Origin: Todiramphus chloris collaris
Taxonomy: Eukaryota; Chordata; Aves; Coraciiformes; Alcedinidae
Assembly: GCA_025345505.1 (NCBI GenBank)
Contig: JANVCC010009742.1
Location: 3,352,714-3,416,713, forward strand
Reading direction: 5' to 3'
Length of the DNA stretch: 64,000 nt
The translations under genes and the position numbers were made by a program. The notes under the pieces were generated by a model. That model saw only the letters and a program-made list of their open reading frames with translations. It made no database searches and was not told the DNA's origin. This document shows, piece after piece, positions 1 to 64,000 of the stretch. The first letter of the stretch is position 1; the number at the start of each line of letters is the position of its first letter.

Positions 1-512
1 TGCGCCGCATAAAGACCGGCACGCGGCACGGTGGCGCTGACCATCGCATCATGGCCCGCAGCCTTCAGCGTATCGGAAACGGCAAGCACCGGCAGGACAC
101 CAATATGCGGCGTCAGGTTGAAAATAACCCGCTCGAGCAGGTCGGCTGATATGAACGGCCGCACGCCGTCATGGATGAGCACGTGGTCCGGCGCCTGGTC
201 TTTCAGGGCGAGCAAGCCAAGCCGGGTTGATTCCTGCCGCGTCGGCCCGCCGGTTACGCATGTGACCCGTGCCGCATAGTCTCCAGCCGCCTGGGCGAAG
301 AGGGATTCGTCTTCCTTGTGGATGACAACGACGACATCTCCGATGAACGGGCAGCCGAGAAAGGCCCGCAGCGTATGCGCCAGAACCGCTTCACCGCCGA
401 TCTTGCGGTATTGCTTCGGTCCTTCAACGCTTTGGCCCGCGCGTTCCCCGCGACCAGCCGCCACAATGACGGCTGCCACCCGCATCTGCTTGTCGTTTGT
501 ACCTGCCGCCAC
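1..512 (-). CDS. ispD: IspD domain of 2-C-methyl-D-erythritol 4-phosphate cytidylyltransferase (probably bifunctional IspDF), 3' end outside window
   Basis: This gene makes CDP-methylerythritol from MEP and CTP in the non-mevalonate isoprenoid pathway. About 170 residues are visible. The N-terminus has the nucleotide-binding [12 protein letters not shown] stretch followed by [17 protein letters not shown], the IspD signature. Later come IHDGVRPF and the [11 protein letters not shown] segment that precedes the TQTPQ motif. The chosen start is GTG at 512 after a GGAGAG box; an in-frame ATG at 485 is the alternative. In alphaproteobacteria IspD is usually fused to IspF, but the fusion part would lie left of base 1, so bifunctionality is inferred from lineage and neighbours only. 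It is divergent from dusB, across a 165-bp promoter region. Confidence 0.9.
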
Positions 513-677
513 ACTTCTCTCCGTAACTCCAGACTGCGTTACCTCTTGCCGAGGCGAAAGACCAGAGGTTTAAACGAAATCTCGTCCATTCGAGGTGCTC
601 TTTGCCTTGCCTAGTCCGGTGTTCCTGTCTAAAGGATAGGCGATTGGAAAATTGCATACGAAACAGGCAATAGTGAC

Positions 678-1676
678 GTGATCGATCTGAATCAACCACT
701 CGAGATAGGCGGCGTGCCGCTGCGTAACCGGGTGTTCCTTGCGCCGATGTCCGGTGTGTCCGACCTGCCGTTCCGCCAGCTGGCGTGGAAGGCCGGCGCA
801 GGCATGGTCGTCTCCGAAATGGTTGCCAGCGCCGAGCTGTGCACGCGCGAGCGCGGCAACCTGCTGCGGCTGCGTGGAGACGGTCTCGGCACCCATGTGG
901 TGCAGATCGCCGGACGCGAAACAAAGTGGATGGCGGAAGCCGCGCGCATTGCCGAAGGCGAGGGCGCGCATATCATCGATATCAATATGGGCTGCCCGGC
1001 CAAGAAGGTGACCGGCGGTTTTTCCGGTTCGGCCCTGATGCGCGATCTCGACCATGCCCTGACGCTGATCGAGGCGACCATCGGTGCAGTGACGGTTCCC
1101 GTGACGCTGAAAATGCGCCTGGGCTGGGATGACGAAACCATTAATGCGCCGGAACTTGCCGCCCGTGCCGAACAGGCTGGTGTGCAGATGGTGACGGTGC
1201 ACGGACGCACGCGCTGCCAGTTCTATGAAGGCAAGGCGGATTGGCACGCCATCCGTGCCGTCAAGGCGGCCGTTTCCATCCCGCTTGTTGCCAATGGCGA
1301 TGTGTTGAACCGCGACGATGCCAATGGCATTCTCGAGGCGTCGGGAGCCGATGCGGTTATGGTCGGACGTGGCTCCTATGGGCAGCCCTGGCTGCCCGGG
1401 ACGATCGTTCATGGCGCGCAGAACGGGCAGAACACAGGTCTGATCGCCGATTATGCGGTCGCCCATTACGAAGCGATGCTGGCCCATTACGGCGAGCCGA
1501 CCGGCATTCGCCATGCGCGCAAACATCTCGGCTGGTATCTGGAAAAGCACGGTGTCGATATCAGCGCGGCTGAACGCGTTTCGATCATGACCGAAACCAA
1601 TCCGCGTCTGGTTGCCGGGCGCCTGCATGCCGCACTCGCGCGGCCGGACGAACATGACATGAAGAAGGTTGCATGA
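678..1676 (+). CDS. dusB: tRNA-dihydrouridine synthase B
   Basis: This is an FMN- and NADPH-dependent enzyme that reduces uridine to dihydrouridine in the tRNA D-loop. The 332-residue protein is a full-length TIM barrel. Visible motifs are [13 protein letters not shown] near the N-terminus (FMN site), NMGCPAKKV with the catalytic Cys at about residue 106, [21 protein letters not shown], and the [16 protein letters not shown] phosphate-binding end. The start is GTG at 678. The gene overlaps ntrB by four bases (ATGA), the classical nifR3-ntrB-ntrC arrangement, so expression of the three genes is probably coupled. Confidence 0.95.
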
Positions 1677-2830
1677 TGACATCGGCAGACAATGTTGCGA
1701 TGGACGACAAACTGGCCGGGATCGTTCTTAATGCGATCCGCCATCCGGTGATCATGCTCGATGAAAGCGGGCATATTTCCTATGCCAATTCCGATGCGGA
1801 AGCGTTTTTCCGCTCCAGCGCCAGCATATTGAGCCGCAACACGCTGGAAATGCTGCTGCCATTCGGCAGCCCGTTGCTGGCTCTGGTCAAGCAGGTGCGG
1901 GAAAGCCCGTCGCCCGTCAATGAATATCGTGTCGATGTTTCGTCGCCGCGCCTCGGGCAGGACCGCATTGTCGATCTCTATGTCACGCCGGTCAGCGAAG
2001 CGCCGGGATCGATCGTCATCCTGTTCAAGGAGCGGTCAATGGCGGAAAAGCTCGACCGGCAGATGACCCATCGCGGCGCTGCCCGCTCGGTGACGGGCCT
2101 TGCATCCATGCTGGCGCATGAAATCAAGAACCCGCTGTCAGGTATTCGCGGGGCAGCACAACTATTGGAAACCGGTCTCAACGATGATGACCGCGCGCTG
2201 ACGCGGCTGATCACCGACGAGACCGACCGGATTGTCTCGCTTGTCGACCGCATGGAAGTGTTTTCCGACGAGCGCCCGATCGAACGGGAGGCGGTGAACA
2301 TCCACGTTGTGCTGGATCACGTCAAAGCCATCGCCAAGAACGGCTTTGCCAGCCACATCAAGTTCCACGAAGATTACGACCCGTCGCTGCCTTATGTTTT
2401 TGCCAATCGCGACCAGCTGGTGCAGGTGTTTCTGAATCTCGTGAAGAATGCGGCGGAATCCATCGGCACGAGCGAGCCGGGCGAGATCACGCTGTCGACC
2501 GCCTTCCGCCCCGGTATCCGCCTGTCGATTCCGGGCATCCGCAACCGAGTCTCCCTGCCACTCGAATTCTGCGTGCAGGATACCGGTTCCGGTGTTTCAC
2601 CGGATATCATGCCGCATCTGTTCGATCCGTTCATCACGACCAAACCGAACGGTTCGGGTCTCGGCCTGGCGCTCGTTGCAAAAATCGTTGGCGATCACGG
2701 CGGTGTCATCGAATGCGATTCCGTACCGCGCAAGACGACATTCCGCATTCTGATGCCCGCATGGCAGAGCGATCCGTCGGACGACGACCATGCGGATGAA
2801 ATGATTATATCGAAAAAGGCAGGATTCTGA
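1673..2830 (+). CDS. ntrB: nitrogen regulation sensor histidine kinase NtrB (NRII)
   Basis: This cytosolic kinase/phosphatase controls NtrC in response to PII protein and glutamine status. The 385-residue protein has an N-terminal PAS-like domain (about 20-125) with [16 protein letters not shown] and no membrane segment. The dimerisation H-box [22 protein letters not shown] follows, with phospho-acceptor His149. C-terminally there are the N-box (LVKNAAESI), G1 (VQDTGSGV) and G2 ([13 protein letters not shown]) motifs of the ATPase domain. It overlaps dusB by 4 bp and ends 2 bp before ntrC, so the three genes form one operon. There is a second in-frame ATG at 1676. Confidence 0.95.
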
Positions 2831-2832
2831 TC

Positions 2833-4299
2833 ATGAGCTTGGGCAGCATTCTCGTTGCGGATGACGACGCAGCAATCAGAACAGTCCTCAATCAGGCGCT
2901 GTCGCGTGCTGGCTACGATGTGCGCATCACGTCTAATGCAGCCACCCTGTGGCGCTGGATTTCCGCCGGTGACGGCGATCTTGTCATCACCGATGTGGTG
3001 ATGCCCGATGAAAACGCTTTCGACCTTCTGCCACGCATCAAGAAATCGCGCCCCGATCTGCCTGTTATCGTTATGAGCGCGCAGAATACCTTCATGACGG
3101 CAATCCGCGCTTCCGAGGCCGGGGCCTATGAATATCTGCCAAAGCCATTCGATCTGACCGAGCTTGTCAGCATTGTCGGCCGTGCCCTGGCGGAGCCGAA
3201 GAAGAAGCCGGAAAAATGGGCCAATGACGAACAGCCGGATACCATGCCGCTGGTGGGCCGCTCGCCCGCCATGCAGGATATCTACCGGGTTCTTGCCCGC
3301 ATGATGCAAACCGACCTGACCGTGATGATTTCAGGTGAATCCGGCACGGGCAAGGAGTTGGTGGCGCGGGCACTGCATGAATATGGCCGTCGCCGCAAGG
3401 GGCCGTTCGTCGCCATCAACATGGCTGCCATTCCGCGCGACCTGATCGAATCCGAACTGTTCGGCCATGAACGGGGTGCTTTCACTGGTGCGCAGAACCG
3501 GTCGAGCGGCCGCTTCGAACAGGCGGATGGCGGCACGCTGTTCCTCGATGAAATCGGCGATATGCCGATGGAAGCACAGACACGCCTGCTGCGCGTACTC
3601 CAGCAGGGCGAATACATGACCGTGGGCGGGCGCACGCCGATCAAGACCGATGTGCGCATCGTGGCCGCGACAAACAAAGACCTGCGGACGCTGATCAATC
3701 AGGGCATGTTCCGCGAAGATCTCTATTACCGCCTGAATGTCGTGCCGCTGCGTCTGCCGCCGTTGCGCGAGCGCGGCGAGGATATTCCCGACCTTGTCCG
3801 GCATTTCTTCAAGATGGCGGCAAAGGACGGCCTGCCGGAAAAACGCATCACCGCCGATGGTCTCGACCTGATGCGCCGCTATCCCTGGGCCGGCAATGTG
3901 CGCGAACTGGAAAACCTGGTGCGCCGTCTCGCCGCGCTTTATCCGCAGGAAGAAATCAATGCGGATGTGATTGAGGCGGAACTCAAGGCTGACCTGCGGC
4001 CGGCGGAGCCATCCTCGGCGTCGATGTCCAACGAGGACATCACCATTGCCCAGGCGGTGGAGCTGAACATGCAGCGCTACTTCCTGTCCTATGGCGATGA
4101 TCTGCCGCCGGTCGGGCTTTACCAGCGCGTGCTGGAGGAAGTGGAATACCCGCTCATCCTGTCATGCCTGACCGCCACCCATGGCAACCAGATCAAGGCA
4201 GCCGAACTGCTCGGCCTCAACCGCAACACTTTGCGCAAGAAAATCCGCGAACTGGGTGTCAACATCTACAAGAACACCAAGAACGATCTGGGCCGTTGA
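2833..4299 (+). CDS. ntrC: nitrogen assimilation response regulator NtrC (NRI)
   Basis: This is a sigma-54 enhancer-binding activator of nitrogen-assimilation genes. The 488-residue protein has a receiver domain (about 5-120) with acidic pair DDD and phospho-acceptor Asp54 in [10 protein letters not shown]. The central AAA+ domain (about 140-380) has Walker A GESGTGKE, an intact ERGAFTGAQ sigma-54-contact loop, and Walker [12 protein letters not shown]. The C-terminus is a Fis-type helix-turn-helix, [24 protein letters not shown]. In related genomes ntrY follows directly. Here the gene is followed by a hairpin terminator and then about 36.7 kb of other genes. Confidence 0.96.
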
Positions 4300-4365
4300 T
4301 TCATCAGTTCGCTGATTGAACGGCGGATTTAAATGTTGGTTTTCCCAGAGCTTGCTATTTTGTAC

Positions 4366-4397
4366 AAACGGGATCGTACGCTCGTACGATCCCGTTT
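4366..4397. terminator. bidirectional hairpin terminator between ntrC and the bacteriocin locus
   Basis: Perfect 14-bp arms (AAACGGGATCGTAC and its complement) enclose a 4-base loop, GCTC. The hairpin lies 66 bp after the ntrC stop and 6 bp after the end of the opposing immunity-like gene. The flanks contain short T runs on both sides. It can serve the two convergent transcription units. Confidence 0.8.
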
Positions 4398-4403
4398 CTG
4401 CAT

Positions 4404-4769
4404 TTAATCAGCCTTGAATGTCTGATCAACTGAAAGCTCTACTCTTTCATCGCAGGCCATTGTGGCGAAGTATCGTCCTATACGTTTGCCATCGCTTTTA
4501 ACGTAAACCGTGACTTCCCAGCCGCGGATGCCAGAATTGTATCCAAAATCCTCATCCAGTTCGAGATCATCGTACTGAAAGCCATTTTTTGCAATTTTAG
4601 TGATGTAAGAAAGTATGCCGTACTTAACTGTTGCGGTTTGCATCTCCGGGCATTGCGTTGTTCTGTCCCTGAGTAATGGGATGCCATAGACGACAAATAC
4701 GGCAAACAAGAACACCACCGCCACGATGGTCCCGGTCACGCCCAGGACCCATTTCAATAGTTTTCGCAT
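4404..4769 (-). CDS. small membrane-anchored protein, probable immunity protein for the adjacent colicin M-type bacteriocin
   Basis: The 121-residue protein has one N-terminal hydrophobic segment (about residues 7-30) preceded by RKLLK, so the remaining 90 residues should face the periplasm. It has no recognisable domain. It lies directly downstream of the bacteriocin gene with start and stop codons overlapping (bacteriocin stop 4771-4769, this ATG at 4769), so the two are translationally coupled. Established knowledge: Cmi, the immunity protein for colicin M, is a similarly sized N-terminally anchored periplasmic protein, and colicin M toxins act on periplasmic lipid II. The immunity role is inferred from size, topology and position, not from a sequence match. 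Confidence 0.6.
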   Translation of the reverse strand: MRKLLKWVLGVTGTIVAVVFLFAVFVVYGIPLLRDRTTQCPEMQTATVKYGILSYITKIAKNGFQYDDLELDEDFGYNSGIRGWEVTVYVKSDGKRIGRYFATMACDERVELSVDQTFKAD

Positions 4770-5611
4770 TAGTGCCCCTCCCAGGAGATGGGAATGGAAC
4801 CTGCCATTGATATGTCATAGTTCGTGCCCGGCAGGAGATTTACTGTTCTTGTGAACAGTTCCTGCATCATTCCACGGTGATCGCTTGGATTGAAATCATA
4901 ATGATCATCATAGGCGCGAACCTCACCTTGGAAGTTCCATGTTCCGTCTTGATGACGAGTCATGTCCCCTTCTAGCTTCAACGAGATGTTCCCTAGGTAC
5001 GCCGCTGCAATTGCATTATCTTCTGCTGTGTTATGATTAAATTTCTCAACTACAATGTGTTTCGTTCCGATAAAGTTTGAGTCATTGGTGTACTGACTTA
5101 ACTGGTTGATTTCTCTTATTTTCACCTGATCCGGCCGAAGGTTGAGACCGATCTGATTTAAGGGGACGCTCAATGCTTCTCCATGGCCTTGAAGATAATG
5201 CGCCATGGCCTTGAATGGTGACGCTATTCCTCCGGATAATGTGGTGTCATTTCTGTCATAGGTCTTGGCGCTCTCTGGTTCGGAGTCCGTTCCGTTCAGA
5301 AGATCCAAAGGCGTGTTCTGTTTGCCGAGGACATTATCGAGAAATGAGAGACCATTTAGCCAGGTGATGAAATCGCCGGGCGCATCTAGGAGCGCGTTCA
5401 GGCCGCTTACAATCCATTTCAGTCCGGGCAGACTGTTGAGAGAATTCCAGAATGCGTTTTGCGTATATTCCTGATATTGATCCCACAATCGATCCATTTC
5501 CGTATACGGATTATATAACCTACTCCCCGCCCAACCGGTGAATGAATTGCCGGGATTACTGTCTTCCCAGGATTTAATAATGATTGGTTTCAAGATTATC
5601 GTTTCAGGCAT
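4769..5611 (-). CDS. colicin M-family lipid II-degrading bacteriocin
   Basis: The 280-residue protein is predicted to cleave lipid II between undecaprenyl and the pyrophosphate-sugar in the periplasm of competing bacteria. The C-terminal half shows the colicin M family signature Asp-x-Tyr-Asp-x-Asn-x3-His-Arg at residues 236-246 (D236, Y238, D239, N241, H245, R246), complete with every key residue. Upstream are the family blocks around AMAHYLQGHGEALSV and AYLGNISLKLEG. The first roughly 115 residues, expected to carry receptor binding and translocation, match nothing I know. There is no signal peptide or GG leader. ATG 5611 is preferred because a GGAG box sits 8 nt upstream; TTG 5617 also opens the frame. 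The DNA is A+T-richer than the backbone. Confidence 0.88.
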   Translation of the reverse strand: MPETIILKPIIIKSWEDSNPGNSFTGWAGSRLYNPYTEMDRLWDQYQEYTQNAFWNSLNSLPGLKWIVSGLNALLDAPGDFITWLNGLSFLDNVLGKQNTPLDLLNGTDSEPESAKTYDRNDTTLSGGIASPFKAMAHYLQGHGEALSVPLNQIGLNLRPDQVKIREINQLSQYTNDSNFIGTKHIVVEKFNHNTAEDNAIAAAYLGNISLKLEGDMTRHQDGTWNFQGEVRAYDDHYDFNPSDHRGMMQELFTRTVNLLPGTNYDISMAGSIPISWEGH

Positions 5612-6036
5612 GCTCAAATCTCCTTAGTAAAAATAAAAAAGCATCAAAATGAAAATCCGCTTCGCCAAGCCATGCGGGGATAAACGAAAAAGGGACGTCA
5701 TTACGTTTGAAACAGGCCGGGAGAATGGGATCCTGCGTATTAAATATTCTAAATATCACACATTGTTAATAAATATGATTATTACAGTCAAGAAATAAAT
5801 GAGGCGCGTTGTTGATGACTTCCTTCATGGCAAAGAATGCTGGGCGGGGTGATCGGCGAGCTTCCGTGAATCCGGTTGAAATTGGTCCTATCCATGCTTT
5901 GAAGTTACAGAAAATAGCCGAAACCGGATGCCGCACCGCAGATAGCAAGTAGTCTTTCCCCGCTGTCGGTCCTATAATTATCTGACTAACTATACTTCCC
6001 GTCTGCACCATCGAGCACGTGCACGGCCGTTTGATC
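5612..6036. other. A+T-rich intergenic stretch upstream of the bacteriocin gene
   Basis: No gene is supported here. An 81-codon minus frame (5766-6011) has no ribosome-binding site, no recognisable domain and a biased composition, so I regard it as doubtful. The part nearest the bacteriocin (about 5735-5800) is strongly A+T-rich and is the likely promoter. I looked for the alphaproteobacterial LexA pattern GTTC-N7-GTTC by eye and did not find a clear copy. Confidence 0.4.
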
Positions 6037-6387
6037 CTAAAGCGGACCCTTGAACACGAAGAATGCGCCGCCGCAGATCATCGCGAAGCCGACGAGGTGG
6101 TTGATGGTGATTTTCTCACCAAGATACATCACCGAAAAACCGGCAAAGACCAGAAGCGTGATCACTTCCTGGATGGTCTTCAGCTGGGCGGCCGAATAGA
6201 TCTCGTGACCATAGCGGTTCGCCGGTACCGCAAGGCAGTATTCGGCAAAGGCGATCATCCAGCTGATGAGGATGACCAGAAAGAGCGGCCGGTCCGCGAA
6301 TTTAAGATGGCCGTACCAGGCAAATGTCATGAAAACATTTGAGCCGAGCAACAGGAGGATGGGCCGGATATAATCAAAGGAGGGCAT
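6037..6387 (-). CDS. DMT-like small membrane protein (DUF486 family)
   Basis: The 116-residue protein has four hydrophobic segments, the half-size form related to drug/metabolite transporters. It matches the DUF486 family pattern: FMTFAWYGHLKF early, FAEYCLAVPANRYG in the middle, QLKTIQEVITLLVFAGFSVMYLGE and NHLVGFAMICGGAFFVFKG at the end. The substrate is unknown for the family. It appears to be a single-gene unit, about 165 bp downstream of the cbt cluster on the same strand, and is full length. Confidence 0.85.
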   Translation of the reverse strand: MPSFDYIRPILLLLGSNVFMTFAWYGHLKFADRPLFLVILISWMIAFAEYCLAVPANRYGHEIYSAAQLKTIQEVITLLVFAGFSVMYLGEKITINHLVGFAMICGGAFFVFKGPL

Positions 6388-6552
6388 GAAGTGTCCTTGG
6401 CTCTAAGCGTCTTGGGGCAGGGAATGCAGTAACGTTCAAACGGTCAAAACGATCCGGTCAGCAGGCTTACGTCAAGTCGCGCGCAGCGGAAAGGGCGATC
6501 CGGGGTTTGGCGACAAGACATGCGCGGTGTGGCCTAAAGGCCATAGCCTTGA

Positions 6553-7203
6553 TCAGGTGTTGACAGGCTGTCGTGGCGGGCGTGTCAGATGGATGACGGC
6601 AAAAACCGCTGAAACAAGCAGTATCGCGAATCCCAGGAAGGAAAACAGGCTGGTCAGGTGTCCAGGCACATCGCTCCAGCGCGGCCTGATGATATCAGCC
6701 GTGTTGTAGGGATCGCCGCTATACTGGCACATAACGAAAGAGCCGCCATTGCGCACAAGTGTGGCATCGAGATCGGAGACAAGGGCACTGACGGCGTCCC
6801 GGTGTTCAGGCATGTCACGCATATACACAAGCACAGCCTTCGTCGCAGCAAGATAGGCGTGTGAACAGGCATTGAACGGGCTTTGCTCGTCGGTGACACT
6901 GCCGGGGACCATGCCCCAGAGACAATAGCTGTATTGGATATTGGTGTAGTTCAGCAGCCGCCGGAATTTCTCATCGGTGCGGGTCATGCGGGCCGCCAGA
7001 TCGAGGATCGGCTTGCGGTAGTCAGCGATTACCGCCATTTCACCATGCGACAGGCTTGGAATGGAAATGCCCGACGTATCGGTACCGGCGCTGCTGCGGT
7101 GCGCCCATCCGCTTTCGGTTTGCAGCATGAACAGGCATGCGACCAGAGCCAGGAACCAGCCTGCCGGGCATCCCATAGGGATATCGAAGCGTTGCGGTCT
7201 CAT
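6553..7203 (-). CDS. hypothetical exported membrane protein downstream of cbtA
   Basis: The 216-residue protein has a signal-like hydrophobic segment (about residues 14-31), a periplasmic body with several Cys (YSYCLWG, FNACSHAY, VMCQYSG) and a C-terminal membrane segment LFSFLGFAILLVSAVFAVIHL. No family is recognised. The three cysteines in the exported part could form a disulfide or bind metal. It lies 64 bp after cbtA on the same strand, so it may be the third gene of the riboswitch-controlled operon. ATG 7203 was chosen because it places the signal peptide at the N-terminus; the frame is open to 7347. Confidence 0.6.
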   Translation of the reverse strand: MRPQRFDIPMGCPAGWFLALVACLFMLQTESGWAHRSSAGTDTSGISIPSLSHGEMAVIADYRKPILDLAARMTRTDEKFRRLLNYTNIQYSYCLWGMVPGSVTDEQSPFNACSHAYLAATKAVLVYMRDMPEHRDAVSALVSDLDATLVRNGGSFVMCQYSGDPYNTADIIRPRWSDVPGHLTSLFSFLGFAILLVSAVFAVIHLTRPPRQPVNT

Positions 7204-7225
7204 GACAGTCCCATCGGCAGCGGAA

Positions 7226-7252
7226 GCCTGAACGCCCGCAGGACGTTCAGGC
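7226..7252 (-). other. hairpin between cbtA and the downstream gene
   Basis: Perfect 9-bp arms, GCCTGAACG and CGTTCAGGC, are separated by 9 bases. It sits 16 bases past the cbtA stop and has no T run after it on the minus strand. It therefore looks more like an mRNA-stabilising or attenuating hairpin than a full terminator. Confidence 0.5.
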
Positions 7253-7267
7253 ATAGCGCGACTGCGC

Positions 7268-8008
7268 TCAGCGTGCCGCATGCAGGCGATAGCGCGGACG
7301 CTGTCCGGCCAGAACCCGTTCAGCCAAAGCGCCGAAGAGCAGACCAAGCGTGGTCCAGACGATCACATGGATCCCCAGCGATGCGACGCGGAAGTTCCAG
7401 AGAACGGTCGGCGAGAACTGTTCGGGAACTTCGTTGATGGCGGGAAGCGAGTATTGCACCAGCGCAATGAACACGACATAGGCGGCACCGGCCATCAATA
7501 TCGCGTTCCATGCGCCGTGCTGGGCATAAAGGCGCTTTGCCAGACCCACAGCCGCCGCAAGGGCACCGAGCGAAACCACCAGCATGACGAAGAACAGTTC
7601 CGTTCTGGCCCCGATGGTATCCGGGCTGCCAACCGCAGGCGGATTCATCGGGTACTTGATGCAGGGAACGAGAACAATTGCCACAAAACCCGCGAGCGCC
7701 AGCAGGGCCGCCGTACTGCGCGGGCTGAGGGAACTGACCCGGCCATGCACAAAGGCAAAGACCAGAGAGAACAATCCGCCAAGCGCGGCACTGTAGACGA
7801 CAATGCCGGTAAACAGGCCGATGCCGGCCTGTGTCGCCCGCGTGACAAGCTCCGGTTCAGCCGCTGTGCCGGCCGCCTGGCTCATCTTTTCCTCGAAGGC
7901 AATGGCGTGATCAACCTGCGGTTCGCCGAACACCCGGGCAAACCCGAACGCCAATAGCCCGGCGATGACCCCTACGATCATGCCGCGGATCAAAAGATCT
8001 CTTGTCAT
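7268..8008 (-). CDS. cbtA: CbtA, predicted cobalt transporter subunit
   Basis: The 246-residue protein has about six membrane segments and belongs to the CbtA family, which is predicted to take up cobalt for B12 synthesis. Family features are the N-terminal LLIRGMIVGVIAGLLAFGFARVFGEPQVD segment, ARTELFFVML in the middle and NEVPEQFSPTVLWNFRVASLGIHVIVW near the end. It follows cbtB by 12 bp, and a cobalamin riboswitch precedes the pair. Cobalt specificity comes from the family and the riboswitch, not from residues I can identify. Confidence 0.88.
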   Translation of the reverse strand: MTRDLLIRGMIVGVIAGLLAFGFARVFGEPQVDHAIAFEEKMSQAAGTAAEPELVTRATQAGIGLFTGIVVYSAALGGLFSLVFAFVHGRVSSLSPRSTAALLALAGFVAIVLVPCIKYPMNPPAVGSPDTIGARTELFFVMLVVSLGALAAAVGLAKRLYAQHGAWNAILMAGAAYVVFIALVQYSLPAINEVPEQFSPTVLWNFRVASLGIHVIVWTTLGLLFGALAERVLAGQRPRYRLHAAR

Positions 8009-8020
8009 TGTTTTGTTTCC

Positions 8021-8230
8021 TCAGTGGCAGGGAAATCCGAGGAGATGGCGGCCGTCATGAACGAATTCGTGCACATACATGCCCGAGAAGAGCGACATCG
8101 CACCTTCTTCCGCACCAATGAAATAGATTGCGAGCAGCATAATCAGCCCGCCGAAAATGGCCCACGGCAAGACTTCGCCAAGAGGAATGGGCGTGACGCC
8201 TGCTGACGGCGTAAGAGCGATATCGGACAT
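8021..8230 (-). CDS. cbtB: CbtB, small cobalt transporter subunit
   Basis: The 69-residue protein has one membrane segment (PWAIFGGLIMLLAIYFIGAEEG) and a histidine-containing C-terminus MYVHEFVHDGRHLLGFPCH. This is the usual CbtB layout, in which the tail is proposed to bind the metal. A GGGAG box precedes the ATG at 8230. It is the first gene behind the cobalamin riboswitch and is coupled to cbtA. Confidence 0.9.
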   Translation of the reverse strand: MSDIALTPSAGVTPIPLGEVLPWAIFGGLIMLLAIYFIGAEEGAMSLFSGMYVHEFVHDGRHLLGFPCH

Positions 8231-8275
8231 GAATTTTCTCCCAGAATGACGCGTTCACTAACGGAATAAATGATG

Positions 8276-8395
8276 TTGCGGCCAGGGTCTGGCTTTCAAT
8301 CAGTGAAAAAGGACTGATTAATTACAGTGGCGCGACCGCTCCGGAATTTCACCGGCTTCCAAACTCGCAACAGCACGGTTATATCTGTGCGCGCC
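8276..8395 (-). promoter_or_regulatory. cobalamin (B12) riboswitch upstream of cbtBA
   Basis: Read on the minus strand, the B12-box region GCCGGTGAAATTCCGG is followed by CGGTCGCGCCACTGTAA (8356 down to 8322). The 3' element GCCAGACCCTGGC lies at 8294-8281. These are the two most conserved blocks of the class, in the right order and spacing. The 5' limit at 8395 is approximate. About 45 bases separate the aptamer from the cbtB start and would form the expression platform, probably occluding the GGGAG box when adenosylcobalamin is bound. Expected effect: cobalt uptake is switched off when B12 is plentiful. Confidence 0.9.
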
Positions 8396-8460
8396 GCAGA
8401 CTGTCAATGAACGGTCTGCGGGCTGTTTCCGGTTTTTTCCTGAGGGTTTTGAGGGATATT

Positions 8461-9057
8461 TTGGCCAGAGCCACGCGGTTGACCCTTGTTTGCCATGGCG
8501 CCACACCGGCGGTCCGCACAGGTGCTTTCCCCGCCGACGAAGCGCTTGAACCCGGGGAAGCCCAAAACCTGCAGGCTATTGCCGGGCATTTGCGCCGTGC
8601 GCACCGTGTTTTGACCAGTCCGGCGCTGCGCGCCCGGCAAACCGCCGATGCCCTGGGTTTGGAATCCGTTGTCGATGCGGCGTTGGCGGATATCGATTAC
8701 GGGAAATGGGCGGGGAGGACGCTCGCCGCTGTCCACCAAGCCCACCCCGACGATGTGACGGACTGGATGAACAATCCCGCCTCGGCCCCGCATGGCGGCG
8801 AATCGATCCATGATTTTCTCGTCAGGATTGCAGATTGGATGAGCGCGCATATGCATGATGGCGGTCACACAATCGTGGTGACGCACGCTTCCGTCATTCG
8901 CGCCGCTGTTCTGAGCGTCTTGCAGGCACCGGATTCCGCATTTTGGCGCATCGATGTCGAGCCGCGCAGCTGTACCGAAATGAGCAGCGACGGCCGCCGG
9001 TGGATGCTTCGCGCTGCCGCCTGCGTGCCGCCGCGCCCAACAGGGATTCTGCCATGA
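8461..9057 (+). CDS. histidine phosphatase family protein with altered RHG motif
   Basis: The 198-residue protein has the phosphoglycerate-mutase-like fold: LTLVCHGAT at the N-terminus, TSPALRARQTADAL, a short D-IDYGKWAG segment and VVTHASVIRAAV with the second catalytic His. The usual RHG is CHG here: the phosphate-binding arginine is replaced by cysteine, while the His is kept. The gene is divergent from the cbtBA riboswitch, so a role in cobamide metabolism (alpha-ribazole phosphate-type dephosphorylation) is possible but unproven. TTG 8461 is preferred because a GAGGG box sits five bases upstream; an ATG at 8407 is in frame but overlaps the divergent promoter. Confidence 0.75.
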   Translation: MARATRLTLVCHGATPAVRTGAFPADEALEPGEAQNLQAIAGHLRRAHRVLTSPALRARQTADALGLESVVDAALADIDYGKWAGRTLAAVHQAHPDDVTDWMNNPASAPHGGESIHDFLVRIADWMSAHMHDGGHTIVVTHASVIRAAVLSVLQAPDSAFWRIDVEPRSCTEMSSDGRRWMLRAAACVPPRPTGILP

Positions 9058-9143
9058 TCCCGGCAAAAATCAGGCTTAGCTTTCGCCGCGCGGTCACACC
9101 CTTTCTCCGGATCCGTCAAATCCGCCCGCTCACAGGAGTTCTC

Positions 9144-9515
9144 ATGTCACGGCTCATTCGTATTTTTGCTGTCGCAACCGTCCTCAATGCCGGCCTGTTG
9201 GGGCAGGTATTGGCGCACGCCCATCTTGAATCGGCAGTTCCGGCCGAAAACGCCATCGTGAAGGTCTCGCCCGTCGAGATCGATCTGACGTTTTCCGAGG
9301 GTTTGAACCTGAAATTTTCAGGCGCAACGATCACCGGTCCGGGCAAGGCGACCGTATCGACGGGACAGGCCAAACTGTCGATCAACGACCACAAGACACT
9401 GGTCATTCCGCTGTCGGCACCCCTCGCGTCGGGGGAATATACCGTGAACTGGACCGCACTTTCCACCGACGGTCACAAGACCAAGGGCAGCTATACATTC
9501 ACCGTCAAACCCTGA
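9144..9515 (+). CDS. copC: CopC-like periplasmic copper-binding protein
   Basis: The 123-residue protein has a signal peptide (about residues 1-24, ending VLAHA). The mature protein begins HAHLESAVPAENAIV, the CopC family start whose first histidine takes part in Cu(II) binding. Other family features are PVEIDLTFSEGLNLKFSGATI and the C-terminal YTVNWTALSTDGHKTKGSYTFTV containing the second conserved His. A CAGGAG box precedes ATG 9144. The stop shares one base with the copD start, so the pair is co-translated. Role: handing periplasmic copper to CopD or buffering it. Confidence 0.9.
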   Translation: MSRLIRIFAVATVLNAGLLGQVLAHAHLESAVPAENAIVKVSPVEIDLTFSEGLNLKFSGATITGPGKATVSTGQAKLSINDHKTLVIPLSAPLASGEYTVNWTALSTDGHKTKGSYTFTVKP

Positions 9516-10399
9516 TGGGGTTGGAGACCACGCTTGTTCTGTGCAGGTTCGTGCACAATGCATCCACGATGTTCCTGTGGGGCGCGTTTGCCTATCTCGC
9601 ACTGCTTGTGCCCAAACCTCTGGCGCTGGAGATCGGTGAGCGCCTGCGTCCTGCGAGCGTCATCGCGGTCTTTCTGGCTATCGGAACGATCTTTGCTGCG
9701 CTGCCGCTGCAGGCTGGAATGATCGGGCAGGGCTGGAGCGATGCCGTCGATCTCGGAACCATCCGGGACGTGCTGTTTGAGACAAGCGTTGGCCGCGGCT
9801 GGGCGATACAGGTCGCCGCCGCCCTGCTTTTGTTGCCCGCATTGGCTCTGTCGCCACGCCGCGCGCACATCGCTCTTGCCATGGCTTCGGGACTGCTTCT
9901 GGCAAGCCTGGCATTTTCCGGCCATGCCACAATGCGGGAGAGCTGGATTGGCGCGGCCCACCGTTTCAACGATATGGTGCATGTGCTCTCGGGCGGCGCG
10001 TGGATCGGAGCGCTGATACCGGTTATGCTGATCCTTGGCCGGTTGCGCCAGGCGGAATGGCGTGTGGCTGCGCAAACGGCGCTGATGCGGTTTTCGTCGG
10101 TCGGTCATGCGGCCGTCGCACTGGTGATTGCATCCGGCGTGGTCAATACCACGCTCGTCCTTCGACGTCTGCCGGCTGATTGGACATCCCCCTATCAGGC
10201 CTTGCTGGCGCTGAAGATCACTCTGGTTGTGGTGCTGACCGGACTGGCCCTGATCAACCGGTATGTTTTCGTTCCGCGGATGCGCACCAGCGAGGCAGGT
10301 TCCATGCGCGCCATACGGCTCGGAACCCTGACGGAGATCGCACTGGGCATTGTCGTGCTCGGGCTGGTTGCCTGGTTTGGCATGCTCGAACCTGTCTAG
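9515..10399 (+). CDS. copD: CopD family copper-resistance/uptake membrane protein
   Basis: The 294-residue protein has about eight hydrophobic segments and matches CopD: an N-terminal CRFVHNASTMFLWGAFAYLALL helix with His, FSGHATMRESWIGAAHRFNDMVHVLSGGAWIGALIPV in the middle with several membrane histidines, and a C-terminal ALKITLVVVLTGLALINRYVFVPRM. It probably moves copper across the inner membrane together with CopC. The start codon overlaps the copC stop (TGATG). Confidence 0.88.
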   Translation: MGLETTLVLCRFVHNASTMFLWGAFAYLALLVPKPLALEIGERLRPASVIAVFLAIGTIFAALPLQAGMIGQGWSDAVDLGTIRDVLFETSVGRGWAIQVAAALLLLPALALSPRRAHIALAMASGLLLASLAFSGHATMRESWIGAAHRFNDMVHVLSGGAWIGALIPVMLILGRLRQAEWRVAAQTALMRFSSVGHAAVALVIASGVVNTTLVLRRLPADWTSPYQALLALKITLVVVLTGLALINRYVFVPRMRTSEAGSMRAIRLGTLTEIALGIVVLGLVAWFGMLEPV

Positions 10400-10491
10400 G
10401 TCGAAAAACGTGAGGGCCATGTCACGTTCGATTGGGCTGTCTCGTCTTGGTGGCGCAAGAGCAATTGCAGGCAATGACAGGAGACAGACAC

Positions 10492-11232
10492 GTGATCAGG
10501 AATATCTTTCTCGCAGGCGCCAGCGGCGCCGTTGGCAGGCGGCTCGCACCGCTGTTGGTGGAGGCCGGATATGTGGTGACCGGCACCACGCGAAGCGCCG
10601 AGAAGGCCGCTTCCTTGCGCCAGATCGGGGTTGAGCCGGCCATTGTCGATGTCTTCGATGCCGAAAAACTCAAATCCGTTGTGGCTGAGGCCGCGCCCGA
10701 TGTGATCATACATCAGCTCACGGATTTGCCGCATGGCGTCAGTCCAGCGGCGATGAAGGATTTCATCAGCCGTAATGCCCGCATCCGCAGCGAGGGGACC
10801 GCCAATCTCGTACAGGCGGCAAAAGCCGCGGGTGTCGGGCGTATCATCGCGCAGAGCATCGCCTGGGCCTACGCGCCGAAAACCGGTGTGTTCATCGAGA
10901 CGGACCCGCTTGATCTGCACGCGGACGAACCCCGCGCGACGACCGTTGCCGGTGTCGCGGCCATGGAACAGGCTGTGTTGAACGAGCCGGGCATGGAGGG
11001 CATTGTCCTGCGCTACGGCTTTTTCTACGGGCCGGGGACCGGTGTCGATATGCCGGCCAATCCTGATTTGCGCGTCCATGTCGATGCGGCCGCCAGCGCG
11101 GCGCTCAGGGCTATCGAGCGCGGTGCAAGCGGCGCCTACAATGTTACCGAGACAGACATTGTCGCCAGCAGCGGGAAAGCCCGCAATGCGCTCGGCTGGG
11201 ACGCCGCATTCCGCATTGACGGCCGCCCGTAG
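10492..11232 (+). CDS. NAD(P)-dependent epimerase/dehydratase-like protein
   Basis: The 246-residue protein begins with a Rossmann motif, IFLAGASGAVGRRLAPLLVEAG (GxxGxxG), followed by TRSAEKA and PDVIIHQLTDLP, as in atypical extended short-chain dehydrogenases of the NAD-dependent epimerase family. The catalytic Tyr is not obvious in the usual YxxxK spacing; AYAPKTGVF lies near the expected place. The substrate is unknown. GTG 10492 with GGAG upstream is preferred; ATG 10474 and an earlier TTG also open the frame. It follows copD by about 90 bp and looks monocistronic. Confidence 0.8.
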   Translation: MIRNIFLAGASGAVGRRLAPLLVEAGYVVTGTTRSAEKAASLRQIGVEPAIVDVFDAEKLKSVVAEAAPDVIIHQLTDLPHGVSPAAMKDFISRNARIRSEGTANLVQAAKAAGVGRIIAQSIAWAYAPKTGVFIETDPLDLHADEPRATTVAGVAAMEQAVLNEPGMEGIVLRYGFFYGPGTGVDMPANPDLRVHVDAAASAALRAIERGASGAYNVTETDIVASSGKARNALGWDAAFRIDGRP

Positions 11233-11429
11233 ATCCTCGCGATACCAGGCGCGTGGCGAATCGACAGACGCCTCCCACAGAGTTGGGAGACGGGCAAAGC
11301 GCAATCTGGTTCTAGCACAGGTGGCAGAACCGGAATCCGGTGCCCGTTTTGACGGGAGTTTTAACCGTGCTTTCGTTTCAGCTTGGGATGCCATGCCCTA
11401 TGCTGTGGCCAATCGTCAAAGAATGGCCC

Positions 11430-11837
11430 ATGAAAAACGTGTCCGACCTGAACAGCAAATCTGCCGGCCGCGCCGGCAAGAATACGTTGGAAGAGCAAAG
11501 CAGGCAGGCTTTCCTCTCCAGCGCAGCCGGGCGTTCATCGAAAGCGGTAAAGCGCACAATGAGCCAGTATTTCAAGAGCTTGTCGGATGTTGATGCGGCC
11601 AGACATCACGTGGAGAAGGCCAGGCGCACCGCCGATGACAGCTTGAACCGGGCCAAAGCTGCACCAAAACCGCATGAAATCACCAACCCGGCCTTTGTTG
11701 CGCTGTTCGAGGCGCACCAGCATGACCGGGAGGTGCTTTTTGCTGCCATGCGCGCGCTTGACCGGGCTCAGGAAATGCTGCAATCGGAGGCAGAAAAGAC
11801 GGCATTTTTTGCCAGGGATGACGATCAGCCGCGCTGA
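11430..11837 (+). CDS. hypothetical helical protein
   Basis: The 135-residue protein is highly charged and mostly helical, with no membrane segment and no recognised family. The middle (AVKRTMSQYFKSLSDVDAARHHVEKARRTADDSLNRAK) looks like a coiled coil, and a second amphipathic helix lies near the C-terminus. ATG 11430 is a guess, as the frame opens at 11340. It stands alone between the epimerase-like gene and the secreted EF-hand-like protein. The Ala/Arg/Lys-rich composition is like many small cytosolic rhizobial proteins. Confidence 0.5.
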   Translation: MKNVSDLNSKSAGRAGKNTLEEQSRQAFLSSAAGRSSKAVKRTMSQYFKSLSDVDAARHHVEKARRTADDSLNRAKAAPKPHEITNPAFVALFEAHQHDREVLFAAMRALDRAQEMLQSEAEKTAFFARDDDQPR

Positions 11838-11949
11838 AAGTTGCAATCTATAGGTGAATAAGCACACCGCAAGATTGTATTTTACAGACTTTTGCTTTCC
11901 GTCGGCCTATCAATCCGCTGTTCGATGTCATCAACAACGGAAAATCTGC

Positions 11950-13203
11950 GTGAAAAAACTCATTTCCCTGATCATGGCGGCAAGTTTTGCCTGCTTCGCT
12001 TTTTCAGCAGCAGCGCGGGCAGACAATGCCGCGACCGAGCTGTTCCAGAAATATCTCGCCAATGGCCGTATCGGCGAGGCCGACGAGCAACTGCTGGCCT
12101 TGGCGACGAAGGCGACGAACAATGCCGATGCGCAGCTGGGGCTGGGCCTTGTGCGCACCGCCCGCGCGTTCGAAAAGCTGGCCCAATCGCTTTACAAACA
12201 TGGATTTGGTTCGAAATCGGATGGCTATGAATTGTATCTGGGGCTGGGCGCCAGCCAAATCGCCAGAAACGGCAATCCGGAACCCATCACCTATGAGCAG
12301 TTCCGCGGTATTCTCGCAACGTTCATTGCCGATCTCGATTCTGCCGACAAGGCACTTGCCTCCGTTGGCGACAAGCCGGCAAAGCTGAAGGTCGATCTTT
12401 CCGTTGCCCGGTTTGACTGGAACGGCGATGGCAAGGTTGGACCGGAAGACCATATCGGCCGTGCCATTTCGGATACCAATGAAAACGGCGATCCCCTGCC
12501 TTTCATTGTCGGCTTCGACACCGCCGATGCGAAATGGCTGCAAGGCTATGACAATCTGCTGATGGCCGTCGCCAAGGCTTGGCTTTCCCATGATTTTTCC
12601 GAAAGCTGGAACAGCAGCTTCAGCGTGGTGTTTCCCCGCGCTGTCTCGACCATGTCGGCGGTCAACGGCAGAGGCGCGGACGAATATACGATGTTCGGGG
12701 TGAACAAAGCACAGGCCGATGACATCGCCGATTTCATAACCCTCATTCACACCATCCGCTGGCCGGTTGCCGATACGGCGATGTGGAGCGATGTGCGTGT
12801 TCACCTGAAAAAGGTCATTGCACTCAACCGGGAAACCTGGGCTCTCATCGACAAGGAAACCGACGACGATCATGAATGGCTGCCCGGCCCGAAGCAGAAG
12901 AGCGGCGTGCTGCCATCCTTCAATGTCACGCAGGAGCGCATCCAGGCCTGGCTCGCGGTATTGTCGCAATTCGAGGCGGCCCTTGACGGCAAGATCCTCA
13001 TTCCCCATTGGCGCTTTGACAAAGGCGTCAATCTGGCCAAGGTTTTCGACGATCCAAAGCCGTTTGATTTCATCCTCTGGCTCACCGGTCCGGCTGCCGT
13101 GCCGTATCTTGAGGACGGCCCGGCGATGAGCAGCGGCGAATGGAACCAGATCACGGCGATCTTCGAAGGAAATTTCGCCTCTTACGCCTTCTATTTCAAT
13201 TAG
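11950..13203 (+). CDS. hypothetical secreted protein with one EF-hand-like calcium loop
   Basis: The 417-residue protein has a clear signal peptide (KKLISLIMAASFACFAFSAAARA) cut before DNAATELF. The N-terminal part resembles a TPR-like helical repeat (GRIGEADEQLLALATKATNNADAQLGLGLVRTARAFEKLAQ). A DWNGDGKVGPED segment near residue 160 has the D-x-N-x-D-G spacing of an EF-hand/dockerin-type calcium loop. The C-terminal half is rich in Trp and has no known domain. The start is GTG 11950, fixed by the signal peptide. No enzymatic function can be assigned. Confidence 0.7.
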   Translation: MKKLISLIMAASFACFAFSAAARADNAATELFQKYLANGRIGEADEQLLALATKATNNADAQLGLGLVRTARAFEKLAQSLYKHGFGSKSDGYELYLGLGASQIARNGNPEPITYEQFRGILATFIADLDSADKALASVGDKPAKLKVDLSVARFDWNGDGKVGPEDHIGRAISDTNENGDPLPFIVGFDTADAKWLQGYDNLLMAVAKAWLSHDFSESWNSSFSVVFPRAVSTMSAVNGRGADEYTMFGVNKAQADDIADFITLIHTIRWPVADTAMWSDVRVHLKKVIALNRETWALIDKETDDDHEWLPGPKQKSGVLPSFNVTQERIQAWLAVLSQFEAALDGKILIPHWRFDKGVNLAKVFDDPKPFDFILWLTGPAAVPYLEDGPAMSSGEWNQITAIFEGNFASYAFYFN

Positions 13204-13422
13204 AATAAAGCCGTTCGGGTGTCGGCCGATGGCAATCGTTGGCCGATCTCGTGACGAGTAATGAGGGCGGGCGCTTCTTCAAGCCTTAAACTTGTGCCGT
13301 TGCGGTCTATATGTATCAAGGACGCACCGCGGCGTGCGTTCACGATCTTGCGCGCGTTCCATGCGCAACAGACGTTCCCGACTTTCATCGAATACTCCAA
13401 TTCAAACGAAAGAACTGTGACA

Positions 13423-14298
13423 ATGTCCCAATCCATTGCATCCCAATCCGGTACATTCAGAATTGGCGGCGATATCGAAATCAATCGTCTTGGCTTTGGC
13501 GCCATGCGCATCACTGGCCGTGGTATCTGGGGGGAGCCCGCCGACAAGCCGGAAGCTATCCGCACGTTGCAGCGCCTGCCGGACCTTGGCGTGAACTTCA
13601 TCGATACGGCAAATTCCTATGGTCCGGATGTTTCGGAACTTCTGATCAAGGAAGCCCTTCATCCCTATGGCGATATTCTCGTCGCCACCAAGGCTGGCCT
13701 TACGCGCGAGGGGCCGGACCGTTGGACGCCGAAGGGTGATCCGAAATACCTGATCGATGAGGCGCATAAGAGCCTTCGCCAGCTTGGTGTTGATCAGATC
13801 GGTCTCTGGCAACTGCATCGGATCGACTCGAAAGTGCCGCGTGACGAGCAGTTCGGCGCTGTGAAATCGCTGCTCGACGCGGGTGTGATCCGCCACGCCG
13901 GACTGAGCGAGGTGTCTGTTGAAGAGATCAAGGCCGCTTCGAAATTCTTCAAGGTGGCGACCGTGCAGAACCGCTACAATCTCGTTGATCGCGCAAGCGA
14001 GGATGTCGTGGATTACTGCACGCAGAACGGAATCGGCTTCATACCCTGGTTCCCGCTGGCTGCCGGAGATCTGGCAAAGCCAGGCTCGTTGCTGGACACC
14101 ATCGCTGCCCATCACAAGGCGACGCCGGGCCAGATCGCCCTGGCATGGGTGCTCAAGCGCAGCCCGGTCATTTTGCCCATACCGGGAACATCCAAGGTCA
14201 GGCACCTTGAGGAAAACGTCGATGCCGCGAGGATCAGCCTCTCAGATGAGGAATTCAGCGCGCTTGACCGGGAAGGCAAGGCACACGCCGGACGATAG
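13423..14298 (+). CDS. aldo/keto reductase
   Basis: The 291-residue NADPH-dependent oxidoreductase is a complete (alpha/beta)8 barrel. The catalytic tetrad is present: Asp and Tyr in [11 protein letters not shown], Lys in [12 protein letters not shown] and His in [19 protein letters not shown] at the N-terminus and [16 protein letters not shown] at the C-terminus (cofactor site) match the bacterial oxidoreductase subgroup of AKRs. ATG 13423 was chosen; the frame is open to 13261 but the family start fits here. A strong terminator follows at 14319. The substrate cannot be predicted. Confidence 0.92.
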
Positions 14299-14318
14299 AT
14301 TTCCTTGGGAAAACGCAG

Positions 14319-14350
14319 AAAAGGCCCGGTTTTCCGGGCCTTTTTCTTTT
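14319..14350 (+). terminator. Rho-independent terminator after the aldo/keto reductase gene
   Basis: 11-bp perfect arms (AAAAGGCCCGG / CCGGGCCTTTT) enclose a TTTT loop and are followed by TTCTTTT. It lies 20 bp after the stop codon. Confidence 0.92.
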
Positions 14351-14407
14351 GCTTCTTGTAAACAGCATTCGCCCGTCTAAAGTGCGGCAAACAACAGGAG
14401 AAACGCC

Positions 14408-14614
14408 ATGAAGATCAGTGCACGCAATCGGCTGAAAGGGACAGTTGTCGAAGTGACAAAGGGGGCAACGACGGCCCATGTCCGCATCGATGTCGGCGGT
14501 TCAATCGTCACGGCATCAATCACCAACGAAGCCGTTGACGAGTTGCAGCTGAAGGTTGGCGACAGTGCCTATGCCGTCGTCAAGGCTTCCGACGTCATGG
14601 TCGCCGTTGACTGA
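14408..14614 (+). CDS. molbindin: single Mop-domain molybdate-binding protein
   Basis: The 68-residue protein is a single TOBE/Mop domain: MKISARNRLKGTVVEVTKGATTAHVRIDVGGSIVTASITNEAVDELQLKVGD-type sequence ending in VKASDVMVAVD. Such stand-alone Mops assemble as hexamers that store or buffer molybdate in the cytoplasm. An AGGAG box lies 7 bp upstream of the ATG. It forms its own transcription unit between two terminators. Confidence 0.93.
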   Translation: MKISARNRLKGTVVEVTKGATTAHVRIDVGGSIVTASITNEAVDELQLKVGDSAYAVVKASDVMVAVD

Positions 14615-14638
14615 TTGACCAGTCACGCCGGCAATGAA

Positions 14639-14668
14639 GGTGCCCGTTCGCGGGCACTTTCCGTTTGT
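14639..14668 (+). terminator. terminator after the molbindin gene
   Basis: A 7-bp GC-rich stem (GTGCCCG/CGGGCAC, 14640-14657) is closed by a TTCG tetraloop and followed by a T-rich tail. It is positioned 25 bp after the stop. Confidence 0.75.
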
Positions 14669-14693
14669 GCCGACAACCGCTTGCCTTTTAATG

Positions 14694-14722
14694 TTGACTG
14701 AGTCAATACTCAAGCCAGTCAA
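14694..14722 (+). promoter_or_regulatory. palindromic operator upstream of the MarR/GNAT gene
   Basis: TTGACT-G-AGTCAA at 14694-14706 is a perfect 13-bp palindrome, and a further AGTCAA half-site follows at 14717-14722. It lies 20-45 bp before the start codon of a MarR-type regulator and overlaps a possible -35 element (TTGACT). Autoregulation through this site is an inference from position and symmetry. Confidence 0.6.
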
Positions 14723-14740
14723 CAGCAAAGGAATGGGCCG

Positions 14741-15676
14741 ATGTCGGAACCGGTCGCAGAAATACGCACGTTCAATCGCTTCTACACCCACATTATCGGC
14801 CTCTTGGATGAGCATCTGACCGACAGTCCGTTTTCGCTTCCCGAAGCGCGCATTCTCTATGAACTTGCCAATAATGACACCGTCAAAACGGCTGCCGACC
14901 TCTCGCGGATACTCGATATGGACACCGCGCAGATCAGCCGGATACTGGCGCGGTTCAAAGCGCGCCAGCTTGTCTGCAGTACGGTCAGCACCGATCATGC
15001 CAAGCTGCGTATTCTCTCGCTGACGCCGGAGGGGCAGGCTGCCTTCGCAGCGCTGGACCGAAGCGCAATCGACAGGGCCAATGCGGTGCTTGCGCCGCTC
15101 GATACAGCCCGTGTCAGCCGCTTGACCCAATCCATGCGCGAGATCCGCTCCATACTGGACAATCGATCCGAAACGGTCAGCCCGGCTCCGGCCTACATCT
15201 TGCGGGCTCCCAGGGCAGGTGATCTTGGCCTGGTCGTTCACAGGCAGGCCTATCTTTACAACAAGGAATACAATCTGGATTGGACGTTTGAAGGTCTGAT
15301 CGCCGGCATCATGTCCGGGTTCATCGCAAACTTCGATCCGGCACGGGAGCAGGCGTGGATTGCCGACCGGAATGGTGAAATTGCCGGGTCGGTCTTTCTC
15401 ATGCGCACGGACGACCCGCAGGTCGGCAAATTGCGTATGCTCTATGTGGAACCGTCAGCGCGGGGATTGGGCATCGGCTCGGCGCTTGTTGCCGCCTGCA
15501 TCGAGCGGGCGCGGGCGGTCGGCTATCACAAGCTTACCCTCTGGACAAATGACTTTCTGCTTTCGGCCCGGCGCATTTATCAGGACGCGGGATTCAAGCT
15601 CATGGAGGAAGAACGGCACCATTCGTTCGGGCACGACCTTGTCGGCCAGACGTGGACACTTGATCTGCGGGCGTAA
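14741..15676 (+). CDS. MarR-type HTH regulator fused to a GNAT N-acetyltransferase
   Basis: The 311-residue protein has two domains. Residues 1-145 are a MarR winged helix: FSLPEARILYELAN, TAADLSRILDMDTAQISRILARFKARQLV and a wing ending RILSLTPEG. Residues 155-311 are a GNAT domain with LRMLYVEPSARGLGIGSALVAACIERARAVGY, the acetyl-CoA-binding R-x-x-G-x-G/A motif (here ARGLGIG). Such fusions are a known bacterial architecture and probably couple sensing and acetylation of a small molecule. A palindromic operator precedes the gene. The substrate is unknown. Confidence 0.88.
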   Translation: MSEPVAEIRTFNRFYTHIIGLLDEHLTDSPFSLPEARILYELANNDTVKTAADLSRILDMDTAQISRILARFKARQLVCSTVSTDHAKLRILSLTPEGQAAFAALDRSAIDRANAVLAPLDTARVSRLTQSMREIRSILDNRSETVSPAPAYILRAPRAGDLGLVVHRQAYLYNKEYNLDWTFEGLIAGIMSGFIANFDPAREQAWIADRNGEIAGSVFLMRTDDPQVGKLRMLYVEPSARGLGIGSALVAACIERARAVGYHKLTLWTNDFLLSARRIYQDAGFKLMEEERHHSFGHDLVGQTWTLDLRA

Positions 15677-15688
15677 TGAGTGCTGACC

Positions 15689-16015
15689 CTAGGACTTGAC
15701 GCGGCGCAGAAGCTCGCGGGCAATCTGCAGCACATCCTTTTCGCGGATGCTCACCGTGACATCTTCGACATCGTCGATGGTTTCGCCGGCAACCAGCCGG
15801 ATCGGGTTATGGCCCTTGGCAACAATCATTGTCTGTACCCGGCGCGGAATGGCCGGCAACAGGAAGCGTTTGACGCATTCGACCAAGACCTCGCGCTTGT
15901 TGGGTGCCAGCTTGCCGAGTTTTTCGCGCAGCAGCGCGCCAAACATATTGCCGTCGGCAAAACCAAATTTGCTATCAAGATCAAAGGCATGCAATTGATA
16001 TTCAAAGTGAGCCAT
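15689..16015 (-). CDS. hypothetical small protein
   Basis: The 108-residue cytosolic protein begins MAHFEYQLHAFDLDSKFGFADGNMFGALLREKLGKL and ends with a run of basic residues (LLRRVKS). I do not recognise a family. The ATG at 16015 follows a GGGAGAG box and gives a compact alpha/beta protein. The frame remains open to 16192, but nothing supports a longer form. It converges with the MarR/GNAT gene, leaving only 12 bp between the two stops. Confidence 0.65.
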   Translation of the reverse strand: MAHFEYQLHAFDLDSKFGFADGNMFGALLREKLGKLAPNKREVLVECVKRFLLPAIPRRVQTMIVAKGHNPIRLVAGETIDDVEDVTVSIREKDVLQIARELLRRVKS

Positions 16016-16320
16016 GTTGCTCTCCCATGGGCGTCCGTCCGTGGTGCCAGATTGCGACGCCTTATCGTTTCCAGAGATATGGTGCGTGACCCGAAGGTTT
16101 TCACGTTCTTTTTGCCAATCGACACCAGATATTACAATGAGCCGGAAATCTTGATAATTCAATTGGTCTTTAGACGGGGCTTTCATTGTCACGGCGCGCC
16201 GGGTAGGTTACAGGAACTCTATCTGCGGCGCCGCGCGATGCGGTGCGTTGTAGCGTGAACGGCAGGTGCCGGGCGCGCCTCCGGCAGATCCAAAACGACC
16301 CATACAAGGACTACCCCGGT
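16016..16320. other. intergenic region between two divergent small genes
   Basis: This is about 305 bp with no supported gene. It should hold the promoters for the minus-strand 108-residue protein and the plus-strand DUF6481 gene. No repeat or strong palindrome stands out. Confidence 0.4.
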
Positions 16321-16683
16321 TTGAAACATCTCAATGAATTCGCTGATCGCCGCAAAGCGGCGGCCGAGGCCAAGCAACTGCTTCTCAAAAAGTTCGAAAA
16401 AGCACCCAAGCCAACCGACCCGGAGGTGCAGGCAAAACGCGCAGAACGGGAAGCCATTGCGGCGGCACGTGCGGCACGGCAGGCAGAACGCGAGCGCGTA
16501 AAGCAGGAAGAGCGGGACCGCAAGCTTGCCGAGGCGGCAGCCGTGGCAGAGGCAGCAGAAGCCGCCGCAAAGGCGCTTCAGGCCGAGTCAAGCAACCGGA
16601 TCGCCCGCGTCATCGCCGATGAGGCCGAGCGCAAGGCGGAACGCGATCGCCGCTACGCTGCCCGCAAGGCAAGACAGCGCTAA
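16321..16683 (+). CDS. DUF6481 family protein (Ala/Glu/Lys/Arg-rich helical protein)
   Basis: The 120-residue protein is almost entirely one charged helix. It opens KHLNEFADRRKAAAEAKQLLLKKFEKAPKPTDPEV, as DUF6481 proteins do, and continues with long Glu/Arg/Ala repeats (EREAIAAARAARQAERERVKQEERDRK). No function is known for the family. TTG 16321 is chosen because family members begin at this point and an AAGGA box lies about 10 bases upstream; an ATG at 16243 is also in frame. Confidence 0.75.
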   Translation: MKHLNEFADRRKAAAEAKQLLLKKFEKAPKPTDPEVQAKRAEREAIAAARAARQAERERVKQEERDRKLAEAAAVAEAAEAAAKALQAESSNRIARVIADEAERKAERDRRYAARKARQR

Positions 16684-16710
16684 CGGCTTTTTACTCCAAG
16701 GGTTCTGACC

Positions 16711-17223
16711 CTAGTTGCTGTAGGCGCCCAGATAATCCAGCTTGCCGATGGGAACCCCATTGTGCCGCAGGATGTCATGGGCGGTGGTGACGTGGAAAAA
16801 GAAGTTCGGCAGCGCGAACTGCAGCATGTAGTCATGGCCGCCCAGATGCGCCTTGTGCGGACCAAAGCTCAGGGTAACCTCGCGGCCTTCGCTGTCATCG
16901 AGCACTGATGTGTCCAGGCCTTCCAGAAAGGCCACGGTCTTGTCTATCCGCGCCTTCAGATCGGCAAAGCTCACTTCATCGTCGGGAAAGCTTGGCACTT
17001 TGACATCGGTCAGGCGGGCAATGGTCGCCTTGGACGTGTCGCTGGCCCGTTGGATCTGCCCCGAAAAGGGCAGCATGTCGGGGGCCAGGCGCGCGCTGAC
17101 AAGCACGGAAGGGTCGATCTTCTTTTCCTGCGCATAGGCTTCGGCCTTGGCAATCAGCGCCGAAACGATCGAAAACCCGCGGATAAAGACCGGGACTGAA
17201 ATCTGGTACATGGAAAGCGGCAT
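16711..17223 (-). CDS. DUF1993 family protein
   Basis: The 170-residue protein of the DUF1993 family is related in fold to the DinB-like four-helix proteins. Typical features are MPLSMYQISVPVFIRGF at the N-terminus, ARLAPDMLPFSGQIQRASD in the middle, and GGHDYMLQFALPNFFFHVTTAHDILRHNGVPIGKLDYLG at the end. Three histidines (in GGHDYM, FFHVTTAHD and RHNG) resemble the metal site of DinB-like proteins, but the ligand set is not established. The catalytic role is unknown. It is encoded on the same strand as the iron ABC genes but is probably independent. Confidence 0.85.
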   Translation of the reverse strand: MPLSMYQISVPVFIRGFSIVSALIAKAEAYAQEKKIDPSVLVSARLAPDMLPFSGQIQRASDTSKATIARLTDVKVPSFPDDEVSFADLKARIDKTVAFLEGLDTSVLDDSEGREVTLSFGPHKAHLGGHDYMLQFALPNFFFHVTTAHDILRHNGVPIGKLDYLGAYSN

Positions 17224-17290
17224 GGGTGTTCCTTCCGGGAGCATGCTTGTTTAAGCAGTTGCGCTTTCCGATTCCGGAACAGCAACCGCA

Positions 17291-18373
17291 TCAGGCAAAT
17301 ATATGCGGCTCGCCAAGGACTTCAATGCGCACATGATCCCCGGTTGCAGGAAGATTGACCGCGGAACACTTTATCTGCACCGGCGCGGCCCTCTGGCCGT
17401 TGCAAGAACCGTGGTCTCCCATGATGGCAAGCGTCACTGTGCACACCGCCCCGCCAAATTCGATGTCAACGACCCTGCCATAACCGGCATTCTCGTCAGG
17501 GGCAGCCACGGCGTCGCTCTCGGTGACGGAGACTAGTTTCAGCTGTTCGGGGCGCAGCATGATTTCCGCTGTGCCCAGCCGTTCGGCTGTCTGCGCCTTC
17601 AACCGGCCAAACGCGCAATCGATCCAGCCGTTGCCGATCTGCGCCGGCAGCAGAATTGCATCGCCAAGAAACGAGGCCGTCGTGCGGTCCGACGGGTTCA
17701 GATAGAGCGAGCGCGGCGGTCCGGCCTGAACCAGTTTGCCCTGCCGCATCACGGCGACCTGATCGGCAAAGGACAGGGCCTCCGCCTGATCGTGGGTGAC
17801 CAGAATGGTGGTAATGCCGGCTTTTTTCAGAACCGCAGCAACAGCCTTGCGCATGTTTTCGCGCAGACCGGTGTCGAGCGCGGAAAACGGCTCGTCCAGC
17901 AGCATCAGTTTGGGCTGGCGTGCCAAAGCCCGGGCAAGCGAGACCCGTTGCTGCTGTCCACCGGAAAGCTGATGCGGCCGGCGGTTCAGCATGATGGGGT
18001 CGAGCTCGACCATATCCATGAGGGCAAGGATGCGCTGGCTGCGGTCGGGACTACGCTTGTCCAGGCCAAAGCCGATATTGTCGGCGACGGTCAGGTGCGG
18101 GAAAAGCGAGCCATCCTGCGTCACGAACCCGACACTGCGGCGATGCGCCGGAACGATCGCCGCACCCTCGGCCAATACATCGCCATTCAGTGTCACCTGG
18201 CCGCTGTCCGGGGCTTCAAACCCGCCAATGAGGCGCAGCAGAGTGGTCTTGCCCGATCCCGATGGTCCGACAACCGCCGTACGGCTGCCTGCTGCGACTG
18301 ACAGCGTGACGTCATCGACGGCGGTGGTGACACCGTATCGTTTTGTTACACCGCGAATGTCGAGAAAGGTCAT
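17291..18373 (-). CDS. fbpC: iron(III) ABC transporter ATP-binding protein (FbpC type)
   Basis: The 360-residue ABC ATPase energises uptake of ferric iron or a similar periplasmically bound ligand. Walker A is GPSGSGKTT, the signature is LSGGQQQR, Walker B is [11 protein letters not shown], and H-loop THDQAEA follows. The extra C-terminal roughly 130 residues (from [10 protein letters not shown]) form a TOBE-like regulatory domain, as in FbpC/PotA transporters. The ATG overlaps the end of the permease gene by 4 bp, and fbpA lies upstream of that. Assignment to iron rests on the FbpA homology; polyamine/thiamine paralogues are the alternative. Confidence 0.88.
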
Positions 18374-19971
18374 CGTCCAATAATCCGTTTCGATTGGGCA
18401 TGCAGCAGGAGCGTGAGGGGCAGGGACAGCACCACCATCATCAGTGCATAGGGCGCGGCAGCCGCATAATCAATCTCGCTGGTCAACGACCAGAATTCCG
18501 TCGCCAATGTTCGCGTGCCATTGGGCGCAAGCATCAGCGTGGCCGTCAATTCATTGGTAATGCCGAGCGCCACCAATGCGACGCTGGCGGCGGCGCCGGG
18601 CGCAGCCAGCCGCATGGTAATGCGCGTGACCGCCTGCACCGGCGTGCGCCCAAGCGCCATGGCGGCCCGCTCCAGTTCGACAGGCGCCTGCGCGATGCTG
18701 GCCCGCAGTCCGACGAGGGCGCGCGGCAGGAAAAGCAGACCGTAGGCGAGCAGCAGCGTCGCGGCGGTCTGGTAAAGCGGCAGGACAACACGCACCGTGA
18801 TGGTCACAAGTGCCAGCGCGACCACGACCCCGGGCAGGGAGCCGACATAATAATGGCAGGCCTCGAGGGCCCGCTGCATGCGGCTGGGAGCCCGCACCGA
18901 AAGCCAAGCCATGGGGGTCGCTGCGACGGTGGCCAGCAAGGCCCCGGCAACAGCCAGCAGCAGTGTTGTCCCGAAGGCAGTGCCGATTTCGTTCAGCTTC
19001 CACACCGACGTGCCGCCGGCAATCAGCCAGCGGCCAAGGGTGACGAATGGAACGCCCAGCGCCAGCGCCGTGGTTGCCAGCGGAATGAGCAGGCAGGGCA
19101 GGGCAAGCCAGCCCAGCCGGTATTTTGTGATCGGGCGCGCCGATCCCGAGCCGACACGCGCATAACGTTCATTGCCGCGGATCAACGCTTCGAGTGCCAG
19201 CAAACCGGCGCAGCACAGCACCAGAACACCGGCCAGCATGTTGGCGGCAGGACCGTTGAAGGTCGACTGGAACTGGTCAACGATGGCTGTCGCGAAGGTA
19301 TCGAAGCGGATCATGACGAAAAGGCCGTATTCCGCCAGAAGATGCAGGCCGATCAGCAGGGAGCCGCCGCAAATGGCAAAACGCAGCTGCGGCAGGAGCA
19401 CCCGGAAGAAGACCCGCCACGGACCGAGGCCAAGCGATGCGCCGACATCTTCCATGGCCGGATCGACGCGCCGCATCTGCGCCGCGACCGGAAGATAGAG
19501 AAACGGGAAATAAGCCAGAACGGAAACCAGCACGCCGCCGAACAGGCCATGCAGGCTGGGGGCCATGCTGATCCAGGCATAACTGTGGACAAATGCCGGG
19601 ACGGCAAGCGGCGCAACCGCGAGCCACGCCCACAGGCGGGCGCCGGGCAGGTCGGTGCGCTCGGTCAGCCAGGCAAGGCTGACCGCCAGAACGATGGAAA
19701 GCGGGATTGTCCAGACTTCCAGCAGCACCGTATTGATCAGCAGTTCACCGACGCGGGCGCGGAACACCAGGGTGACGACCGTATCCCAGCCGGTCTGGAT
19801 GGTCACCCAGATGACGAAACCGAGCGGCAGAAGGCTGAGCAGGGCAACAAGCCCGGCGAGGCCGAAAACGGATAAAAACGGCAGGCGACGCACGGCATGA
19901 TGCGGGACCAAGGCCAGCTGCGCTGCAGCTGCATTGGGACGTTGGCCGTTTATTGATCCGGTAGACAACAA
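18370..19971 (-). CDS. fbpB: iron(III) ABC transporter permease (FbpB type, fused two-domain)
   Basis: The 533-residue protein has about twelve membrane segments, carrying two permease modules in one chain as FbpB does. EAA-type loops are visible in both halves ([21 protein letters not shown] and [24 protein letters not shown]). The start is TTG 19971; the N-terminal roughly 25 residues are polar. It lies 150 bp downstream of fbpA, with two hairpins between, and overlaps fbpC. Confidence 0.88.
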
Positions 19972-20046
19972 TTCACATTTGCTTTCATATGCACGAACAC
20001 CCGCCGGCGGCCAGATTGGCCTTCATACCCGAAGGGGAATCGAACA

Positions 20047-20118
20047 ACACCCCCTGCAAGATCAAATGTCTGTGCAGGAGGTGTCCAGAGTTATTTCATT
20101 GCCGGCTAACCGGCATTG
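20047..20118 (-). other. two hairpins in the fbpA-fbpB intergenic gap
   Basis: The first is 20047-20058 pairing with 20073-20084 (12-bp arms, one mismatch). The second is TGCCGG/CCGGCA around 20102-20117, just after the fbpA stop. Neither has a full T run. The position between a highly expressed binding-protein gene and its permease suggests partial termination or protection of fbpA mRNA, as in many ABC operons. Confidence 0.55.
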
Positions 20119-20121
20119 TGG

Positions 20122-21132
20122 TTACAGCAGGCCCGCTGCCGTCATCAGGTCCGTCACCTTCTTGCTGTTCAGCTTCGAAGGTTCGACCTTCGGCGCCTGC
20201 AGATCGGCCAGAGGCACCAGAGCGGCATTGGATGCCGCATCCTTGCCAACGGCATATTCGAAGGAATCCCCATCCTTCAAGATTGCCTGGCCAGCCTTGC
20301 CGGTGACCCACTTCAGGAACGCCTGGGCATCTTCCTTGTGCTTGCTCGAAGCCAGAACACCGCCGCCGGAAATGCTGACGAATGCGCCCGGATCCTCATG
20401 CTTGAAGTAGTGCAGGGACACGTTCTTGGTGTTTTCGCCGGTTTTGGCCTTATCGCCGAAATAGTAATAGTGATAAATCACCGCGCCTTCGATTTCTCCG
20501 GCATTGACGGCCTTCATGGCAACGCTGTTGCCCTTATAGGCGGTCGCATTTTCCTTGAGTGCCTTCAACCACTTGGCTGTGGTTTCCTCGCCCTTGAGTT
20601 CCAGAAGCGCGCTGACGATTGCCTGGAAATCCGCGCCAGCCGGTGCGGCGCCCCAGCGGCCCTTCCAGCTTGCATCGGCAAGGTCGAGCAGCGACTTCGG
20701 CAGCTTGTCTTCCGTCAGCTTGTTCTTGTCATAGGCGAACACGGTGGAACGGGCGGCAACGCCGGTCCAGCGGCCATGTTCCGGGCGGTAATTGGCCGGC
20801 ACCTGATCGAGCACTGCCTTGTCGAGCGGTGCGAACAGCTTGGCATTGTCGACCAGAACCACTCCCGGGGAATTCTCCGTCAGGAATGCGTCAGCCGGGG
20901 AAGCAGCGCCTTCCTGCACGATCTGGTTGGCCAGTTCCATGTCCTTGCCGTTGCGGATCGTCACCTTGATGCCGGTTTCCTTGGTGAACCCGTCGGCCCA
21001 CGCCTTGGTCAGGCTTTCATGCTGCGCATTATAAACAACGATGCCATCGGCGTTCTGCGCCATTGCCGGCGCGGCGATCAAGGCAACAGCGAGCGCCGCG
21101 GCACTTGCAAAAGTCGGAAAGTTGATTTTCAT
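20122..21132 (-). CDS. fbpA: periplasmic iron(III)-binding protein (FbpA type)
   Basis: The 336-residue protein has signal peptide MKINFPTFASAAALAVALIAAPAMAQ and a mature start DGIVVYNAQHESLTKAWADGF, typical of FbpA. The iron-ligating tyrosine pair is in AVIYHYYYFGDK near residue 215. VVLVDNAKLFAPLDKAVLDQVPANYRPEHGRWTGVAARSTVFAYDKN is characteristic. ATG 21132 follows an AGAGG box; the frame opens further upstream but the signal peptide fixes the start. It is the first gene of fbpABC. No RirA/Irr box was identified with confidence. Confidence 0.92.
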   Translation of the reverse strand: MKINFPTFASAAALAVALIAAPAMAQNADGIVVYNAQHESLTKAWADGFTKETGIKVTIRNGKDMELANQIVQEGAASPADAFLTENSPGVVLVDNAKLFAPLDKAVLDQVPANYRPEHGRWTGVAARSTVFAYDKNKLTEDKLPKSLLDLADASWKGRWGAAPAGADFQAIVSALLELKGEETTAKWLKALKENATAYKGNSVAMKAVNAGEIEGAVIYHYYYFGDKAKTGENTKNVSLHYFKHEDPGAFVSISGGGVLASSKHKEDAQAFLKWVTGKAGQAILKDGDSFEYAVGKDAASNAALVPLADLQAPKVEPSKLNSKKVTDLMTAAGLL

Positions 21133-21417
21133 GAAAACCTCTTTGATTTGTATGGCTTGCAGAGCAAATTTCGGTTGCGCCAGCAATGGACCCCGGAACA
21201 AGTGAGCCATACAAAACATGAGCGGTCTGGTCAACAAAAAATGGTTGGCGTTTATAACCCAAAATGCCTATCACAAAATAGTTATCACCCGCATTGTCGG
21301 GTGTGATTTGCGTTCCGGCGCAAAGAGGAATCTACTCGTTTTGTCCGCGATTTTGGCGTGCCTCAGGCACGGCAGTGCGGCATTGAAAAACTTTCAGTCA
21401 TATCCAGGGAGTGTGTC

Positions 21418-21711
21418 ATGCCTTTTTCAAGCAGGGACCAACGCATTCACTCCACGACGGATTGGGACATCATGCAGCAGGCCCATGACCGGGCTTCCAA
21501 AATGCTCGATCGCTGCCCGAAAACCCACGCTCGCTGCAACCAGCTCGCCCGGATTGTCATTGCGATCTACGAAAGCGGTGTGCGCGATGTGGATGAGTTG
21601 GCCGTCATGGCGGCAAATCGCGAACTGAACGTCTTGGCGGAGAGAGGACATTTTCAAAAGCCGTTCCGCTTCACGCCAGCCGACGAACGCCCGCAAATAC
21701 TGCATTCGTGA
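21418..21711 (+). CDS. hypothetical small protein
   Basis: The 97-residue soluble protein opens MPFSSRDQRIHSTTDWDIMQQAHDRASKML, with three Cys/His-containing stretches (DRCPKTHARCNQLARIV). I recognise no family, although the composition resembles short rhizobial stress-response proteins. ATG 21418 is chosen; the frame opens at 21358. It converges with the bacteriocin exporter operon. Confidence 0.5.
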   Translation: MPFSSRDQRIHSTTDWDIMQQAHDRASKMLDRCPKTHARCNQLARIVIAIYESGVRDVDELAVMAANRELNVLAERGHFQKPFRFTPADERPQILHS

Positions 21712-21735
21712 GAGCGTATCTCTTGTGATCGCGCT

Positions 21736-23853
21736 TCAGGATATGGCTTCCTCGATTATGCCGTTCTGAATTCTGATTGTTCTATGCGCAAGAGCGATGC
21801 TTGATTGCCGGTGCACCACAATAATTCGCGTTATGGCAAGGCTGGCCAGTGCGCCGTTGATCTTTTTCTCATTGTCTTCGTCAAGATGGCTGGTCGCCTC
21901 ATCGAGAAACAGGATTTTTGGCTGGCGGTAAAGCGCGCGCGCCAGAAAAATCCGCTGTCTTTGGCCGCCGGACAGTGCGCTGCCCATATCGCCGACGAGT
22001 GTCTCGTAGGCCATAGGCATACGGTTTATCTCGTCGTCGATGGCCGCAAGTCGTGCGCATTGGCATACCCGCTCGCTATCGTGTTCCGGATCGAAAGCGG
22101 AAATATTTTCGGCGATCGTACCGGCGAAAAGCCGGTCATCCTGCAGAACACAAGCAACCGCTTTGCGATAGTAAGATGCGCCGAGGCGGTTGATATCCTG
22201 TCCATCGATCGACAAATGGCCATCCTGAATCACCAGCAATCCCGCCAGGAGCTTCATGAGCGTGGTTTTGCCTGCGCCGGATGGACCCGTCAGAGCAATG
22301 ATTTCTCCCGGATTGATGGTGAGATTGATATTCGTCAGAACAGGCGGGTCACCATCACTATAACAAAAGGTCAAATCCCTGACTTCCAATCTGCCCTGCA
22401 ACCGCGACATGTCCCGCTCACCCCACACGGCGCCGGTTGCCTCCTCGGGGGTGCCCAGGGCGATATCGGCAAGGCGTTCGGCGTGCATACCGAGCATGTT
22501 GAGCCGGACGGCCAGACCGATGAGCGCAGACACCCGCCCGGTGAACTGGTCCTTGTAGGCAAGGAAAGCAATGAGCATACCGATGGTCATGGCTCCGTCC
22601 ATGACGGCCGAAGCTCCCAGCCAGAGCATGATGATGCGGTCAAAACCATCAAGGAGATCGCTTGTCGTACCAAAAACCAGATCGAGTTTCCGGATGCGCA
22701 GGTCCGCATTGATCGATTCGACCATCAGGTTAAGCCATGCTCCGCGCCGTCGTTCAAACAGATCGAGCGCCTTGAGGCTGGCAATGCCCCGAATGGATTC
22801 CAGAAAGTGTGAATCCTCTTTGGCTCCCTGCACGATGGCTGCCTCGTTGGCTGCCCGATAGGCCGGGTAGGAGACGACGCGAATGAGGGTCTGGATCGCC
22901 AGCGTGGCGACAGCGACCCATGTCAGCCAGCCGCCATAGATCAGCATCAGGCTCAGCGAGCCCGCAACAACCGTGACATCGAGGACAGCCGCAACGATGT
23001 CCGTGGTCAGCGCCGACTGAATGGGAACGAGCGAGGAAAAGCGCGACACGACATCGCCGATATGACGCTTTTCGAAATAGGACAAGGGAAGGCGCAGCAG
23101 GTGATCGAACAGTCCGGTTGTCCATTGCAGGTTGAGACTGGTGCCCAAGACAAGTCCGGCCCAGCCGCGTGCAATCCCGATCATCGTCTGGAGCAGCAGG
23201 AACAGGCATAGGCCAATCGCGATGGTGATGAGCAGATCGTGATCGGCCGAGACGACAACCTGATCGATAATGATTTGCGAACCCACCGGGCTGAGGAGCG
23301 CAAAAACCTCCAGGCAGAGCGACAGCAGAAAAAGCTGGGTCAGCGCGCGCTTGAGGCCGGCGACATTGCGGAACAGATCGCTCAGGCGAATGCGTTCTCT
23401 TTCGACTTTTTTCGCAAAGCCGCCGGTCGGCAACAACTCCAGCGCGACGCCGGTGAAATGGGCCGAGGCCTGGCCGAACGTGAGAGAGCGTCGCCCGAGC
23501 GCAGGGTCGTGGACGACGATCCCCTTTGCCGTTGTCTTCGCCAGGACAACAAAGTGGGAGAAATCCCAATGCAGAATGCAGGGCAGGCGCAGATCGGCAA
23601 AATCTGCAACATCGAGACGAATGGCCCTGCTGGCAAACCCGAGCTTTGTCGCAATACGCATCAAGGACGTCAGCGCCGTGCCCTTGATGGAAGCCGCGTG
23701 CCGGCGGCGAAGGACGCCAATATCCACTCGGTTGCCGTGAAAACCGCAGATCATGGCGAGACAGGCAAGGCCGCATTCGGCCACTTCCGTTTGCAGGATG
23801 ACCGGCAAGCGATGCCTGAAGCCGAATGACACCCTATTGAGCACCGGATTCAT
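21736..23853 (-). CDS. C39-peptidase-containing ABC exporter (bacteriocin/microcin type)
   Basis: The 705-residue protein should cleave the double-glycine leader of its substrate and export the mature peptide. The N-terminal C39 peptidase (about 15-140) has catalytic Cys27 in TEVAECGLACLAMI, His in WDFSHFVVL and Asp in IVVHDPALG. About six membrane segments follow (170-440). The ATPase has Walker A GPSGAGKTT, signature LSGGQRQR, Walker B ILFLDEATS and H-loop VVHRQS. This is the CvaB/RaxB architecture. It overlaps the HlyD gene by 20 bp and is last in the operon that also encodes a GG-leader peptide. Confidence 0.93.
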   Translation of the reverse strand: MNPVLNRVSFGFRHRLPVILQTEVAECGLACLAMICGFHGNRVDIGVLRRRHAASIKGTALTSLMRIATKLGFASRAIRLDVADFADLRLPCILHWDFSHFVVLAKTTAKGIVVHDPALGRRSLTFGQASAHFTGVALELLPTGGFAKKVERERIRLSDLFRNVAGLKRALTQLFLLSLCLEVFALLSPVGSQIIIDQVVVSADHDLLITIAIGLCLFLLLQTMIGIARGWAGLVLGTSLNLQWTTGLFDHLLRLPLSYFEKRHIGDVVSRFSSLVPIQSALTTDIVAAVLDVTVVAGSLSLMLIYGGWLTWVAVATLAIQTLIRVVSYPAYRAANEAAIVQGAKEDSHFLESIRGIASLKALDLFERRRGAWLNLMVESINADLRIRKLDLVFGTTSDLLDGFDRIIMLWLGASAVMDGAMTIGMLIAFLAYKDQFTGRVSALIGLAVRLNMLGMHAERLADIALGTPEEATGAVWGERDMSRLQGRLEVRDLTFCYSDGDPPVLTNINLTINPGEIIALTGPSGAGKTTLMKLLAGLLVIQDGHLSIDGQDINRLGASYYRKAVACVLQDDRLFAGTIAENISAFDPEHDSERVCQCARLAAIDDEINRMPMAYETLVGDMGSALSGGQRQRIFLARALYRQPKILFLDEATSHLDEDNEKKINGALASLAITRIIVVHRQSSIALAHRTIRIQNGIIEEAIS

Positions 23854-25165
23854 TTCTTGTGCTTGATCCCGGCCCGCCGCCAATGCCGCCGCTCAGGCTG
23901 TAGAGCGGCTCCAATATCCATTCATACAGCTTTCTGGTTTCCAGAAAGACATCGGCTTCGACGTCCATGCCGACCTGCAATGGTTCACGTTTGCCATAGG
24001 CAAGCACGGTGTCCTGCTCCGGCTTGGCGGAAACCCGATAAAAGCCGCTGGGCGGCTGTTTTCCCGCGATTTGCCCGCCGGCAATGCCTTCGCCGTCCGT
24101 TGCGCGCAACGCGACGCGGGAAATCTCTGCAATGATCGCGGGATACTGGCCGAACTTCTGATAGGGAAACGGCGCGTAGCGCAGAAGCACAGGCGATCCC
24201 TGTCTGATAAAACCGATTGCCGCGCTTGAGGCAAAAAAGTGAATTTCCAGATGTCCCGATGCCGGCAATATGGACAAAAGCGGTGTGCCTGCGCCAACCG
24301 TCTGCCCCGACTGGACAAGCACGGCTGTCACCGTGCCATCCTGTGGCGCCGTCACCAATATTTCCCGGTTGCGCTCCATATCTGCGCTCTGTTGATCAAG
24401 AGCCGATATTTGTCGCCGCAACCCGCCGATGGCGGATGCCGCCTCATGATCGAAGCCCCTGAGCTTGGAACGGATCTCCTGCAATTTGGACTGCAGCTGG
24501 ATGGTGTCCCGGCGCAGGTTTTCCAGCAGTGCGCGCTGCCCCATGTAACTTTCCCGCCGCACCTCGAATTCCCGTTGTGCAACAATGCCTTTCTCAACGA
24601 CGCCTTCCAGCCTGTCGGCGAATTGCTTCAGGGTTTCCGCATAGGTGGCCGTTACGGATATCTGTGCCGCAACCTGGGCAATCTCCCGCTCGAGCGCAGC
24701 CGCCTGCTTTTGCAGATTGTCCCTTTGTTCCTTGTCCAGTTCAACGCGGCGCGCAATCTCCACCTGCAGTTCGTTTCGCTGCAGGCGGATCTGGCCGATG
24801 ATGGCGGCATAGGTGTTTCCATCGGAGGTCGTACTATCGGTGCTCAATACATACAGGCGGTCGCCTTTATGCACGGGCTGCCCCTCGCTGGCTGAGGTTT
24901 CGACAACCCGTCCGGCTTGCGGAGCAATCAAACGCACGACGCCGACGCTGGTCTGCACCGTGCCGGTGAGGCGGACCCTGCGCGTGTATTCGCCAAATGC
25001 CACGAACATGCCGATCATTGCGACCGAAGCCACCGCACACCCCGTCGCCACTGTTGCGGATATCGGTCGCAATAATTGCGGGCGGCCGAACCATTTGTGC
25101 TTGCGGCCGTCAATGGCTTCCTGACGAAAAAGCGCAAGATTTGCGCTCTCATTCGCGGGGGGCAC
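23834..25165 (-). CDS. HlyD-family membrane fusion protein (microcin exporter adaptor)
   Basis: The 443-residue adaptor links the inner-membrane C39 ABC exporter to an outer-membrane channel (CvaA/RaxA type). There is one N-terminal membrane segment (VATGCAVASVAMIGMFVAFGEYTRRV), a lipoyl-like half RLIAPQAGRVVETSASEGQPVHKGDRLYVL, a long coiled coil (about 140-250) and a returning barrel APQDGTVTAVLVQSGQTVGAGTPLL. GTG 25165 is preferred; the frame continues open to 25546 inside the upstream gene, where it has no plausible signal. It overlaps the PrsW-like gene by 17 bp. No TolC homologue is present in the window. Confidence 0.9.
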   Translation of the reverse strand: MPPANESANLALFRQEAIDGRKHKWFGRPQLLRPISATVATGCAVASVAMIGMFVAFGEYTRRVRLTGTVQTSVGVVRLIAPQAGRVVETSASEGQPVHKGDRLYVLSTDSTTSDGNTYAAIIGQIRLQRNELQVEIARRVELDKEQRDNLQKQAAALEREIAQVAAQISVTATYAETLKQFADRLEGVVEKGIVAQREFEVRRESYMGQRALLENLRRDTIQLQSKLQEIRSKLRGFDHEAASAIGGLRRQISALDQQSADMERNREILVTAPQDGTVTAVLVQSGQTVGAGTPLLSILPASGHLEIHFFASSAAIGFIRQGSPVLLRYAPFPYQKFGQYPAIIAEISRVALRATDGEGIAGGQIAGKQPPSGFYRVSAKPEQDTVLAYGKREPLQVGMDVEADVFLETRKLYEWILEPLYSLSGGIGGGPGSSTRNESGAQ

Positions 25166-25631
25166 TGTTGATGCGCCGTTCAAAGTAATAGTAGCCAAAC
25201 AGAAGAACCACCTCGGCGAGTGTATATGGCAAGGACAACACGAGCGTATAAGAATATAGGGGTAGGGTCGGCAGCTGATAGAGAGTAAAATTCGACGCAA
25301 AATGCACCAGTGTGCAGTAGAAGATTGCCGCGTAAATCCATCTGGCTTTGGCATAAACCAATGATGTAAAAATGTGAAAGCTGGTTGAGGAGACAACGAC
25401 GAACAAGGTTCCAAGCACTGCAAACACCGGACCGGCACCAAGTTCCAAAGTGTGCTCGTAGACCACCGGTGTCTTGAACACACATTCGAGGCCAAAAAAC
25501 AGGAAATAGGACGGTATGCGGAACCTGGTGTCGCGGAACAGGACAACGAGGTAAGCCTTGATCAACTCCTCAATCCCGGCCAAAATAAATGTCGTTGAAA
25601 TATTCCGGGCCAAATCCAAAGCATTGCTCAT
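25149..25631 (-). CDS. PrsW-like membrane protein A of the microcin locus
   Basis: The 160-residue polytopic protein has about four to five membrane segments. Polar residues in membrane segments match the glutamic intramembrane-protease pattern: EExxK (E21, E22, K25), E49 in FFGLEC, H86 in TSFHIF and H110 in TLVHF. PrsW and CPBP relatives process peptides or give bacteriocin immunity in other systems, so either role is possible. It follows the GG-peptide gene by about 50 bp and overlaps the HlyD gene. The first roughly 105 residues are almost identical to protein B at 26287-26766, while the C-terminal third diverges. Confidence 0.7.
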   Translation of the reverse strand: MSNALDLARNISTTFILAGIEELIKAYLVVLFRDTRFRIPSYFLFFGLECVFKTPVVYEHTLELGAGPVFAVLGTLFVVVSSTSFHIFTSLVYAKARWIYAAIFYCTLVHFASNFTLYQLPTLPLYSYTLVLSLPYTLAEVVLLFGYYYFERRINSAPRE

Positions 25632-25680
25632 GGTTCAGGATTGAGAGGGGTAAGCGCGGCCATGCCGCGCTTTAAGATAT

Positions 25681-26067
25681 TCAGGCTAGCGGGACCGGTA
25701 TTGACCTTTGCCGCCACCACCTGTTTCCGCCTTGGTTGGGGCCATTGCCGTCGCCACTACCGCCGGTATAGTCGCCCATCGCGTTGTAGGCACCAAAATC
25801 TGGCGTACCGCCGCCTTTGAACGCACTTTTGATGGCCTGGCCAATATAACTCAAGAGATTATCCTTCGGATTATTGGACGGCAGTCTCGATGCCTCATAG
25901 GTATGGTCCATGATGGAGCCGCCATCGGCCCCCTTGCCAATGCCTTTACCCGTAGCACTTGAGCTTTTGCTGTTACTGGATGTTTGGCCTTTGGAATAAC
26001 CGGTGTCGCGATCCAAAGCGCCTCCACCAACGACGAACGATATTTCATGCTCGGTTAGTTCACGCAT
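25681..26067 (-). CDS. double-glycine-leader microcin/bacteriocin precursor
   Basis: The 128-residue precursor begins MRELTEHEISFVVGG, a 15-residue leader with the colicin V-type pattern (conserved Leu/Glu/Ile/Val spacing and GG at -2/-1). The mature part is Gly/Ser/Asn-rich (DTGYSKGQTSSNSKSSSATGKGIGKG), with a short amphipathic segment NLLSYIGQAIKSAFKGGG and a basic, Trp-containing tail GNRWWRQRS. ATG 26067 is preferred over ATG 26079 because GGAG lies 7 bases upstream. It sits in one operon with a C39 exporter and HlyD adaptor, exactly the machinery that handles GG leaders. The target and activity are unknown, and no homologue is recognised beyond the leader. Confidence 0.82.
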   Translation of the reverse strand: MRELTEHEISFVVGGGALDRDTGYSKGQTSSNSKSSSATGKGIGKGADGGSIMDHTYEASRLPSNNPKDNLLSYIGQAIKSAFKGGGTPDFGAYNAMGDYTGGSGDGNGPNQGGNRWWRQRSIPVPLA

Positions 26068-26286
26068 CAAAATCTCCATATTTAAATAATAAAATCAATA
26101 TGTTGAAATATGAAATCTACTCGATGGATTTATTGTGTTCATAAAATGCAGTGCCGTGAAAACACTGTTTGGCTGCTCATTCATGGAATGCCCGCAAGGC
26201 CTCTATCCGGGTATTATTGATTGGACGGATGATACTTCCATGAAACCCTGACGCCAATCCGTAGCTATACTTACAGCCGCCCGCGC

Positions 26287-26766
26287 TCAATCGCAGCGCG
26301 CAACGTTCATCCATCGTTCGAAATAAAAGTAGGCAAAGAGAATGATTATCGCGACTGATGTATATGGCCACCAGATGAACGCGTAGATTTTGAGGGGAAT
26401 AGCGGGCAAATAATCCATCGTCGTGTTGACGGTGGAATGAATGACTGTGCAGTAGAAAATTGCCGCATAAATCCATCTGGCTTTGGCATAAACCAATGAT
26501 GTAAAAATGTGAAAGCTGGTTGAGGAGACAACGACGGACAAGGTTCCAAGCACAGCAAATACCGGACCGGCACCAAGTTCCAACATGTAATCATAAATCA
26601 CCGGCGTCTTGAAAGCGCACTCCAGACCAAAAAACAGGAAATAGGACGGTATGCGGAACCTGGTGTCGCGAAAAAGGACAACGAGGTAAGCCTTGATCAA
26701 CTCCTCAATCCCGGCCAAAATAAATGTCGTTGAAATATTCCGGGCCAAATCCAAAGCAGTGCTCAT
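26287..26766 (-). CDS. PrsW-like membrane protein B of the microcin locus
   Basis: The 159-residue paralogue of protein A has the same residues at the putative active site (EExxK, FFGLE, SFHIF and VIH). The N-terminal two thirds are almost identical at DNA level to protein A, while the last roughly 50 residues (from NTTMDYLPAIPLKIYAF) differ, though the fold and ending YFERWMN resemble it. It is transcribed toward the GG-peptide gene, with 219 bp between. The two copies flank the peptide gene, as if the gene were duplicated around it and one copy then specialised. Confidence 0.7.
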   Translation of the reverse strand: MSTALDLARNISTTFILAGIEELIKAYLVVLFRDTRFRIPSYFLFFGLECAFKTPVIYDYMLELGAGPVFAVLGTLSVVVSSTSFHIFTSLVYAKARWIYAAIFYCTVIHSTVNTTMDYLPAIPLKIYAFIWWPYTSVAIIILFAYFYFERWMNVARCD

Positions 26767-26798
26767 GGTTCGGGATTGAAGGTGGCACGTGCGTGCGG

Positions 26799-27182
26799 TT
26801 ATTTGTGGTTTTCGTCAGTCAATTCTTTTGGTCTGGCCGTTAGCTGCGCGATGAAAAAACAGGCGAAAACTCCGGAAAACACGAGTGTTGCTGAAATGAA
26901 ATCTGTATCGTCTCCACAGTACAGTAGGCTAAACAGAGTTGAGCCTACGATGGATTTCAATATTACTTTATAAGAATTGGTAAAAGTTGAATCTTTTATG
27001 CATGAAAACGCAATAATTATTGATGGAATTGATAGTAACTTTAGTATCAATAGGACGTGCGGGTGGTTTCTAAACGTCGAGTCCGATATTATGATTGCTG
27101 CTAGTGCAAGAAAAACAAGTGTGTTGCAGCCGCTCTTTTTATATTGAGAAAGCATTGGCATACGCGTTGTCCGTAAGATCAT
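26799..27182 (-). CDS. hypothetical small membrane protein, possible immunity protein
   Basis: The 127-residue protein has about three to four hydrophobic segments (TLVFLALAAIIIS, VLLILKLLSIPSIIIAFSC, ISATLVFSGVFACFFIAQL). No family is recognised. It lies 32 bp upstream of PrsW-like B on the same strand, so it may be the first gene of the microcin operon. Small polytopic proteins in this position often give self-immunity, but there is no direct evidence. Three in-frame ATGs (27182, 27161, 27155) all lack a good ribosome-binding site. The DNA is markedly A+T-rich. Confidence 0.5.
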   Translation of the reverse strand: MILRTTRMPMLSQYKKSGCNTLVFLALAAIIISDSTFRNHPHVLLILKLLSIPSIIIAFSCIKDSTFTNSYKVILKSIVGSTLFSLLYCGDDTDFISATLVFSGVFACFFIAQLTARPKELTDENHK

Positions 27183-27500
27183 TTTTGAAATGAGAACGGC
27201 TGGTTATCAATAAAATCACCACTCCCACTCCGCCGTTTTCAACCATATTTGTAAATCCGAGCAAATACCTTGATTGCCTTTCCATCTGTTACACCCGCAT
27301 AGCCTGACGTACCCCCACGGCATGGCCAAAACCTGCGCGGCCAAGGCGATCGCTGAATGAAGGCCTTTCGCTATCATGCTCCGGTGCACCACCAGTGCCA
27401 ATTGGTAACCATACCTATCGCCGCAATGGATTTCAGCACCAGCCACAATCTGCTACATCGCATTTGCCGTCTGAGGCCGGATTCGCGTGTGGAGAGAGTG
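27183..27500. other. intergenic region upstream of the microcin operon and DUF1349 gene
   Basis: This is about 318 bp between divergent units. Frames cross it on both strands (27216-27446 minus; an upstream extension of the DUF1349 frame from 27357), but none has a plausible ribosome-binding site or domain. The A+T-rich part nearest 27183 is the likely promoter of the microcin operon. Confidence 0.4.
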
Positions 27501-28076
27501 ATGACTGATGCGTTCAACTGGCTCAATGCGCCGCCGTCCCATCACGGCGAAGCCCGTCTGCTCACGCTTGCGACGGCTGAGAACACCGATTTCTGGCAGC
27601 ACACCTTCTATGGTTTCGAGCGCGACAACGGCCATGCCTATCTGACGCCGGTCAGCGGTGATTTCAGCGCCCGCGTGACAGTGCGCGGCGATTACCGGGA
27701 ACTCTATGACCAGGCTGGTCTGATGCTGCGGATCGACGCCCGGACCTGGATCAAGACCGGCATCGAATATACCGACGGCCTCATGCATTTCAGCGTTGTC
27801 GTGACCAAGCGCGTATCCGATTGGTCCGTCATTCCCCTGCACAGCGCCCGTGTCGACGACGCGGTGCACATCCGGCTGACCCGCCATGATGATGCGGTGC
27901 GGGTCCAGTATGCCATCAATGATGCGCCGTGGCAGCTGGCGCGGCTCGCGCCATTTCCCAAAGACGATGCGTCGGTCGGTATCATGGCCTGTTCGCCGCA
28001 GCGCGGCGGCTTTGCGGCGGAATTCCGCGATCTCGAGGTCGGTCCGGCAATCCCGCGTGACCTGCATGCGGACTAG
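27501..28076 (+). CDS. DUF1349 family protein
   Basis: The 191-residue beta-rich protein of the DUF1349 family has a concanavalin-like jelly-roll fold. Family features are TDFWQHTFYGFERDNGHAYL, FSARVTVRGDYRELYDQAGLMLRIDARTWIKTGIEYTDGLMHFSVVVTKRVSDWSV and the C-terminal VGIMACSPQRGGFAAEFRDLEVGP. ATG 27501 directly follows a GGAGAGAG box. Function is unknown; carbohydrate binding has been suggested for the family. It converges with the GntR gene, with 21 bp between. Confidence 0.9.
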   Translation: MTDAFNWLNAPPSHHGEARLLTLATAENTDFWQHTFYGFERDNGHAYLTPVSGDFSARVTVRGDYRELYDQAGLMLRIDARTWIKTGIEYTDGLMHFSVVVTKRVSDWSVIPLHSARVDDAVHIRLTRHDDAVRVQYAINDAPWQLARLAPFPKDDASVGIMACSPQRGGFAAEFRDLEVGPAIPRDLHAD

Positions 28077-28097
28077 GCCGCGGCGAGGGGCGGCTTG

Positions 28098-28853
28098 CTA
28101 ATCGGCAAACAGCTCCGGCCGTTTGGTCTGCAGCTGCAGCAGCATTTTGCCCATCTTCGAAATATGCTCTTCCATCGCCGCCGCCGCGCGCTCGACGCTG
28201 TTGTCGGCAATGGCATCAACAATAGCCTGGTGCTCTTTCAGCGTTTCGACCATGCGCGTTTCGTAGTGCAGGAGCAGCCGCCGCACGCGGTCGATCTGGC
28301 TGCGCTCCTTGGCGGCAATTTCGCGCAATCCAACCAAACCCGCCGCATCGCAGATCATGTCGTGCAATTCCTCGTCGAGCGCGTAAAACCCTTCGAAATC
28401 CCTGGAGTCCGCTGCCTTGCGCTGCCGGTCGAGATTATCGCGCAGGCGCTGCACGATCTCAGCCGAGCTGCGTTCTGCCGCCCGCCGGATGGCCGCCGTT
28501 TCCAGGGCAATGCGCACGAATTGGGCTGTCTCGATCTTGTCGAGGCGCAGCCGGGCAACGAAAGTGCCGGTTTGCGGGTAAATCTCCACCAGGCCTTCGT
28601 CGGCGAGGCGGTTGATGGCATCGCTGACCGGCGTGCGTGATACGCCGAGCTGCAGCGCCACCAGTTCCTTGCGGATGGCTTCGCCGGGCGCCAGCTGCGA
28701 TGAAATGATGGCCTGACGCAGGATGGAATAGACCTGGTCCTTGCGTGTGACCGCAATGACCTTCTGTTCCCTGAAACTCTTGCTGCCTGACCCCAATTGC
28801 ACGTCCAAAGCTCCCCGGTAGGCCCTGTTGCATGGCAGGAGGCTGAATTCCAT
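28098..28853 (-). CDS. GntR-family (FCD subfamily) transcriptional regulator
   Basis: The 251-residue regulator has an N-terminal winged helix (RKDQVYSILRQAIISSQLAPGEAIRKELVALQLGVSRTPVSDAINRLADEGLVEIYPQTGTFVARL) and a C-terminal all-helical FCD ligand-binding domain whose Asp/His metal ligands are suggested by YALDEELHDMICDAAG and LKEHQAIVDAI. It is divergent from the sugar ABC operon and probably controls it. The start is uncertain: ATG 28853 is used; ATG 28898 and 28937 are also in frame but would overlap the likely operator. Confidence 0.85.
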   Translation of the reverse strand: MEFSLLPCNRAYRGALDVQLGSGSKSFREQKVIAVTRKDQVYSILRQAIISSQLAPGEAIRKELVALQLGVSRTPVSDAINRLADEGLVEIYPQTGTFVARLRLDKIETAQFVRIALETAAIRRAAERSSAEIVQRLRDNLDRQRKAADSRDFEGFYALDEELHDMICDAAGLVGLREIAAKERSQIDRVRRLLLHYETRMVETLKEHQAIVDAIADNSVERAAAAMEEHISKMGKMLLQLQTKRPELFAD

Positions 28854-28892
28854 TTCTCCGAATGAAGCATTTGACTCCTGCACAATAACATC

Positions 28893-28902
28893 TAACATGT
28901 TA
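28893..28902. promoter_or_regulatory. palindrome in the GntR / sugar ABC divergent promoter
   Basis: TAACATGTTA is a perfect 10-bp palindrome, 37-46 bp upstream of the ABC operon start and about 40 bp before the GntR start. Position and symmetry fit a GntR operator (T/A-rich half-sites around a short centre). This is inference only. Confidence 0.5.
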
Positions 28903-28938
28903 CATATTAACTTGAAAGAATGTTTTGGGAGGAACATT

Positions 28939-30495
28939 TTGGATAGTCAGCTGCCGATCGTCTCGATGCGCGGCATCAGCAAGTCATTCGCTCATATTGT
29001 TGCCCTGCGAAGTATCGATCTCGACATCTATCCGGGCGAGATTCATGCCATCATGGGGGAGAACGGTGCGGGCAAGTCGACGCTGGTGAAAATCCTCAGC
29101 GGCGTGCATCGTCGCAGCGGCGGTGACATGCTTGTCCGGGGGCGGGCGGTCGACTTCGCCTCGCCGCGGGAAGCCGAGCATAACGGCATCGCCATCATCC
29201 ACCAGGAACTCAACCTCATTCCAAGCCTCAGCGTGTCCGAGAATATTTTTCTCGGGCGCGAGCCGCTGATCGGGGGCCTGTTCATTGATCGCAGGAGCAT
29301 CGAGACGAAGAGCGCAGAGCTGCTCGACCGCTTCGGCATCGATATTGATCCGCGTGCCGATGTGGAGAATTTGCGCGTCGGCGAGCAGCAGCTTGTCGAG
29401 ATTGCCCGCGCATTGTCCCTGAATGCCGACGTGCTGGTTCTGGACGAGCCGACCTCGGCGCTGTCGGAGGCCGAAGCCCAGAGACTGGCCAGTTTTGTGC
29501 GGGAACTGGCCCGTAACGGCGTTGCCATCATCTACATTTCCCATCGGATGAATGAAATATTCTCGCTTGCCGACAAGATCACCGTGTTGCGCGACGGCAG
29601 CTTCATCGCCACGCGCCGGGCCCAGGATGTGAGCGAGCGCGATCTCATCCGCATGATGGTTGGGCGCGATCTGGCAGCACCGGAACCCAAGGCGGATAGA
29701 TCGGGCAGGCCGATTGTACTTGAAGCGCGCAATCTCGCCCTACGCCGCCCGAATTCGCGCGGCAGCATGCACAATGTCGTCGAGGATGTGAGCTTCGATC
29801 TCCACGCCGGCGAAATTCTCGGGATCGGCGGGCTGCTCGGTTCCGGGCGCACTGAAGTGCTCGAACTGATTTTTGGCGCGGCGACTGGAGAACGCTCCGG
29901 CACGATCACCCGCAACGGCACCAGCCTTGCCGCCGCGTCCCTGACCCCACGCCGGTCGGTGGCGAAGGGCATTGCCTTCCTCACCGAAGACCGCAAGGGA
30001 ACGGGTCTTCTCATGAATGCGGACATCCGGGCCAATGCCGTTCTGCCGTCCTTGCCGTGGCTCGCGCCGTTCGGCTGGATCAGCCGCCGGCGCGAGGACC
30101 CCGTGGCGGGCCGGATCATCAAAGCGATGCACGTGCGCTGCGATGGCCCGGACCAGAAGATCGATCAGCTGAGCGGCGGCAACCAGCAAAAGATCGTGCT
30201 GGGCAAATGGCTGGAAACCCGGCCCAGCGTCGTCCTCTTGGATGAACCGACCCGGGGGATCGACGTCGGCGCCAAGGATGAAATCTACGAGCTCCTGAAA
30301 AAACTCGCTTTGTCCGGCGTGGCGGTGATCATGGTGAGTTCCGAATTGCCGGAACTTCTTGCGCTCTCCAGCCGCATCCTCGTGATGTGCGAGGGCAGGG
30401 CGGCGGGCATTCTTGAGAGCACAGCGTTTTCCGAAGAACAGGTGATGGAACTGGCGACACCCCTGGGCACGGCTCTGACAAAGGACGCGGCATGA
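28939..30495 (+). CDS. sugar ABC transporter ATP-binding protein (RbsA/MglA type)
   Basis: The 518-residue protein carries two ABC domains in tandem, as in ribose/galactose importers. The N-terminal domain has Walker A GENGAGKST, LRVGEQQLVEIARAL and Walker B VLVLDEPTS. The second has the degenerate P-loop GLLGSGRTE usual for these proteins, the signature LSGGNQQK and LLDEPTRGIDVGAK. TTG 28939 is chosen with GGGAGG six bases upstream. It overlaps the permease gene by 4 bp; the binding-protein gene completes the operon. Confidence 0.93.
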   Translation: MDSQLPIVSMRGISKSFAHIVALRSIDLDIYPGEIHAIMGENGAGKSTLVKILSGVHRRSGGDMLVRGRAVDFASPREAEHNGIAIIHQELNLIPSLSVSENIFLGREPLIGGLFIDRRSIETKSAELLDRFGIDIDPRADVENLRVGEQQLVEIARALSLNADVLVLDEPTSALSEAEAQRLASFVRELARNGVAIIYISHRMNEIFSLADKITVLRDGSFIATRRAQDVSERDLIRMMVGRDLAAPEPKADRSGRPIVLEARNLALRRPNSRGSMHNVVEDVSFDLHAGEILGIGGLLGSGRTEVLELIFGAATGERSGTITRNGTSLAAASLTPRRSVAKGIAFLTEDRKGTGLLMNADIRANAVLPSLPWLAPFGWISRRREDPVAGRIIKAMHVRCDGPDQKIDQLSGGNQQKIVLGKWLETRPSVVLLDEPTRGIDVGAKDEIYELLKKLALSGVAVIMVSSELPELLALSSRILVMCEGRAAGILESTAFSEEQVMELATPLGTALTKDAA

Positions 30496-31817
30496 CACGA
30501 GCGAGCGAGCAGACAATGCAGTCATCCCAAGGCAATCTTAGCCGGATCAAGCGCCTGCTGAATGCAACTAAGCTCTACTGGGGATTGGTGCTGCTCTTTC
30601 TGGTCGGCATTTTTTCATCGCCGATCTCGTCCAAGGGGCACAATATTTTCCTGTCCTATGGCAATCTGTCCGATGTTTTCCGGCAGATTTCGGTTACCGG
30701 CATTACTGCCGTGGGCATGACGCTGGTGATCCTCATTGCCGGAATTGACCTGTCGGTCGGGTCCGTGCTTGCGCTGGGTTCCGTCGTCTGCGCCATGCTT
30801 CTGACCAATGAGGGCTGGTCGGCGGCCTATACCATCGGCGTTCCCGCCATTTTCGTGCTGGCATTCCTTGTTGTGCTGGGGGCGGGGTTGTTCCTTGCCA
30901 AGGTACCTGGCCGCGCCGTTGGCGAGCCCGAAAATGACCGGACGCACCTGAACCGCATTATCGCCCTTGTGGCTGTGGTCGCCGCGGCCGCTGTCGCCTG
31001 GTGGGTCGCCTCCGGCACGGATGCAAAGGCCGGCGTGCTGCTGGTGCTCGTGGTGGTTCCGGCCGTCGGTTTCATGCTCGGCATGGTCAACGGCCTCGTC
31101 ATCGTTGGCGGTCGCCTGCAACCGTTCATTGTGACACTTGCCATGATGGTGGCGGGGCTGGGCATTGCCCGCCTGACGGCGGGGCAGAATACGGCGGTCT
31201 GGCCGGTCTATACCGGCAGCAACGCGACGGCGAATTTCGAATTCCTGCGCGCGCTCATTTTCGGGCTGATTCCGGTGCCGGGTCTGATTTTCGCCGGCAT
31301 CATTCTCCTGTTCTGGGTGATCCTGAAATACACCAAGTTCGGACGGTACATCTATGCCATCGGCGGCAATGAAGAGGCGGCGCGGCTCGCCGGCGTGCCG
31401 GTCTGGCGGGTAAAGATCAGCGTCTATGCCATATCGGGATATCTCGCCGCACTGGCGGGCATTCTCTATGTCGCGCAATACAGGCAGGGAAAGCCCGATG
31501 CGGGCATGGGGCTCGAACTCGACGCCATTGCTGCCGTGGTGATCGGCGGCACCAGCTTGATGGGCGGGCGCGGCTCGATGATTGGCACCCTTGTCGGCGT
31601 CCTCATCTTCGGCTTTCTCAGCAATATCCTGCAGCTCAACAATATCGACAGCAACACGCAGCTGGTGCTCAAGGGCATCATCATCATCGTGGCGGTGCTG
31701 CTGCAGGAGCGGCGCTCCAGCGGATGGCTGTTTTTTCTCTCCCAGCTCATGACAGCCACGCCGTCCAAGAAATCCGTGCCCGGCAAGCCAGAAAACCGGC
31801 AAGGGCAGGGTGATTGA
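30492..31817 (+). CDS. sugar ABC transporter permease (RbsC/XylH type)
   Basis: The 441-residue permease has about ten membrane segments. Family signatures are GMTLVILIAGIDLSVGSVLAL near the N-terminus, FIVTLAMMVAGLGIARLTAGQ, YAIGGNEEAARLAGVPVWRVK (the ATPase-coupling loop) and DAIAAVVIGGTSLMGGRGSMIGTLVGVL. The insertion of about 60 residues between helices 3 and 5 (PGRAVGEPENDRTHLN) makes it longer than RbsC and more like XylH. It starts inside the end of the ATPase gene (ATGA overlap). Confidence 0.93.
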   Translation: MTRASEQTMQSSQGNLSRIKRLLNATKLYWGLVLLFLVGIFSSPISSKGHNIFLSYGNLSDVFRQISVTGITAVGMTLVILIAGIDLSVGSVLALGSVVCAMLLTNEGWSAAYTIGVPAIFVLAFLVVLGAGLFLAKVPGRAVGEPENDRTHLNRIIALVAVVAAAAVAWWVASGTDAKAGVLLVLVVVPAVGFMLGMVNGLVIVGGRLQPFIVTLAMMVAGLGIARLTAGQNTAVWPVYTGSNATANFEFLRALIFGLIPVPGLIFAGIILLFWVILKYTKFGRYIYAIGGNEEAARLAGVPVWRVKISVYAISGYLAALAGILYVAQYRQGKPDAGMGLELDAIAAVVIGGTSLMGGRGSMIGTLVGVLIFGFLSNILQLNNIDSNTQLVLKGIIIIVAVLLQERRSSGWLFFLSQLMTATPSKKSVPGKPENRQGQGD

Positions 31818-31848
31818 ACCAACAACAAGGACTATCAGGGAGGATAGC

Positions 31849-32814
31849 ATGAGACTGACACGCAGACATTTTGCCAGACTGGCAATGGCAACCGCCTTCA
31901 TCGCGCCGCTGGCGCTCCACATGCCGGGCGCATGGGCCAAGGACAAGTATGTCATCGGCTTCAGCCAGACCACGACCGTTGAACCCTGGCGTGTCCAGTT
32001 CAACAAGGATCTGGTTGCCGAAGCCAAGAACCATCCGAATGTTGAGCTGCTTGTCGCCGATGGCCAGGACAAGACGGAAAAGCAGGTGGCGGACGTTGAA
32101 AACTTCATCCGGCAGGAGGTGGACGCAATCCTGATTTCACCCAAGGAATCGGCAGGCCTGACCGGTGTCGTGGAGAAAGCGATGGATGCCGGCATTCCGG
32201 TGATCGTGCTTGACCGCAACGTCGATACCGACAAGTTCACCCAGTGGATCGGCGGCGACAATGTGGTGATCGGCGAAGCGGCGGGACAACATGCCGTGGA
32301 ACTCCTCGGCGGCAAGGGCAAGGCCAAGGGCACCGTCGTTGAAATCTGGGGTGGCCTCGGCACGCAGGCGAGCCATGACCGCAGCAACGGTTTCCACAAA
32401 TACACCGACGCGGAGAATGGCATCACCTATCTCCTGGACAAGCAGTCCGGCGACTGGAAGCAGGATCAGGCCTACAACATCATGGCAACCGCTCTGCGCA
32501 ACCATGAGGACATCAAGCTGGTCTACGGCCACAATGATCCGATGGCCTATGGTGCCTATCTCGCCGCCAAGGATGCGGGGCGCGAGAAGGACATCCTGTT
32601 CCTTGGTGTCGACGGACTGCCGAATGAAGGCGTCCAGTGGGTCAACAAGGGCGAGCTCGCCGCAACGTTCCTCTACCCGACACCCGGAGCGGAGGGATTG
32701 CGCCAGGCGCTGAAAGTTCTGGCGGGCGAAAAGGTGGAAAAGAAGATCGTTCTTGGCACTGAAACCATCACCAAGGCGAATGCGCCGGAGATTCTCAAAA
32801 AGAACGGTCTTTGA
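31849..32814 (+). CDS. periplasmic sugar-binding protein of the ABC importer
   Basis: The 321-residue protein has a twin-arginine-like signal (RLTRRHFARLAMATAFIAPLALHMPGAWA) followed by DKYVIGFSQTTTVEPWR, a type I periplasmic binding protein (pentose/galactose class). Other features are EVDAILISPKESAGLTGVVEKAMDAGIPVIVLDRNV, the RbsB-like DGQDKTEKQV and GHNDPMAYGAYLAAKDAG. The closest pattern I recall is the galactofuranose-binding YtfQ group, but the substrate is not settled. ATG 31849 follows AGGGAGG. It is the last gene of the operon, before a terminator. Confidence 0.92.
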   Translation: MRLTRRHFARLAMATAFIAPLALHMPGAWAKDKYVIGFSQTTTVEPWRVQFNKDLVAEAKNHPNVELLVADGQDKTEKQVADVENFIRQEVDAILISPKESAGLTGVVEKAMDAGIPVIVLDRNVDTDKFTQWIGGDNVVIGEAAGQHAVELLGGKGKAKGTVVEIWGGLGTQASHDRSNGFHKYTDAENGITYLLDKQSGDWKQDQAYNIMATALRNHEDIKLVYGHNDPMAYGAYLAAKDAGREKDILFLGVDGLPNEGVQWVNKGELAATFLYPTPGAEGLRQALKVLAGEKVEKKIVLGTETITKANAPEILKKNGL

Positions 32815-32832
32815 CCACTGAGAGCAAAGAAG

Positions 32833-32874
32833 TGGAGTAACCGCTTTAGAAAGAGCAGTTACTCCATTGTTATT
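32833..32874 (+). terminator. terminator after the sugar ABC operon
   Basis: 9-bp perfect arms, TGGAGTAAC (32833-32841) and GTTACTCCA (32858-32866), are separated by 16 bases and followed by TTGTTATTT. It lies 18 bp after the binding-protein stop. Confidence 0.8.
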
Positions 32875-32957
32875 TCGTCGATATTTCATTCTTCAAGTTT
32901 TGATGCATGGCTGTTGCACAGGGTGCGCAACCCAGCGGCATCGCGTAATGATTTGAC

Positions 32958-32977
32958 ATGCAACTAAAAGGTTGCAT
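32958..32977 (+). promoter_or_regulatory. inverted-repeat operator of the ArsR-type regulator
   Basis: ATGCAAC at 32958-32964 and GTTGCAT at 32971-32977 form a perfect 7-bp inverted repeat with a 6-base spacer, ending 9 bp before the regulator's ATG. Its position over the start region fits autorepression by the encoded ArsR-family protein. Confidence 0.65.
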
Positions 32978-32986
32978 AATGTAGAT

Positions 32987-33310
32987 ATGACCATAGACGC
33001 GACATTCCGGGCCCTTGCCGATGTGAGCCGGCGCCAATTGCTCGACAATCTCTTTGCCAGGAACGGCCAGACGCTGGGCGAACTCTGCGAGGGCATCGAC
33101 ATGACGCGTCAGGCCGTAACCAAGCATCTTGCGATATTGGAAGAGGCCAATCTCATCGCGACGGTCTGGCGGGGCAGGGAAAAGCTGCACTACCTCAACC
33201 CGGTGCCGATCCATGAAATTTCCACGCGCTGGATCCACAAGTATGAACAGGGTCCGCTGCGCACCCTCGATGAACTCAAGAAAACCCTGGAGGAAGACGG
33301 CCATGACTAA
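32987..33310 (+). CDS. ArsR-family winged-helix regulator
   Basis: The 107-residue metal-independent ArsR-type repressor has TFRALADVSRRQLLDNLFARNGQTLGELCEGIDMTRQAVTKHLAILEEANLIATVWRGREKLHYLN, with the recognition helix in MTRQAVTKHLAIL. The metal-binding Cys set of ArsR/SmtB is absent. This subgroup is normally encoded next to an SRPBCC (AHSA1) protein, as here, and the two genes overlap by 8 bp. ATG 32987 is used; a TTG at 32972 is also in frame. An inverted-repeat operator lies immediately upstream. Confidence 0.9.
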   Translation: MTIDATFRALADVSRRQLLDNLFARNGQTLGELCEGIDMTRQAVTKHLAILEEANLIATVWRGREKLHYLNPVPIHEISTRWIHKYEQGPLRTLDELKKTLEEDGHD

Positions 33311-33764
33311 ACCCAGATTTGTGTACGTGACCTATATCCGCACAACGCCGGAAAAGCTCTGGCACGCGCTGATCGATCCGGAATTTACCCGGCAGTATTG
33401 GGCGGGAACCTGGCAGGATTGCGATTGGCAACCCGGTTCCTCGTGGAAACTCATGATTCCGGATGGGCGGGTTGGCGATGCCGGAGAGGTTGTTGAAATC
33501 GATCCGCCCAAACGCCTCGTTCTATCCTGGCGCAACGAATTCATGCCGGAATTGAAGCAGGAGGGATTTTCGCGCCTCACCTATGAGCTTGATCCGATGG
33601 GCGATATGGTGAAACTGACTGTAGTCCATGAGATGGACCGGCCAGAATCCAAGCTGATCGAGCAGGTTTCCACCGGATGGCCCAGCCTTCTCTCAAGCCT
33701 CAAGAGCCTGCTTGAGACAGGTGAATCGCTTGAAGCGACACGCCATTGGCCGAAAGATATGTAA
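33303..33764 (+). CDS. SRPBCC (AHSA1-like) domain protein
   Basis: The 153-residue START/Bet v1-like single-domain protein has VTYIRTTPEKLWHALIDPEFTRQYWAGTWQDCDWQPGSSWKLM, EVVEIDPPKRLVLSWRNEF and a C-terminal helix LIEQVSTGWPSLLSSLKSLLETGE that closes the hydrophobic cavity. Its ligand is unknown. It is translationally coupled to the ArsR regulator (8-bp overlap), a widespread pair. Confidence 0.92.
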   Translation: MTKPRFVYVTYIRTTPEKLWHALIDPEFTRQYWAGTWQDCDWQPGSSWKLMIPDGRVGDAGEVVEIDPPKRLVLSWRNEFMPELKQEGFSRLTYELDPMGDMVKLTVVHEMDRPESKLIEQVSTGWPSLLSSLKSLLETGESLEATRHWPKDM

Positions 33765-33817
33765 GCGCCCGAATAAAAACGGGAACGATGTAGAATGTCG
33801 GCCCGTTCAATCGTCCT

Positions 33818-33884
33818 AGGGCTGTTGAACCGAATGAGGAGGGTATGATGACCTATGTTGATGGATTTGTGCTTGCCGTACCGA
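33818..33884 (+). repeat. 67-bp direct repeat, copy 1 (leader and start of the DUF1428 gene)
   Basis: This is identical base for base to 40944-41010. It contains the AGGAGG ribosome-binding site, tandem ATGs and the first 12-13 codons of the DUF1428 gene. The sequences diverge abruptly on both sides. It is the donor-like copy, because here the codons continue into the complete native gene. Confidence 0.95.
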
Positions 33885-34201
33885 AGGACAAGATCGATGC
33901 CTATAAGGCCATGGCGCGCGTGGCTGGTGACGTCTGGAAGGAACATGGCGCGCTGGCCTATGTAGAATGCCTTGGCGATGACGTTCCCTATGGCGAACTC
34001 ACCTCGTTTCCACGCGCCGTGCAGGCGAAGGACGATGAAATCGTCATCTTTTCGTGGATTGTTCATGCGTCGCGAAAGCAGCGGGACGAAACCAACAAGA
34101 AAGCCATGGCGGATCCCAGACTTGCCAGCGATAAATGGGAGATGCCCTTCGATGGCAAGCGCATGATCTATGGCGGGTTCGAGTCGTTTATGGAACTCTG
34201 A
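33848..34201 (+). CDS. DUF1428 family protein
   Basis: The 117-residue cytosolic protein has a dimeric ferredoxin-like (alpha/beta barrel) fold. The family pattern is complete: MTYVDGFVLAVPKDKIDAYKAMA at the N-terminus, VWKEHGALAYVECLGDD and a C-terminal KWEMPFDGKRMIYGGFESFMEL. Function is unknown. ATG 33848 is preferred over 33845 because AGGAGG is then five bases upstream and family members start with MTYVDGF. Its 5' end is duplicated at ntrY. Confidence 0.92.
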   Translation: MTYVDGFVLAVPKDKIDAYKAMARVAGDVWKEHGALAYVECLGDDVPYGELTSFPRAVQAKDDEIVIFSWIVHASRKQRDETNKKAMADPRLASDKWEMPFDGKRMIYGGFESFMEL

Positions 34202-34237
34202 CACCCATAAAAGGGATTTCAGCGCAATCGGGGTGAC

Positions 34238-34711
34238 CTACCGCGCGACGTGCTTTTGAACCAGTCGATACTCGTGCCAGATGAGCAGCATGACAAACAG
34301 GTCGAAAACCGTCAGCACGATGAGCGCCGGACTCTGCGTGTAGGAGTAGCGATAAAGCTGATAGGCGATGAATAGCCCCAGAACCACGAGGGACAGCGGA
34401 TAGGCCCACAGCTTGTTGCGCAGCAGCGCAATGACGAGCAGGGCTTTGATGAGGCCGTGGCTCAGCAGATAAAAGGCGTAGAAATGCTGGCTGCTGACGG
34501 AGAAATCGCCGGCGAGCCTTGCGAGGTGCGTGGCGATATAATCATCGGGATCGTCCACGAGTCTCGTCTGTGTGAACGTGTTCACCATCAGCCGGATGGA
34601 GGCCGTGTTGACAAAAACCAGGATCAGACCGCCGATACACTCGATGAGTGCATGGGCGCCCTTCAACAGGATGCTGATCTCGAAAATCCGGTGAATGCGC
34701 TTCTCGTTCAT
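34238..34711 (-). CDS. DUF2127 family membrane protein
   Basis: The 157-residue integral membrane protein has about four membrane segments. The family pattern is HRIFEISILLKGAHALIECIGGLILVF at the N-terminus, FYAFYLLSHGLIKALLVIALLRNKLWAYPLSLVVLGLFIAYQLYRYSYTQSPALIVLTVFDLFVMLLIWHEYR at the end. Its function is unknown. It converges with the DUF1428 gene and lies 20 bp downstream of another membrane protein gene on the same strand, probably one operon. ATG 34711 was chosen for the membrane-helix start. Confidence 0.85.
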   Translation of the reverse strand: MNEKRIHRIFEISILLKGAHALIECIGGLILVFVNTASIRLMVNTFTQTRLVDDPDDYIATHLARLAGDFSVSSQHFYAFYLLSHGLIKALLVIALLRNKLWAYPLSLVVLGLFIAYQLYRYSYTQSPALIVLTVFDLFVMLLIWHEYRLVQKHVAR

Positions 34712-34731
34712 CAGGGCTTCCCGTTTCGCCG

Positions 34732-35457
34732 CTACGCCAGGATATTGACGGCGCGTGCTGCGACAAGGGCGATGGTCAGCAGGGAGAGCGAAGCTTCCGC
34801 CATCATGAGCAGTTTTGCCCGTGGTGACAGGGGCATCGTGTCGGTCGGCGAGAAAGCCGTCGCGTTGGTGAATGACAGAAAGAGGTAGTCGATGAAGCCG
34901 GGTGACCAATCCTTCAGCCGTTCATCCTGAATGACCATTTGCGGGAACTGGAAATCGCCATAAGTTTTTGATGTCAGCCCGCGGCTGGCCGGGCCGCCGC
35001 GGTCGATGCTCCAGTACCAAAGGGTGAAGGCGATGACGTTCGTCACCCATATGTTGACCGCATCGATCAGCAGCGTCTGCGCCGACCCTGCATGACCGCC
35101 GAGAAGGGCTCTTACAAGAAAATACAGCGCGACAAAGTTCATGAACGTGATCAGGATTGTCAGGCCGAGGGCGGCGCGGCGGATCAGGCGCCGCGAACGC
35201 CCGACCAGATGAAAATGCTCGTCCGTCGTTGCCTGCCTTGCCCGCGTCTGCACCCATGCGGTTGCCATGGACAGCGGCGCCAGCAGCAAAAGCTCGATCA
35301 CCGGCGCGAGCCAGCGCGGCCCCCACGAAAAATCATTCACCAGCAGAAACTGCAATCCGGCAACGACGAGGACGGCGGCGCGCGCCATCCAGAAGTCCAG
35401 TGCATGGGTCCGCACCGCCATATGCTTCTGACGGATATCCGTGTGAGCTGTCTGCAC
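34732..35457 (-). CDS. hypothetical membrane protein with channel-like C-terminus
   Basis: The 241-residue protein has about six hydrophobic segments. The C-terminal part, GFIDYLFLSFTNATAFSPTDTMPLSPRAKLLMMAEASLSLLTIALVAARAVNIL, is arranged like the pore loop and last helix of two-helix ion channels (aromatic-rich helix, short loop, then helix), but the TVGYG filter is absent. I do not recognise a named family. It is probably co-transcribed with the DUF2127 gene. The long polar segment TRARQATTDEHFHLVGRSRRLIRR lies between helices 2 and 3. Confidence 0.6.
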   Translation of the reverse strand: MQTAHTDIRQKHMAVRTHALDFWMARAAVLVVAGLQFLLVNDFSWGPRWLAPVIELLLLAPLSMATAWVQTRARQATTDEHFHLVGRSRRLIRRAALGLTILITFMNFVALYFLVRALLGGHAGSAQTLLIDAVNIWVTNVIAFTLWYWSIDRGGPASRGLTSKTYGDFQFPQMVIQDERLKDWSPGFIDYLFLSFTNATAFSPTDTMPLSPRAKLLMMAEASLSLLTIALVAARAVNILA

Positions 35458-35640
35458 TTGTTTTCACCCCGTTGCTGAAAGACCGCTGCATCCACTGCTG
35501 CACCGAAACAGTTCACGGACAATTATGTCCTTGAAGCGGCGGCAGCTGTCAAACGCCTGCGATTTCGGGCACGGGGGTTCTGGAACAAATGCGAGGGATA
35601 GTGCACTGTCCAAGGGCTCAAACCGGAGTAAGACCCCCTC

Positions 35641-36006
35641 ATGCTGTTCAGTCCCGTTGAAACAACCCGCCTTTACCACGCTGCAATCAATGCCCTCGAC
35701 TTTGAGGCACTTGCCGGCTTTTTCGCAATCGATGCCGTCTATGCATCGAGCGGTATCGGCGAGATTGCCGGGCAGGAGGCTATCCTGGACGCATTCAAGG
35801 TCTATTTTGCAAGCTATCCCGATCAGGTTGCCGAGGACGATCTGATCGAAGAGCTGTCGCCCCAATCGGCCAGATCGGTTTGGCGTCTGGTCGCAACGCA
35901 CCGCCAGACGGGTGAAGTGTCCCGGCGTTCCGGCGAGGAAGTCATTCTGTTCGATGCAGCCGGGAAAATTCTGCGCGTGACGGTTCAAGACCGCGATGCC
36001 TCCTGA
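35641..36006 (+). CDS. SnoaL-like / nuclear transport factor 2-fold protein
   Basis: The 121-residue single-domain protein has an N-terminal helix VETTRLYHAAINALDFEALAGFFAIDAVYASSGIGEIAGQEAILDAFKVYFASYPD, then beta strands SARSVWRLVATHRQTGEVSRRSGEEVILFDAAGKILRVTV. This is the SnoaL-like pattern of small isomerase, dehydratase or binding proteins. Ligand and function are unknown. It converges with the ABC permease gene, with a shared hairpin between. Confidence 0.8.
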   Translation: MLFSPVETTRLYHAAINALDFEALAGFFAIDAVYASSGIGEIAGQEAILDAFKVYFASYPDQVAEDDLIEELSPQSARSVWRLVATHRQTGEVSRRSGEEVILFDAAGKILRVTVQDRDAS

Positions 36007-36052
36007 GAAGTCCCGGAAAGCACCGCGGCAAACCGCATTTATGGCTGTCACC

Positions 36053-36079
36053 AGGCAGCCTGACGGGATCAGGCTGTCT
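36053..36079. terminator. bidirectional hairpin between the SnoaL-like gene and the ABC permease
   Basis: CAGCCTGA (36056-36063) pairs with TCAGGCTG (36069-36076) around a 5-base loop. The stem extends by further pairs on each side and is followed by TTCTCTT on the plus strand. It overlaps the permease stop codon. Confidence 0.65.
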
Positions 36080-36845
36080 TCTCTTCAGCCGTATTTGGTC
36101 GCCATTTGATCAGCCGGTTCTCCACCACGTCGAGCACGCGGTCAATGACGAGAACAAAGACGGCCAGGATGATGATACCGGCAAAAACGCCGACTGCATC
36201 GAAATTGCCTTCCGCCTGCGCGATCAGATAGCCAAGGCCTGCCGACGCGCCAAGATATTCACCGATGATGGCGCCGACGACCGCGAAGCCGACCGAGGTG
36301 CGCAGGGAGGACAGAATCCAGCTGGCGGCAGCAGGGAAGTAGACATGGCGCAGGAGTTCTGAACGCTTTGCACCGAGAATACGGGCATTGGCCAGAACCA
36401 CCGGATTGACTTCGCGCACGCCCTGCATGGCATTGAAGAACGTGATGAAGAACACGAGTGTGACGGCAAGCGCCACCTTCGACCACAACCCGAGTCCGAG
36501 CCACAGCACGAAGATCGGCGCAAGCACCACGCGCGGAATGGCATTGAGGCCCTTGATGAACGGGTCGAGAATGCGTGCGGCACTGCGACTGAGGCCGAGC
36601 CAGACGCCGGCGGCAACGCCCAATCCCGTTCCGATGACATAGCCCAGAACGGTTTCCGTCAGCGTGATCGTGACGTGGCGATAAAAATTGGGATCGATGA
36701 CCCAGTTGACGATCTGGTTGAAAATGTCGACGGGTGCCGGAAAGAAGAACACGTCGATGACGCCGGTCGACACGCCAAGCTGCCAGCCGCCGAGGATGGC
36801 CACAAGCAGGCCCAGTTGGATCAGTCGTTCAGTCGCGACGTTCAT
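36069..36845 (-). CDS. ABC transporter permease (SsuC/TauC/NMT1 class)
   Basis: The 258-residue permease has about six membrane segments. The EAA loop is visible in VVLANARILGAKRSELLRHVYFPAAASWILSSLRTSVGFAVVGAIIGEYLGASAGLGYLI. WLGLGLWSKVALAVTLVFFITFFNAMQGV is typical of nitrate/taurine/sulfonate-type importers. ATG 36845 was chosen, giving a 17-bp overlap with the ATPase gene. It is the last gene of a four-gene operon led by a PrpF-like isomerase. Confidence 0.9.
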   Translation of the reverse strand: MNVATERLIQLGLLVAILGGWQLGVSTGVIDVFFFPAPVDIFNQIVNWVIDPNFYRHVTITLTETVLGYVIGTGLGVAAGVWLGLSRSAARILDPFIKGLNAIPRVVLAPIFVLWLGLGLWSKVALAVTLVFFITFFNAMQGVREVNPVVLANARILGAKRSELLRHVYFPAAASWILSSLRTSVGFAVVGAIIGEYLGASAGLGYLIAQAEGNFDAVGVFAGIIILAVFVLVIDRVLDVVENRLIKWRPNTAEEKTA

Positions 36846-37659
36846 AGCTCTTCTCCACTTCGCCGCGCAGCGACGCCCAGATATTGCGGTACAGATCCAT
36901 AAAACGTGGATCCAGTTTGATTTCAGCGACGTCGCGCGGTCTTGCAAGGTCCACGTCGAAGCTGTCGATAACCCGGCTGCGCGGTCCGGCGGCAAGCACC
37001 GCCACCCGGTCGCCGAGCGCGATCGCTTCCTCCAGGTCATGGGTGATCATCACCACGGCGCGGCGCTCCTCCTGCCACAGGCGCAGGAGCTCATTCTGCA
37101 TCAGATGCCGGGTATGGATATCGAGCGCCGAAAACGGCTCGTCCATCAGAATGACTTTCGGACCGGTAATCAGCGCCTGCGCCATCTGCACACGCTTGCG
37201 CTGGCCGCCGGACAGCTGGTGCGGATATCGCTGCTCAAAACCCTTCAAGCCCACCTTGGCCAGCCACATCATCGACCGCTCGCGGCGTTCCGCCGTTGCG
37301 ACGCCTTTGAACAGCAGCCCGAGTTCAACATTCTCGATGGCGGTTTTCCAGGGCAGCAGGGCATCCTGCTGGAACAGGTAGCCGATATCGTTCTGGATGC
37401 CAGAAACCGGATTGCCGTCAATCGCGACGCGGCCGCCGGACGGCTTGAGCAGCCCGGCGATGGCATTCAATATCGTGCTTTTGCCGCATCCGGTGGGACC
37501 GACGATGGCAAGAAACTCCCCATCGGCCACCGTCAGATTGACGTTCTCCACCGCAACGAACGTGCCGAATGACATCGTTACGGAATCGATGGACACCATC
37601 GCTTTTCGCGGCTGTTCAACGGTTGCGGCCGCAACCGGTTTTACCATTGCCAAGGCCAT
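36829..37659 (-). CDS. ABC transporter ATP-binding protein (SsuB/TauB class)
   Basis: The 276-residue ATPase has Walker A GPTGCGKST, LFQQDALLPWKTAIENVELGLLF (Q-loop region), signature LSGGQRKR, Walker [13 protein letters not shown] and H-loop THDLEEA. Its spacing is that of taurine/aliphatic-sulfonate/thiamine-precursor importers. The first roughly 18 residues (ALAMVKPVAAATVEQPRK) are extra, and a GTG or later ATG may be the true start. It sits between the binding protein and permease genes. Confidence 0.92.
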   Translation of the reverse strand: MALAMVKPVAAATVEQPRKAMVSIDSVTMSFGTFVAVENVNLTVADGEFLAIVGPTGCGKSTILNAIAGLLKPSGGRVAIDGNPVSGIQNDIGYLFQQDALLPWKTAIENVELGLLFKGVATAERRERSMMWLAKVGLKGFEQRYPHQLSGGQRKRVQMAQALITGPKVILMDEPFSALDIHTRHLMQNELLRLWQEERRAVVMITHDLEEAIALGDRVAVLAAGPRSRVIDSFDVDLARPRDVAEIKLDPRFMDLYRNIWASLRGEVEKSYERRD

Positions 37660-37670
37660 GGTTCTCTCCC

Positions 37671-38672
37671 TCAGTTCGTGCCTTCGTGCGGCGCTTTGTC
37701 GACGAAATGGTTGGTGTAGGTCTTCTTCAGGTCGATGTCCGTTGCCGCCACCTTGTCATTGAAGCTTTTCAGGACTGCCAGCGGCGTTTCGACTTCGGCC
37801 TCGTTGAAGCGGCCGTCGACCGAGAAGATGGGCTTGGCGTTTGCCACTGCCTTTATGTAGGTTTCCTTGTCTCCGGAAATGAAGGCCTCGGGAAGTTTTT
37901 GAACGATTTCCTCCGGAGCGCTCTTGTTCATCCATTCCAGGGCCTTGACCGTTGCATTGACGACCTTCTGGATCGTCTCCGGATTCTTGTCGATGTAGGA
38001 CTGCGTGGCGTAGAGAACCGAGGTCGGATAGATGCCGCCGTAGATCTCCTTGGCGCCGTCGTCGCTGCGCGCGTCGATCAGGATTTTACCGACGCCCTTG
38101 GCTTCAATGAAGGTCGCCGCCGGATCGTAGTTCACCAGGAGGTCGACCTTTCCCTGTTCGAGAGCGGCGACGGCTGCCGAGCCGGAACCGACGCCGATGA
38201 GCGAAACGTCATCCGCCGAAAGCTGGTGGCGCTGCAGATAGTAGCGAACGAAGAAATCCGACGAGGAGCCGGGGGCGGTAATGCCGATCTTGGCGCCCTT
38301 GATGGTTTCGGGCTTTGCCGGATCGAATGTGCTGTTCTTGCCGCCTGCAAGCACCAGCCCCGAATTGCGCGCCAGCAGCACAATGCCAACAACGTTCTTC
38401 TTCTGCGCCTGCATCTGGATCGTGTGATCGTAGAAGCCGACCGCTATGTCGGTCGAACCGGCGACGAGCGCCTGCAGCGTTTTCGAACCGCCCGAGGCAA
38501 AATTCTCGACGGTGACATCAAGCCCTTCCTTTTCATAAAGGCCGAGGCCCGAAGCGACCGGAAATGGCAGGTTGTTGAGATTGTAAGAGCCGACGCTGAT
38601 GCGGACAGGTTCGGCAAACGCGGATCCTGCGAATGCCACCGTCGCCGCCAGAGCGAGCATGAGTTTATGCAT
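37671..38672 (-). CDS. ABC transporter substrate-binding protein (NMT1/SsuA-like)
   Basis: The 333-residue periplasmic protein has signal peptide HKLMLALAATVAFAGSAFA. The mature part begins EPVRISVGSYNLNNLPFPVASGLGLYEKEGLDVTVENFASGGSKTLQALVAGSTDIAVGFYDHTIQM, the usual NMT1/SsuA start. TIKGAKIGITAPGSSSDFFVRYYLQRHQLSADDVSLIGVGSGSAAVAALEQGKVDLLV is equally typical. ATG 38672 was chosen for the signal peptide. The ligand is unknown; the upstream isomerase gene suggests a carboxylic or aromatic-derived acid. Confidence 0.92.
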   Translation of the reverse strand: MHKLMLALAATVAFAGSAFAEPVRISVGSYNLNNLPFPVASGLGLYEKEGLDVTVENFASGGSKTLQALVAGSTDIAVGFYDHTIQMQAQKKNVVGIVLLARNSGLVLAGGKNSTFDPAKPETIKGAKIGITAPGSSSDFFVRYYLQRHQLSADDVSLIGVGSGSAAVAALEQGKVDLLVNYDPAATFIEAKGVGKILIDARSDDGAKEIYGGIYPTSVLYATQSYIDKNPETIQKVVNATVKALEWMNKSAPEEIVQKLPEAFISGDKETYIKAVANAKPIFSVDGRFNEAEVETPLAVLKSFNDKVAATDIDLKKTYTNHFVDKAPHEGTN

Positions 38673-38719
38673 GGTATTTCCTCCCAGATGTGCGATGCCC
38701 TCCCGGCAACCGCGTTCAA

Positions 38720-39802
38720 TTATGCTGCGCAAACCATTTGCGCTACAGGTTTGGCAAAGACTTGCCCCTCAAACAGACGGCGGGCGGTACGCAATATGCC
38801 GGCGACCGTTGTGCCATTGCGGGATTCCAGCTTGACTTCCAGACGGCCGCTCGGATGTTCGAGAACAAGATTGACCGGAAGCTTGCGTCCTCCGATCAGG
38901 CGTGATGCGACCGTGGCATCGCTGATGCAGGCCGTGGCAATGCCAACGGCTCCCGTCGTGGCGAGGGAGGGATGGCACTGGTGCGGCATGAAATAGCGCA
39001 CATTCAGATCACCGCCGGCTTTCGGTTTTGAGATGAGGACGGGTTTGGGCGTGACCTGCATCCGCACGTCGCCCATGCCCATGCGCTGGCCCGCCTGCAG
39101 CCGCAGCCTTTCCAGCCGCTCGAGGAGGGCACGGTCCGCGTTGAGTTCGACAGCGCTCTCATAGCCTGTTGCTCCGATGGCTGCGGCCTCGAGTATCATC
39201 ATCGGCATGGCGCAATCGATGCAGGTGACATCGATGCCGTCGATGATCTCGCGGGGATGGCCCGTTGGAAACAGCTTGCCGGTTCGTGCTCCGGCAGCGT
39301 CCATGAATGTCAGGGCAATCGGCGCGGCGTGCCCCGGCACCCCGTCAATCGATGCATCGCCGAGATAGGCCACGCGGCCGTCGGGCGTCGGCACCTCCGC
39401 CTCAATCAGCTTGCCGGTGTTGACATTGTGTATCCGCACCCGCGTTACCGGTCCTGTCGTTGTGATCAAACCGGCTTCGATGGCAAACGGGCCAACGGCA
39501 GCAAGCATGTTGCCGCAATTGGGGGATGTGTCGACCATCTGCTGATCGATCCGTACCTGGGCAAAGAGATAGTCGACATCGGCACCCGTGACCGTGGACG
39601 GGCCAACGATGGCAACCTTGCTGGTGACCGGGTTGCCGCCGCCGATACCGTCGATCTGCAGGGGATGACCGGACCCCATCACCGACAGCAGGATCTGGTC
39701 GCGCTGCTGCGGATCGGAGGGAAGATCCGATGCCAGAAAAAACGGTCCCTTGGACGTACCGCCTCTCATGAGGACGCAAGGTATGCGAAGGAGGTCATTC
39801 AT
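38720..39802 (-). CDS. PrpF-family isomerase (2-methylaconitate / 4-oxalomesaconate tautomerase-like)
   Basis: The 360-residue diaminopimelate-epimerase-fold isomerase has PCVLMRGGTSKGPFFLASDLP at the N-terminus, DGIGGGNPVTSKVAIV, and the cysteine-containing DTSPNCGNMLAAVGPFAIEAGLI, whose Cys is usually catalytic in PrpF. Known members isomerise aconitate derivatives or 4-oxalomesaconate in gallate degradation (GalD). It is the first gene of the ABC operon, and a LysR regulator is divergent. ATG 39802 is preferred; ATG 39823 is also in frame. The natural substrate cannot be decided from sequence. Confidence 0.88.
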   Translation of the reverse strand: MNDLLRIPCVLMRGGTSKGPFFLASDLPSDPQQRDQILLSVMGSGHPLQIDGIGGGNPVTSKVAIVGPSTVTGADVDYLFAQVRIDQQMVDTSPNCGNMLAAVGPFAIEAGLITTTGPVTRVRIHNVNTGKLIEAEVPTPDGRVAYLGDASIDGVPGHAAPIALTFMDAAGARTGKLFPTGHPREIIDGIDVTCIDCAMPMMILEAAAIGATGYESAVELNADRALLERLERLRLQAGQRMGMGDVRMQVTPKPVLISKPKAGGDLNVRYFMPHQCHPSLATTGAVGIATACISDATVASRLIGGRKLPVNLVLEHPSGRLEVKLESRNGTTVAGILRTARRLFEGQVFAKPVAQMVCAA

Positions 39803-39851
39803 GGCGCAGCGCTCTTTATTCATGCGTTCAACAGAACAATCTGTCGGTTTC

Positions 39852-39890
39852 TTGCATTTTGCGGTAAGGTGATTGATATGTGAAATGCAA
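39852..39890. promoter_or_regulatory. inverted repeat in the prpF-like / LysR divergent promoter
   Basis: TTGCATTT (39852-39859) and AAATGCAA (39883-39890) are perfect 8-bp inverted arms 23 bp apart, in the 110-bp gap between the two start codons. The location and spacing fit the recognition and activation half-sites of a LysR-type regulator. Confidence 0.6.
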
Positions 39891-39912
39891 AGTTTTCGAG
39901 GATTGATGTGAT

Positions 39913-40812
39913 ATGAGCATTAATTGTGAGATACTGGATCTGCGGGCTTTTCTCTCGGTGGTGGAGCTGGAAAGTTTTCACCGGGCGGCGGAAGTCTTGA
40001 ATCTCTCGCAACCGGCGTTGAGCCGGCGCATCCAGAAGCTGGAGGCAACCATCGGAGCGCCGCTTCTGGAGCGGACCACGCGCCATGTCTCGGCCACGGC
40101 GGTGGGAAGCGAACTCATTCCGCTCGTTCAGCGCATGCTGGAGGAATTTGACGGCTCGCTCTTTGCCGTGCGGGATATCGGCGCCCAGCGCAGCGGGCTC
40201 GTCACCATCGCGTGCCTGCCCACCGCCGCCTTCTATTTTCTGCCGACAGTGATCAAGCAGTTCAATGCCGAATACCCGCACATCCGCTTCCGCATCCTTG
40301 ACCTTCCCGCCACCGACGGGCTTTTGGCTGTTGCCCGCGGCGAGGTGGAATTCGGCATCAACATCATGGGCGCTGCCGACCCCGATCTGATTTTCGACCG
40401 GCTGATCGAGGACCCGTTCGTGCTTGCGGCGCGCAAGGATCACCCGCTTGCCGCCAAAAGCGAACTCGGATGGGAAGACCTGACGCCCTATCCGCTGATT
40501 ACCGTGCACCGCTCCAGCGGCAACCGGACACTGCTCGACGCGGCATTGGCGAAATCCAACCTGAAATTGCGCTGGTTCTACGAGGTGACGCACCTGTCAA
40601 CGTCGCTCGGCCTCGTCGAGGCGGGACTGGGGATTTCCGTGCTGCCCAAGCTGGCAACGCCGCAGGAGGAGCACCCGTTTCTCGTCACTCGGCCGATCCG
40701 AAATCCGGAAATTTCGCGGACCATCGGGGTTGTCCGGCGGCGGGGAGGAACATTGTCACCCGCTGCCGAGCGCTTTCTCAACATGCTGATTGGCACTTGG
40801 TCGGAAGGTTAG
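39913..40812 (+). CDS. LysR-family transcriptional regulator
   Basis: The 299-residue regulator has an N-terminal winged helix (ILDLRAFLSVVELESFHRAAEVLNLSQPALSRRIQKLEATIGAPLLERTTRHVSATAVG) and a C-terminal periplasmic-binding-protein-like effector domain (SGLVTIACLPTAAFYFLPTVIKQFNAEYPHIRFRI). It is divergently transcribed from the PrpF/ABC operon and most likely activates it when the substrate or an intermediate is present. It ends 160 bp before the start of ntrY. Confidence 0.92.
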   Translation: MSINCEILDLRAFLSVVELESFHRAAEVLNLSQPALSRRIQKLEATIGAPLLERTTRHVSATAVGSELIPLVQRMLEEFDGSLFAVRDIGAQRSGLVTIACLPTAAFYFLPTVIKQFNAEYPHIRFRILDLPATDGLLAVARGEVEFGINIMGAADPDLIFDRLIEDPFVLAARKDHPLAAKSELGWEDLTPYPLITVHRSSGNRTLLDAALAKSNLKLRWFYEVTHLSTSLGLVEAGLGISVLPKLATPQEEHPFLVTRPIRNPEISRTIGVVRRRGGTLSPAAERFLNMLIGTWSEG

Positions 40813-40943
40813 GGCGGCGTGAAAACTGCTTCTTCAAGGGAAGCTGTGATCCGCAATACGCTGGCCATTGACCGGGTCAACCCGAAAGGATGAGCCGTGC
40901 CAAACGTGCGGTGTTGAAGCAATTCTGCACAGGTTTCGACGAG

Positions 40944-41010
40944 AGGGCTGTTGAACCGAATGAGGAGGGTATGATGACCTATGTTGATGGATTTGTGCTT
41001 GCCGTACCGA
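40944..41010 (+). repeat. 67-bp direct repeat, copy 2 (at the 5' end of ntrY)
   Basis: This is an exact copy of 33818-33884. It brings an AGGAGG box (40963-40968), ATGs at 40971 and 40974 and the first 12-13 codons of the DUF1428 gene. They run in frame into ntrY. Both edges are sharp: the sequences differ immediately before 40944 and from 41011 on. Confidence 0.95.
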
Positions 41011-43283
41011 TCGAAAAAAACGAGGTCAATCAGTTGGGAAACTCGCTCACGGCTGCCGCTGGCGGCAACACGCAGCGCTTTTACTCCCGTATCGGCGTTG
41101 TCACGGTTGTTTTGGCGCTTTTGACGACGGGCGTAACGTTTTTCATCCTCACGGGAATGACCCCGGTTCAGCCCGAGAGCAACCTCACTTTTGTCCTGAC
41201 CGGTCTCAATGCGCTGCTGATTCTCGCCTTGATCGTGCTGATTGGCCGCGAAGTCTATCGCATCAGCCAGGCCCGGAACCGGGGGAAGGCCGCATCCCGC
41301 CTGCATGTGCGCCTCGTCGTGCTGTTTTCGCTTGTCGCTGCGGTGCCGGCCATGCTGGTGGCCATCGTTGCATCGGTCACGCTCGATCTCGGGCTCGATC
41401 GCTGGTTCGAAATGCGGACCACGACGATCGTCAACTCGTCGATCAGCCTTGCCAATTCCTACATTCAGGAAAGTGCGCGCAACCTGCAGGGCACGACGCT
41501 TGAAATGGTCAGCGATGTCGACACACAACGCTCGCTGTACAATCTGGACCGCACGAGCTTCACGCGCTTCCTGACCCAGCAGGCGCTTGGCCGCGGCCTG
41601 ATCGGTGCATTCATCATCCGCTCCAACGGTGACACCTCCGTTCGCGCTGACATACGCACGAATTTTTCAATTCCGCCGGTCGCGAAATCCATTCTCAATA
41701 CGGCACAGGACGGCAAGCCGGTGCTCATCCCGCCGGAACGGACCAATCTGCTCAGCGCCGTCGTCAAACTCCAGCAGATACCGGATATGTTCCTCTACAC
41801 GGTCCGCCCGGTCGACGGTGACATTCTCAACTCCATGCGCGCCATCGAGGGCAACAATCTCGATGCGGGTAAACCGGTTGCCAATGGTGTGGACACACAG
41901 ATTCTGTTTGCTCTGCTCTATTTCGGCCTGACGCTGACTTTGCTTCTGTCGGCCATCTGGACCGGCATTGCGGTGGCGGACCGGCTTGTGCGCCCCATCC
42001 GGCTGCTGATCGGTGCAGCGGATGATGTTGCAACCGGCAATCTGGATGTTGCGGTGCCGGTGCGCCGTTCCGACGGCGATGTCGGGTCGCTCTCCCAGAC
42101 TTTCAACACCATGGTGCGCCAACTGGGAACGCAGCGCCGCGACCTCGTTGCCGCCAAGGACCAGATCGACGAACGCCGCCGTTTTTCCGAAGCGGTGCTC
42201 TCCGGCGTGACGGCAGGGGTCATCAGCGTGGATGCCGATGGGGCAATCGGCATCATGAACCGTTCCGCCGAAGCGATGTTCGATCTGGACCCAGTCACGA
42301 CCGTCGGCAAGAATCTGACGGCGCTCGTCCCGGAAATCGGGCTGGTGTTCGAGGTTGCCCATGCCACGGGCCGGTCGGTTTACCGCGAACAGGTATCGAT
42401 GTCGCGGCGCGGCAGCGCCCGGACGTTCAATGTCCAGATTACAGTGGAGGACGCGGAATCCGCTGACCACTCCTATGTGGTCACCGTCGATGACATCACC
42501 GATCTGGTGGAGGCGCAGCGTTCGTCCGCCTGGGCCGATGTCGCGCGGCGCATCGCCCACGAAATCAAAAATCCGCTCACGCCCATCCAGCTGTCGGCGG
42601 AACGCATCCGCCGGCGTTACGGCAAGGTGATCACCGAAGATCGCGAAGTTTTCGACCAGTGCACGGAAACCATCATCCGGCAGGTGGGTGACATCGGGCG
42701 CATGGTCGACGAGTTTTCATCCTTTGCGCGCATGCCCAAACCGGAAATCAAGGCGATGGATTTGCGCGAAGCCTTGCGCGAAGCCTCGTTCCTCGTCGAA
42801 GTCAGCCGCAGCGACATCCGCTTTGAGCGGGATTTCGGCAACGTGCCGCTCATCGGGCAATTCGACGGCAGGCTTATCGGGCAGGCGTTCGGAAACGTTA
42901 TCAAAAATGCTGCAGAAGCAATTGAATCCGTTGTGAAAGATGGACTGGGTGACGGACATATCCGTATCCGGTCGAGGCAGGAGGGAGACGCTCTGATTGT
43001 CGAAATTTCGGACAATGGCAAAGGCTTGCCGCGTGAACACCGGCAGCGTTTGCTTGAACCCTACATGACGACGCGCGAGAAAGGCACGGGCCTTGGCCTC
43101 GCAATTGTCAAAAAGATCGTTGAAGAACATGACGGTCAAATTGAACTGCACGATGCCCCCGCGGACTTCCACGGCGGGCGGGGTGCAATGATCCGCATGG
43201 TTTTTCCCACGACCCATACCAATACACAGACAGCCGACAATTCCGATCCATCGGCGAAACAGGTGAATTCAAATGGCATCTGA
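40974..43283 (+). CDS. ntrY: NtrY sensor histidine kinase with a chimeric N-terminus
   Basis: This membrane kinase acts on NtrX. Counted from ATG 40974 it has 769 residues: two membrane segments (about 42-64 and 80-100) and a third before HAMP, with a periplasmic sensor region, HAMP (RPIRLLIGAADDVATGNLDVAVPV), a PAS domain, H-box [21 protein letters not shown] with His529, and an ATPase domain (NVIKNAAEAI, ISDNGKGL, GTGLGLAIV). The first 12 residues (MTYVDGFVLAVP) come from a duplicated DUF1428 start and are foreign to NtrY. A TTG at 41034 with GAGG 8 bases upstream may be the original start. It overlaps ntrX by 11 bp. Confidence 0.9.
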   Translation: MTYVDGFVLAVPIEKNEVNQLGNSLTAAAGGNTQRFYSRIGVVTVVLALLTTGVTFFILTGMTPVQPESNLTFVLTGLNALLILALIVLIGREVYRISQARNRGKAASRLHVRLVVLFSLVAAVPAMLVAIVASVTLDLGLDRWFEMRTTTIVNSSISLANSYIQESARNLQGTTLEMVSDVDTQRSLYNLDRTSFTRFLTQQALGRGLIGAFIIRSNGDTSVRADIRTNFSIPPVAKSILNTAQDGKPVLIPPERTNLLSAVVKLQQIPDMFLYTVRPVDGDILNSMRAIEGNNLDAGKPVANGVDTQILFALLYFGLTLTLLLSAIWTGIAVADRLVRPIRLLIGAADDVATGNLDVAVPVRRSDGDVGSLSQTFNTMVRQLGTQRRDLVAAKDQIDERRRFSEAVLSGVTAGVISVDADGAIGIMNRSAEAMFDLDPVTTVGKNLTALVPEIGLVFEVAHATGRSVYREQVSMSRRGSARTFNVQITVEDAESADHSYVVTVDDITDLVEAQRSSAWADVARRIAHEIKNPLTPIQLSAERIRRRYGKVITEDREVFDQCTETIIRQVGDIGRMVDEFSSFARMPKPEIKAMDLREALREASFLVEVSRSDIRFERDFGNVPLIGQFDGRLIGQAFGNVIKNAAEAIESVVKDGLGDGHIRIRSRQEGDALIVEISDNGKGLPREHRQRLLEPYMTTREKGTGLGLAIVKKIVEEHDGQIELHDAPADFHGGRGAMIRMVFPTTHTNTQTADNSDPSAKQVNSNGI

Positions 43284-44634
43284 CATTCTTGTCGTCGACG
43301 ATGAAGTCGACATCCGCGAGCTTGTTGCAGGAATATTGAGCGACGAGGGGCACGAAACCCGTGTAGCCTCGGACGCGGACAGCGCATTGGCGGCGATCGA
43401 TGATCGCATTCCCCGCCTGATCTTTCTGGACATCTGGATGCAGGGCAGCCGCCTCGATGGTCTTGCCCTGTTGGACGAGATCAAGAGCCGCCATCCCGAT
43501 ATTCCCGTGGTCATGATTTCCGGTCACGGCAACATTGAAACCGCAGTTTCGGCCATCCGACGCGGCGCCTATGATTTCATCGAGAAGCCGTTCAAGGCTG
43601 ACCGTCTGATTCTTATCGCCGAACGGGCACTCGAAACATCCAAGCTGCGGCGCGAAGTTTCCGACCTGCGCAAGCGCTCGACGGAAAGCTCCGAACTGCT
43701 CGGCACGTCGCTGTCGATGAACCACCTGCGCCAGACCATCGAGCGTGTCGCGCCGACCAACAGCCGCATCATGATTACCGGTCCGTCCGGCGCCGGCAAG
43801 GAACTCACGGCACGGGCCATCCACGCCCTGTCGACCCGTTCCAAGGGACCATTCGTCAACCTGAACGCGGCGACCATCACGCCGGAACGCATGGAAGTCG
43901 AGCTTTTCGGCACGGAATCCGATGGCGGCGAGCGCAAGGTGGGGGCGTTGGAAGAAGCCCATGGCGGCATTCTCTATCTCAATGAAATTGCCGATATGCC
44001 GCGCGAAACGCAGAACAAGATCCTGCGCGTGCTCGTCGATCAGCAGTTTGAACGGGTAGGCGGCACCAAGCGCATCAAGGTCGATGTACGGATCATCTCC
44101 TCGACCGCGCAGAACCTCGAAGCGATGATTGCGGAAGGCCGGTTCCGCGAAGACCTGTTCCACCGGCTGGCAGTGGTTCCCGTGATTGTTCCGCCCTTGG
44201 CGGACCGGCGCGATGACATTCCTGCGCTTGTCGAATTCTTCATGACGCAGATTGCCGAGCAGGCGGGTATCAAGCCGCGCAAGATCGGCCCGGATGCGAT
44301 GGCCGTGCTGCAGTCCCATTCCTGGCCGGGCAATATCCGCCAGCTGCGCAACAATATCGAGCGCCTGATTATCCTGGCGCGCGGCGATGATCCGGAAGCC
44401 GTTATCACCGCCGATCTGCTGCCTGCGGAAATCGGCGACACGCTGCCGAAGGCTCCAACCGAATCCGACCAGCACATCATGGCTCTGCCGCTGCGCGAGG
44501 CGCGTGAGCGCTTCGAGAAGGAATATCTCATCGCGCAGATCAACCGGTTCGGCGGCAATATTTCCCGCACGGCGGAGTTTGTCGGCATGGAGCGTTCGGC
44601 CCTGCACCGGAAGCTGAAATCGTTGGGGGTCTAA
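43273..44634 (+). CDS. ntrX: NtrX response regulator
   Basis: The 453-residue partner of NtrY has a receiver with acidic pair VVDDEVD and phospho-acceptor Asp53 in IFLDIWMQG. The AAA+ domain has Walker A GPSGAGKE and a Walker B-like GGILYLNEIAD. The GAFTGA sigma-54 loop is missing: the region reads LFGTESDGGERKVGALEEA. The C-terminal Fis-type helix is NISRTAEFVGMERSALHRKLKSLGV. Lack of the loop is a known trait of alphaproteobacterial NtrX and argues against sigma-54 activation. Confidence 0.95.
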   Translation: MASDILVVDDEVDIRELVAGILSDEGHETRVASDADSALAAIDDRIPRLIFLDIWMQGSRLDGLALLDEIKSRHPDIPVVMISGHGNIETAVSAIRRGAYDFIEKPFKADRLILIAERALETSKLRREVSDLRKRSTESSELLGTSLSMNHLRQTIERVAPTNSRIMITGPSGAGKELTARAIHALSTRSKGPFVNLNAATITPERMEVELFGTESDGGERKVGALEEAHGGILYLNEIADMPRETQNKILRVLVDQQFERVGGTKRIKVDVRIISSTAQNLEAMIAEGRFREDLFHRLAVVPVIVPPLADRRDDIPALVEFFMTQIAEQAGIKPRKIGPDAMAVLQSHSWPGNIRQLRNNIERLIILARGDDPEAVITADLLPAEIGDTLPKAPTESDQHIMALPLREARERFEKEYLIAQINRFGGNISRTAEFVGMERSALHRKLKSLGV

Positions 44635-44770
44635 CCGCTTCACGCAATCTCGGGGGGGCTTCGGGGGAATACGTTGGTAGCCGACAGTATTCGGTTGCGA
44701 CTCTCCAGCTTTTACGGGAAAGTCGGCGGCCTTTGCCCTGCGGCATCGGCCTTCATCATGGGAGTGAGGA

Positions 44771-45175
44771 ATGTTTCGCCCTGTCAATCCGCCCGGTCCA
44801 TCCATTCCGGGTCTGTCTCAAGCCATGCTGATTGAAGGCGGCAAGCTGCTCGTCCTGTCAGGGCATGTGCCTTTCGATTCGGAAGGCAAGATTGGCGGCA
44901 AAGACGTGGCAGCGCAGCTTGATCTGGTATTTGCCAATATTGCGGCAACGCTCAGGGCGGCAGGCACGGATTTTGCCAGCATCGTCCGCCTGACCTATTA
45001 CATCCGGGATTTTGACCAGGCGATGCTGCCGCAAATACGTGGCGTTCGTGACCGCTGGGTCAACACCGAGTGCCCGCCGGCCAGCAGCCTCATTGGCGTG
45101 GCCGCCCTGTTCCATCCCGATGTTCTCATCGAGGTGGATGCCATGGCCGTGATTGCCGAAGGCGAAACCAGCTGA
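44771..45175 (+). CDS. Rid-family (RidA/YjgF-like) protein lacking the catalytic arginine
   Basis: The 134-residue trimeric YjgF-fold protein has LLVLSGHVPFDSEGKIGGKDVAAQLDLVFANIAATLRAAGTDFASIVRLTYYIRDFD and a C-terminal HPDVLIEVDAMAVI. Enamine/imine deaminases of the RidA group keep an Arg in the P-x-R-S motif; here the segment reads PPASSLIGV, so the Arg is absent and 2-aminoacrylate deaminase activity is doubtful. It lies between ntrX and trkA, and its stop overlaps the trkA start (TGATG), so it is coupled to trkA. Confidence 0.85.
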   Translation: MFRPVNPPGPSIPGLSQAMLIEGGKLLVLSGHVPFDSEGKIGGKDVAAQLDLVFANIAATLRAAGTDFASIVRLTYYIRDFDQAMLPQIRGVRDRWVNTECPPASSLIGVAALFHPDVLIEVDAMAVIAEGETS

Positions 45176-46551
45176 TGCGTGTAATCATCTGCGGCGCAGG
45201 GCAGGTTGGATATGGCATCGCCGAACGGCTGGCTGCCGAAGACAACGATATTTCGGTCATCGACACGTCGGCCGAGCTCATTCAAGTCATACGCGATACG
45301 CTGGATGTGCGCGGTTTTGTCGGTCACGGCGCCCACCCGGATGTTCTGGCGGCGGCCGGTGCCGAGCAGGCTGATATGATCATTGCAGCCACGCTTTATG
45401 ACGAAGTGAACATCGTCGCCTGTGAAGTGGCGCATGCGCTGTTCAACGTGCCGACCAAGATCGCCCGCATCCGCGCACAGGCCTATCTGCAGCCGCACTA
45501 TCAGGACCTGTTTTCCCGCGATCACATGCCGATCGACGTCATCATTTCGCCCGAGCTTGAAGTGGGTGAGATGGTACTGCGCCGCATCGCCTTGCCCGGC
45601 GTGAGCGATGTCGTCCGCTTTGCCGACGAGACTATCGTGGTGATGGCGATCGAATGCCTGGAAGACTGTCCGGTCATCAACACGCCGCTCATTCAATTGA
45701 GCAATCTCTTTCCCGATCTGCCGTCGACCGTGATGGCCATCATCCGCAATGACACGTTGCTCATTCCGCGCTCCGCCGATCACCTCTTGGCCGGTGACAT
45801 CGCCTATGTCGCGACAACCAAGTCACAGGTGCGCCGCACGCTGGCGCTGTTCGGTCACGAGGAGCCCGAGGCAACACGCATCGTCATTGCCGGCGGCGGC
45901 AATGTCGGGCTCTACGTCGCCCAGACGATTGAAGCCAAGCAGCCCAAGACCAAGGTCAAGCTGATCGAACCCAATTTGACCCGCGCCAATGCCATCGCAG
46001 ACGGGCTTCGGCGTTCCATGGTGCTGCATGGCAGTGCGCTGGATCAGAAACTACTGCTGGAAGCGGAAATCCAGGATGCGGACCTTCTGGTCGCGCTCAC
46101 CAATGACGATCAGGTCAACATGCTCGCCGGCGTCATGGCCAAACGCCTCGGCTGCAAATCCAGCCTCGTGCTCATCAACAATCCGGACTATCTCGACCTC
46201 AGCAAATCCCTCGGCATCGATGCCCATATCAGCCCGCGCAGCGTCACCATTTCGCGTGTGCTGCAACATGTGCGGCGGGGCCGTATCCGGGCCGTACACA
46301 GCGTCCAGAAGGGCCGGGCGGAGATTATCGAGGCTGAGGCGCTTGAAACCTCGCCGCTTGTCGGCGCCCCGCTGCGCGACCTAGACCTGCCGGACGGACT
46401 GCGGATCGGCGCGATCTACCGCAATGGCGAAGTCATCCGCCCCGACGGTTCGGCCCGCATCAAACCGCAGGACCGGGTGGTCATCTTTGCCACGGCCGAA
46501 GCGGTCAAACAGGTCGAGCAGATGTTCCGCGTCAGCCTCGAATTCTTCTGA
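45175..46551 (+). CDS. trkA: Trk potassium uptake system NAD-binding protein TrkA
   Basis: This 458-residue cytosolic regulator of the Trk K+ channel is full length: two RCK/KTN modules, each with an N-terminal Rossmann domain (VIICGAGQVGYGIAERLAAEDNDISVID and IVIAGGGNVGLYVAQTIEAKQPKTKVKLIE) and a TrkA-C domain. ATG 45175 matches the family start; the frame is open upstream inside the Rid gene. It belongs to the conserved ntrX-trkA-hfq neighbourhood of this order. Confidence 0.95.
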   Translation: MRVIICGAGQVGYGIAERLAAEDNDISVIDTSAELIQVIRDTLDVRGFVGHGAHPDVLAAAGAEQADMIIAATLYDEVNIVACEVAHALFNVPTKIARIRAQAYLQPHYQDLFSRDHMPIDVIISPELEVGEMVLRRIALPGVSDVVRFADETIVVMAIECLEDCPVINTPLIQLSNLFPDLPSTVMAIIRNDTLLIPRSADHLLAGDIAYVATTKSQVRRTLALFGHEEPEATRIVIAGGGNVGLYVAQTIEAKQPKTKVKLIEPNLTRANAIADGLRRSMVLHGSALDQKLLLEAEIQDADLLVALTNDDQVNMLAGVMAKRLGCKSSLVLINNPDYLDLSKSLGIDAHISPRSVTISRVLQHVRRGRIRAVHSVQKGRAEIIEAEALETSPLVGAPLRDLDLPDGLRIGAIYRNGEVIRPDGSARIKPQDRVVIFATAEAVKQVEQMFRVSLEFF

Positions 46552-46572
46552 TCAGCAGAAAGACGCACCGAC

Positions 46573-47337
46573 ATGAAACTGCAACTTCTCCGCAATGCCA
46601 CGCTGAAACTTGATTATGCCGGTTCAACCGTCCTGATCGATCCATTTTTCGCTCCCAAACACAGCCGCCCGTCCTTTACCGACCGTTCGCCGAATCCCAT
46701 GACGGATCTGCAGGTTTCAACCGACGAGATCCTTGATGGCGTCGAGCTTGTACTCGTCTCGCATCTGCATGCGGATCATTTCGACCCCGTGGCTCAGGAA
46801 CTTGTCCCCAAGCATCTGCCGCTGATCTGCCAGCCGGGCGATGAAGAGAAAATCCGCTCCTTCGGTTTCACCGAGGTCACGCCATTGACCGGGGATCTGA
46901 CGTGGAAGAATATCCGCCTGACACGCCGCGACGGCAATCACGGCACCGGGGCCGTGCTTCAACTGATGGGCAATGTCATCGGTTTTACCATCGAGGCGGA
47001 TGGCGAACCCTCGATCTATTGGGCAGGTGATACCATCCTCTATCCGCCGGTGCGCGAAACAATCGAAGCGACACAGCCCGATATCATCGTCACCCATTCC
47101 TGCGGTGCCAAATGGGACGGTGTTCTCATCGTCATGGATGCGGAGCAGACCATCGAGGTCTGCCGCATTTCACCCCCGAAGACAAAAGTCATCGCGACGC
47201 ATATGGAAGCCCTTGACCATGCAACGGTCACCCGCGACGATCTGAAGGCCCATGCGCAGGCAGCGGCTATCGATTTCCACAAGCTGATCATCCCTTCCGA
47301 TGGAGAAACCCTCCATCTCACAGCCCCCAACCCATGA
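46573..47337 (+). CDS. metallo-beta-lactamase-fold hydrolase (UlaG-like)
   Basis: The 254-residue protein has the metal-binding motif VLVSHLHADHFDP (HxHxDH), a second His in RDGNHGTG, an Asp in YWAGDTILYPPVRE and a terminal ATHMEALDH. This is the UlaG-like subgroup, known for L-ascorbate-6-phosphate lactonase, but close assignment is not possible. It is 21 bp after trkA and overlaps the next gene's upstream ATG, so it may be part of the same operon. Confidence 0.85.
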   Translation: MKLQLLRNATLKLDYAGSTVLIDPFFAPKHSRPSFTDRSPNPMTDLQVSTDEILDGVELVLVSHLHADHFDPVAQELVPKHLPLICQPGDEEKIRSFGFTEVTPLTGDLTWKNIRLTRRDGNHGTGAVLQLMGNVIGFTIEADGEPSIYWAGDTILYPPVRETIEATQPDIIVTHSCGAKWDGVLIVMDAEQTIEVCRISPPKTKVIATHMEALDHATVTRDDLKAHAQAAAIDFHKLIIPSDGETLHLTAPNP

Positions 47338-47345
47338 GACCAACC

Positions 47346-48449
47346 ATGCCAAAGACCTATGCTTTTGTCGGCAACCTGAATCGCAACGCTCTGCCCAATG
47401 CCGGAAAGGGCATCAGCGTCTTCCGCTTTGACGACAATACCGGTGATCTCACGCTCGTCAGCGAATACCTCGCAATCGACAATCCCGGTTATATCGCCAT
47501 CGACGAAAAGCGCCGGCGTCTTTACGCGGCAGTGGAAATCCCCGAATGGAACGAGGGGATGGCTGTCGCCTTCGATATCGATCCGGCCTCGGGAGCCTTG
47601 TCCTATATCAACATGCAGCCGACCCTTGGCAACACCACCTGCCATCTCGGGTTCGATCTGTCGGGCGAGACGATCTTTGCCTCCAACTATACCGTTGCCG
47701 CGCTGGGCGAACGCCCCGGCAATGCCGTGGCTGCTTTCGCCATCCGCGCCGACGGCGGGCTGGAACCGGCCTTTGCCGCTGCTATTCATGAGGGCAAGAA
47801 TGCGATCCTGCCGACGGACAAGCGGCAGCATGGTCACTGCGCCGTCGTCAGCCCGGATAATCGGACGGTGTTTGTCTGCGATCTCGGCCTGGACCGGATC
47901 ATGGCCTATAAGCTGCCGTCGAAGGGCGGGAAACTGGAGCTGGCAGCAACGCCGTTCACGACCTTGCCCGATGGTGCCGGACCACGCCATATGACATTCC
48001 ATCCGAATGGGAAGATTGCTTATGTTATCAATGAATTGAACAGCACTGTTTCAGTTCTGCATTATAATGCCGAAACCACCGAGTTGACGCTTGGCCAGAC
48101 GCTTCCGTCCATCCCTGCGGACTTCACCGCGACCAATACCTGCGCAGAGATCGCCGTCAGTGCCGACGGCCGGTTCCTTTATGGCTCCAACCGTGGGCAC
48201 AACAGCATCGTCAGCTATGCCATCGCCGCCGACGGCAGCCTTGCGCTGATCGGCTGGACACCGTCGCAGGGCCTTGGCCCACGCAACTTCGTCATCAATC
48301 CCACAGGCAAGTTCATGCTCGTTGCCAATCAGAAAGGCGGGGGCATCGCCGTGTTCAAACGCGATATCGAAACGGGTGCGCTGGAAGATACCGGCAAGCG
48401 TGCGGACCTGCCAACGCCCATGCGCATGGTCTTCGGCCAGTTCGAATAG
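47346..48449 (+). CDS. lactonase family protein (6-phosphogluconolactonase-like beta-propeller)
   Basis: The 367-residue seven-bladed propeller of the lactonase (Pgl) family has FVGNLNRNALPNAGKGISVFRFDDNTGDL at the N-terminus, HCAVVSPDNRTVFVCDLGLDRIMAYKL, PDGAGPRHMTFHPNGKIAYVINELNSTVSVLHYN and LGPRNFVINPTGKFMLVANQKGGGIAVFKRD. Substrate candidates are 6-phosphogluconolactone or another sugar lactone. ATG 47346 fits the family; ATG 47334 overlaps the previous gene's stop. It is followed by dat after 12 bp. Confidence 0.85.
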   Translation: MPKTYAFVGNLNRNALPNAGKGISVFRFDDNTGDLTLVSEYLAIDNPGYIAIDEKRRRLYAAVEIPEWNEGMAVAFDIDPASGALSYINMQPTLGNTTCHLGFDLSGETIFASNYTVAALGERPGNAVAAFAIRADGGLEPAFAAAIHEGKNAILPTDKRQHGHCAVVSPDNRTVFVCDLGLDRIMAYKLPSKGGKLELAATPFTTLPDGAGPRHMTFHPNGKIAYVINELNSTVSVLHYNAETTELTLGQTLPSIPADFTATNTCAEIAVSADGRFLYGSNRGHNSIVSYAIAADGSLALIGWTPSQGLGPRNFVINPTGKFMLVANQKGGGIAVFKRDIETGALEDTGKRADLPTPMRMVFGQFE

Positions 48450-48461
48450 GAGGCTCTACCG

Positions 48462-49328
48462 ATGTCCCGTATCGCCTATGTCAACGGCCAGTACATTCCC
48501 CATGCCAATGCCGGTGTTCACATTGAAGACCGCGGCTACCAGTTTGCCGATGGCGTTTATGAAGTCTGCGAGGTTGCCCGCGGCAACATCATGGACATGA
48601 CGCGCCATCTCAACCGCCTCGACCGCTCGCTTTCGGAGCTGCGGATCGGCTGGCCGATGAACCGGAAGGCGCTGCAGAGCGTGATCGCCGAGGTGGTCCG
48701 GCGCAACCGTGTGTACAATGGCATGGTCTATCTGCAGGTGACACGCGGTGTCGCCAAGCGCGACCACGTCTTTCCCGCGGCCGATACGCCGCCTTCCATC
48801 GTCATCACCGCCAAGCGCACGGATCCCGTCATGTTCGCTGCCCGGGCGGCAAAGGGTGTGAAGGTCATCACGGTGCCGGAAAACCGCTGGGACCGGGTGG
48901 ACATCAAATCTATCGGCCTTTTACCAAATGTTATGGCGCGCCAGCAGGCCAAGGAGCAGGGCGCTCAGGAAGCCTGGTTCATCGATCCGGATGGCACCGT
49001 TAGGGAAGGCGCGGCAACAAATGCGTGGATTGTCACCATGGACGGCGTTCTGGTGACCAGACAGGCGGAAACCGGCATTTTGCGCGGTATTACCCGCACA
49101 ACCATCTTCGATGTGGCCAAAAAGCTGGGATTGACGATCGAGGAACGCGGCTTTTCTGTCGAGGAAGCCAAGCGGGCGCGCGAAGTTTTCATGACCGCAG
49201 CCACCACTGTTGTGATGCCAATCGTTGCGATTGACGGCGAATCGGTGGCAAATGGGCACCCGGGAACGATCGCACTTTCGTTACGGGAAGCGTTTTTTGA
49301 CATTGCGGAAAAAACGCCATCCTGTTAA
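48462..49328 (+). CDS. dat: D-amino acid aminotransferase
   Basis: The 288-residue fold type IV PLP enzyme makes D-glutamate or D-alanine from the 2-oxo acids for peptidoglycan. It has YVNGQYIPHANAGVHIEDRGYQFADGVYEVCEV, the PLP-lysine region VDIKSIGLLPNVMARQQAKEQG, EAWFIDPDGTVREGAATNAWIV and TGILRGITRTTIFDVAKKLG. An AGGAGG box lies about 8 bases upstream of the ATG. Its position between trkA and hfq is the normal order in this group. Confidence 0.92.
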   Translation: MSRIAYVNGQYIPHANAGVHIEDRGYQFADGVYEVCEVARGNIMDMTRHLNRLDRSLSELRIGWPMNRKALQSVIAEVVRRNRVYNGMVYLQVTRGVAKRDHVFPAADTPPSIVITAKRTDPVMFAARAAKGVKVITVPENRWDRVDIKSIGLLPNVMARQQAKEQGAQEAWFIDPDGTVREGAATNAWIVTMDGVLVTRQAETGILRGITRTTIFDVAKKLGLTIEERGFSVEEAKRAREVFMTAATTVVMPIVAIDGESVANGHPGTIALSLREAFFDIAEKTPSC

Positions 49329-49447
49329 CCGGAGTATGAGGGGACTAACAGAAACCATTTTTCACCTCCTGCAGGAGTAGGCTTTCTGCTCCCGTTGCCG
49401 AAATTTGTATGAGACACGTTTGCTGATCGCATAAAAGGACAAAAACA

Positions 49448-49693
49448 ATGGCTGAACGATCGCAGAATCTTCAGGACCTATTTCTGAATTCAGTCAGAAA
49501 ACAGAAGATTTCTCTGACAATTTTCCTCATCAATGGCGTCAAACTGACCGGTATTGTCACCTCGTTCGACAATTTCTGCGTCCTGTTGCGCCGCGACGGC
49601 CATTCTCAGCTCGTCTACAAACATGCCATCTCGACCATCATGCCGAGCCAGCCTGTGCAAATGTTCGAAGCTGAGGCCGAAGACAGCGACTGA
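49448..49693 (+). CDS. hfq: RNA chaperone Hfq
   Basis: The 81-residue hexameric Sm-like protein promotes pairing of small RNAs and mRNAs. Both Sm motifs are complete: [57 protein letters not shown], with the proximal-face Q/F and the YKHAIST motif. An acidic tail (EAEAEDSD) follows. AAAGGA is upstream of the ATG. It is followed by hflX after 8 bp, as in E. coli and other proteobacteria. Confidence 0.98.
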
Positions 49694-49701
49694 GATAACA
49701 T

Positions 49702-51111
49702 TTGACCAAAGAAACAAGGCGTAACGCGCAAAACCCTGGCGGATCAACCGATAATGGTGAGACCGCCAGAGAAGCCACGCGCGCAATCGTCATTGTACCG
49801 GTTTTGCCGACGCGCTTTTCCGATGGCAAGGCCGATGACCATGGCCGCATGAAGCACCAGCCCGAATTCCAGCGCAGCGACGATGCGCGGCTGGAAGAGG
49901 CCGAAGGCTTGGCCCGCGCCATCGATCTGGACATTGTCCATTCGGATATCGTGCAGGTTTCGGCGCCGCGCCCGGCGACCTTGCTGGGGACGGGCAAGGT
50001 TGAAACGATTCATGAGCTCATCGAGGCTTCCCATGCGGAGCTGGTGATCGTCGATCATTCCCTGACACCGGTACAGCAGCGCAATCTCGAAAAGGCATGG
50101 AACGCCAAGGTTCTCGACAGGACCGGGCTCATCCTTGAGATTTTCGGACGGCGCGCCCAGACGAAAGAGGGCGCCCTGCAGGTGGAACTTGCGCACCTCA
50201 CCTATCAGAAGGGACGGCTGGTGCGCAGCTGGACCCACCTTGAACGCCAGCGCGGCGGCGGCGGCTTCCTCGGCGGTCCCGGTGAAACACAGATCGAGGC
50301 CGACAGGCGCGCACTGCAGGAAAAGATCCTGCGCATCAAGCGCGAGCTGGAAACGGTGGTGCGCACCCGCACCCTGCACCGCAGCAAGCGCAAGAAGGTG
50401 CCGCATCCGGTCGTGGCGCTCGTCGGCTATACCAATGCGGGCAAATCAACACTGTTCAACCGGCTGACCGGAGCAGGGGTTGTGGCCGAAGACATGCTGT
50501 TTGCCACGCTTGACCCCACCTTGCGCCGTATCCGGCTGGAGCACGGCGAGACGATCATCCTTTCCGATACGGTGGGTTTCATCTCCAATCTGCCCACGCA
50601 CCTCGTTGCCGCTTTCCGGGCGACGCTGGAAGAAGTGGTTGAGGCCGATCTCATCCTGCACATCCGCGATATCTCCGATCCGGATACAGCAGCACAGTCC
50701 GAAGATGTCCACGCGATCATGACCAGCCTCGGCATCGAGCGCGGCGATACGAAGCGCATTCTCGAGGTGTGGAACAAGATCGACAGGCTTGACGATGCGG
50801 GCCGCGAGTCGGCGCAGCGTCTCAGCGCAGCGGTGAAGGGCGACGAACATCCGATTCCGGTGTCGGCGATCACGGGCGAGGGCGTCGACGCCCTGCTGAA
50901 GGAAATCGAGAACCGCATTGCCGGCAAGCTGAAGCATGTCAAAATCACCCTGCGCCCGGACCAGATGCGGCTGATGGACTGGATCTATCAGCATTCCAGC
51001 AATGTGAAGCGCAAAGATCTGGATGACGGCTCGGTATCCCTCACCATGGATATGACTGTGGCATCGCATGCCAATCTGGACGAGAAATTATTGCGGCGGA
51101 ACAACGGGTAA
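49702..51111 (+). CDS. hflX: GTPase HflX
   Basis: The 469-residue ribosome-associated GTPase rescues stalled or heat-damaged ribosomes. The N-terminal HflX domain contains LLGTGKVETIHELIEASHAELVIVDHSLTPVQQRNLEKAW and the RGGGGFLGGPGETQIEADRR glycine-rich linker. The G domain has G1 GYTNAGKST, G3 DTVGF and G4 NKID. The start is TTG 49702, eight bp after the hfq stop. The first roughly 30 residues are variable, and a later start is possible. Confidence 0.95.
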   Translation: MTKETRRNAQNPGGSTDNGETAREATRAIVIVPVLPTRFSDGKADDHGRMKHQPEFQRSDDARLEEAEGLARAIDLDIVHSDIVQVSAPRPATLLGTGKVETIHELIEASHAELVIVDHSLTPVQQRNLEKAWNAKVLDRTGLILEIFGRRAQTKEGALQVELAHLTYQKGRLVRSWTHLERQRGGGGFLGGPGETQIEADRRALQEKILRIKRELETVVRTRTLHRSKRKKVPHPVVALVGYTNAGKSTLFNRLTGAGVVAEDMLFATLDPTLRRIRLEHGETIILSDTVGFISNLPTHLVAAFRATLEEVVEADLILHIRDISDPDTAAQSEDVHAIMTSLGIERGDTKRILEVWNKIDRLDDAGRESAQRLSAAVKGDEHPIPVSAITGEGVDALLKEIENRIAGKLKHVKITLRPDQMRLMDWIYQHSSNVKRKDLDDGSVSLTMDMTVASHANLDEKLLRRNNG

Positions 51112-51117
51112 ACGGTG

Positions 51118-51939
51118 TTACTTCGCGGTTTTGGCTTCCTGCCAGAGTGCTTCCATTTCATCGAGTGTCGCCGCATCGAGCGTCTGTTTCTGCTCGTTCA
51201 GCTTTCGCTCGATATAGTGGAAGCGTGACCGGAACTTTTCATTGGTGCCGCGCAGGGCGCTTTCCGGTTCAAGCTTCAAATGGCGGCCGAGATTGACCAT
51301 GGCAAACAGCAGGTCGCCATATTCTTCTTCCGTGTTTTCCCGGTCGCCATTGGCAATGGCCTGTTTCAACTCGCCGATTTCTTCCTCGATCTTGTCGAGA
51401 ATGGGCGCGGCTTCCGACCAGTCAAAGCCAACCTTGGCCGCCTTCTGCTGCAGTTTGAGTGCGCGCATCAGGGCAGGAAAGCCGTGCGGAATGTCGTCGA
51501 GGAAGCCGGTCGACTCCACGGCGCCGAGATTGAGCGCAGCACGGCGCTCGCGCCGCTCCGCCTTTTCCTCGGCCTTGATCTTGTCCCACATGCCCTTGGC
51601 CATGCCGGCACCACGGGCGGCCTCTTCACCGAAGACATGTGGATGGCGGCGGATCATCTTGTGGGTGATCGCCTGGACCACGTCACCGAAATCGAATGCC
51701 TGCATCTCTTCCGCCATCCGCGCGTGAAACACCACCTGCAGGAGCAGATCGCCCAATTCTTCGCGCAGATCGTCGATATCATCGCGCTCGATGGCATCGA
51801 TCACCTCGAAGGCTTCCTCGAGCGTATAGGGGGCAATGGATTTGAAATCCTGCTCAAGATCCCACGGACAGCCGGTCACCGGCGTGCGCAGGGCCTGCAT
51901 GATCTCAAGGAGGCGGGTGATGTCGCGTGATGGTTTCAT
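51118..51939 (-). CDS. mazG: nucleoside triphosphate pyrophosphohydrolase MazG
   Basis: The 273-residue protein has two MazG domains in tandem and removes pyrophosphate from (d)NTPs. The first contains the metal-binding acidic block TLEEAFEVIDAIERDDIDDLREELGDLLLQVVFHARMAEE; the second has KIEEEIGELKQAIANGDRENTEEEYGDLLFAMVNLGRHL. The CPWDLEQDFKSIAPYTLEE start is diagnostic. ATG 51939 was chosen on family grounds (KPSRDITRLLEIMQALR). It converges with hflX, with 6 bp between the stops. Confidence 0.95.
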   Translation of the reverse strand: MKPSRDITRLLEIMQALRTPVTGCPWDLEQDFKSIAPYTLEEAFEVIDAIERDDIDDLREELGDLLLQVVFHARMAEEMQAFDFGDVVQAITHKMIRRHPHVFGEEAARGAGMAKGMWDKIKAEEKAERRERRAALNLGAVESTGFLDDIPHGFPALMRALKLQQKAAKVGFDWSEAAPILDKIEEEIGELKQAIANGDRENTEEEYGDLLFAMVNLGRHLKLEPESALRGTNEKFRSRFHYIERKLNEQKQTLDAATLDEMEALWQEAKTAK

Positions 51940-52015
51940 ACGAAATATACTAAGACAGGAGCAGGGCGGCTGATATGACCGAGCTGACATGCCGGTGGCT
52001 TGTCCACAGGATCAG

Positions 52016-52252
52016 TCAGCGTTTCCCGGCCGCCTGCAGCGATATGGGCCCGATCACATCATATACCACCCTGACGCCGTCCACCGTTTCCGGAAGCTCG
52101 GCCGTTTCGGGGAGCTGATCGCGCAGATTGACCTTGATGGCATAGGAGTCACCGATGCGGATCAGGCCGACACCAATGACGGTGCCGCATGATCCGGCCA
52201 GTTCCCTGGCTTTCGGCTTGGCAAGCCGCGCCTGTTCGATGGAGGTGCTCAT
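52016..52252 (-). CDS. small protein paired with the trypsin-like protease (stand-alone accessory-like domain)
   Basis: The 78-residue protein has TVIGVGLIRIGDSYAIKVNLRDQLPETAELPETVDGVRVVYDVIGP. This pattern (GVGxG..YAIxV....P.....P..x.GV.V....G) resembles the N-terminal beta-rich segment found attached to bacterial trypsin-like proteases, here as a free protein. It lies 38 bp downstream of the protease gene on the same strand. A role as propeptide-like chaperone or inhibitor is inferred only from this resemblance and position. Confidence 0.6.
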   Translation of the reverse strand: MSTSIEQARLAKPKARELAGSCGTVIGVGLIRIGDSYAIKVNLRDQLPETAELPETVDGVRVVYDVIGPISLQAAGKR

Positions 52253-52290
52253 GGCTTTAATTTAGTGCATCCCGGCCACTCCCGCTAGGG

Positions 52291-53322
52291 TCAAACCGGC
52301 ATTGTCAGCCCCAATTTCTCCAGCACGATGGAAAGGTCGTTGGCGAAGGTGACACCCTTGCCGTTGGTGCCACCCTGGTCGCTGCCGGCGAACAGCAGGG
52401 CGCAGGCATAGCCCTTTTCGTCCATGATCACCGATCCGCTGTCGCCGCCCGAGCTGAACGGACCGCTGCCTGTGGTCTGGATCTCGATCTGGCTGTCAAA
52501 ACCGATATCGCCGAATTCATAGCTGACCACCACGTCATCGACTTCGATTGCCGTGACAACACCTTGCGTCACGCCGGTTGTCCTGCCGATCTTGAACACC
52601 TTGTCGCCGGGACGAAGCGGGGTCTTGCGCAGGCCCTTCAATTTTCCCGCACCCATCAGGGTCACCGCGTCGAAGTCGATATCCGCATCGATCGACGCGA
52701 TGGCTGCGTCGACCAGATTGTTTGCGCCTGATACGACCGGCTCGAAAGCCAGCAGTTCGCCGACCTTGTCCTTGCTTTTCCTGCCGCCGTCATAGGCGGC
52801 GGGCTGCAGGATCGCATCGCCGATCTTGGCCTTGTTTTCATTGGCCAGCACATGATTGTTGCTCAGAATGACCGCCTTGCCGCTCGCCATGTGCTGCGCA
52901 AAGCCGCCAAGCGTGCCCGCCGTAATCGAATAATGCCCGACCGACGCGCCGATCAGCAGCGGCCTCTGACGCAGCTGATGCCAGGGCAAGACAGCCGGCG
53001 CTGCCAGAGCGCTGCCTTTGAACACGGTGCCGATATAGGTGATGTCGGCCTTGTTGCGGGCTGCTTCCTCGATCTGCTGGCGCAGATAAGCATTTGTTTC
53101 GAGCGCACGGCGCTGGACGCGGACGGCGAGCCGGTAATCGTTCTTTCCGTCGCCGGCGGCAATGCCAAGCGCGATACCGCCTTCGACGCCGGTCAGACGC
53201 CGTATTGCGGTGGAGCGGACAATGCGGCGCTCGGCGCGGATTTCAGTGACAAGCGGTCGAATGATCTGTTCTGCGATTTCGTTTTTCAGCGCGCGTACAG
53301 TTTTCAAATCCACGGTGGTCAT
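52291..53322 (-). CDS. trypsin-like serine protease
   Basis: The 343-residue protein has a chymotrypsin-like protease domain in its C-terminal two thirds: catalytic His in VILSNNHVLANEN, a candidate Asp in NLVDAAIASIDADIDF, and Ser in SSGGDSGSVIMDEKGYACALLF. There is no signal peptide, so it probably acts in the cytoplasm. The N-terminal part GVEGGIALGIAAGDGKNDYRLAVRVQRR resembles the small protein encoded next door. The specificity pocket cannot be inferred. Confidence 0.82.
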   Translation of the reverse strand: MTTVDLKTVRALKNEIAEQIIRPLVTEIRAERRIVRSTAIRRLTGVEGGIALGIAAGDGKNDYRLAVRVQRRALETNAYLRQQIEEAARNKADITYIGTVFKGSALAAPAVLPWHQLRQRPLLIGASVGHYSITAGTLGGFAQHMASGKAVILSNNHVLANENKAKIGDAILQPAAYDGGRKSKDKVGELLAFEPVVSGANNLVDAAIASIDADIDFDAVTLMGAGKLKGLRKTPLRPGDKVFKIGRTTGVTQGVVTAIEVDDVVVSYEFGDIGFDSQIEIQTTGSGPFSSGGDSGSVIMDEKGYACALLFAGSDQGGTNGKGVTFANDLSIVLEKLGLTMPV

Positions 53323-53529
53323 CCTTCTTGTATCTACAAGTTCAGGGCACGTGTGCGACTCGACGATAAGCTTAGCGGTGGAGATATGGTTTGGCGAGCG
53401 ATGAAGGAGAGGCCCGTCGGTTCATACGAGAAAGGGGGCCTTCGCAGTTGAAAATAGAATGTACCTACAGCAATATAAAGATCGCATAAGATAGATTATG
53501 GAACCAAAAGGCAGGTCGGAATGGCTCGA

Positions 53530-54000
53530 TCAGCCCGTAATATCGGCTATTTCAGCCTTCGCGGCCGTCATCAAAGCCTGCGGTTCTGCCGGGAAAACAA
53601 AGTTCGTGCCGCCTGCTGCAGCCCAGACGACGTCGAACTGCATCAGTGTCTCATCCGCATAGGCCTTGATATCGATCAGATGCCCCAATGGCGATACGCC
53701 GCCAATGGCAAAGCCCGTCTCCTTGCGGATGTGCTTTGGATCAGCCCGGTGCAGCGTTTCTCCGGTCAGCCGCGCAGCCTTGGCAAGATCAAGCTGGCGC
53801 GGTCCGGAAACCAGAAACAGATAAAGCTGCTGCGTATCGGTGCCCTGAAAAATCAGCGACTTGACGATCTGCGCGACCGTAACACCACATTGAACAGCCG
53901 CATCTTCCGCCGTATGGGTTGAATCGGCCATCTGGCGGATTTCGATTTCAAGGCCTGCAGCATGGGCTGCCTGACGGACACGTTCAACGCTCTTGCTCAT
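53530..54000 (-). CDS. YbaK/ProX-type aminoacyl-tRNA deacylase
   Basis: The 156-residue single-domain trans-editing enzyme of the YbaK/EbsC family removes mischarged amino acids from tRNA. It has AAVQCGVTVAQIVKSLIFQG (catalytic Lys region), YLFLVSGPRQLDLAKAARLTG, IGGVSPLGH and the GTNFVFPAEP ending. Which aminoacyl-tRNA it edits is not determined here. Its start overlaps the MBL gene stop by 4 bp, so it is the last gene of the metG-tatD-MBL operon. Confidence 0.9.
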   Translation of the reverse strand: MSKSVERVRQAAHAAGLEIEIRQMADSTHTAEDAAVQCGVTVAQIVKSLIFQGTDTQQLYLFLVSGPRQLDLAKAARLTGETLHRADPKHIRKETGFAIGGVSPLGHLIDIKAYADETLMQFDVVWAAAGGTNFVFPAEPQALMTAAKAEIADITG

Positions 54001-54806
54001 GCTTCAACCTCAAAGGACAGGCCGTCAAAGGCCGGTTCGACATGGTCTGGCGTATCGCGCAGGACAGTTCCATAATCCAGTGGCACATGCATATGGGTCA
54101 GAATGGCTCGACGCGGCTTCAGCTTTCCGATCCACTCCATTGATTCATCGAGAGAAAAATGGCTTGGGTGCGAACGGTACTGCAACGCGTCGATGATGAG
54201 TATATCGAGCCCGTGCAGCTGGGCCGCTGTTGTTTCCGGAAACGCGCTGACATCGGAACAATAGCCCACATCGCCGATGCGGAAGCCCAGCGACAGGATA
54301 TCGCCGTGCACCTGCGGCAGTGGCAGAAAGCGGATCGCACCGCCCGCGCCGTCAACCTCAAAAGCCTCGTGATGCACGATCTCATGTGGCCGCAGGATCG
54401 GCGGATAGCTCGAACCTTCCGGCGTCTTGAAACAATAACCGAAGCCTTCGACGAGCCTGCGCTGGGTCGCCTGATCGGCATAGATGTCTACCAGATCGCG
54501 CCGGTCGATGACAAAGGTCCGGAGATCATCGAGGCCGTGAATATGGTCCGCATGCGCGTGGGTATAGACAACGGCATCAAGCCGTCCGGAGCCGAAATCG
54601 ATCATCTGCGAGCGGAAATCCGGCCCCGTATCGATGACGACGGTGGTCACGCCGCCATGCGCGGCAATGCGTTCCACCAGCATGGACGCTCGGCGTCGGC
54701 GGTTTTTCGGATTGTCCGGATCGCAATTGCCCCAATCACCATTGATGCGCGGCACGCCCGGAGACGAGCCGCAGCCCAGAATGGTAAAGCGCAGGCGATC
54801 AGGCAT
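53997..54806 (-). CDS. MBL-fold metal-dependent hydrolase (PhnP-like)
   Basis: The 269-residue protein begins RFTILGCGSSPGVPRINGDWGNCDPDNPKNRRRRAS, the start common to PhnP-like phosphodiesterases (cyclic ribose phosphate or RNA-derived substrates). Metal ligands are in VYTHAHADHIHGLDDLR, with a third His in LPQVHGD and the C-terminal ILTHMHVPLDY. ATG 54806 overlaps the tatD gene by 8 bp. In many alphaproteobacteria this gene follows tatD. The exact substrate is unknown. Confidence 0.9.
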   Translation of the reverse strand: MPDRLRFTILGCGSSPGVPRINGDWGNCDPDNPKNRRRRASMLVERIAAHGGVTTVVIDTGPDFRSQMIDFGSGRLDAVVYTHAHADHIHGLDDLRTFVIDRRDLVDIYADQATQRRLVEGFGYCFKTPEGSSYPPILRPHEIVHHEAFEVDGAGGAIRFLPLPQVHGDILSLGFRIGDVGYCSDVSAFPETTAAQLHGLDILIIDALQYRSHPSHFSLDESMEWIGKLKPRRAILTHMHVPLDYGTVLRDTPDHVEPAFDGLSFEVEA

Positions 54807-55587
54807 CGGCGGGCCTTGGCATCTTGGTGAACAGGCGGAATACATTGTCGGTGGTCAAAGTGCCGATTTCCTCGACGCTGGCACCGATGGTGTCCGCCAG
54901 CACGGCAGCCGTATGGGTGACAAAGCTCGGCTCGTTGCGCTTGCCGCGATGCGGCATGGGTGCGAGATAAGGCGCATCTGTCTCAACCAGCAGCCGGTCG
55001 CGCGGCACATTTCTGGCGATCTCGCGGATTTCCGGCGAATTCTTGAATGTCAGAATACCGGAAAACGAGATGTAACCGCCAAGCTCGACACCAACCCGCG
55101 CCAGTTCGGCACCAGAGGAGAAGCAATGCAGGATGAAGGGGAAGGCCCCCTTCCCTGATTCCTCGCGCAGGATCGCAATCATGTCCTCATCGGCACTGCG
55201 CGCGTGAATGACCAGCGGCAGACCGGTCGCGCGTGCCGCGGCGATATGGGTGCGAAAACCCTGCTGCTGTGCTTCCGGCGGCGCATAATCATAGTGATAG
55301 TCGAGCCCGGCTTCACCGATTGCCACCACCTTCGGGTGTTCGGCCAGCTTGATCAGGTCATCGGCGGTGACGTCGAGTTCCTCATGCGCATTGTTCGGGT
55401 GCGTCCCGACCGAGGCAAAGACGCTGTCATAGCGTTCGGCGATGCCGATAATGCCGTCCAACTTGCGAACGCGCGTGCAGATGGTGACCAGCCGCACAAC
55501 ACCAAGATCCAGCGCGCGCTGGACAATGGCGTCACGTTCTTCGGCAAAATCCGGAAAATCCAGATGGCAATGGCTATCGACAAGCAT
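54799..55587 (-). CDS. tatD: TatD family metal-dependent DNase
   Basis: The 262-residue TIM-barrel hydrolase has LVDSHCHLDF at the N-terminus (metal His pair), IGEAGLDYHYDY (Glu), LPLVIHARSADED, FILHCFSSG and LLVETDAPYLAPMPHRGKRNEP, all metal or substrate motifs of TatD. It follows metG by about 21 bp and overlaps the MBL gene. The role is 3'-5' DNA nuclease/repair or RNA quality control. Confidence 0.93.
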   Translation of the reverse strand: MLVDSHCHLDFPDFAEERDAIVQRALDLGVVRLVTICTRVRKLDGIIGIAERYDSVFASVGTHPNNAHEELDVTADDLIKLAEHPKVVAIGEAGLDYHYDYAPPEAQQQGFRTHIAAARATGLPLVIHARSADEDMIAILREESGKGAFPFILHCFSSGAELARVGVELGGYISFSGILTFKNSPEIREIARNVPRDRLLVETDAPYLAPMPHRGKRNEPSFVTHTAAVLADTIGASVEEIGTLTTDNVFRLFTKMPRPADA

Positions 55588-55608
55588 GAAAAAGATCCGG
55601 GTTCCTGA

Positions 55609-57159
55609 TCAGGCGCCTTTGTCTGCCTCGACATAGCGCGGGAAGATCGGCTGCGGCGCGGGCAAATCGGCGCCGGGCACCAGTTCGCTGCCGCCGAGAA
55701 GATCGGTGAAGTTACGCTTGTCCGCAGGCACGGCCAAGATATCGAGCAGTTTGGCTGCCGATCCCGGTATGAACGGCAGGCAGAGAATGCCGACGCGCCG
55801 GATCACTTCCGCCGTCACGTAGAGAACGGTTTCCATCCGTGCGGGATCGGTCTTCTTCAGTGCCCATGGCTCTTGCGAGGCAAAATACCGGTTGGCTTCC
55901 GCCACCACGGCAAAGATCGCCCCAAGCGCCAGATGCATGGCCTGCGTGCCGACGGCCTTGCGGGCTGTCTCCAGCGCTGCCACCGCCTGGTCAAGGATGG
56001 CCTTGTCGACATCGGTCAATGCGCCGGGCTGCGGAACCTTGGCTTCGCAGTTCTTGTTGATCATCGACAGCGAGCGCTGCGCCAGATTGCCGAGATCGTT
56101 GGCAAGATCCGCATTGGTGCGGTTGACGATCGCCTCATGGCTGTAATTGCCGTCCTGACCGAAAGGCACTTCGCGCAGCAGGAAGTAACGTACCTGATCC
56201 AGGCCGTAATGTTCGACCAGGGAGAACGGATCAATCACATTGCCGACCGATTTCGACATTTTCTCGCCGCGGTTGAACACGAAGCCGTGGCCGAAGACGC
56301 GCTTTGGCAGTTCGATCCCTGCGGACAGCAGGAAGGCCGGCCAATAGACGGCGTGGAAGCGAATGATATCCTTGCCGATGATATGCACGTCGGCGGGCCA
56401 ATAGCGCCAGCGCTCGGCCTTCTCATCGGGATAACCGGCTGCCGTGATGTAGTTGGTCAGCGCGTCGACCCAGACATACATGACGTGTTTCTCGTCGCCG
56501 GGAACCGGAATACCCCAGTCGAAGGTCGTGCGCGATACGGACAGGTCCTTCAGCCCGGATTTGACGAAGGAGATGACCTCGTTGCGGCGCTCGTCCGGCC
56601 CGATAAAGCCCGGATTGTCGGCATAAAGCTTGAGCAGGCGATCCTGATAAGCGGACAGCCGGAAGAAATAGCTTTCCTCTTCCAGCCATTCGACGGGCGA
56701 GCCCTGCGGGCCGTAGCGCACACCATCGGCACGCACTTCCGTCTCGTCTTCCTGGTAATAGGCTTCATCGCGCACGGAGTACCAGCCGGCATAGGAATCC
56801 TTGTAGATATCCCCGGCTTCGACCATTTTTTTCCAGATCGCCTGCGATGACGCGTAATGCCGCTCCTCGGTGGTGCGGATGAAGTCGTCATAGGACGCAT
56901 TCAGGAGATGGCCCATGTCACGGAAAAGCTTGGCATTTCTGTCGGCAAGCTCACGCGGCGTAATGCCTTCCCTGCGTGCGGTTTGAAGCATCTTGATGCC
57001 ATGTTCATCCGTGCCGCTGAGGAAAAACACATCCTTGCCGTCATGGCGGTTGAAACGGGCAATCGCATCCGTCGCGATCAGCTCGTACGCATGACCGATA
57101 TGCGGGCTGCCATTCGGATAGGAAATGGCTGTGGTGATGTAAAATGTTTCGCGGCTCAT
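55609..57159 (-). CDS. metG: methionyl-tRNA synthetase
   Basis: The 516-residue class I synthetase has HIGH-type motif [17 protein letters not shown], the KMSKS loop in [15 protein letters not shown], and the tryptophan-rich CP domain. It lacks the C-terminal tRNA-binding extension and the long zinc-knuckle Cys set of the E. coli enzyme, as is usual in alphaproteobacteria. ATG 57159 was chosen, since [16 protein letters not shown] is the family start. It leads the metG-tatD-MBL-ybaK operon. Confidence 0.97.
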
Positions 57160-57307
57160 ACGTAACCTGATTTGCTTCGGAATTGGCATCTTGGGAAGGC
57201 GTCAGGCTGACATAACCCATGTCCGGCCTGATTGCTATACCGGTCGTAAACACATGAATTCAATTGAAATACTATTCCGCATTCATGTGATGTGACCGGG
57301 TGGCAGA

Positions 57308-58366
57308 TCAAGAAGCACGCAGGGCGCGGTGCATCCTGTCAAGAAAGATAAGAACGGACTGTTTGCGGTCAAGGTTGAAGGCATCGGCGTCACGGGCTTC
57401 GCCCTGCATGTCCTGCCACAGTGTCGACCAGTGATTGGCCTCGGCCACGGCACCCTTCTCCGCAGCCTCCCTCGCCTTCGTCGCGATCCGCGAAAAAATG
57501 TCCTCAAGGAAAAGGTCAAACTGAATTTCCGAATCGCGCCCCGACAAGGCGGTTCCAAGCGCCTGCGCCTTGGGAACGTCGAATACCGGCTTTGTCAGTA
57601 TCGCATCGATGGTCTGCGATATCTCCAATCCGCCAAACGCCACAAGGAGTGCCGCCTTGCGCACGCTGCCGTCCGCGTGGGTCACCAGTGCCTCGGTATC
57701 CGGCATCTGCTCCGCACCAAGGCCGATGGTTGCCAGCGCCGACAACAGGTCGCTGCGCTCCAGCCCCTCAAAACGGATGGACTGGCAGCGCGAGCGGATC
57801 GTTGGCAGCAAGCGCCCGGAAGAATGCGAGATCAAAATGAACAGCGTTCGCTGCGGTGGTTCTTCAAGAGTCTTCAGTAACGCATTGGCTGCATTGCGAT
57901 TCATGTCATCTGCCGGGTCGACGATAACAATGCGCCACGCACCGTCATGCGCCGTCCGGTTGAGAAAATGCGTCACCCGGCGAATCTCGTCCACCGTGAT
58001 CCCGGTCTTGAATTTTCCGGTCTTGGCATCGAGCGGGCGGCTGATATGCAGCACGGCCAGATGTGTCCCCGTGGCAATCTGCCGGTAGGGCGCGACGGAA
58101 AAATCGGGCAAAGCCAGTTCCAGCGGCGCCTCGCGCTGCACCGGATGCTTGAGCATGTGTCCGGCGAGGTGAAAGGCCAGCGTGGTCTTGCCCACGCCCT
58201 GCGGTCCCTCGAGCAGAAGTGCATGATGCATGTGGCCGGATTGATAGGCCTGGGCCAGAAATGAACGGATGGACGGGTGACCGAACAATGCGGGATTGGC
58301 CGACGGGGCGGGAATACCGTCAATGGTGTCATGCGTGGCGGGCACGTCGGGAAGCGTATCGCTCAT
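57308..58366 (-). CDS. holB: DNA polymerase III subunit delta'
   Basis: This 352-residue clamp-loader subunit has Walker A-like [17 protein letters not shown] and [70 protein letters not shown], including the SRC motif that supplies the arginine finger. The P-loop appears complete, although delta' usually binds no ATP in E. coli. It overlaps the end of tmk by 4 bp. Confidence 0.94.
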
Positions 58367-59037
58367 TGTGCCGCCCCCGCTTTGGCCTTTTCCTTTATCG
58401 CACGCCGCGCCTTCAGGCGATCGACGAGGCGGGCAATATCCGCCGCGATATCGTCAACCGGCCGGTCCGCAGGCACCACTTTGCACCGCCCCGGTTCAGC
58501 CTTGGCGATGGCCAGATAGGCGTCCCGGCGCTTGCGGTGCATTTCGATGGTTTCCTTTTCGAAGCGATCGGCGGTGCCTGTTCCGCGGCGCGCATTTGCG
58601 CGCTGCAGCCCGATTTCCGCCGGCAGATCGAGAATGATGGTCAGATCAGGCATCAGTCCGTTGACGGCTGCCCTTTCAATGGCGCGCATCAGACCGGCAT
58701 CGAGATCGCCGGTGACCCCCTGATAAACCCGGCTGGAGTCGATATAGCGGTCGCAGAGCACCATGCTGCCCGTGTTGAGCGCGGGGCGCATGACCTGCTC
58801 GACGTGATCATTGCGCGCGGCGGCAAACAGCATCGCTTCCATGGCGGGACCGAAGGATTCGGCAGCGCCGCTCAGGATGACATGCCGCACAGCCTCGGCA
58901 CCGGGTGAGCCGCCCGGCTCGCGGGTCACCACCACATCATCGCCGGCTGCACGCATATGCGCTGCCAGTCGGGTGATCTGGGTGGATTTGCCAGCGCCCT
59001 CGCCGCCCTCAAAGGTAATGAACAGTCCTTGTTGCAC
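58363..59037 (-). CDS. tmk: thymidylate kinase
   Basis: This 224-residue kinase phosphorylates dTMP. Walker A is [11 protein letters not shown], the DR(Y/H) motif is [14 protein letters not shown], and [14 protein letters not shown] follows. The LID region is [18 protein letters not shown]. The GTG start at 59037 is supported by the P-loop position. It is coupled to holB by an ATGA overlap; upstream is the DD-peptidase gene, a common rhizobial order. Confidence 0.95.
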
Positions 59038-59126
59038 GCCGTCAGCCGTCTTTCGATAAAGAGTCGCTTTTGATCTCTAGACGAGGTTCTAACGGGCGGG
59101 ACTGAAAAGGTCGAGCCGGGAAAATC

Positions 59127-60338
59127 CTAAAGCTTCAGGCGGCGTGTCCAGCCGGTGGTGAGTTCCAGGACCGCATCGAGCGTGCGCTTCTGCAGATCAC
59201 CGGGTTCAACGGCTTCGCCCGTGTAAACCGGCGTTTCCTGCGCCAAGGCATCGCCGATCCAGATCCACAGCACGCCGACCTGCTCGTCCGCCTTGACCGG
59301 AGCCAGCAGCGGGCCCTTATACACGACATGGGCCTTGAGGCGATCCTTGTTGGCCGTCGGGACGAGAAGGCTGATCTTTTCGTGTGCCTTGAGCGGGACG
59401 CTGGATTTGACACCGCCAAACACGCTGGCTTCCGCGATGGTCTCGCCTTCGGCAAAGATATTGACTTCCTCGAAGGCGCTGTAGGCCCATTCAAAGATTT
59501 TCTTCGCTTCTTCCGCCCGCTCCTTGTCTGTCGCCAGACCGCTCAGGGCGGCGATGTAACGGCGCCCATTATGTTCGGCCGAACCGACAAGACCATAGCC
59601 GGATTGCTCGGTATAGCCGGTTCCCATGCCGTCAGCGCCGATATCCAGCTTCAGCAAGGGATTGCGGTTGCGCTGGAAAATATTGTTCCAGGTGAAGCTC
59701 TCCTGCGCATAGGTGCGATAATATTCCGGATATTCGTGCTTGATGTAGCGGGCCAGCGTGACAAGGTCCGTCAGCGACACCTTTTGCTCCGGATCGGGCA
59801 AGCCGGTCGAATTGCGGAACGTCGAATTCTTCAGGCCGATTTCCTTCGCCCGTGCGTTCATCATCTCGGCGAATTTTTGTTCCGACCCGGCAATGCCCTC
59901 GGCCAGGATGATGCAACCGTCATTGGCTGACTGCACGATAACGCCCTGGATGAGGTCGCCGACGCTGATCGACGACTTGAGCTTGGCAAACATGGTGGAG
60001 CCGCCGGACGGCGCCCCGCCCCTGCGCCAGGCATTTTCGCTGACGGTATACTGGGTGTCGATCTTGATCTGGCCGGTCTTGAGCGCATGAAAGACCAGTT
60101 CCATGGTCATCAGCTTGGCCAGCGCGGCTGGTTCGATCAGCGTATCGGGTGTTTTGGCGTAGAGAATGGTGCCTGTCTGGTCTTCAAGCATCAGGGCCTG
60201 CTTGGCCTTGGTATCGAACAATGCTTCCTGCGCGTGGACCGGCGACGCGGCAAGCAGCACGACGGCAAGACTGGCGGCAAGCTTACGGAATGGCTGTAAC
60301 GGCAATGTTCTTTGAAGTGGGAAATCAGTTTCCGTCAT
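59127..60338 (-). CDS. D-alanyl-D-alanine carboxypeptidase homologue with two substituted active-site motifs
   Basis: The 403-residue DacF/PBP5-like exported protein has signal FRKLAASLAVVLLAASPVHA and domain order as in DD-carboxypeptidases, including the C-terminal PBP5-type beta domain. Two of three catalytic motifs are changed. SxxK reads AALAK (PAALAKLMTME), where the serine should be; codon GCG, one base from TCG. KTG reads GTG in ADGMGTGYTEQSGYG, codon GGA. SxN is intact (QSANDGC). It is therefore predicted to be inactive but still able to bind muropeptides. ATG 60338 overlaps the end of the rlpA gene. Confidence 0.9.
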   Translation of the reverse strand: MTETDFPLQRTLPLQPFRKLAASLAVVLLAASPVHAQEALFDTKAKQALMLEDQTGTILYAKTPDTLIEPAALAKLMTMELVFHALKTGQIKIDTQYTVSENAWRRGGAPSGGSTMFAKLKSSISVGDLIQGVIVQSANDGCIILAEGIAGSEQKFAEMMNARAKEIGLKNSTFRNSTGLPDPEQKVSLTDLVTLARYIKHEYPEYYRTYAQESFTWNNIFQRNRNPLLKLDIGADGMGTGYTEQSGYGLVGSAEHNGRRYIAALSGLATDKERAEEAKKIFEWAYSAFEEVNIFAEGETIAEASVFGGVKSSVPLKAHEKISLLVPTANKDRLKAHVVYKGPLLAPVKADEQVGVLWIWIGDALAQETPVYTGEAVEPGDLQKRTLDAVLELTTGWTRRLKL

Positions 60339-61635
60339 CGCGTACGACAAACGCATCACCTGCTCCCGCTTTCCAGGCAGCCTGCAGCAAGGCATCGGTA
60401 TTCTTTCCCGCGCTGGTCCGTGCAATCAGAGCGATGCGCGGGCCATCCGGGCTGTTGACCTCGGACAGATCGACCTTGCCCAATGGCGCGAGAGCGCTCA
60501 TGACACGGCCCGCTTCGGACCTGTCGGCAAAAAGGCCGACATCGACATATTCACCCGCCGGTGCCGCTGCGGATTCACGCAGCTTGTTTTCATTCTTCCA
60601 CGCGTCGGAAATGGCCTTCGGCGATATCAGACTGTTCATCGCCACCGCTGTGGCATTGGCACTTGCCACACGCTCGCTGGCATAGGAACTGACGAATGGC
60701 GATGCGCGCCGTGGGCCGCCCTTCAGCGATCCGAGCAGGATCGCCGGCTTGTCGTCGATATAGGGACCAACAAGCGGCAGAACCGGCTGTATATCATAGC
60801 CGAACGGCATCGCCCCCATGGCGGCATTCATCTGCGGCTGCGCGGGCGCGCCAAGACTGACCGCCTGATCATTGAACGATACCGGCGCCACATTCAGGCT
60901 CGCAACCTGAACGCCCTGCACCTTCGGCTGCCGCATGCCGGGAATGGAAAGGGCATTGCGCTGGGTGGGCGTCGGTCCATTCATGGCAATCATGGTGCCT
61001 GAATCCGGCTGCATCAGACGATCACGCGTGCCGGGCGCACGATACGACGCGAGCAAAAAGCCGTCATCGCGCCCTTCGAGCGGCGCGCGGCCCACATATT
61101 CCACCTTCACGTCGGCCGTACCCGTATGCTGATAGTCCAGCATCGTCGCAGCCTTTTGCGACAGATCGATCACGCGATCGCTGTGATACGGTCCGCGGTC
61201 GTTGACGCGCACGATCACGGAACTGCCATTGGCGAGATTGGTCACGCGCGCATAGCTCGGCAGCGGCATGGTCGGGTGCGCCGCCGACAGGTGGTTCATG
61301 TCGTACACTTCGCCATTGGCAGTGAGGCGGCCATGAAAGGCCGAGCCGTACCAGGATGCCCGCCCCTGACGCTTGTAGCCCAGCTCTTCCCTGGGATAAT
61401 ACCACTTGCCGCGAACCTGATAGGGCCTGCCGATCTGGTTGCGCCCGCCGCCGCGCGGCATGTTGCGAAAATCCGTGACGACGCGCGGGCTGGCTTTGAC
61501 GCCATACTCCGATTCAGCGAAATATTCCTTGCCGTGGCTTCGTTTAGCAACCTTTGCCGTGGGTGACGCGCAGGCTGCCATCAGGGCGCCCATCGCAACA
61601 ACTCCCGCAATTCGAAAAGCTTTGGCTTTTGACAA
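60325..61635 (-). CDS. rlpA: RlpA-type septal ring lytic transglycosylase with SPOR domain
   Basis: The 436-residue lipoprotein has lipobox LMAACAS (Cys after about residue 21). The double-psi beta-barrel domain contains GRASWYGSAFHGRLTANGEVYDMNHLSAAHPTMPLPSYARVTNLANGSSVIVRVNDRGPYHSDRVIDLSQKAA, with the catalytic Asp in NDRGPY. The C-terminal SPOR-like region (EYVDVGLFADRSEAGRVMSAL) would bind denuded septal glycan. The start is TTG 61635. It overlaps the DD-peptidase homologue, an envelope-remodelling pair. Confidence 0.92.
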   Translation of the reverse strand: MSKAKAFRIAGVVAMGALMAACASPTAKVAKRSHGKEYFAESEYGVKASPRVVTDFRNMPRGGGRNQIGRPYQVRGKWYYPREELGYKRQGRASWYGSAFHGRLTANGEVYDMNHLSAAHPTMPLPSYARVTNLANGSSVIVRVNDRGPYHSDRVIDLSQKAATMLDYQHTGTADVKVEYVGRAPLEGRDDGFLLASYRAPGTRDRLMQPDSGTMIAMNGPTPTQRNALSIPGMRQPKVQGVQVASLNVAPVSFNDQAVSLGAPAQPQMNAAMGAMPFGYDIQPVLPLVGPYIDDKPAILLGSLKGGPRRASPFVSSYASERVASANATAVAMNSLISPKAISDAWKNENKLRESAAAPAGEYVDVGLFADRSEAGRVMSALAPLGKVDLSEVNSPDGPRIALIARTSAGKNTDALLQAAWKAGAGDAFVVRDDGN

Positions 61636-61879
61636 TGCAAACTACCGGCTGGATGCCGTCCCCACACTTTTTACGCAACGATACCGAACAGAACCTGGTG
61701 CAGCCCCAGAACCCATCATGGAGTATTGCACCAGAATTATAACTCGCACCGATAGGTTGACAGCACCTTAACAGAACAGGGAGACATTGCCTGTCATGGC
61801 TAACTTTGGTTAACGGGCGCCCCATCCGCAAAGGAAAGATGTGATGCGGAGACGTGAAGCGCGTTCGGCGCAGGCGTCG

Positions 61880-62014
61880 TTAGAGCCAGCCGCCGAAGAC
61901 ATAGGTCAGAAGCGCTGCGGCGGCCACGCCCCCGACGAATATGGCGATATACCAGACATTCGAGCTGTGGCTTGGCCAGACCTCTTCGTCATCATCATCA
62001 AAATCGTCGATCAT
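61880..62014 (-). CDS. small single-pass membrane protein
   Basis: The 44-residue protein begins MIDDFDDDDEEVWPSHSS, then has one hydrophobic segment (YIAIFVGGVAAAALLTYVFGGWL) that ends at the stop codon. An AAGGAG box precedes the ATG at 62014 and a second AGGAGG lies slightly further upstream. The acidic N-terminus and C-terminal helix resemble small C-tail-anchored or type II membrane peptides. No family is known to me. It lies about 245 bp upstream of rlpA on the same strand. Confidence 0.6.
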   Translation of the reverse strand: MIDDFDDDDEEVWPSHSSNVWYIAIFVGGVAAAALLTYVFGGWL

Positions 62015-62300
62015 TCTCCTTGCATCCTCCTGTGGGCCCGGCTTGTCAGAAGCTGCACACGTCCTCCAGGCCGAGCCCTGCCAACGGGGTTTCGCCAGCG
62101 TTCTTCAACTCGGATTGCCGATGAAAGTTCCAATCAAGGCGCCCAGCCTCGCTGGCGACGGACCTTCAAAGCATGCCGGGACACGCCGAACGCGATATGC
62201 AGCAGCGAAACAACTGCGCGGTGCTTTCTTTTCGCGGCCCGGTTGTATTCCGGCTTCATACAACTAAGTATATCTCAAAGAATTTCGGGGGTCTTCAAGT

Positions 62301-62534
62301 ATGTATATAATCAAGCACGGTGTGCGAAACACGCTTGGTGATGTTTTATGGGACGAACCCCTTCCCCTACAATTTGAAACAATTGAAGATTGCAAGCTTA
62401 CTATCAGCTCGCTGATCGAGCGCTATGATCACAGTGAGTTTGAACAGGAAAACGACCGGTGGTGCACGTGGAACGATAGCAAGCAGAACGAGTTTCACTA
62501 TTGGTGGATCGTTGCAGTGGCGCCATTGTCTTAG
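62301..62534 (+). CDS. hypothetical small protein
   Basis: The 77-residue protein is acidic and Trp-rich at its C-terminal half (DRWCTWNDSKQNEFHYWWIVAVAPLS). No domain is recognised. It is not strongly supported by a ribosome-binding site, but its base composition and codon use look coding. It lies 51 bp before the next frame, whose early part overlaps the same region. Confidence 0.45.
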   Translation: MYIIKHGVRNTLGDVLWDEPLPLQFETIEDCKLTISSLIERYDHSEFEQENDRWCTWNDSKQNEFHYWWIVAVAPLS

Positions 62535-62661
62535 GAAAAACCAATGCATTACCATGGCACCTTACGCATTCTTGCCTGTTATCATGCGTGAATTGTCCGC
62601 ATGCGGTAGGTGCCGCGATGATACCTATTTTTCGCGAGACGAGCCTGTTAAAACCCCACGC

Positions 62662-63339
62662 ATGGACCACGCGAATGTAAAAATTTCCAAAGTTCTGATC
62701 ATCGAGGATGATTATTTTTATGCGGATTCGCTGAAGCGGCACTTCAAGACATCTGGCCAGCACGTGGCGACCGCCGAGACCTTCCATGCGGCGCAGATGG
62801 CTATCGAGGCGGATGAATTTGACCTGATCATCATCGATCCGGGGCTTCCAGACTATGGAAGCGAGATGGAATCCCGCGATGTGCGCCTGAAAATCATCGA
62901 GTCCATCATCAATTCCACTCCCGCAGCCGTTCATCTGGTCATCACCGGCCGGTATTCGACCGATGAGGCTGAAACATGCAGAAACCTCGGCGCGAAGGGA
63001 TATCTGGGCAAAAATCGGCTCAATGCTCCCACCCTCGCCAGCATTCTTGAACTCATGACCCGTTCTGAATTTGTCGTGCATCGGGGGAGCGAGACGATCA
63101 GCGATGCTTTTCCGGGCTATTATTATCCGTTCCTGTCATTGTCAGAGGAAGAATGCCTCCAATGGGTGGAAGACCGCCCGAAGGGCATGAAACGCAATGA
63201 ACTGTTTGTGCTTATGGCAAAGCACTTTAAGATGAAAAGTGCCGAGATGGCCGAGCAGAAATACAAACGGGCGCGAAGCAAAGTCCTGGCGCATGGCCGC
63301 AAAATCACTGCCGACAATGATGATCCTGCAACCGATTGA
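62662..63339 (+). CDS. response regulator with unusual C-terminal domain
   Basis: This 225-residue protein has an N-terminal receiver with acidic pair IEDDYF, phospho-acceptor Asp in LIIIDPGLPDYG, Thr in VITGRYS and Lys in GYLGKNRL, all in proper order. The C-terminal about 75 residues (LSEEECLQWVEDRPKGMKRNELFVLMAKHFKMKSAEMAEQKYKRARSKVLAHG) look helix-turn-helix-like and sigma-70 region 4-like but fit no family I can name. ATG 62662 is the last start before the receiver; ATG 62584 is also in frame. The next gene follows by 10 bp. No kinase is nearby. Confidence 0.78.
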   Translation: MDHANVKISKVLIIEDDYFYADSLKRHFKTSGQHVATAETFHAAQMAIEADEFDLIIIDPGLPDYGSEMESRDVRLKIIESIINSTPAAVHLVITGRYSTDEAETCRNLGAKGYLGKNRLNAPTLASILELMTRSEFVVHRGSETISDAFPGYYYPFLSLSEEECLQWVEDRPKGMKRNELFVLMAKHFKMKSAEMAEQKYKRARSKVLAHGRKITADNDDPATD

Positions 63340-63349
63340 GGAAAAGGCC

Positions 63350-63898
63350 GTGGAAATACACAACGGTTGGCGTGCCTGCTTCTTGGGCCTTGTGCTCTTA
63401 TGCGCGGTTCCTGCCGCTTCCGCCGGCATAGTCGACCCGCATGTTCTCCAGATCGAACGCCAGAGCGGAAAACCCATCGCCTCCTACAAAGAGGACGATC
63501 TGGCAAAATCATTTTCCTATCGGGAGATTCAAACCAAGACGCCTTGGACCAACGACGTACAGCGCACCTATCGCGGTTTTTCGCTGATCGAGATATTGGC
63601 GAAGAACGGATTGGCCAATGCGAAGGTCATAAAGGGCATAGCGCCCAATGATTATTCCGCCAGAATCGATATGGACGAAATCAAACGTTACAATCCGATC
63701 GTTGCCTCACAGATCGCCTGCAATGACGTCGAAGCCAAGGCAGGAAAATGCCATGAGGGCGAATTCCGCCCGCTTGAGGCCGACGATTTTGGGCCATTCT
63801 ACATTGTCTGGCCTTTTGACAGCATGCCCAAGGCCTATGACCCGGGAGATCACTCAAGATGGATCTGGTTTCTCACCGAGCTGCAATTTGAGCAATAA
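63350..63898 (+). CDS. exported molybdopterin-binding-domain-like protein (YedY-like fragment family)
   Basis: The 182-residue protein has signal NGWRACFLGLVLLCAVPAASA. The mature part KTPWTNDVQRTYRGFSLIEILAKNGLANAKVIKGIAPNDYSARIDMDEIKRYNPIVASQIACND and DDFGPFYIVWPFD follow the pattern of small oxidoreductase molybdopterin-binding domain proteins (TPWT, NDY, GP..I.YP-like blocks). The cofactor-binding Cys of YedY is not evident. GTG 63350 has GAGG 8 bases upstream. It is coupled to the REC-domain gene. Redox function is uncertain. Confidence 0.7.
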   Translation: MEIHNGWRACFLGLVLLCAVPAASAGIVDPHVLQIERQSGKPIASYKEDDLAKSFSYREIQTKTPWTNDVQRTYRGFSLIEILAKNGLANAKVIKGIAPNDYSARIDMDEIKRYNPIVASQIACNDVEAKAGKCHEGEFRPLEADDFGPFYIVWPFDSMPKAYDPGDHSRWIWFLTELQFEQ

Positions 63899-63970
63899 TT
63901 TTTGATCGCGCATCAAGCCGCGTGACGCTTAAACGATGAATGGGATTGATTTCAGACACGTGGTGGATAG

Positions 63971-64000
63971 GTGAGACAGATACTCCGCGCAAACGGTACG
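63971..64000 (+). other. possible start of a further gene, cut by the window end
   Basis: A GTG at 63971 opens a frame of ten codons that runs off the window. In related genomes the molybdopterin-domain protein is often followed by a sensor or GGDEF-type gene, so a gene here would fit. The visible sequence is too short to support this. Confidence 0.2.

What the first reader, a model, noticed from the sequence alone, without database searches (positions are those of the whole stretch)
21736..27182. Undescribed microcin-like locus: GG-leader precursor, C39 exporter, HlyD adaptor and two PrsW-like proteins
Seen: the order on the minus strand is small membrane protein, PrsW-like B, GG-leader precursor (MRELTEHEISFVVGG then a Gly/Ser-rich 113-residue mature part), PrsW-like A, HlyD and C39-ABC, with overlaps between the last three. 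Established: C39-ABC plus HlyD exports and trims double-glycine peptides (colicin V, class II microcins). Inference: a secreted peptide with a self-protection or processing protein. The pairing of the exporter with EExxK-type intramembrane-protease-like proteins is unusual. The mature peptide resembles none I know.
Basis: partly seen in the sequence, partly recalled or inferred. Interest (0 to 1): 0.85.

Follow-up and report, generated by a model that had tools for sequence, protein, structure and literature searches.

The report
Rhizobial microcin-like locus with intramembrane-protease immunity candidates
A soil-bacterium relative carries genes to make and export a small double-glycine peptide, paired with two small membrane proteins that look like intramembrane proteases and most likely protect the producer from its own peptide.

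The parts
21736..23853 (-). C39-peptidase ABC exporter (705 aa); triad C27, H100, D116; Walker A at 523, LSGGQ at 627, Walker B at 647
   Evidence: Pfam PF03412, PF00664, PF00005; residues located; exporters of 59-63% identity in G001, G002, G003 and G099
23834..25165 (-). HlyD-family periplasmic adaptor; start GTG 25165 or TTG 25183, overlapping both neighbours
   Evidence: Pfam HlyD_3, TIGR01843 below its cut-off; start codons
25149..25631 (-). PrsW-like A (160 aa): EELIK at 21-25, E49, H86, H110xxxN114; candidate cognate immunity protein
   Evidence: Alignment A6, hhalign to PrsW, model and VIA-align match to APH-1, recurring position after the peptide
25652..25672 (-). GC-rich stem-loop between precursor and A (9-bp stem, no T run)
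   Evidence: Fold; the 81-nt stretch folds no better than shuffles (z -0.43, 63 of 200 at least as well)
25681..26067 (-). GG-leader precursor peptide, 15-aa leader plus 113-aa Gly/Ser-rich part; carries the family tail PDFGAYNAMGDYTGG
26287..26766 (-). PrsW-like B (159 aa), mosaic duplicate of A; no precursor directly upstream; possible orphan immunity gene
26799..27182 (-). 127-aa membrane protein of low GC (0.388), no known family; 30% identity over 37 residues to a membrane protein at the end of the L086 array (single-pair E=0.003)

Best explanation
This is a microcin-like toxin-immunity locus. The C39 domain of the ABC exporter cuts the precursor after GG and the 113-aa Gly/Ser-rich peptide leaves through ABC-HlyD and an outer-membrane channel (inferred from family knowledge; not shown). 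PrsW-like A is the cognate immunity protein: a minimal (about 160 aa, five long helices in the model) member of the PrsW/APH-1/type II CAAX superfamily in the inner membrane that protects the producer, most likely by cutting the peptide or its membrane-inserted form (inferred). B is a duplicate whose diverged last third suggests a different specificity, an immunity gene kept against a variant peptide (inferred). Shown here: gene content, leader and motifs, profile similarity to PrsW, the repeated peptide-PrsW pairing, and CPBP or small membrane proteins in the same place in sister loci. Not shown: secretion, toxicity, protease activity, immunity.
Confidence: 0.58

Rival explanations
1. The PrsW-like proteins are maturation or release proteases: they make a second cut in the exported peptide (for example near the conserved tail) or free it from the membrane, and immunity lies elsewhere, for instance in the 127-aa membrane protein. 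(Overlaps with the best explanation, since one protein could do both; the odds are therefore not strictly exclusive.)
For: Catalytic-type residues invariant in 23 sequences; PrsW domains proposed to process polymorphic toxins (passages of PMC3482391); SilX and SagE precedents (PMC9298176); A overlaps HlyD; the peptide tail is conserved as a processing site might be.
Against: A G099 peptide with nearly the same leader and the same tail as its PrsW-paired neighbour is followed by a 60-aa membrane protein, and tail-bearing peptides in G207 and G214 by CPBP or a 101-aa membrane protein; three genomes run a 62-63% identical exporter without a PrsW-like match. Duplication with a diverging C-terminal third is odd for a processing enzyme.
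Confidence: 0.25
2. The exported peptide is not antibacterial but a signal, adhesin or matrix peptide, and the PrsW-like proteins act in sensing or regulated proteolysis of it.
For: The Gly/Ser-rich, Cys-free peptide matches no known toxin family; a second GG-leader peptide 465 kb away in the same chromosome has no obvious neighbouring immunity gene within the 3.1 kb seen.
Against: One membrane protein per peptide, exchange of partners, and a low-GC cassette beside an exporter of genome-like GC are usual marks of bacteriocins (recalled); no sigma/anti-sigma or kinase family found in the six genes.
Confidence: 0.13
3. The locus is decaying: the peptide gene has an altered C-terminus or is unexpressed, and A/B are relics.
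For: The window peptide ends in WWRQRSIPVPLA where the 86% identical P0011 stops at GGNR; related loci show broken frames.
Against: All six window frames are open; the identical peptide cluster P0010 stands on 14 contigs; the conserved residues of A and B and the exporter's triad and Walker motifs are intact.
Confidence: 0.06

Closest known systems
Class II microcins (microcin V type: CvaC, Cvi, CvaB, CvaA, TolC)
   Same: 15-aa double-glycine leader, C39-ABC plus HlyD/MFP encoded next to the peptide and a candidate immunity membrane protein
   Different: Mature part 11.6 kDa, no Gly/Ser-rich C-terminal end as in class IIb, immunity candidate a 160-aa protease-like protein; rhizobial chromosome
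Abi/CPBP (type II CAAX) immunity proteins of Gram-positive bacteriocins
   Same: Intramembrane protease superfamily with glutamate and histidine motifs, gene in the bacteriocin cluster; true CPBP proteins (PF02517) come directly after the peptide in three related loci (L004, L088, L121)
   Different: The window proteins are PrsW-like (EExxK) and do not match the CPBP Pfam model; Gram-negative type I secretion context
PrsW peptidases (anti-sigma factor cleavage; PrsW-fused polymorphic toxins)
   Same: EExxK, a later Glu, His and HxxxN/D in the same order; profile similarity
   Different: 160 aa and five long helices in the model against eight TM helices for most PrsW (PMC3482391); below Pfam detection; stand-alone gene paired with a secreted peptide
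Cdz system of Caulobacter crescentus (glycine-zipper peptides, type I secretion, CdzI)
   Same: Alphaproteobacterial small peptides exported by type I secretion with a membrane immunity protein; some peptides of the sister loci (L086 peptide 1, L088, L121) look glycine-zipper-like by eye
   Different: The window peptide lacks an extended hydrophobic glycine zipper; CdzI is described as a small transmembrane protein (passages of PMC5380434), with no protease motif mentioned in what I read

Membership tests
Class II microcin | N-terminal leader of 15-18 aa ending in GG or GA | tested here: met
   MRELTEHEISFVVGG; definition from passages of PMC10233263
Class II microcin | C39-peptidase ABC transporter with Cys/His/Asp triad, encoded nearby | tested here: met
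   PF03412 E=2e-32; C27, H100, D116
Class II microcin | Membrane fusion protein encoded nearby | tested here: met
   HlyD_3 E=6e-17
Class II microcin | Mature size less than or about 10 kDa | tested here: not met
   11.6 kDa for 113 residues; close to the limit, but for this reason called microcin-like only
Class II microcin | Adjacent cognate immunity protein | tested here: inconclusive
   Candidate A by position and recurring pairing; function untested
Class II microcin | TolC-type outer membrane channel in the genome | not tested
   No search made
Class II microcin | Antibacterial activity | not testable with these tools
   Needs an assay
PrsW family (PF13367) | Match to the curated profile | tested here: not met
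   0 of 23 members match PF13367 at E<=1; one member has a chance-level match to YhfC intramembrane metalloprotease (PF10086, E=0.5)
PrsW family (PF13367) | EExxK, FxxxE, H, HxxxN/D in order | tested here: inconclusive
   E, E, K, E49, H86, H110, N114 invariant in A6 and the matching residues in A7, but the F of FxxxE is kept only in part of the family, and hhalign keeps EE..K, H and HxxxN/D in register and not E49
CPBP/Abi (PF02517) | Match to the curated profile; EExxxR | tested here: not met
   0 of 23 members match PF02517 at E<=1; EExxK and not EExxxR
Type II CAAX/PrsW/APH-1 superfamily | Shared membrane fold | tested here: inconclusive
NHLP bacteriocin exporter (TIGR03796) | Equivalog cut-off 853 bits | tested here: not met
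   498 bits
Cdz system | Extended hydrophobic GxxxGxxxG repeat in the peptide | tested here: not met
   Read from the sequence by eye: Gly/Ser-rich and polar, no long hydrophobic zipper

The most novel reading that the evidence does not exclude
Rhizobia use a minimal, previously unnamed PrsW/APH-1-like intramembrane protease family as dedicated, swappable immunity to exported microcin-like peptides. Most of the catalytic core is kept uniform by gene conversion while the last third diversifies to track peptide variants. True CPBP proteases have been recruited into the same place, so the type II CAAX superfamily was adopted at least twice as proteolytic immunity in Gram-negative type I secretion loci. 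In a second branch the peptide has left the GG-leader/C39 route for a C39-less ABC route, now and then beside a HlyC-type acyltransferase, while keeping the same kind of protease partner.
Probability: 0.4. Interest if true: 0.75.

Novelty: new variant of a known kind. Interest (0 to 1): 0.58.

Why it matters
Immunity proteins of class II microcins cannot at present be located by conserved sequence features (stated in a passage of PMC10233263). A recognisable protease motif next to the peptide would make some of them findable, and the A/B pair, differing mainly in the last third, offers a direct test of what sets immunity specificity. It would also give the PrsW/APH-1/CAAX superfamily a small, tractable member with a likely genetically linked substrate.

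Tried and rejected
Scans with the PrsW-like alignment of genome contigs and viral contigs, and of plasmids with PrsW-like A, found nothing; the tools warn that near records may be left out. The first structure from 10 close sequences was poor (pLDDT 70.1) and gave no usable fold match. Sequence search of solved structures with A6 gave one match, a 38-residue piece of a ferredoxin:NAD oxidoreductase subunit at E=0.016, taken as chance. Foldseek with the better model gave no E<=0.001; APH-1 5a63_C stood at rank 16 with E=2.2. In VIA-align the solved archaeal CAAX protease 4cad is not among the rows shown; that is no evidence either way. Circular shifts of the A6 profile kept scores up to 28.7; most leave the aligned stretch intact, so I do not count them as a control. 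15 of 100 column shuffles returned no alignment and are not in the count. PrsW against CPBP, accepted relatives, gave only E=0.31 in the same test. Membership in NHLP exporters rejected. A precursor remnant upstream of B was sought by blastn and not found (one 11-nt chance match). Promoter-like sites: 6 against 3.2 (sd 1.8) in shuffles; terminator-like 2 against 2.2 (sd 1.7). The stem-loop between precursor and A is visible but the stretch is not more stable than shuffles. CPBP-like proteins near C39 exporters in general: a motif filter over the 80 loci kept of 119 flagged 3 (L004, L062, L081); L004 and L062 were confirmed as PF02517, L081 was not tested; so the association is not general.

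Literature: searches. 'microcin' with 'PrsW' returned 0 papers; 'class II microcin' with 'double-glycine' and 'Alphaproteobacteria' 0; 'microcin' with 'CPBP' 4; 'microcin', 'CAAX' and 'C39' 3; 'PrsW' with 'bacteriocin' 16. By the titles and abstract starts listed, none of these is about PrsW-like immunity to a microcin; I did not open them except as stated. I read passages only of PMC3482391, PMC6588880, PMC5380434 and PMC10233263, and outline, abstract and passages of PMC9298176. Kjos 2010 and Pei 2011 are not held; what I say of them comes from papers citing them or from recall. Papers outside the open library are not covered, so 'appears new' means in these searches.
Full report
Setting. 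The window is the last 64 kb of a 3,416,713-base contig (C618) in an assembly of 1.17 Gb and 889 contigs, so it is a bacterium sequenced together with what is by size a eukaryote. The named relatives of A nearest in sequence are from Phyllobacterium.

Anatomy. Searches confirm the six genes. Exporter genes have the GC of the window (ABC 0.576, HlyD 0.591, window 0.582), the cassette genes less: A 0.484, precursor 0.545, B 0.46, the 127-aa protein 0.388. The exporter has C39, ABC membrane and ATPase domains and the peptidase triad C27/H100/D116. The precursor leader has the consensus positions; the mature part is 113 aa, 11.6 kDa.

The pairing. Searches with the PrsW-like profile found matches in 2 of 394 genomes of the family of G003, 0 of 6 of the genus of G003, 1 of 7 of the genus of G099 (G099 itself), 4 of 148 of the genus of G299, 1 of 397 of the order (G299 again) and 0 of 3 in G001-G003. 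These are 6 distinct genes in 5 genomes. In 6 of 6 a peptide with the tail PDxxxYxAMGDY (one copy reads TVMGDY) lies upstream on the same strand, directly in 5 and with a CPBP between in 1. The loci in the genus of G299 partly share neighbours, so I count about three independent settings: the window, the G099 array and that genus. Window A fits; window B has no peptide of its own.

The reverse search. The peptide profile matched 7 places in 5 of 394 genomes. Next genes downstream: PrsW-like with a stop inside the frame (G299:C50), CPBP then PrsW-like (G299:C13), PrsW-like (G099, peptide 2), a 60-aa membrane protein (G099, peptide 1), a PAP2 phosphatase (G003; the peptide's end looks cut), two tandem CPBP (G207) and a 101-aa membrane protein (G214). 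So 4 of 7 have a type II CAAX superfamily neighbour. The profile was built partly from PrsW loci, which favours the G299 and G099 places; G003, G207 and G214 are new, and of these 1 of 3 has one.

Exporter without PrsW. The exporter scan gave Paramesorhizobium deserti (63%), a Mesorhizobium MAG (61%) and P. salinisoli (62%). None has a PrsW-like match (0 of 3). Between a GG-leader peptide and HlyD the first has a 65-aa membrane protein, the second a 300-aa CPBP with PF02517 E=5e-20; these two peptides do not carry the tail. The third contig is cut there. In G099 the array HlyD, C39-ABC, peptide 1 (leader ending GS) + 60-aa protein, peptide 2 (frame broken) + PrsW-like, peptide 3 (without the tail) + 66-aa protein, 134-aa protein shows one membrane protein per peptide. 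A processing enzyme would be expected to be shared by peptides of one leader and tail; an immunity protein to be exchanged with the peptide core. The second is closer to what is seen.

A and B. Aligned codon by codon, blocks of 20 codons have 59, 58, 48, 55, 59, 37, 34 and 40 of 60 identical bases. Apart from codons 41-60 the first hundred codons are nearly uniform also at silent sites, and blastn ends the similar stretch at base 321, codon 107. H110 and N114 lie in the diverged third but are kept. I read this as gene conversion of the core with diversification of the last third (inference).

A wider branch. In the genus of G299 and in G207 the peptides lack a canonical leader (for instance ...RRSFMGGSS). 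In L102 and L121 they lie divergently beside an ABC protein in which Pfam finds no C39 domain and a HlyD-like gene (my naming); in L103 and L104 only shortened ABC frames are seen, and in the printed stretches of L087 and L088 I saw none. L121 and L087 have a HlyC-type acyltransferase (PF02794, E=1e-34 and 2e-33). The L087 peptide has lysines, the L121 peptide has none, so acylation of the peptide itself is doubtful at least there. Of 8 genomes searched with the window exporter, 7 have a match at E<=1e-80 (43-48% identity in G565, G567 and G570, not adjacent to the peptide) and G299 has none. Leader and adjacent C39 exporter thus seem to go together, while the peptide tail and the protease partner persist.

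Own genome. A second GG-leader peptide (MRELTAEEIEFVSGG..., 113 aa from its ATG) lies at C618:2913289, some 465 kb from the locus, between a PhzF-like and a DsbA-like gene (my naming from the sequence; no call), with no evident partner within the 3.1 kb seen. The same exporter may serve both (inference).

Judgement. A microcin-like export locus: about 0.9. A and B in the PrsW/APH-1/CAAX superfamily: about 0.85. A as self-immunity given that: about 0.65. I do not file the peptide as a class II microcin, because the size limit is exceeded slightly and activity is unknown, nor A and B as PrsW or CPBP family members, because both curated models fail. The kind of system, a bacteriocin with a CAAX-superfamily partner, is reported from Gram-positive bacteria; the PrsW-like minimal form, its cassette behaviour and its Gram-negative setting are what appears new.

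Noticed in passing
window 4769-5617 and 4404-4769 (-): A 282-aa colicin M family protein (PF14859, E=5e-39) abuts a 121-aa membrane ORF without known family, possibly its immunity gene, in a low-GC stretch (0.475 for 4001-6000): a second bacteriocin-like module 16 kb from the near end of the locus.
   Followed up: partly
L124:1501-1842 (+), C618 about 2913289: A second GG-leader peptide in the same chromosome, with two Cys in the mature part, unlinked to the exporter and without evident partner in the 3.1 kb seen.
   Followed up: partly
L121:4795-5232 and L087:8921-9367: HlyC-type acyltransferases (PF02794) near relatives of the peptide that lack a canonical GG leader; the L087 peptide has lysines, the L121 peptide none, so what is acylated is open.
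   Followed up: partly
L117:1507-3229 (same place as L121 from 8591): Peptide with the shared tail followed by two tandem CPBP proteases, the same arrangement of duplicates as in the window but from another protease family.
   Followed up: yes
L118:1492-1878 (-): A tail-bearing peptide whose N-terminus looks by eye like a Sec signal and not a GG leader, followed by a 101-aa membrane protein.
   Followed up: no
window 25681-25719: The window peptide runs on into WWRQRSIPVPLA where the 86% identical P0011 stops at GGNR; 8 of the 9 other peptides compared end in Arg or Lys.
   Followed up: no
window 1-64000: The window is the end of a bacterial contig held within a 1.17-Gb assembly, so a co-sequenced bacterium.
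   Followed up: no
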